Shown piece by piece: positions 1 through 27,133 of a stretch of 27,133 bases of DNA; position 1 is the stretch's first letter; each line of letters begins with the position of its first letter. Location: the NCBI GenBank assembly GCA_009602725.1, contig WELB01000003.1, forward strand, positions 1,496,262 through 1,523,394. The letters run 5' to 3'. The translations under genes were made by a program, and so were the position numbers. The notes under the pieces are model-generated. The model was not told the DNA's origin and made no database searches. It was given only the letters and a program-made list of their open reading frames with translations. The DNA is from Spirogloea muscicola. Lineage: Eukaryota > Streptophyta > Zygnematophyceae > Spirogloeales > Spirogloeaceae.

Positions 1-405
1 GGCGGGGCAGCGGGGTGGCCGCTGGACGCGCTCGGCGCGGCGAGGCGGCGCAGCCGCCGCGACCGGCGCGAGAGGGTGGCGAAGCCAGGAGGCCGGAGGA
101 GGAGGAGGAGAGGGAGGGGGGAGGGGTAATCTCGAGGGGAGGAGGAGGAGGAGGAGAGGAGGAGGGTGGAGTGGGAGGACTGCGGCTGCTGATGTTAGAA
201 GAGCCGCTGTGATAGCCAGCCAGGTGCATCCAGAGGGTGTCCATAGCTGTAGTTGCGGAACTACAGCCTAGGCAAAGGAGGGCCGCGCTGGGTAGGAGCG
301 CCGCGGCGACGAGACGAGCGGCGGCGACGGCGGAGGGAGCGGCGGCGGCTCAGGCGGCGGGGCTGCGCCTCCGTTTCCCACCGCCGCAGGGGCAGGGAGG
401 CCGCC
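1..405. promoter_or_regulatory. GC-rich 5' upstream region of the DUF3419-like gene
   Basis: Very GC-rich sequence with runs of GGA and CGG triplets leads up to the start codon at 406. Open frames here come from base composition and resemble no family I know. I see no TATA box. It probably holds the promoter and 5' UTR of the plus-strand gene that follows; this is inferred from position only. Confidence 0.4.
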
Positions 406-3121
406 ATGGCGGCTGGGGAGGTGAGGCTCTGCCGAACCTCCGAGCGGCCTCGTCGATGCCTCCAGCATTCCTCCCTCCTCCCCATCCTGGCCTCTCCTCC
501 CTCTCTCCTCCATCTCCTCTCTCTTCTTGACAGCCAAAGTCCAGGAGTGACTTCCCTGAGCTGGTCCAGTTGGCTCTGGCGCCAAAGGCACCGGCTGGGA
601 GGCCCACCAGCTCGCTACGGCAGCTCGCCAGCCCAGCTCCTCTGGGCTGCCTCGGCGCTGAAATTGGTGGCAGCGAGTGCCGGTTCTGCAGCCTTATGGC
701 CGGCTGCCCCAGCTGCATGCAGGCGCCAGGGCCAATGGCGAGCCCCGTCACGGAGCAGCCCAATGCCCCGCAGCTCGTGAGCGAGCTGAGCAACGGGTCC
801 GACAACGAGGACTTCCGTGCAGAGCTCACCTGCATCGAGTACTTGCGAGCACGGTGGGAGCTCGCGCTTCCCCCGTGTCTCTCGCTCCTTCCGCGTGCCC
901 ATCTCACATCGCCTCCCTGCTTCCTGCCTCTCTGTCTCCTCTCTCTCTCTCCCTCTCCCTCAGCCTTTCTCTCCCCCTCCTCCTGAAGAAGGTGTCTCAC
1001 GCTCTGCCTTTCTATTCTGTCTCTCTTCTTCTGGCTCTTGCTTCAGCTGGGGTCCTTCTTACTCCACTGCCTCTCACCTGCTCTCAGCCCTTTCCTCCAT
1101 CCTCCTTCTTTGCCGCCCCCCCCCCCTCCCCTTCCTTCCCCTGCCTCCCTCCTCCGCCTGACTGTCCCCCCAACTCCACACTCCTCTTTTTCCTGTGCAA
1201 TCCTCACTTGCCTCTGAAAGTCAAATTTCTCGCTGATCTGTCGCGGTGCTCGCTCACCCAGACGGGGGCCAGGGGGGCGGCGCCTGCGCCTGTTGGTCGT
1301 GGCGAGCGGTGGCGACGGCGTTTTGTCACTCTGCTGCCTGCCGGGCACGCCCATATCCCGACTCGCCGCAGTGGACGTGAATGCGGCACAAACGCACCTG
1401 CTTCACCTCAAGCGCGCCGCAGCAACGGAGGCACCACTTGGTGGGGCTGCCGCTTTCCTTGGCCTCGACGGCGACCATGGGACGGCAGCCGGCGTTGCTC
1501 GACGTGCCGCGTATGCCGCTGCCGTCCGCTTGGCGCTGCCCATCAACGAACAGGTGGGTGCCACAGTATAGTCCTTAGACCCCTCAACAATAACCGTGAC
1601 TTAATTTTGACATTATGATGCCTTTGAGTTGGAGTGGCTTGACTCCCATCTTAACTTTGACTGCGACAGCAACTGAAATTTCAGCTTGCTAGTTGGTCAG
1701 AGACTGAGCGCCGGCACCACAGAAGCGTGAGCGCAGGCATATTGGGATGCGCGGCTTGCCGGAGAGGTGTCACACGGCGCAGCAGCGAGTGGCGCATTGG
1801 AGCGCCTCAGCGCTGGTGTGCGGCGCCGTTTGGCGGTGCGTGGAGTCGACATCGGCGCACTGCTGCGCCTGGAGCGCGATGATGCCGTGCTGCCTGGCGC
1901 CACGGGCGCGTCCAATGAGATCCTGCGCGCTGTACTTGGCGGCTGCCTTTCCCAGGCCGCCATTGCGGATGCCTTCCAGGTCCGCAGTTAACTGCAGCCC
2001 AAGTTACTTCTGTGCTGTCGCCACCGCACGGCGTGCTGACGTGCCTGCAGTGGCTCTCAAGCCGTTGCCTGCAGATGGAGAGCCATGGTGCATGGGGAGT
2101 GCTGAGTGGCCATCTCCCGGCATTTCGAGCAGCCTGGATTGGTGACAGCCAATTTCCACACTCCACCCCCTCCTCCCACCACCACAAGATGCTTCAAGCT
2201 AAGTCACGTACTGCAATCACATGGATTGAAGATGAACATGGACATGGATGAACATTCTATGGTCAAGTTCTTCCAAGCTCTTCAACTTGCGCGTGCACTG
2301 CAAACTGCATGGCTTTGATGCTGACAAATGTCGGCAGCGCTGCGTGTGCAGAGGGCCTGATGGCACAGCTGGCTAGCAGGCTGGCCGGAGGTGCCAATGC
2401 CGCGATGCACCGCTTCTTCGCAGGCCGCCTGCCTGAGGGTGGAGCCTGTGGAGGTTTCCCACTATACCTCACCAACGAGGGCGCCGCAGCTCTACGCGCC
2501 ACGGCAGTGACAGAGGAGCCCAGCAGCGGCGCCGACTGCGTGCACCTGACTGTCCACGTTGGCGATGCCGTCGCTGTGGCGCAGTGCCTGTGCCGCGAGG
2601 TGCAAGCACATGCCAACAGCGATGCGGCAGTCACAGCTTGATGGCGCTTGTGAACGCCATCAGTGCCCTCCCTCTTCCTTTGCTTCCACCCTCTCATCCT
2701 ACAAGTGCGGGGGTCGCAGGAGGGCGCCCCCTTTGACCTCATCACACTGTCCAACATTGGCGATTGGATGAGCGATGACAAGTTCTGCACCTTCGTCAAG
2801 GCCACAGCCAGCTGCCTCGCCGATGAAGGTACGTGCTGTGCGGCACTCGCCGGCGCATGCCCGCTGTGCACTCTGCCTGAGTGCCGGCCTCGTGATGCCA
2901 CGGCACCGATGACTAATCTTTTGCACCTCCCTCCTCCATCTCTCTATCTTCCAGGCATTCTCCTGCAACGCCGCATGGTTGGTCGGCAGCGTGCAGCATT
3001 TGAGGGGTCTCTCCACGTCGATGAGGCGCTGCTTGCCGCCGTTGCCGAGGCGGAGCGCACATGCGTGTACTGGCGCCGTACCGATGCTGTCATGGTCGGA
3101 GTCAAGCGGCGCTTGGCATGA
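406..3121 (+). CDS. DUF3419 / BtaA-like SAM-dependent 3-amino-3-carboxypropyl transferase homologue
   Basis: Family members such as BtaA move the 3-amino-3-carboxypropyl group of S-adenosylmethionine to diacylglycerol, the first step of betaine-lipid synthesis; this substrate is inferred, not shown. The start has an ideal context (GCCGCCATGG). Proposed exons: 406-420, 534-853, 1262-1553, 1685-1979 (with an apparent frameshift near 1736), about 2338-2599, 2720-2828, 2955-3121; roughly 485 residues. Diagnostic motifs in order: SAM-binding VVASGGDGVLSL; VDVNAAQ followed by HLKRAA; LPINEQ; AYWDARL; PLYLTNEG; and FDLITLSNIGDWMSDD, the family hallmark; the end reads RRTDAVMVGVKRRLA and stop. Phases agree at 420/534, 853/1262, 2599/2720 and 2828/2955. 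The 1979/2338 join does not fit (phase 0 into phase 2), so an exon is missing or misplaced there. No BtaB-like methyltransferase half is seen, unlike algal BTA1 fusions. Exon 2 has an unusual Cys-rich segment. Confidence 0.62.
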
Positions 3122-3478
3122 GCCATCCTAACCCGGCGGTCATCCATAAATCTATTGTTGTTCCTTTGCTTGGAGGTTATGCGCCGATTCTGGCCTCAGC
3201 GGTGTGAATCATCTCCATGAATATCAGGAACCAGCTCTGTAGGGTCATAGAGCTCCACCTTGCAAAATTGGCCGCCACCTCTGCCACCACTACCAACATC
3301 GGCTGGCTGCTGGCGGCTGCTCATTGCACCTGCTTAGACCACAATTAGCTGCCGCATTTGTACGGCAAAATCGGCAATCTTTAGCTTAGCACATTCTTTG
3401 CGGGACTGATTATCGTCTCCAACTTGCAGTCCACATGACAAGCCATCTCCTGCTTCCTGTGATAGCCCGCTTGCTTAG
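3122..3478. other. Intergenic, 3' flank of the DUF3419-like gene
   Basis: No gene is supported here. It contains the 3' UTR of the upstream gene and ends at the TA dinucleotide flanking the MITE. No clear polyadenylation signal was found. Confidence 0.5.
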
Positions 3479-3950
3479 TACAGTCATACCTTGTTATAGG
3501 CACGTCGGCCGGTTTGGCGAAAATATGTGACTATATCGAGGGTGTGCTTGTTCGTTGTAGAGGCACTATTGCCCCCAAATGTGCTTCTACCGTGACAATC
3601 AGCAACATATCAAATTATATTGAAAGATGGCTTTTTGGGTTCAGGTTTAGGGTTAGGGTTTAAAAACTAGACCCTAACCCTAGACCTAAACCCTAAACCC
3701 CACACCCTAAACCCTAAACCTCAGCCCTAATCCCTGTAGAGAATATGAGAGATATGTTGATTTGTTTTCATATTGGCACTTCTAGTGGGGGAATCTGCCC
3801 CGTAAAACTGTGCCTGTACATAACGGCACGTTCCCTTATCGAGTCACATTTGCCTGGGGGAAAAAGTGCTTCCCGCAAAATGGTGCCACTATCGAGGATT
3901 TAGGGAAATGTGCCCTTATCTTGGGGTGCCTATAACGAGGTTTGACTGTA
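3479..3950. mobile_element. Non-autonomous Tc1/mariner-like element (MITE)
   Basis: The left end (3481-3503) and the reverse complement of the right end (3926-3948) match at 21 of 23 positions. Both begin CAGTCA and end GTTATAGGCAC. Each is flanked outside by TA (3479-3480 and 3949-3950), the target duplication of Tc1/mariner transposons. The end sequence resembles pogo/Tigger-type mariner termini, from memory. Inside, subterminal stretches such as the TGTGACT motif near 3525 also recur in inverted form toward the right end. There is no transposase ORF, so it would need enzyme from elsewhere. An inverted telomere-like block sits in the middle. Confidence 0.8.
3643..3735. repeat. Internal telomere-like repeat block, TTTAGGG / CCCTAAA, inverted
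   Basis: A short TTTAGGG-type stretch (3646-3661) is followed after about 10 bases by a longer degenerate array in the opposite orientation (CCCTAAC, CCTAAAC, CCCTAAA units, 3670-3735). The units match the TTTAGGG repeat of plants and many green algae. The block is wholly inside the MITE, so it is an interstitial telomere-like repeat rather than a chromosome end. Confidence 0.85.
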
Positions 3951-4512
3951 GCAAGCAATGGTGGGTGGTGCAGCCTGCCCGCGCCTCAAGTCCAGCCGTT
4001 GAACATGCGTAGATTTCAACGGCTGTGTGGTGCAAGACTCTGGTACTTCATTGATGTGTCTTGCGCTATCCATAAAAATAGTGTAGCATGCGTCAATGAT
4101 TGCGGTACACTCCATTTACCACCTCGTCATTCCACTAACATACTCAGAAAATACGATGACGAGCAGAGCTGTCGAGCCCAAAGGAGCGACATATACTAGG
4201 AGGCGTGGCTGAGCAAACAAGGGCAAGTCGCTGCTAAGGATGGGAAATTCAGACATCTTGCGCCCATAAGTGCCATCCTCAAAGCAAGGAAATTTTACAC
4301 GGTGGTGAGCTAAGCAGCGAGCAGCTGAAAGGGCGTCACTTGCGCCTCAGGTCTACATTCTGTACTTGCAGGTTTACTTCTCAAGCCCAATGGAAGTAGA
4401 CCCCAGATCTAAGCTTCACTCAGGAGTAAAGCAACCATGTATGCCTTTGTTGCAGCTTGGGCTTGCGCATGCCCTCAAGGTCGTAACATGTGCAGTGAAT
4501 GAGCGCATGGTC
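3951..4512. other. Intergenic, downstream of the aldehyde dehydrogenase stop
   Basis: It lies between the MITE and the stop of the minus-strand aldehyde dehydrogenase and should include that gene's 3' UTR. The open frames here have no recognisable family. No other gene or RNA is seen. Confidence 0.5.
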
Positions 4513-7500
4513 TCATACAATCTGACCCACATTGCGCATGAGCATGACGCGGGTCTCCGTCATGTCCTCCATGGCGTACCGCAGGCCCTCGCGGCCCAGC
4601 CCCGAGTCTTTCACGCCGCCGTATGGCTGCCATCGAGAGCAACACAAGGGGCATCAAGCTCTGCAGACATGTGGGGCCCTATACGTGTTTGCAGCTTTGG
4701 CAGGATGCACACACTGTAGCACAAACACTCGAGTCATCAACGCTCACTTGCGAGTCAATGCGCATGCTTGGCACATCGTTGATGCACACGCCGCCAACAT
4801 CAAGGTGCTCAAATGCATAGAAGGTCTTGTTCAGGTCCCTGGTGAACACTCCAGCCTGCAGTGCTCACCGGAGCTTGGCTGTTAACAGAACATAGTGACT
4901 TGGAGGTCGCTGCCACAGGGCCTCGACTTTGGTTGGTTCACTTAAAGAATACACTGATAATATTCACACATCCTTAAAGCGACCTTCAGCGTGGCCACAA
5001 GGATGAGGAGACCGTAAACAGGACTGGCCTTTTTACGACACCCAAGACAGCGCATCGATTACCTGGAGCCCAAACTTTGAGGCATTAACATCGTTGATTG
5101 TAGTTACGAAGTCGTCGTAAGGAATGAGCACCACCACGGGCCCAAAGACCTCCTCGCAGTGGACCTGCGCAAATACGATGCAAGACAATTGTCTACATCA
5201 GCTCCTTGAGCTGGCCAGCGAGCTAGGAACAGTCATTCGTGGAAGTTCAGTGCACTCTCTAGTCCAATCAGGGTTGTGGAGTGTACTAAGGCACGGCTGC
5301 ATGCTGGTCAGGTAGAGTCTGTGCACATCATTTGAAGCACTACCTTCACAGACAGACGAGTGCTCACCTCCATGTCAGGCCTCACATTCTCCATGACGGT
5401 TGCCTTGTAGAAGACGCCGTCGCGTTTGCCACCTATCAGGACTCTGTTGTGGGGAAACGGTGGCAAACCACATGAGCTACAGATGTGTTGTCAGCAGAGA
5501 CGGCACAATGCATGAGCCGTAGAAAGGAGAGGTAAGGCCTCCTTGTTTTGGCAAGAGTTGCTAGGGTGTAGTGGTTACCGCGCCCCATTCTCAACTGCGT
5601 GGTCCACCCACTGCTCGATACGCTTGGCCTCTGACTCGGCAATTATTGGGCCTATAAATGTCTCCTCCTCTAGTGGGTCCCCCTGAGACAAGTGCTCAGC
5701 AGTCTCAGAAGGGCCTCGTGGCAATGTACTTTTTGAGTGAGAAATATCATAAGAGTGATGTGTTTACACCATCGTGTTACACGACATTTGGCTCGCATCC
5801 ACTTTCAGCAAGTGAGACAGCACTTGCTGACTTCATCATACCTCTTTGAGCTGCGAGACTGCCTCAGTCAGCGCCCCTTTCACCGTCTCATAAAGGTTCT
5901 GCATAGGCAGAGCAATGAGGAGGATCTCAGTGGCACGGATATGGATTCCTTTTCGTTCCTGAGTGGGTGTCCTCTATCACACAAAGTGACGCCCTATTGC
6001 CTCATTGCCTGATGCATCTCTAGTTTCTGCTTTCCGCTGGTACCATTGCAAGCTCGTGAGATGGACAAGGCAAACTGCACGATTTACAGTCAAATTAGTG
6101 ATAGTTGAAAGTCTGTCATGCCTTCTTGATGTATATCCGCTGCACGCTGATGCACGACTGCCCACTCTGGTAGAAACCACCGTGCACAATGCGTGCAATT
6201 ACACCGCCAAGGTCAGGCACTAGCTCCTGTCACACCAGCAGAACAATGCATAAGCAGGTTAATCAAATGACAGCAGAAAGCAAGACTAATTACCTGCTGA
6301 AATGGAAGCAGGGTGGGTCTGAGCCCTTGTAAGTAGTCATCTCTGCTATTGATGTTGCTTGGGTAGCAAAACAGTGCTGAGGATGGCTGAGCCTTTAGCA
6401 AAGTGGGAAGCATACGTCAACAATGCAGGCAGCATTGCCGCCCAGCTCTAGCACCACTTTTTTCTTTCCAGCTCGAGCCTTCATAGCCCACCCAACCTGT
6501 TGCGGACAAGCCATATCAATATGTTAGGTGAAACCACGTCAGGTAGGTATCAGCATAGAATTGGGCACTGAGTCTCTCCAGGGGGCATTGCAAAACCTGG
6601 CAGCAACACAGCACGGCGATGCAATTGCAGAGAGAGAGAAGAGCAGCTAATGAGAGACGGAACACACAGATGGGGACCCCGTGAAGGAGAGGAGCTTGAA
6701 TCTATCGTCCGTTGTGAAGAGATCAGCTCCATCTCTAGCGCATGGGAGGATGGAAAATGCTCCTTCCGGCAGGTTCGCACGCGACAGGATCTCTCCGAGA
6801 AGAAGTGCCCCGATGGGCGTACGGCTGCAAGCCAGCGGCAAAGCGGCAAAGCGGCAACAAGGATAAGGAATCATCTCACGGAAGTTGGCGTTCAGCTGAT
6901 GCTCATGAAACCAGGTCAATGTGGTTAAGCCCCAAGCCTGCATGAAGGTGGCAGTCCGCACCTAGCAGGCTTCATCACGAACGGGCAGCCGACAGCAAGC
7001 GCCGGGGCAATTTTGTGAGCAGCCTGAAAAGCAGATGATCAGCAGTCAGAGCATTGCAGCTGCGTGTGACAATCTCACAATGTAGCACATTGATTGCCTG
7101 CAATCAACTCAATGCCACATGAGACAGGAGGATCCTTGCGGCTCGCTTAGCGACGGGCCCAAGGGCTTACCAGATTGAGGGGGAAGTTGAACGGGCTGAC
7201 CATGCTGATGGGGCCTATCGGGAACCTCCGCACCTGTCAGCAAAATGTGCAGGGCTCCACCCAATCACGCCACCAGCAATCAGGATGCAATTCATGGCAC
7301 AATTACCAGGTCTGACAGCATCGCACCATGTCTTCAGTCACACAACTTGGAAACCGTGGGCTGTTCCTGCATACTGTAAGGCATGCACCAAAGATAGCAG
7401 CTTACCAAGGACTGGTAACCCTTTGCTCTTTCTGAAATGTCTATGGGGGCATACTCGCCATACCTTCACCTCAGCACAAGCAGGAGTAGTGTCAGACCCA

Positions 7501-8840
7501 TATGTCATTTCTCCGGGATGCAGCGAGAAGGTCAGCATGTCCCAGAAGTATTTCTATTTGCTGGCGGTGAGGAGACAGCTTGCATGCACAACTATTGCCT
7601 TGGGCCTTGATTGGACACAACTTGGACTGGGCACGGCTAATCCACAGTATAAAGCTAGGATAGCTGGACTGCGTCAATGGCCATGGGCAACAAGGACTGG
7701 TGCTTGCTTACATACGGACGCTCTCCTCTGCAGCAATCTGGAAGGTGTCAATGAGCCTCTGCACCTCTCCTCTTGAGTCCCTATTGATCATGAACGAAGT
7801 GCACAATTAGTAGCCAATTAAATTATCACTTGGTGAATTTGTTATGCCCAATCTGATGGTCCACTCTTTCTGGGAAGGCTTTATGCAATCTTCAGAGAAT
7901 GAGCACCAAGTACCTCGAAGCGTCAACCCAACAGGACCTGCTGAGAGCAGGGCCGGTAAGGGCAGCGGGCTACCTGATGGGCTTTCCAGCCTCCATGCAG
8001 AGGGCCTTGGCAAACTCCTCCGACCTCGCCTTCACCTCCCTCACAACCATCTCACAGACCGCCTTGCGCTCGTAGCTGGCCATGGCTGCCATTGCAGGCG
8101 CAGCCCGCTCTGCCGCTGCAATGGCCTCCTCAATGTCCGCTGCATGCGCCAGGGCGCACCTCGCGCCCACCTTGCCTGTTCCAATGGATATGGATGCTCA
8201 TGGGTGTGGCTACATGAAGCAGAAAAGCTTGACAACAATCTCACCTCTAGTAGCAAAGATAACACACAGAGGAAGTGAAGCTGTGAACGTATGTAAGAAG
8301 ACCGAGAGCACATGTGACACACTTCAGCCAGCTTGTGTTGAGCCTGAGTGTGACAAAGTAGGCAGTTCTGGAGCATAACAAAGAGGAAAGACATAGCACT
8401 AACTCACCCGTGTACTTGTTAGTGACCTCCAGGTCTGTGTTGGGCTGCTTGGCGACGTTAGCGATGTAGAACGGGTATGTGGTGACCTCCGACTCTGAGG
8501 TGCTCGCTTCTGCCCTTGGCGGAGCTGCACTCTGGTGCTCAGAGGCCCCTTCCTTGCTCGCAGATTGCAGCATGCCGAACTCCGCCGAGGACACCTTGAC
8601 TGGCGCTTCAGCCTTCGCGGGGCCAGTGTTGTCTGTCAACAAAGGGGCCCCACCAGGGTGCGGGACGTCCGCAGACTTCTCGCCCGTGTTGATGTCCGCC
8701 TCGTCGTCCTTGCGCGCCGGGACGGAGGTGAGCGTCGAGCCGCAGATGGCTGGGACAGCTGCCACCTCCTTGAGCTTACCGTTGAGGACCTGCACATGAT
8801 ACCGCCGGTCGGCAGCCATGATAAGACATGCTGTGAAGGT
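4513..8840 (-). CDS. Aldehyde dehydrogenase family protein (second half of the ThDP-enzyme/ALDH locus)
   Basis: NAD(P)-dependent oxidation of an aldehyde to an acid; substrate unknown. Exons: 8840-8408 (internal Met at 8819), 8175-7974, 7780-7716, 7510-7470 (weak), 7233-7171, 7023-6962, 6824-6668, 6496-6416, 6226-6122, 5898-5842, 5682-5579, 5443-5368, 5164-5063, 4855-4748, 4626-4513. From the 8819 Met it is 582 residues. Motifs in order: EAGKPI (about 200), SPFNFPLNL (about 250), FTGSP, catalytic Glu in ELGGN (about 351), catalytic Cys in GQSCIS (about 386), [31 protein letters not shown]. The Glu-Cys spacing of 35 fits the family. Residues 1-114 form an Ala/Pro/Ser/Glu-rich extension with no ALDH similarity, like a linker. 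All phases agree, but exon 4 was chosen mainly by phase. The intron after 6122 begins with GC. Confidence 0.9.
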
Positions 8841-8939
8841 CTCACAGATCAAGTAAGTGATATCGACCACAAGTATGATCACGGTCATTCTTCATATGGG
8901 GTTTTGGCAATGGCAGCCAGATTGATGACTAGATCTCAC
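8841..8939 (-). other. Proposed 99-nt intron joining the ThDP-enzyme and ALDH frames, or inter-cistron spacer
   Basis: On the minus strand a GTGAGA donor follows the last ThDP-enzyme codons (8940). A GAG acceptor at 8843-8841 would join it in phase to the ALDH frame, giving 7 extra residues before the internal Met at 8819. The acceptor has a poor pyrimidine tract. Without splicing, the first frame runs 15 more codons to a TGA at 8894-8892, leaving 72 nt before the ATG at 8819. No separate promoter or terminator is evident in this gap. Confidence 0.5.
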
Positions 8940-11900
8940 GTTAGCCTGCACGTGGTCCTTGCGGACGAGCCCAGGCAGCTCCTTGTCAAGCACCTCATTG
9001 TCCTCAGTGTAGTCAACCGGGACCTGCTTGCAGCAGCTCAGCGCTGAGCTTAAGCACACAATTGTATGCAGGCAGGCACAGTACACAGCAAGAGCAGAAC
9101 ATGACATAATAGACGGCAATAGACGAGCCAAGTCCGAGACCGACCTCAATGAGCTTGACGCCAGGTAAGACGTCAAGGCACTGGTGCAGGATCTCGAGGA
9201 ACTCGTCCGCCTTGGTCACACGGAAGCCCTTGGCTCCGTAGCTGGTGGCTCACAGTGCCCTCGCCATAGTCAAACACCGAAAACAGCCGGCCAGCAGGAC
9301 ATATTCCGAGGTCATGTAGATCAATCATGTCAACCGCTATTCCTGGGTGAGGTGTGGAGACAGGGGCCCACCTGTTGGCATATGCGACAAAGTCGGGGTT
9401 GTCCAGTTCCAAACCGAATCTACCAATCACCATTTCCACCAATGCAAGGAAAGGGGCAGTCAGCTCACAAAGTTCAGTGGCAGGCTAAGTAGGGAGACTA
9501 TTAGAGTGGTTGAGGACGCAATGTTGAAATATTCAAGTATGGCCCCAAAAGAAGGACATGCCAATCTTCACATGGACCCCGCTTAGCCTGCCCGCGCCGC
9601 GACCCACAAGGGCACAATTCTATCCAAGTTTGAAGGGCTCCGCACTTGTTGAACCCCGCCGCATGCTGCTTCCACTTGATCATGCCGTAGCCATTGTCGT
9701 TGATGACAATTACAGTCATGTTGAGCTTGATTCTGACCGCAGTCTCCAGCTCCTGTTAACCAGGGGTAATTGTCAGAATTCACAAATGAGGTGACATAAG
9801 CTAATTTTGGACAAGATATCTGTGACCACGTGAATTGGAATCATGACTACTCGAAGAACAGTAGTTAAGTAGAATGGTCATATAGTTATTCCACTGTGAC
9901 TGTCCCTGGCTCCACCATCCTTCCACATTCTGAAGCTTGAGGAAGCTTACGAGGCCCTTCGAAGAAGCTTACACGGCTTCGGCCTCGTACAATGCATGCG
10001 CACCTGCGAATTCATCATGAAACCTCCGTCGCCGCATACAGCCACCACCTTTTTCTCTGGGTAGAGCAGCGAGACAGCCATTGCCGAGGGCAGACCGGCG
10101 CCCATTGTGGCGAGTGCGTTGTCAAGCAAAAGAGTGTTTGGTTGATAGGCCTGTCAAGCACCTCCTTGCTTCCTCAGTACGGTGAATGATTCTTGAAGCC
10201 CATTGGATATAGTGACTGGCAGAATAACTATAGAAGGCATTGCAGGACTTGAGACATCCTAAAGTCAAAGCCTGTCTCGTCTTCGTCAAGCTCTTCTGTA
10301 GGTACCATGTGGAGCGAGCAGCACTGATCCAGAAGCCTTGTGGTTCACACTGCACCAACCTTGTAGCAGCGTGCAAAGTAGATCTTGTACATGCCTGCAT
10401 TAGAGAGAGCAAGATGATGCAAAGGGTGATCAAACGCAGACCAGCCTGCTGCCTGCTCCAGTAACAAGGATCTCTAGCATCTCCAGATGGGGACATCATA
10501 CCACGAAGCAGTGCTCAAATGGCGAACCCACTGGTCTAGAATAAGCCAGCAAGCCATGTCTGCACTTAGTGTCACAATGGACAGAAGGAGATGTGAAACC
10601 CGCTTACCGTTGTCCAGACAGGCGACACCATCATCTGGGAGTGCTCTCCTGCGCAGGTTGATGTGGAAAAACTTAGCGCACGCATGTTGTCTTGAGGACC
10701 AACGTGAACTTGGACTCGCAGGAGGACCAGGAAATACACTGGTGAGTCCAAAGCTAGGTAAGTCGAGATAAAATGCTGTGAAGATAAGCACCTCACGTCG
10801 GCCACAACACGCTGTGGGGAGAGGGGAAAGGCCGGGTTGTCAACATTTTTGCGCAGCGAGTCCTCAAAGTCCTTCTTCACCTGCGCGTTGGTCCCAGAAA
10901 AGGTAACCTTCAGAGGTCAAGCTTAAAAGCTAAGCTTGCAGCTGCATATGGAGTCTAAGCTTGAACCTTATAACCTGCACCCGTGATACTTAGAATCATA
11001 ACACTGCAAGGCTGTGCTGGGTAAAGGGGGAGGCAGGCAGCAGCTTGACAACAGTCTCGGAACTCTATTGGCTGGCACAGGATGTCCAGGTCCACTCACG
11101 CCCATCATGAAGGAATGGTCCCAGTGGCTCTGGGGCTCCAGGCGATTTGTGAGCTGCCAGACGGCGTTGGCGATGTCGCCAACAACCTCCAGCTGCGGGA
11201 AGTAGACGTTGTCTACCTTGGCGCTGTAGAAGTTCACGTGTATCACCATTGGCGGCTCGTTGTGCCTGAAGCTCCCATCAAGTCACAATGGTGGCCGTCA
11301 CAATATGAATTGGAAGACAATACAACTTCTTCCCAATATATCTCAGGCAGTTAGCTCCTGCTGGATGGACCTCTCTGGATCCAAGAGGGAGGTGTGCTGG
11401 CTTAAGAGGGTGGCCATTGCCTCATAATGAAGGGCGGCTTCTCGACGACGTCATGGCCAATGTTGATGATGAGATCCGCAGTCTCGCAGCACAGATGCGG
11501 GAAGTCGTTGGCGGACAGCGCGCAGCAGCCAAGGCACAGCGGGTGCGAATCTGCGCACGCTCAGTCAGTGCCGCCCACCAGGATCCTTCAGCTCACATGG
11601 CTAAGTAAACTGGTCTTCATGCACGCTGCAGGATCGCAGGCTTTCTTGATGCGTGAGTTAGCCGTGGCAGAGTCCCTGTGCCAGCTTATGTGGAAAGGAA
11701 AGTGGTCAGCGAGGCATCACCTGGGACGACGCCCTTGCCCATCTGCGTTGTGACAAAGGGAACGCCGAGCTTGTCGACGAACTGCCTCAGCCTGCCGCCA
11801 TCAGCACTCACCGCAGCAAAAGTGAGCGCCCTCTTCGTGACAGCCTTAAGGCCAAGGGCGCGTCCCACTCAGGCATTGCTTAGTATCCAGCTTGAAGCAG

Positions 11901-13232
11901 CAAGAAGCTTAATATCACTGCAGACTGGATATACCATACCCCATGAGAAAGACTCGACGGTGAGCTACTACTTGGTAGCAGTTCCACTGTGAGCTTATCA
12001 CCTCGTAACCTGCTTTGACAATGACCTTTCTTCAATGCAGACATGCATTGAAAGCTTGAGCTTGGTTGAGGAGCCGACCGGACGCCTTAGAGCTTAGCTG
12101 CAGTATGGCTGCAGCAACATACATCTTTTGGGTGAGTTTGCGGTTGGCGCCGGCGCCAATGAGGAGCAGCGGGCGCTGGGCGGCCTCGATCATCGCGACA
12201 GCCTTAGCAATGGCCTTCTCCTCGGCGACGGGCCGCCGAACCTGGTGCACCGGAAAGAGCTCGGCGTTGGTGAGCGTGCTTGCAATGTCCTCTGGGAGCT
12301 CTAGGTGCACCGCCCCGGGCCGCTCCTCCATGGACAGCCGCGCCGCCTCTCGTACGAGCGACGGCACCAGGTCGCCGTCGGCAATCTGCCGCGTATACTG
12401 CAGCAGGAGAAGCAGGCCGGCCGACGGCTTCAATTCAGGCCCACAGTCACCCGAGCCACTGATGCAAGTTCTCTGAGGTGCACAAGTGGGAAGTGCAAGC
12501 AGTTTGCTTATCAAGTCAATGTACATTTAACACTAGTTGAGCGTCAGACGTAAATTGGTGGAATTCGAGGGTGGTAGCACCTCGCACCTTGGTGATGGGT
12601 CGCAGATTCTCAACAATGTCTACGATCTGAAATGAGCCCTGCTTGCTCTTCCGTATTGGCTTCTGACCCGTAATCATCATCTGCGCTCGTCTCACCAGCC
12701 AAAGTATGTTAGGGGTGTCAGGGCGACGAGGAGAGCCGTCGCCGCACTGATGCAATGTGGCCGTCTCAGCTTGGCGCGGCAGCCAGCAAGGTGCTCGAGT
12801 TGAGGTGGGGGGCCGACCATGGGGAAGCCGGCAAGCTGAGCATAAGCAGCGGCGGTTGTGAAATTGGTCGCGCCGGGACCGAGCGTGGAGAGGCAGACGC
12901 CGCACTGGCCTGTCAGGCGGCCAACGGTGGCGGCCATGAAGCCCGCCGCCTGCTCGTGCCGCGTCACAATCAGCTTGATGGTCGAGGTCTGCAGCGAGTC
13001 CAGAAGGTCCATGTTCTCCTCGCCGGGGATGCCAAAAATGTACCTGCACCATTGCTTTCACGCGGCATGGAGCAGCTCAGCATGCCGCCTGCAGAACTTT
13101 GGGCAGCAGGCATTCGTGGGCAACGAGAGCGGCGAGCAGGAGCAGTGTGAGCGCGCTCCCGACTCACTCGATGCGCTCGTTCTCCAGGGCCTTGACGAAC
13201 ACGTCCGACGTCTTGCGCTTATCGCCACCCAT
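8940..13232 (-). CDS. Acetolactate-synthase-like thiamine-diphosphate enzyme, bacterial type
   Basis: It resembles the large-subunit acetolactate synthase family, which condenses 2-keto acids; the actual substrate is inferred. Exons: 13232-13168, 13043-12818, 12680-12588, 12397-12123, 11791-11721, 11550-11421, 11265-11100, 10880-10792, 10648-10608, 10394-10360, 10150-10004, 9752-9646, 9419-9372, 9241-9145, 9023-8940. They give 558 codons with every phase consistent. Motifs: FGIPGEEN; cofactor-activating Glu in RHEQAA (about 50); LSTLGPGATN; ITGQKPIRKSKQG; ERPGAVHLELPEDIA; TTQMGKGVV; PQRVVADV; LDNALATMGAGLPSA; ThDP motif GDGG (about 440) through NDNGYG; VPVDYTEDNEVLDKELP near the end. The protein starts MGGDKRKTSDVFVKAL, directly at the catalytic domain, with no plastid transit peptide, unlike plant acetolactate synthase. 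One intron (11420-11266) uses a GC donor. Other ThDP enzymes, such as hydroxyacyl-CoA lyases, are less likely. Confidence 0.88.
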
Positions 13233-13706
13233 GGCTGCGCGCTGCCCACAGCTAGAAGTGGTGGGCAACGAAGTGTTTCCGGCAGGTCGGAGTGCGAGCC
13301 GGGGCCTTGTTGCCTGAAAGCTGCGGAGCTTTATGCAGGAGCAGAGGTGAGGAAGAGGTAGGAGACGAAGACTGGTGCGGGCAGCTGCACAAGGAACTCG
13401 TCCACTGTAAGTGATGGAGAAAGCAATGCTGGTTCTGGAGAGGGGCTGGGAAACAGACGAGGGCGAGCGGAGTCTACGGAAGCAAGACCTGCCTGCTCAG
13501 CCAGCATAGGCAATCGGAAAAGATCGTGTATTAGAAAGAAATGTAGGCCAAATGGCCAGGTACAAAGGCAAGCACACAGCATAGGCAATCAGGATTCCGG
13601 CGAGCTGCTGACGGTATTACTTTACCAAGTGCAACCCATGTAATATGAAGGAATATGTGATAAGAGAGGCATACTGTTACCTCGAGCGGCTTCAGACGGG
13701 GGTCGT
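13233..13706. promoter_or_regulatory. Upstream region of the ThDP-enzyme/ALDH locus
   Basis: This region lies between the minus-strand start codon at 13232 and the repeat cluster at 13707. It should contain that locus's promoter. I see no TATA box or other clear element, and none of its open frames resembles a known protein or a transit peptide. Confidence 0.4.
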
Positions 13707-13730
13707 AGAAGGTGCTCGCCCATTGAGAAG

Positions 13731-13800
13731 AGGGGCTGGCAAAGCCAACCCAAAAAGAATGGACAATGTTCAAAGCCAAAGAAAGAGGTGCTGAAAAAGG
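13731..13800 (-). repeat. Dispersed palindromic 3' element, copy at 13.7 kb
   Basis: Nearly identical to 23315-23390, about 9.6 kb away, over the shared motifs GGGGCTGGCAAAGCC, AAAAAGAATGGACAATG and TCAAAGCC/TCCAAAGCC. In the 23.3-kb copy the core is a perfect palindrome (8-bp arms, 3-base loop). In this copy one arm base has changed, weakening the hairpin. On the minus strand it lies about 50 bases downstream of the short ORF end at 13850. Confidence 0.75.
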
Positions 13801-13849
13801 ACTTCACTACAAAGTGCAAGATGGTGCAGAGGGAGATGCAGATGGCTGC

Positions 13850-13911
13850 TCAGTATCCACGTGTGAGCAACAGCAGATCAGAGTCGTAGGACTGGTTGCT
13901 AAGGCCGTGAT
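13850..13911 (-). pseudogene. Short fourth copy of the repeated C-terminal ORF
   Basis: Read on the minus strand, this ends SYDSDLLLLTRGY and then TGA (13852-13850), the same end as the three copies at 22.8-24.0 kb. Upstream of the last dozen codons the similarity fades, so this is probably a truncated fragment. The palindromic element follows it downstream, as it does at 23.4 kb. Confidence 0.5.
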
Positions 13912-13984
13912 CAACTTTCCCGGCCCTCATTACCGGCCCCTCTTCTCAATGGGCGAGCACCTTCTTCATTACCACCCCTGTCCT

Positions 13985-14007
13985 TCTTTCTTTCTTTCTT
14001 TCTTTCT
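13985..14007. repeat. TTTC microsatellite
   Basis: Five or six consecutive TTTC units adjoin the truncated repeat copy at 13936-13965. Confidence 0.85.
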
Positions 14008-14372
14008 CCTGTCATCCCTTCTGCCACTGCTGCTGCCCCACTCACCCCGCAGCTCCAGCAGTGGTCGTTTGATGGGTCAACAAGGCCCCCTTATCTTTGC
14101 GCTAGTTTTTGTCTGAACAATGTATTGGCTTGAATTGGCCTCGCTTATATTTCATGCGCGCCTTCTCTCCTGCCAGAGGCGGATGGTGGGGCAGGAAGCT
14201 CGGAAGGAAGCCGGCGGGTTGCTGGCTGGCGGCGACCGGGGTGATGGGGCACGAGGCGAGGGGCTGGACAGGGCTTTGAGCGTGTGGCGGGGAGGGCAGC
14301 GGGCGGGGGCGCAGCGGAATAGGGGAAGTCGGGGTCGGGGGGCGCGGCGAAGAAGGAGCGGGGTGTTTTTTT

Positions 14373-14373
14373 N
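14373..14373. other. Ambiguous base (N) in a homopolymer-rich stretch
   Basis: A single N lies between a T run and G runs in very GC-rich DNA. It shows that local base calls near homopolymers are unreliable, which matters for the two apparent frameshifts elsewhere. Confidence 0.95.
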
Positions 14374-14406
14374 GGGTTGGGGAGCCCGGGGGGGGGGGGA
14401 GGGCGC

Positions 14407-14414
14407 TGACGTCA
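14407..14414. promoter_or_regulatory. Palindromic TGACGTCA (CRE/bZIP-type site)
   Basis: A perfect 8-base palindrome matching the consensus of many bZIP factors lies about 515 bases upstream of the TAF1C-like start codon. Function is inferred only from the motif. Confidence 0.3.
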
Positions 14415-14638
14415 AGGCCGACGCCCCCGCCGACGAGGACGTGACCCGGCGGCGGCTTTCGATGACACGTTTGGGGCCGTCGACTGCCTCCTACGATATC
14501 CTTGCCCAGATGTAATCAGGTTGGACGCTAACAACAACACCAGAAGTGTATTTAAATTTTCAACCTGATCCGACTTGTCACGTCTGCGTCCGCTGCCGTG
14601 ACAATGCTCACGTCCGCGTTCGCGTCGAGCACGCGTCA

Positions 14639-14701
14639 CCACGTGGCAGTGTCGCCACGTGGCGCGGCCTCCTTGCCACTTGGACTCGTTTTAGGGTTAG
14701 G
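14639..14701 (+). promoter_or_regulatory. Promoter-proximal cluster: two G-boxes and a telo-box-like motif
   Basis: Two perfect CCACGTGG palindromes (14639-14646 and 14655-14662) are spaced 16 bases apart. A TTTTAGGGTTAGG motif follows (14689-14701), about 230 bases before the TAF1C-like ATG. In land plants the AAACCCTA telo-box is common in promoters of ribosome-biogenesis and translation genes, which suits a Pol I factor. A TATTTAAA stretch near 14549 could be a TATA element. The transcription start is unknown. Confidence 0.45.
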
Positions 14702-14929
14702 TTGCTGTGCTCTCAAATTGCCGCCTCCGCCGCCTCCACTACCGCCGCTCTCGCCGGCGCCTTTTCCGCCGCCGTCGCCGCTACTGCTGCTCTCACCGCC
14801 GCCAATTCCGCCGCCCCCGCCGCCGCCTCTTCCGCGGCCTCTTCAGGCCCATCGCCGCCGGCCCGTTGCCGACGTGGGAGCGAGGCTGCCGAGAGCCGCG
14901 ACTTCAGCCCCGCTGCGCCCGCAGATGGC

Positions 14930-17900
14930 ATGGCGGCCACGCCGGTGCCGAGCCTGGCGCCGGCCGCGCCCCCCGTGCAGCTGCTCGTCACCGGCGCGGA
15001 CCTGCGCCCGCCAAGCGCCGGGCCCTCGCAGGGCGGCGACCCGCGCCTGGTGAGCCCCTGCCGGACCTCCCGCCCCAGACGTCACGGCCTCCGCGTCGCC
15101 CTGCCCGTCGTCTCCGTTACGTCGGGAAACGCCTCGAAGCCGTGGATCCCGACCAAGTCTCGAACCCTCAACCTCAAGAATGAAGCTCTTATCCCCATCT
15201 GTGCGAAACCGTGTACGTAAGCCCAAGCCCTGCTTCGCCTGCTGCGTGCGCAGGTTGCCGAGAGCGTGCTGGCGAGCCTCCCGGGGGTGAACGTCCCGCT
15301 GCACCTCCTGCAGGGCCTGGTGGCGGAGGACGCGGCGCTGCGCAGCCGCGCCGCGCTGGACGGCAACCCCCTGGCCGGCTGCTGCCTGCAGTCCATCCAG
15401 GTGCTCCTCTTCACCGCAGCAGCATCATGGCGGTGCTCGATCTTCGGCCTGTCGTGTCTGCCGCTCGGTGTAGCATTTGAGGAGCACATTCACTGAGGAG
15501 CATATCAATTGGAGCATGAGGCTAGATTATACATCCAAGTCAAGGTCGGGTCATAGGAACTGTCAGGTACGGTCATGCAGGTGTCAGAGTCACCTTTTTG
15601 TGAAGCTAACTCTGGTGTAGCACAGCTTAATGTGAGCTGTATGTATGCCGTTATCGCAACGCCTGAGTTTGGTAGCACTAAAGCTTGAAGCCCCTGAAGC
15701 CCCTGAAGCCCGTGAAGCGCCTGAGTCCCCATTTCCTCTAGCCTTTATGGTGATAGCCGCTGAGAAGTCTGAGCAGAATAGGGACCTGCAGGCCCACATT
15801 ATCAGTGAGCCCTTGCACATGGGGCCATACTCAGGCGGCGGCTGAACTGGCGTGTCAAGTCACCTCTCTGCAGGCGCCCAGCGGGGACCTCCACGTGTAC
15901 TTTCCCACGGGGCGCAACGGCGCGCAGCTCGGGGGGGCCCGCTGCTGGAGGGACGCTTGCGGGAACTGGCGTGCGGCGCAGAATGAGAATGCCAATGTGG
16001 ACACAGAGTTGGTGGAGGTGGCGGCAGTGGCGATGAAGGAGGGGCGGAGCAGCAGGGAGTTCAATGGAGGAGATGGTGACAGTGACGAGGGCGGAGAGGA
16101 GGAGGTGGAGGAGAGTGGCGAGGGAAGCAGTGGCAGCGATGACAATGGCAGTGAGGGCAGGAAGGGGTCGGCGGTGCATCAAGGAGGGGTGGCGCAGTCC
16201 AGCGGCGACTCTGCTGGAGAGGCAGCAGGAACGCCTGTTCCAATGACGCCACCGATATGGCGGGCGAAAGCTGCGAGCGGCAGCCAGCGCGTGGTGCATC
16301 CGCTTCGCACGTCGCCGCCTGGGCACTACGTGCTCACGGGGCCGCTGGACCAGCCAATCAAGCAGGTAGATATGCACTGAACCCTTGCACTGCTCTTGCA
16401 GCCCAGCAGCCCGTGACCAATGACAGTGACGACTACTACCTAAGTTACATCTATAACAAGTCCACTAGCATTGACCACATTTGCTGCTTAGTCAATAGAA
16501 CGCTGTTGGATACGTTGTCAAAGTGCGTCCAGCCATGGCACGCCCTTCACCAGGACCATCAGGATGCCGTTGGGCCCCAAGTGTTGCAGATGCTTCAAAG
16601 TTTCTCTCGCTTGCCTTGAGATAGTTGCTGCGAGATGACAGCACCTCTGACTGTACTTTGCGGGTGCATTGCTTGGTCGAGAAGCTCGCCGCTGTAGCAG
16701 GTGATGGCATGTCAGCGGGCCTTGCGACGACTCTCATTGCTGCCCGGACATTGTCAACCATTAAGGTCTTTCGGTTGTCACCAAAGGTGAGCAGAGTAGA
16801 CTCTCTGCATCCTGCATATAGAATGCATACTCCTAGCATCTGTCAGCCGTCAGTGCCTTTGATAGCTCCGCATAAGGGCCACTCGCAAGGCTCTTGAGCT
16901 TCTCTGGTCCATCAGCCTGCTCATTTCATTGAGAGCACTAGAGCACCATTCTGCACCTTGGTCAGCAGAGTTGCTGGACCAGTTCACCTCTCTAGTCTCT
17001 CTTCTCTTCCCATGCCTCTCCACCTCCATTAGCTAGTGTTTGCCGAAGTTGCTTCTCATCTGGGCTCTTGCGAATGTTTGCGACCTCCAACAGGAAGCTG
17101 GCAGCGCGATTGAGCTGATCGTGGATGCGAGATTTTCGAGGTGCCCATGCCATGTAAGCTTCCCAACCATGAAGTTCTCCGTTAGGCTCAGAAAAATTGG
17201 CTCAAGCATCATGCTTCTACATGTATTTGGCAACAGGGTCAGCGTCTGTGTTCTCGGCCTGGACCTACGTGGTGATACCTCTTGATCAGCGTCAACTGCT
17301 TATGCACTGTCTGGATATAGTCATCTGGAGTGTGCTCTCTGTGCTGTACCAACCAGATATCTGGTTGGTTGCATAAGGTCTAGGATCACAATGGAGGACG
17401 TGCTTACATATGTCATTGTTCTTGGCAACTCCCGCACAACAAAGTGAGAGCACCCCTCAGTTGAGATTGCCAATCAAAAGGGACTGTCCTGCAGACTCTG
17501 TTGACGCTGATCTGGAGGTGCTACCGCTAAGTTCTTGTATAAGGATGAAGGCTTAAGTTGATACATATGTAGAAGATGGAAGAGCACCTGTATTTGACAT
17601 GGTCCTTTGTGCGTAGTAGAGGGTATCCGGCAAGCTATAACTTGTCAACTGCATAGCTGGCTTACATGTCCTGTTTGTCAAAGTGCAGCATGGAATCTAC
17701 TTCATACAGTTGTGCTCGTCTTGCAATGTGAGCACGTATATCTATGTGTTTTTCAAGTACAGCCAATTACTCAACCCATCTTTGACCACAAGATAGTGTG
17801 CTCCCAACACATGCATGCAGGTGGCGTGGAATCCGTACTTCCCGGGCACAGAGGCGGCTATTGTGCTTGATGATGGCTCATTGCACCTCCTAAGATTTCG

Positions 17901-20900
17901 TCGGGGAACGAGCACCGGCCTGCTTGAGGCTGCACACGTCCCCGTGGCTTCGACGGAGGACATGTGCACTGGCAGCCAGGTGGGTGTGGCTGCAGCGGCA
18001 GAGAACGCATCAGGGCTCTTGCCTGCAGCACAAGGCTGGTGGCGCTGCGAGTACGGCGGGCACCCCAAGACGCTGCTCGTGGCGTCACAGCGCCACGTGT
18101 ACCTGGTCAACGTGAAGGACGGCCTTGGAGGTACACACAGAGTTCACGGCTTGCAGCTTTTCAGCTGCTTGTACTTGAAGCCCCAGCTTGTCATCATCAC
18201 AGCTGTGCTAAGTAGCATACTTGCTGTCCAGGAGTCTGCTCCACAGTGTCTTGACAAGATGGCATCTGCACCTTCAGCTCGCTGATGCTTGACCAGCAAT
18301 GTCAACTACCCTGCCTCATGTTGACAAGCAGGCTCGTCAATCCGGTGCCTCGTGGATGCCGCCGGGCTCCATGCTTTCAGCCTGTTGCGGTCGCCGCGAG
18401 AAAGATTCTGGTCCCTGGCGACGTCCAGTCCCGTCGTCGGCGGCAATGGCTTCCACTTTGCTGTAGCTGACGCCTCGCACGTGATGCTCTTTGACGTGCG
18501 GCAGCCCCAAGCAGCAATGCTCCAGGTCTTCCAAAACTCCTGATCCTCACCAATCTCCTTACCTTATCAGGTTCTGCACGTTCTTGTAGTCAAAGGCTTA
18601 TGAATTTGGCAGTAGCAATTTGACAGCGGTATGCTCAAATGCAGAAGCTGATTGGGACGCTTTCTATGAACGTCATTGCTTTCCTTGATCTGAGGATTGA
18701 GTCTGTGGCATGGTACCCAGTGGGAGCACTTCATGGACGAGCCGCCCCAACTGCTTTTCATCCTCCGTCATGCGGATGGTACACAAAGATGCTCACTGCT
18801 AGCAAGACGAATTTGTGGCGGCGGGCTGCTGCCATGGCTGCCATAGTAATGCCCTGCTTTTGAATTCCACTAACAAGAGTGCGATCCCACTCTGAAGCCT
18901 CTTAGAGACACACGTAGTCCATGAGCCTAGACAATTATCTGACATCTGCTCATCGCAAGAAGAATTTAATATTACGTCAAAGCCAAAGCTGCACCAGGTG
19001 TCTTCTAAAGACGGCTAATTTGTGAAAGCCGGCTGCATGGCTTAGCCACTTGTGGACGCCATGTGCATGAGACTCAGCTTTGCATCTGCAAGTGCTGGTG
19101 CTTAGTAGACCTTAATGAGCACTTGACCAAGCAATAACCTTTCTGGTGGAGGTGAAGGCATAAGTCACAACTCCTTCTTTCGCTTATGCTATCATCGTTT
19201 TTGCTTGCACAGGTCATATGATTGTAGCAGCTTCGCTTGTCTCCGGAAGAGTCAGCTGCTTCCCGTACACCTCAAGCAGGCCAGAAGGTGCTGTGGACGT
19301 ATTGTCCAAACATTTACAGAAGGGACCTGCCGTCCTGATCGTGAGCCCTACTTCCACGGTGGAGAGATTTTTGGAGACTCCTGGCAACCGAGTCCTGGAG
19401 GGGCCGGACTCCATGGCAAAGCAGCGACTGGCTGGAGTTGCGCTTGCGCCCAGTGCCAGCAATGTTGCCATCTTGAGGCTTTCATCCACTCGTGGCCGAC
19501 TGGTGATCCAGGATTTTGTTGCATACCTGGAGGGCCATGGACTTCGGCGCAGTCACAGCAAGCAGACTGACTACAGTAATCCTTGTGCGAACTTGAAGAT
19601 GGACAAAGTGACAGAAGCTTTGCAAGGTATGCGCCCACAAATAGCAGCGCAGCCATTTGAGCTCTTTGAGAAGCTGGCATCCTTTCAACATTTGGTGCAT
19701 GCTTGATGCAGCTCACTGGCTCGAGGTCAATTGGGCATTATACTTAGGATGCGCGGCTCCTGTGGCTTTTGATCCTCAGATCGTGCACGTGCGTCATCAT
19801 TTCCAACAAGGGCACAGCAGGAGCTTCCAAGTGTGGTGGATTGTATCAGTTGAAAGATCCAGTTTACTTGCACCATTTGTACTGCCTGCATTAGACACTT
19901 CCATAGCTGTCACGTGCTGTACGTAATTGGAATGTGACCTTGACCTTGATATAGACATGAAGACAGGTCATGCATTGACCACCACTCGTCCACCAAGCGC
20001 ACTTGCGAGGAAACGGAAGGCAGGCAACCTTGACCATACCACAGGAGGGTTGACGCAGCCTCAGCTTGAGGCTAGATTTCAGCAAGTCCTTGAGGATACA
20101 AAAGAGCCCGTGACACTGTGAGCTGCCTGTTGCAGTGGCATATACTGCTAATTTACCAAATTCGCTGTTGCACTTTCCATTCACTGACAGTGACAGATGA
20201 GGTATAGGACAGGCATACAGTGTGATGTGGATACAGGTCTTCTCGGTCAGATTCAAGTATGGGACTCTGGGGGTCCGCATCAGGTGATGATGACTGCTTT
20301 GCTGCAACAGGCGGGAGCTTGTCGTCCAGCTGCATCTGGAGCAGCTGCCGCCGTCGCTTCGCAGCTGCACAGTGGCGCTTCCGACAGACTACAGCAACTT
20401 TGTGCAGCACTGGCACCGGCTTGGGTATTCGCCAGCAAACATAGAGGCCGAGCTGCAGAGGCTGAATGGAGTTGTCCCAGAGCCAAGGGATGCGACGATG
20501 GGGAATCCCCAAGCCAAGGCGGACCTCCAGCGGCGCGTCCACCGCAGCTTCCAGTCAATCACAAGGGAAACGAGAACTGCTGACGGCACCAATGACCAGT
20601 CGCGTGCCAGTCATGGGTCTCATGTGCCGCAGGGTATACCACTGGCCGTGATGTTGGAGTTGGCGGAGATATTGCGTGATCTGAGGGCTGCAGCCGCCAG
20701 CAGCCCATGCTTTGAAGACATCCTGCAGAGAGAGGCAGAGCTTGCCAACGCACTTCGGCTGTGCCTGAAGGAGCTGCCCTCTGAGGCAGGGAGACTGTCA
20801 AAACGGCAGCAGCTATCTGATGGCGCTAGTAACCGCCACCTGGTGTCAGCAGCTGCGAGTCGGCTGCTCCTCAATCAGCTAGTTATTGCTTGTTCGCCCG

Positions 20901-21193
20901 GGCCCGCCTGGGGGAGCTTTGCTAGCAGTCAGCGGTGCTGGACGCCAATGTCAGAGACAGAGGAGCGGCTGCTGTGGCCGCACGCCACCATAGTCCTGCC
21001 CCATGGTATCGAGCTCTGGCGCCGGGTGGCGGCCTCAGCGCTACCAAATGAGGAGCCCAGTGGTGATGGCAATGTTGTGCCGCTTGAAGGTGGGTGCCCA
21101 TGTAAGGCTCCCCCTGTGAATAGGCCCACAACCATGACTACTACATCCTTCAGCTTAAGACCTCAATTCAGAAGCAGTAACTCAGGGCTGTAA
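14930..21193 (+). CDS. TAF1C / RRN6-like RNA polymerase I-specific initiation factor
   Basis: The family forms the core promoter-binding complex for rDNA transcription (SL1/core factor) and acts in the nucleolus. Exons: 14930-15049, 15254-15400, 15874-16365, 16625-16786, 17094-17153, 17821-18130, 18332-18525, 18721-18778, 19213-19626, 19967-20117, 20311-21193. Together they make 996 codons plus stop, with every phase consistent. Recognition rests on the propeller-like strings typical of plant homologues: GDLHVYFPTG, PGHYVLTGPLDQP, VAWNPYFPGTEAAIVL (about 328), CEYGGHPKTLLVASQ (about 403), HVMLFDVRQPQ (about 487) and MLQWEHFMDEPPQLL. The third exon also carries a long Asp/Glu/Ser/Gly-rich acidic insert. 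The C-terminal exon holds FVQHWHRLGYSPANIEAELQRL and is mostly helical in character. The frame stays open upstream of 14930, so an earlier start is possible. The first and fifth exons are the least certain. Confidence 0.72.
15683..15722 (+). repeat. 9-bp minisatellite (GAAGCCCCT-type) in an intron
   Basis: Four tandem units of about 9 bases (GAAGCCCCT, GAAGCCCCT, GAAGCCCGT, GAAGCGCCT) lie within the second intron of the TAF1C-like gene. The stretch is open in one frame but has no splice-consistent place in the protein. Confidence 0.75.
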
Positions 21194-22850
21194 TGATTGC
21201 AACTTGCCATCACATTATCTAGTTTGCCATCTCAGCTTACAGCTGCGTCACTCTTTCTTTTGAGATGATGACAACAAGAGAAATGATTGTCTGCAGAAGA
21301 TTGTGTGGATGAGGAGGTTGCTCTTGCCGAGCTCCAAAATGCATGGCTCGCTTGGCAGGCCCTTCCAGCCCCCACGCAGCTCGAGCCGCAACTCTAGAGT
21401 TAAGAGCCTGGAGGTTTACATCCTTGGACGAGTCTAAGAGGCAGTTTGGAGCATTCTCTTCTTTCAATTAAAGAAGTCCTCATCAATCTATGTCACGATG
21501 GAATATCAATGCTTTTGCGCTTGAAGATGGGGCTTGAATTGGAAAGCCACCTCCTAATTTGGGCTTGCGAGGTAAGAAGCGGGACATAGGCCACCTATGG
21601 GCTTCCTTGACGATTGGCCAAAGCCTGCCCGCTTGAGGTCTTGGAGTTATCTGTTTGTTGTAGGTGCATGAGGCCTTCTTACTTAGTGACTGTTACTACC
21701 AGTAATGTCACCCAACAGGGAGAATAACTCACGGAGCTAATAGCCTTTGTGTTTGCTGTATTCAAAGCCTTACAAAGCAATTCATTGTACCCTCGCAATA
21801 TATGCAGGCTCGTTTGGACTGAGCAATCATTAGCAAGGGAAGCACAGAACAACCTGGGAGTTAGTGTCTACGCGGCAGGTTGGCAAGTAGTCTATCTGCC
21901 AGCCTTGCATGCTGCTATCAATGGGCTTGGTTTCTCTCGATTGGTATATTCTTGATTGATCTGTCTGATACTATGCAAGAAGATAGAGAAGCTCTTCCGA
22001 TGACTGCAAAAGGGACTGAAAAGCCCGAAAGGATGTTGACTGGTATGACACTAAGAAAACTCACAACGCGGGCTGGGCAAATGTCTGTATCAGTTCAGTG
22101 GGCTGTAGGAGCACTCTCAGAGGGGTGTCCCAGCACGTAGGGCTCAATTCTGAACCTGAGGGGACGTTGCTCTTTTATGCCGGTGCAGCTACTGCTGCCA
22201 CTCATTCTGGATGCGGTTGGAGCCTGTGCTAGACTGATCTGTATTCGCCTCCATGAGCGGATCGGAGTCTGTGCCGCTGGACTAGGGGCGGTTTGCTGCT
22301 TTCATGGAGAGGGGCAGACGCCCAGCTAAGGACACAGCGGAGAAAGTAGTGGCTGTTGAGAACCATTGGTTGGTGCGATGTTGAGAGTTGTCAGCTCTGA
22401 CAAATTCAAGAAGCGAAGAAGCTCTTTGCAAGGGGGCGGTGGTTGTGAGGCCTGCCTAATGGTTGGACATGGTCCGAAGGGGCTGGAGAGCGCATACTTC
22501 GAAGCTACAGTGAGCGACTACTAATGGGAGCTCAAAGGAGAAGAAGCAACTCTTCAAAGTGGGCCAGAGCTGTGAGCGCTAGCCCATAGAAAGAAAAGTA
22601 AGAAATAGAAAGAAAAAGAGAAAACTGACTAGGTCTTGCAGAGATGGACGATGGCACGCAGGGAACAAAGCGAACTCGAAGGATGGCAGCTACGGCAGCC
22701 TGAAAAGCATTGCCCTGCCGAGAGAGGGCGCACGGGGCGCATGAAATGAAAGGGAGGCCAATGCAAGCTAATACATTGTTCAGGCAGAGTCTAGCGCAAA
22801 CTACACAAGGCTACATAACGGAGACCTAAACTAAGGTGCCCAAGGTGACA
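21194..22850. other. Gene-poor intergenic stretch
   Basis: About 1.65 kb follow the TAF1C-like stop. Open frames are short and resemble no known protein, and I find no tRNA or other RNA gene. An A/G-rich stretch (22590-22625, AGAAA units) precedes the repeated-ORF array. It probably contains the 3' UTR of the TAF1C-like gene. Confidence 0.5.
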
Positions 22851-23015
22851 TTAATACCCACGGGTGAGCACAAACAAATCTGACAAGCTGACTTGGGGAG
22901 CTGGAGCGCCACCACGAAAGCCGGAGGTTTGACTTAGAGCGCGCCCTGCACGTTGATGAAGAGCCAATGCTTGCGAGCGCTGCAAAGTAAGCGAGAGCCG
23001 CATTCTATAGTATGC
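22851..23015 (-). CDS. Unrecognised repeated ORF, C-terminal part, copy 1
   Basis: On the minus strand this reads through YRMRLS, LQRSQALALH, RAGRAL, SGFRGG, SLSDLFVLTRGY and ends at TAA (22853-22851). It aligns over about 50 residues with copy 2 (23416-23580) and over about 37 with copy 3 (23883-24000), with the stop at the same position in all three. Between copies 1 and 2 many differences are synonymous: Arg AGA/CGT, Leu CTC/TTG, Ser TCG/TCT, His CAT/CAC. That implies selection on the protein. I do not recognise the family. An upstream exon or start was not identified, so it may be the end of a spliced gene or of a transposon ORF. Confidence 0.45.
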   Translation of the reverse strand, partial: AYYRMRLSLTLQRSQALALHQRAGRALSQTSGFRGGAPAPQVSLSDLFVLTRGY

Positions 23016-23314
23016 AACTAAGGCCTGCGGAATGCTGGAGTGGCCCAAGCTGCCCCCCCGACTTCGACGCCGCACAGAGGCAGCAGCCAAGGTGCGGCCT
23101 GCCTTGCAAGTGCACGGCGAACGCCTTCGGTTTTGACGGCATTGCTTGCAACGAAGCAAGGACAGCGCAGGCTTGGGGGAGAGCCTCGTCCCTTAGAGAA
23201 AGCGGCTGCTGATATGACAGAATCGGCTGTGAAATGCCAGCCAGATGCATACAGATGTTCATGACGGAGCCAAAGGCTAGGCAGACAAAGAAGAAGGCTC
23301 GCCCATAAAGAAAG

Positions 23315-23390
23315 AGGGGCTGGCAAAGCCAGCCCAAAAAGAATGGACAATGTCCAAAGCCGAAGAATGAGAAGCCGAGGAAGGACTCCT
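23315..23390 (-). repeat. Dispersed palindromic 3' element, copy between ORF copies 1 and 2
   Basis: This copy contains a perfect palindrome, GGGCTGGC-AAA-GCCAGCCC (23317-23335), followed by AAAAAGAATGGACAATG. On the minus strand it begins about 26 bases after the stop of ORF copy 2, so it sits in the 3' UTR position. It closely matches 13731-13800 at the DNA level. Confidence 0.75.
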
Positions 23391-23415
23391 CTACTCTACC
23401 AATCACAGGGCGCCC

Positions 23416-23598
23416 TCAATACCCCCGTGTCAGCAGTAGGAAGTCAGATGAGCTGAGGGGAGGAAGAGCAACCCCGCTGCGCAAGCCAGAGGCTGCTGCA
23501 AGGGCGCGACCAGCGCGGCGGTGCAAAGCAAGCGCTTGGGAGCGCTGCAGGGACATAGACAATCGCATACGGTAGCAGGACACAAGACCCAAAGGCAC
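23416..23598 (-). CDS. Unrecognised repeated ORF, C-terminal part, copy 2
   Basis: The minus-strand frame carries LVSCYRMRLS, LQRSQALALH, RRAGRALAAASG and SSSDFLLLTRGY, then TGA (23418-23416). It is the closest relative of copy 1, and similarity extends upstream to a Gly/Ser/Pro-Leu-Val segment. The DNA has diverged mostly at third positions. The palindromic element lies just downstream. Function is unknown and the start is unresolved. Confidence 0.45.
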   Translation of the reverse strand: MPLGLVSCYRMRLSMSLQRSQALALHRRAGRALAAASGLRSGVALPPLSSSDFLLLTRGY

Positions 23599-23764
23599 CG
23601 AGCCACCGGGAAGGGCAGCACCCTATTCTTCCCTTCTTCTTCTGTTCCCGGCGCCGCTGGTCAGCTTGAGAGGCCAGCAGCGAGCGTAACGAGGACCACC
23701 GACTCCAGTAACACCCATGGATGTCCATGACCAGGAAGAAGAAGTGGCACTCCCAATGGGGGCA

Positions 23765-23815
23765 AGGGCTGCGAAAAGCCAGCCCAAAAAGAATTCACAA
23801 AGGTTCAGAGGGGCC
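23765..23815 (-). repeat. Dispersed palindromic 3' element, diverged third copy
   Basis: GGGCTGCGAAAAGCCAGCCC replaces the perfect palindrome, followed by AAAAAGAATTCACAAAGG, which parallels AAAAAGAATGGACAATG of the other copies. It lies about 70 bases 3' of the stop of ORF copy 3 on the minus strand, the same order as in the other copies. Confidence 0.55.
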
Positions 23816-23882
23816 TAAGAGCGGTGAGCAGCTACAAAGGGGCCTGAGGATGCAATGGTAAAACAGGGGGAGGATGGATCAC

Positions 23883-24000
23883 TCAATAAGTACGAGTGAG
23901 GAGCCTCAGATCCGACAGACTAGCTGCCGGGAAGCTATCACCCTGACGAAAGCCAGAGCCCGCAGCGAGAGCACGGCCAGCTCGCAGATGCAGAGCGTGG
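23883..24000 (-). CDS. Unrecognised repeated ORF, C-terminal part, copy 3
   Basis: The minus-strand frame ends ALHLRAGRALAAGSGFR, then SLSDLRLLTRTY and TGA (23885-23883). It shares RAGRAL, SGFR, SDL and LLTR with copies 1 and 2 but lacks their YRMRLS and LQRSQ segments, so it is shorter or diverged upstream. No function can be assigned. Confidence 0.4.
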
Positions 24001-24283
24001 GGGGTAAAAGGTATCACCCGCCGGGTGGTCCTTGTACTTGTGAGCCTCGTCCCTTGGTGCTCCCTCCCCAGCGCACTCCGAAGTTTTGGCGGGAGTAGGG
24101 GAAGGACGTTGGCGCCAAATTCGGACCTCCCCCCACACTGCCTCCTCACCTCACCTCCGCCTCCCCCACCTGCCGCGCCTCAGCAGCCGCACCCTTCTCC
24201 CGCGAGACCAGCGAGCGCCGCGGCGGCGGCGGCGGCGGCGGAGGAGGAGGAGGAGGAGCGCGGCGCGGCGCCGAGCGGCCGCC

Positions 24284-24353
24284 ATGTACGGCGGCGTGGA
24301 GGCGTACGGCCATGGCGGCGAGCCGGGCGCCAGCCAGTTCGCCTCGGCGGTTT

Positions 24354-24395
<42 letters not shown>

Positions 24396-26224
24396 GTTCT
24401 CGAGCCAGAGCACAGGCCTGCTGCCGCTGACGGTCAAGCGCATGGCCACGGCGGCGCCCAAGGGCGCGGCCGACGAGTCCTTCTCCATCGACGGCCAGGA
24501 CATCAACGCCGTGAGCCCGCCGACGCCGCCGACGCCGCCGCCGCCGCCACCGCCGCCGCCGCCGCTTACCTCTGGCAGTCTGCCGCGTCTGCTGGCATGC
24601 CCACGTTGCCGCTGCTGCACAGCATGGAGCTGGGCTACAGCAGCTGCGGCGTGTATGGCAGGTCACGGTGGTGGGGCGCGTGCTGTCTCGCGAGGACAAG
24701 GCCACAGACACCACCTTCCTGCTCAACGACGGCACTGGCCAGATCGAGGTCAAGCGCTGGTACTGCCGCCACCGCCGCCGCCGCCGCCGCTGCGCCGCCG
24801 CCGCTGAGCAGCGCATGGTGGCTTGGTGCTCAACTCGCACCTCAGGGCTGTTTTGACGCGAAACACTGAGGGTCGCGGCTAATGGTGCTGCCAGGAACAA
24901 TGGTGAGGACATCGGCGAGGGCCAGGACCTGGCTGCCATCCAGTAAGCGAGACTGAGGCACGGCACCGAGCGCGCGCGGCGCCCACCGCTGCCGCGGCCA
25001 CTGCCGCCGTCCCCTGCCACTGCTTGTCCGCTTGGCTAGTGGCGGTGGCCCCCCTTCTCTGACTTCACCAGCATGGCCGCCGTCGACTGTCGGTTGCAGG
25101 ATTGGGGCCTACGTCCGTGTGCACGGCCACTTGCGTGTCTTCCAGGGCCGCAAGTACCTCGTTGCTTTCTGCGTCAGGTCCAGGCACCTTTCCCGCCAAT
25201 CCTTGAGAGTATCAGAACATCTTATGTCAATGATCACTTGACTCTGATAAAACTGGTCAATCTCAACAACTACTGATAGTCCTTCTCCTTCACGAGGAAT
25301 TCTTGTTTGTAGTGTCCGTCTCGGCGGCACTTGACGGTACCGTGCTTGGTCATGCAGGTCCGTTACGGACTTCAACGAGGTCACGTTTCACAATCTCGAG
25401 TGCATATTTGTGCACCTTGCCGCTTCGGCGCCGGCTGCACAGGTGAATATTGGCCTGTCACGCTACTGAAGCTGCTGCTGCACCAGCCTCTGCAGGAAGC
25501 CTGAGCTGCCGCCCTTTGCTGCCGCTGCCACTTGTGACTGTCTTGCAGCCCTCTGCCGCTGTTGGTGCGTCCGACGGACCTTACGCGAGGCCGCCACCGT
25601 ATGCTGCCACGCCGGTCAACCCTGTCAGCGGCGCCGGCGCCGGCATGGGCGATGGGCAGGGCATGGATGACGTCCAGAAGGTCGTCCTTGGTTTCTACGA
25701 GAACCCCAAGAACGCGTGAGTGGTTGCCACCTTTCCGCCACCATCGAGTCTGTCCTTCATGGCCACCATCAGTAAAGCCAACCCCATGGTAAAGGTGTCG
25801 TTGCCGCGGGCTTTGGCACGGATGACTTGAGTAAGCTCTGCAAGAGATTGTTAAGAAGCAGCGAGGGGTGACGGCGCGTCAAGTCTGCCGTGGCTCATAC
25901 AGGGAGAAGGAGCAGGGCATCTCGTGGATGGAAGTGGCGGGCTCGATCCCAGGTTACAGCAGGGCGCAGATCAAGTACAGTCCCCTCGCGCTCTCCTTGC
26001 CACCATCTGCAGCAGCAGGAGGCTGACTAGCCCTCTCCGCATGCCACCTCCTGCGTGACAAGCGATGGACAACCCTCTGAGGCACTGGGCAGGGCCTGTT
26101 TCCGATCACCCGGCATTGGCCCCTGCGCTTGCGCGTATGCAGAGCTGCGGTCGACTTCCTGGTCAACGAGGGCCAGCTGTACTCCACGATCGACGACAAC
26201 CACTTCAAGTGGACCGGCGCCTGA
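24284..26224 (+). CDS. RPA2: Replication protein A 32-kDa subunit (RPA2)
   Basis: RPA2 is the middle subunit of the nuclear ssDNA-binding heterotrimer used in replication and repair. Exons: 24284-24510, 24662-24759, 24895-24942, 25100-25177, 25358-25442, 25549-25715, 25903-25974, 26143-26224; about 285 residues. The start has a strong context (GCCGCCATGT) and reads MYGG, typical of plant RPA2. A Gly run, SSQSTG and PLTVKRM follow, then DESFSIDGQDINAV. The OB fold carries VTVVGRVLSREDKATDTTF, LNDGTGQIEVKRW, YVRVHGHLRVFQGRKYLVAF and VTDFNEVTFHNLECIFVH. A Pro/Gly/Ala linker leads to a C-terminal winged helix (KVVLGFYENPKN, ISWMEVAGSIPGYS, FLVNEGQLYSTIDDNHFKW). All phases agree from 24510 on. Within exon 1 the MYGG frame and the SSQS frame differ, so a base is missing or two are extra near the CGG run. 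Confidence 0.93.
24345..24398 (+). repeat. CGG/GGC trinucleotide run in RPA2 exon 1
   Basis: About fifteen GGC units encode poly-Gly in the conserved RPA2 frame and poly-Ala in the frame of the start codon. Such runs are prone to slippage and miscalling, which fits the frame break seen here. Confidence 0.85.
24516..24567 (+). repeat. CCG trinucleotide run in the first RPA2 intron
   Basis: An imperfect CCG array begins just inside the intron (24511-24661). It is open in one frame as poly-Pro, but the GTGAGC donor and the downstream OB-fold exon show it is intronic. Confidence 0.75.
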
Positions 26225-27133
26225 GCCGCTGCTCCCAGCTGCTCTGCTCCAGCCTCGTCGTGCTCCCAAGTGGCCACAGCTATGGAGCACCTACAGGAGC
26301 TGAGATGTCAAGGTTGAGGTGATCAACCACGGTCGGCCGCCTGCATGCGCAAGTGGTAGTTGGGGAGCACCTCGATGGTGCTCTCCAACCTGCAGAGCAC
26401 CCACGGTGCTACATGCGCCGCACCTTCGGATGAGCTCGTATTCTGGCCTCCGAGAGCAATGGCGGGGAGCTTGTTGCATTGCCAGCTTCCAAGCCTTGGC
26501 AATAGCAAGGCATGGAAGCCATTCATGCCTCTCTATGCCGGCATAATCTTACAACCGAGCACCAACTCTGGGGCCAGCACGAGTCCCACAAGGTCTTGGG
26601 CCAGTGTCAGTGGATCTCAAGCTGGTTAGACAGCGTCGCAGTGGCGGCCACAGAAGGGCCGGCCCACTGAGGAGACCAGGAGTTGGGCTGCAGAGGAGCA
26701 GTCGACGCAGGTTCGCGAGCTGCAGGAGGTCCAGCAGGCTCAGCCCGCCAGGGCGAACAAGCGATTGTGTGAGAGAGGCCCATTATCGAGCAAGAATTAC
26801 GATACATGACTACGAGATTAGTCAAAAGCTAGCCGGTTCAGACGAATAGATCACGAATTTGATTCGCGGCGGAGGGCGAGCAGCTGCTGCTGGGCCGGGC
26901 GGGGCCACGGGGGGGTCCCACGTGGGAGGGAGGCTGGCGGATTTGGGGGGCGGCGGGCGAGGCGCCGGTAATGCGTACGAGCGGAGGGCGGGGAGGGGGG
27001 GCGGCGCCGCCCTGCGGCAGGCATTCCGTCAATCAAGGCCCCTGCCCCCTGGCCCGCCCCGGCGTCCCCCGCTCTCCGCGCCGGCTTCCGCGGCGGCTCT
27101 CGCGGCGGCATTCGCCGCGGCGGCGGCGGCGGC
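26225..27133. other. 3' flank of RPA2 and a GC-rich right end
   Basis: The first 600 bases follow the RPA2 stop and hold no recognisable gene. From about 26860 the sequence becomes strongly GC-rich and ends in a GCG/GGC triplet run, like the 5' ends of the genes in this window. A gene may therefore start beyond the right edge; its direction cannot be told. The open frames here are compositional. Confidence 0.45.

Follow-up and report, generated by a model that had tools for sequence, protein, structure and literature searches.

A nuclear gene of Spirogloea muscicola fuses a ThDP enzyme to an ALDH21-type aldehyde dehydrogenase and probably encodes a 2-oxoglutarate decarboxylase/SSADH

Results

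Structure of the gene

The window analysed here is the whole 27,133-nt stretch of contig WELB01000003.1 from the alga Spirogloea muscicola. As a previous sequence-only reading had noticed, its minus strand carries two enzyme frames arranged head to tail, both located between 13232 and 4513. Our 30-exon spliced model of this interval (minus strand, 13232..4513) produced a single ORF of 1137 aa, with a ThDP domain, a linker of ~104 aa and an ALDH domain in that order, and in its translation Pfam recognised TPP_enzyme N, M and C as well as Aldedh. The in-phase fusion considered by that reading was recovered, but not its sizes (about 1147 residues, with a linker of about 115). Eight further single ORFs in the window had no Pfam match at E 0.01, and Rfam at gathering scores had no match in the window. 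The features are:

13230..13232, minus strand: start codon, in the strong context GCAGCC ATGG
8940..13232, minus strand: ThDP-enzyme half, exons 1-15, residues 1-558 (gene model; Pfam TPP_enzyme N/M/C; NF006187, 837 bits)
13232-13168, 13043-12818, 12680-12588, 12397-12123, 11791-11721, minus strand: exons 1-5 of the ThDP half
11550-11421, 11265-11100, 10880-10792, 10648-10608, 10394-10360, minus strand: exons 6-10 of the ThDP half
10150-10004, 9752-9646, 9419-9372, 9241-9145, 9023-8940, minus strand: exons 11-15 of the ThDP half
11266..11420, minus strand: intron 6, GC-AG, the same in all three copies of the gene
8790..8939, minus strand: junction intron, 150 nt, phase 0, GT-AG (splice scores; three copies)
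8478..8789, minus strand: linker, residues 559-662, rich in Ala/Ser/Glu/Pro, start of exon 16 (8789-8408) (gene model; dN/dS)
4513..8477, minus strand: ALDH half, an ALDH21-type aldehyde dehydrogenase, covering the remainder of exon 16 plus exons 17-30 (residues 663-1137), with the stop codon ending at 4513 (Aldedh, 458 bits; moss ALDH21 5mz5, 653.5 bits; tree)
5899..6121, minus strand: intron 24, GC-AG, the same in all three copies

The host genome contains three full copies of the fused gene, separated by dS values of 0.11-0.17 and encoding products of 1137, 1137 and 1141 aa. Since all 29 splice-site pairs, the frame and the domains are kept in the three copies, the arrangement is more than chance. 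In each of the three copies the stretch from the upstream stop (89-96 codons away) to the start codon is free of in-frame ATGs, and 2-nt indels distinguish the copies in this region. A targeting extension appears to be absent and the protein is probably cytosolic, as judged from the sequence around the start codon, although an additional exon may be spliced on further upstream.

The junction between the two halves

Without splicing, the first frame ends at a stop (8894-8892) and an ATG at 8819 is in frame with the ALDH, just as had been pointed out before; the whole gap between the unspliced frames is 72 nt. The junction intron, 8939-8790, has a donor score of 5.65 and an acceptor score of 9.74, and this acceptor exceeds all 28 others of the gene, whose leave-one-out maximum is 9.3. 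Because the best acceptor is that at 8790, the intron takes in the ATG at 8819 together with the in-frame stop, and this ATG is only an apparent second start. The 99-nt intron (8939-8841) proposed earlier was rejected: its acceptor scores -4.0, its AG has disappeared from copy C61, and the acceptor at 8790 is far better. Moreover, the length of the junction intron drifts among the copies (150, 160 and 154 nt), and the 382-nt linker exon is open in the three of them, with linker dN/dS values of 0.21-0.29, which indicates purifying selection. The splice-site scores and the three conserved copies strongly support that the two frames form one fused gene. The earlier description of a fused or dicistronic unit survives in its first half only, the ATG at 8819 being intronic.

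In a dicistronic mRNA the two frames would be translated separately from one transcript, as in the green-algal bicistrons. The unspliced stop followed by an ATG in frame with the ALDH would suit this, and the available text of PMC11291117 describes such transcripts in green algae, many with inter-ORF regions of <100 nt, and attributes leaky scanning to few ATGs before ORF2 and a weak ORF1 start context. Here, however, a strong intron removes both the stop and the ATG, the linker is conserved as coding sequence, and no intron ATG in frame with the ALDH is common to the three copies: in copy C36 a 1-nt deletion has shifted the frame of the ATG at 8819, although this copy has a different ATG, in frame, 10 nt upstream of it. 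In addition, ORF1 is 1674 nt long, contains 31 ATGs and starts in a strong context (GCCATGG), and leaky scanning is disfavoured because of this context and of the 34 ATGs that precede 8819 on an intron-retaining mRNA. With an intronic second start and this many ATGs, the dicistronic reading was rejected and we regard it as very improbable. While green-algal bicistronic genes place two enzymes in one transcript unit, the gene described here joins its frame by splicing.

Even less probable, in our opinion, is that the model wrongly joined two separate neighbouring genes. The bacterial counterparts of the two halves are indeed separate genes, with no fused ThDP-ALDH among the 63 bacterial loci that have both, and the available text of PMC7823795 describes land-plant ALDH21 as a gene of its own; against this stand the short distance between the unspliced frames, the open linker exon under purifying selection, and the position of the gene's best-scoring acceptor, which is precisely the junction.

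The ThDP half belongs to the PRK08322 type

The ThDP half matched NF006187 (PRK08322-type) with 837.3 bits over residues 6-547, against an NCBI curated cut-off of 509. AlsS-type acetolactate synthase membership was rejected, since both AlsS models remained below their cut-offs (TIGR02418, 398.3 vs 551.1 bits; NF006378, 441.7 vs 510 bits). NF006187 bears the NCBI name acetolactate synthase large subunit, and 13bb, the solved ThDP enzyme closest to the algal half, is called acetolactate synthase too. Relatives in viral contigs numbered 12, one with 60% identity and the others with 25-37%; neither of two cyanobacterial plasmid records contained PRK08322, a count that covers plasmids and has no bearing on chromosomes.

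In MaKGD, residues E50, D435, D462, M410 and Y465 form the catalytic/ThDP set, positions V382, A408, L467, Q254, K386, K471 and H385 were docked onto 2-oxoglutarate or ThDP, and of these Lys386 and Lys471 were docked onto 2-oxoglutarate, the docking being a model (PMC10418658). Placed by their spacing from conserved motifs, the algal equivalents of the first set are E52, D438, D465, M413 and Y468. Note that the AlsS control also has E50, D435, D462 and Y465, so these four are not specific to KGD; E50, M410, D435 and D462 are kept in 84/84 bacterial relatives. The equivalents of Lys386 and Lys471 are both Lys in the alga (Lys389 and Lys474) and in the same 84 relatives, and are Tyr and Gln in the AlsS control. 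A408 is likewise kept in the alga, its contacts, like those of the two lysines, coming from the docking model. Four docked positions have changed: V382 to N, H385 to Y, L467 to M, and Q254 to S or A depending on the offset. In two of these cases, V382 and H385, the MaKGD residue is present in the AlsS control but not in the alga.

The ALDH half is related to ALDH21

Among solved structures, the ALDH half matched moss ALDH21 best (5mz5, 653.5 bits, first of 257 PDB matches); the best profile model for this half was lactaldehyde dehydrogenase, below cut-off. R121, R228 and R457, which we take to be the arginines of ALDH21 that bind SSA and NADP+, are all Arg in the moss chain (offset 18) and in the alga, and also in two other aligned ALDH chains. 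The algal ALDH is 63% identical to that of the bacterial locus L062 and 62% identical to the moss enzyme, one algal and one moss sequence representing the green lineage in this comparison. In a quick tree of 38 ALDH21-type and 22 other rows, moss fell outside alga plus bacteria. In a careful tree of 24 and 9 of those rows, alga and moss paired with support 93/52 (a node that is not starred), beside the bacterial partners. Both trees left out L035, with its ALDH match split over two frames, as well as L021 and L057, which are cut by contig ends. The land-plant ALDH21 is described as stand-alone, whereas the algal ALDH forms the C-terminal part of a fusion with a ThDP enzyme.

Bacterial relatives carry the two genes side by side

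The sequence-only reading had suggested looking for adjacent bacterial genes of these subfamilies, and they were found. Among the best 80 of at least 585 relatives, that is, the nearest ones, 58 loci have an ALDH downstream on the same strand, within 340 nt in 57; L089 is the one with the distant ALDH. The other 22, nine of them from Pseudomonas, show no downstream ALDH; in five of the 22 the locus breaks off no more than 1.5 kb from the ThDP match, and in L045 an ALDH lies upstream. In 38/80 loci both subfamilies and their order are those of the alga (ThDP 58-62% and ALDH 54-63% identical, best segment), as in Burkholderia, Paraglaciecola and Erythrobacter, where the genes are separate, with a gap of 28 nt in B. 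cenocepacia. This adjacency strengthens the initial guess that the lyase could hand an aldehyde to the dehydrogenase. A limited literature search for the function of bacterial PRK08322 plus ALDH pairs found nothing.

The partner ALDHs include ALDH21-type, GabD and SsaD-like enzymes. Of six scanned, one passed an SSADH cut-off, the GabD of M. nodulans (851 vs the equivalog cut-off of 828); for three (L009, L016 and L034) the best model was lactaldehyde dehydrogenase, below cut-off. The SsaD-like partners are those of L019 and L029, the latter scoring 471 bits against the solved SSADH 4it9, the type to which SsaD presumably belongs; the alga would instead use an ALDH21-type SSADH.

The quick ThDP tree contained 84 of 85 bacterial loci and two distant outgroups, whose long branches distorted it. 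In the careful tree, with the outgroups removed and 41 of those 84 loci, the ThDP enzyme of L029 was closest to that of the alga (support 100/82), and the alga did not group with the bacteria that have an ALDH21-type partner.

Is the substrate 2-oxoglutarate? The fused enzyme might instead work on another one, its ThDP half taking pyruvate or another 2-oxo acid, as acetolactate synthase or a different lyase, and its ALDH the matching aldehyde. The names of NF006187 and 13bb would fit this, as would the four changed positions and the lactaldehyde dehydrogenase model, always below cut-off, of the algal ALDH and three partners. Against it, both AlsS models were missed, both docked lysines are absent from the AlsS control, different SSADH types occur among the partners, and a putative separate acetolactate-synthase-like gene matches on C1, C4 and C7 (34-37% identity). 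We consider another substrate unlikely. 2-Oxoglutarate is favoured because both docked lysines are kept, the AlsS control lacks them, and SSADH-type partners occur. The earlier label, acetolactate-synthase-like, can be made more specific: probable 2-oxoglutarate decarboxylation.

A putative one-protein bypass from 2-oxoglutarate to succinate

With a probability of roughly 0.7, we propose that this single nuclear gene encodes one polypeptide with two activities, 2-oxoglutarate decarboxylase and SSADH, which is probably cytosolic and corresponds to the cyanobacterial OgdA-SsaD bypass in fused form. At the sequence level, the gene structure, the fusion, its conservation, the family of each half and the bacterial adjacency are established; we infer the substrate, direction, compartment, channelling and origin from a bacterial operon. 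The N-terminal PRK08322-type domain would convert 2-oxoglutarate to succinic semialdehyde (SSA) and CO2 without CoA, and the C-terminal domain, by analogy with related ALDH21, would convert SSA plus NADP+ to succinate. The flexible linker may tether the two domains to each other, allowing toxic SSA to be handed on, and the product would be a CoA-independent, NADPH-yielding bypass of 2-oxoglutarate dehydrogenase. The genome has matches for both OGDH E1 and glutamate decarboxylase, so the cycle does not need this bypass in order to be closed. We know of no plant or algal protein described with a ThDP-ALDH architecture, as far as the open-licence literature goes.

The cyanobacterial ogdA-ssaD operon carries out 2-oxoglutarate to SSA to succinate (PMC5160925). 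As proposed for the alga, a ThDP decarboxylase, OgdA (SynPCC7002_A2770; MaKGD), is followed by an SSADH, SsaD (A2771), but as two separate proteins instead of one; the comparison uses published residues. MaKGD shares with the alga both docked lysines, A408, M410 and the ThDP acidic residues, and differs at the four docked positions. Euglena also has a eukaryotic, CoA-independent route from 2-oxoglutarate to succinate, through 2-oxoglutarate decarboxylase and SSADH, which the available text of PMC6630311 describes as mitochondrial and made of separate enzymes; that of PMC4224347 places the cyanobacterial ThDP enzyme as phylogenetically distinct from Euglena's. The characterised ALDH21 is a cytosolic NADP+ SSADH in the available text of PMC7823795. 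The moss/early-plant enzyme resembles the algal half in identity, position in the careful tree and the three arginines. If our proposal is correct, a single protein would take 2-oxoglutarate to succinate in a eukaryote without CoA, probably outside the mitochondrion, and the green lineage would gain a route known as separate enzymes in cyanobacteria and Euglena. It would also point to an ancestral partner of ALDH21, a plant stress gene family, and illustrate how fusion can keep a bacterial gene pair linked in a nuclear genome.

More tentatively, and rather doubtful as a whole, a bacterial two-gene pair (2-oxoglutarate decarboxylase plus SSADH) may have entered the green lineage and become one gene. 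The ALDH21 of mosses, lycophytes and ferns would then be its surviving C-terminal half, the whole enzyme surviving in this alga as a substrate-passing fusion, and the original aldehyde source of ALDH21 would be 2-oxoglutarate, not GABA. A joint transfer of the two halves finds no support in the ThDP tree, which does not group the alga with the bacteria that have ALDH21-type partners. Finally, the bacterial pairing suggests that the name acetolactate synthase large subunit may be wrong for many PRK08322 genes.

A single spliced gene is predicted to encode both enzymes

Our results suggested that the minus strand, from 13232 to 4513, can be read as a single gene of 30 exons, whose spliced product of 1137 residues carries the Pfam domains of both enzymes.

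Pfam domains in the spliced product of the fusion gene (minus strand, 13232-4513)
Residues 7-120: TPP_enzyme_N
Residues 191-325: TPP_enzyme_M
Residues 384-530: TPP_enzyme_C
Residues 674-1127: Aldedh, C-terminal to TPP_enzyme N/M/C

Its 29 introns, of 121 to 331 nt, are GT-AG in 27 cases and GC-AG in two (introns 6 and 24). The junction between the halves was scored with position weights from the other 28 introns. The donor at 8939 scored 5.65 (remaining donors, 1.0 to 10.7 when left out one at a time), and the acceptor ending at 8790 scored 9.74, the best of the 14 AGs listed near the junction and above every leave-one-out acceptor of the gene (maximum 9.3). The resulting intron, 8939-8790, is 150 nt long and in phase. 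The stop at 8892 and the ATG at 8819 on which the sequence-only reading had built are indeed present in the unspliced DNA, but both would be spliced away, and as a second start this ATG falls inside the intron. The 99-nt intron first proposed, 8939-8841, was dropped: its acceptor scores -4.02 against 9.74 at 8790, and the AG at 8841 is missing in the copy on host contig C61.

Outside the gene, about ten degenerate CTAAACC copies (plant-type, TTTAGGG telomere-like repeats, internal to the contig) lie downstream at 3667-3735, and GC-rich CCG/GCC simple-repeat tracts occupy 14720-14844 and 24130-24804.

Three copies share the fused structure

The host assembly (153 Mb, 471 contigs) contains two further full copies of the fusion, on C61 and C36. 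All 29 splice-site pairs and the reading frame are identical across the three, which encode 1137, 1137 and 1141 residues; the C36 linker exon has one 12-nt in-frame insertion. Junction intron lengths are 150, 160 and 154 nt.

These copies also bear on the other possibility raised from sequence, a dicistronic mRNA whose two frames are translated separately. According to a preprint (PMC11291117), bicistronic mRNAs of green algae rely on leaky scanning for translation, which works best when ORF1 starts in a weak context and ORF2 is preceded by few ATGs. Here, however, ORF1 is 1674 nt long with 31 ATGs, and its start context is GCAGCC ATGG, making leaky scanning very unlikely; 34 ATGs would precede 8819 in an mRNA retaining the junction intron. 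Moreover, comparison of the junction introns found no ATG in the ALDH frame common to all three copies: that at 8819 is in frame in the window and C61 but not in C36, where another ATG, 10 nt upstream of the equivalent position, enters the ALDH frame. Thus, the dicistronic alternative was set aside in favour of the spliced fusion.

Pairwise dS among the copies is 0.11-0.17, and dN/dS is 0.04-0.05 for the ThDP half, 0.05-0.10 for the ALDH half and 0.21-0.29 for the linker, which evolves faster than both domains yet remains constrained as protein. Two partial copies, one on C315 (4042 bases) and one on C175 (776 bases), look like assembly joins rather than additional genes: each matches the end of the C36 copy with 100% identity, and the match breaks off at a single N. 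Because unrelated genes match three contigs each (the fusion, C3, C61 and C36; OGDH E1, exon-wise, C97, C134 and C136; a separate acetolactate-synthase-like gene, exon-wise, C1, C4 and C7), and given the dS among the fusion copies, the data suggest that the genome is triplicated, of hybrid type, or polyploid with its copies phased. Note that glutamate decarboxylase matches, also exon-wise, two contigs (C6 and C186), and that OGDH E1 has a second related set (C75, C77 and C156).

Related enzymes are encoded by adjacent genes in many bacteria

The sequence-only reading had proposed a search of bacterial genomes for adjacent genes of these two subfamilies, and such pairs were found, with the genes unfused. 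In tblastn searches with the fused protein, 152 of 3803 matching plasmid records had a single place covering at least 80% of the query, the best being from Burkholderia (60.7% identity). Among the nearest 80 of at least 585 relatives in genomes, 58 had a co-directional ALDH gene downstream; the distance was at most 340 nt in 57 loci and 1.6 kb in one, L089. In B. cenocepacia, 28 nt separate the two genes. None of the 63 bacterial loci showing both genes (these 58 and five plasmid loci) has them fused. No downstream ALDH was seen in the other 22 of the best 80 loci (five with less than 1.5 kb of sequence past the ThDP match); nine of these are Pseudomonas, and one, L045, has an ALDH upstream.

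The 58 partners comprise 38 of ALDH21 type (at least 50% identity to the alga's ALDH) and 20 of other types. Six partner ALDHs were scanned against models. The M. nodulans GabD passes the succinic semialdehyde dehydrogenase (SSADH) equivalog cut-off (851.4 against 828); those of loci L019 and L029 have SSADH as best model, below cut-off, and those of L009, L016 and L034 lactaldehyde dehydrogenase, also below cut-off. The L029 ALDH matches the solved SSADH 4it9, which we take to be Synechococcus PCC 7002 SsaD, with 471 bits, and the best solved match of the L016 ALDH is moss ALDH21 (300 bits). In a careful tree with 42 rows, the ThDP enzyme nearest to the alga's is likewise that of L029 (100/82). 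The strongest argument for succinic semialdehyde (SSA) as the shared intermediate is that a single ThDP family occurs next to SSADHs of unlike types. An ogdA-ssaD operon is described for cyanobacteria in PMC5160925.

Residues of the ThDP half

The ThDP half scores 837 bits against NF006187 (PRK08322, 'acetolactate synthase large subunit'; cut-off 509) and falls below cut-off in both AlsS models. We compared it, with 84 aligned bacterial relatives out of 85 loci, with the Microcystis 2-oxoglutarate decarboxylase MaKGD, whose residue contacts come from docking (PMC10418658); the equivalents of its published residues were located by their distance from conserved motifs. The alga and all 84 relatives share K386, K471, M410, E50, D435 and D462; the alga also keeps A408 (82/84 relatives) and Y465 (73/84, Phe in 11). 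In contrast, neither the alga nor any of the 84 relatives keeps V382, H385, L467 or Q254. In an AlsS control, K386, K471 and M410 are replaced by Tyr, Gln and Leu, but V382 and H385 are retained, unlike in the alga; in 13bb, a second solved enzyme, the residues at K386, K471 and M410 are Met, Lys and Met. The residue evidence for a 2-oxoglutarate decarboxylase is therefore mixed, leaning on two lysines, K386 and K471, as docked contacts.

The lysines are also kept in the Pseudomonas relatives without an ALDH directly downstream (L015, L017, L037, L045, L051, L053, L059, L071 and L078). IMG/VR contig L095 encodes a further ThDP relative (404-2032) with 60% identity to the one in the window; although classed as viral, this contig may come from a bacterium.

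The ALDH half and the origin of the fusion

Moss ALDH21 (5mz5) heads the 257 solved matches of the ALDH half, with 653.5 bits and 62% identity, followed by 5jry, 5kf0 and 5j6b (601-612 bits), presumably Burkholderia ALDH chains. R121, R228 and R457, key arginines of the moss structure, are Arg both in the moss chain (offset 18) and in the alga. By plain identity, however, bacterial L062 (63%) is as close. A careful tree with 35 rows makes the alga and the moss neighbours (93/52, not starred), beside 24 bacterial ALDHs of the same type (82/88), and the quick tree of 62 rows places moss ALDH21 outside the alga and bacteria (86).

Since the algal ThDP enzyme stands outside the group of those from ALDH21-type pairs (careful ThDP tree) and the algal ALDH outside the sampled bacterial clade (both ALDH trees), the trees point to a donor that is unsampled or old. 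Joint transfer of both halves in one event is plausible. The earlier statement that no such plant or algal protein has been described held within the listings and passages of open-licence papers that were covered, where no ThDP-ALDH fusion of this kind was described; the chemistry is already known, and it is the fused architecture that appears new.

Proposed function and setting

The ThDP half would convert 2-oxoglutarate to SSA and CO2, the ALDH half would oxidize SSA with NADP+ to succinate and NADPH, and the linker (residues 559-662) may hold SSA local. The enzyme is probably cytosolic, because the algal protein, by alignment, begins only a few residues before its bacterial counterparts, no in-frame ATG occurs between the start codon and the upstream in-frame stop in any of the three copies (89, 90 and 96 codons), and 2-nt indels distinguish the copies within 120 nt upstream of the start. 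Thus no transit peptide is apparent, a spliced upstream exon being possible. Because OGDH E1, glutamate decarboxylase and the acetolactate-synthase-like gene also have matches in the genome, the fusion enzyme would be a parallel route. Finally, RuBisCO small-subunit matches on four contigs support a photosynthetic host.
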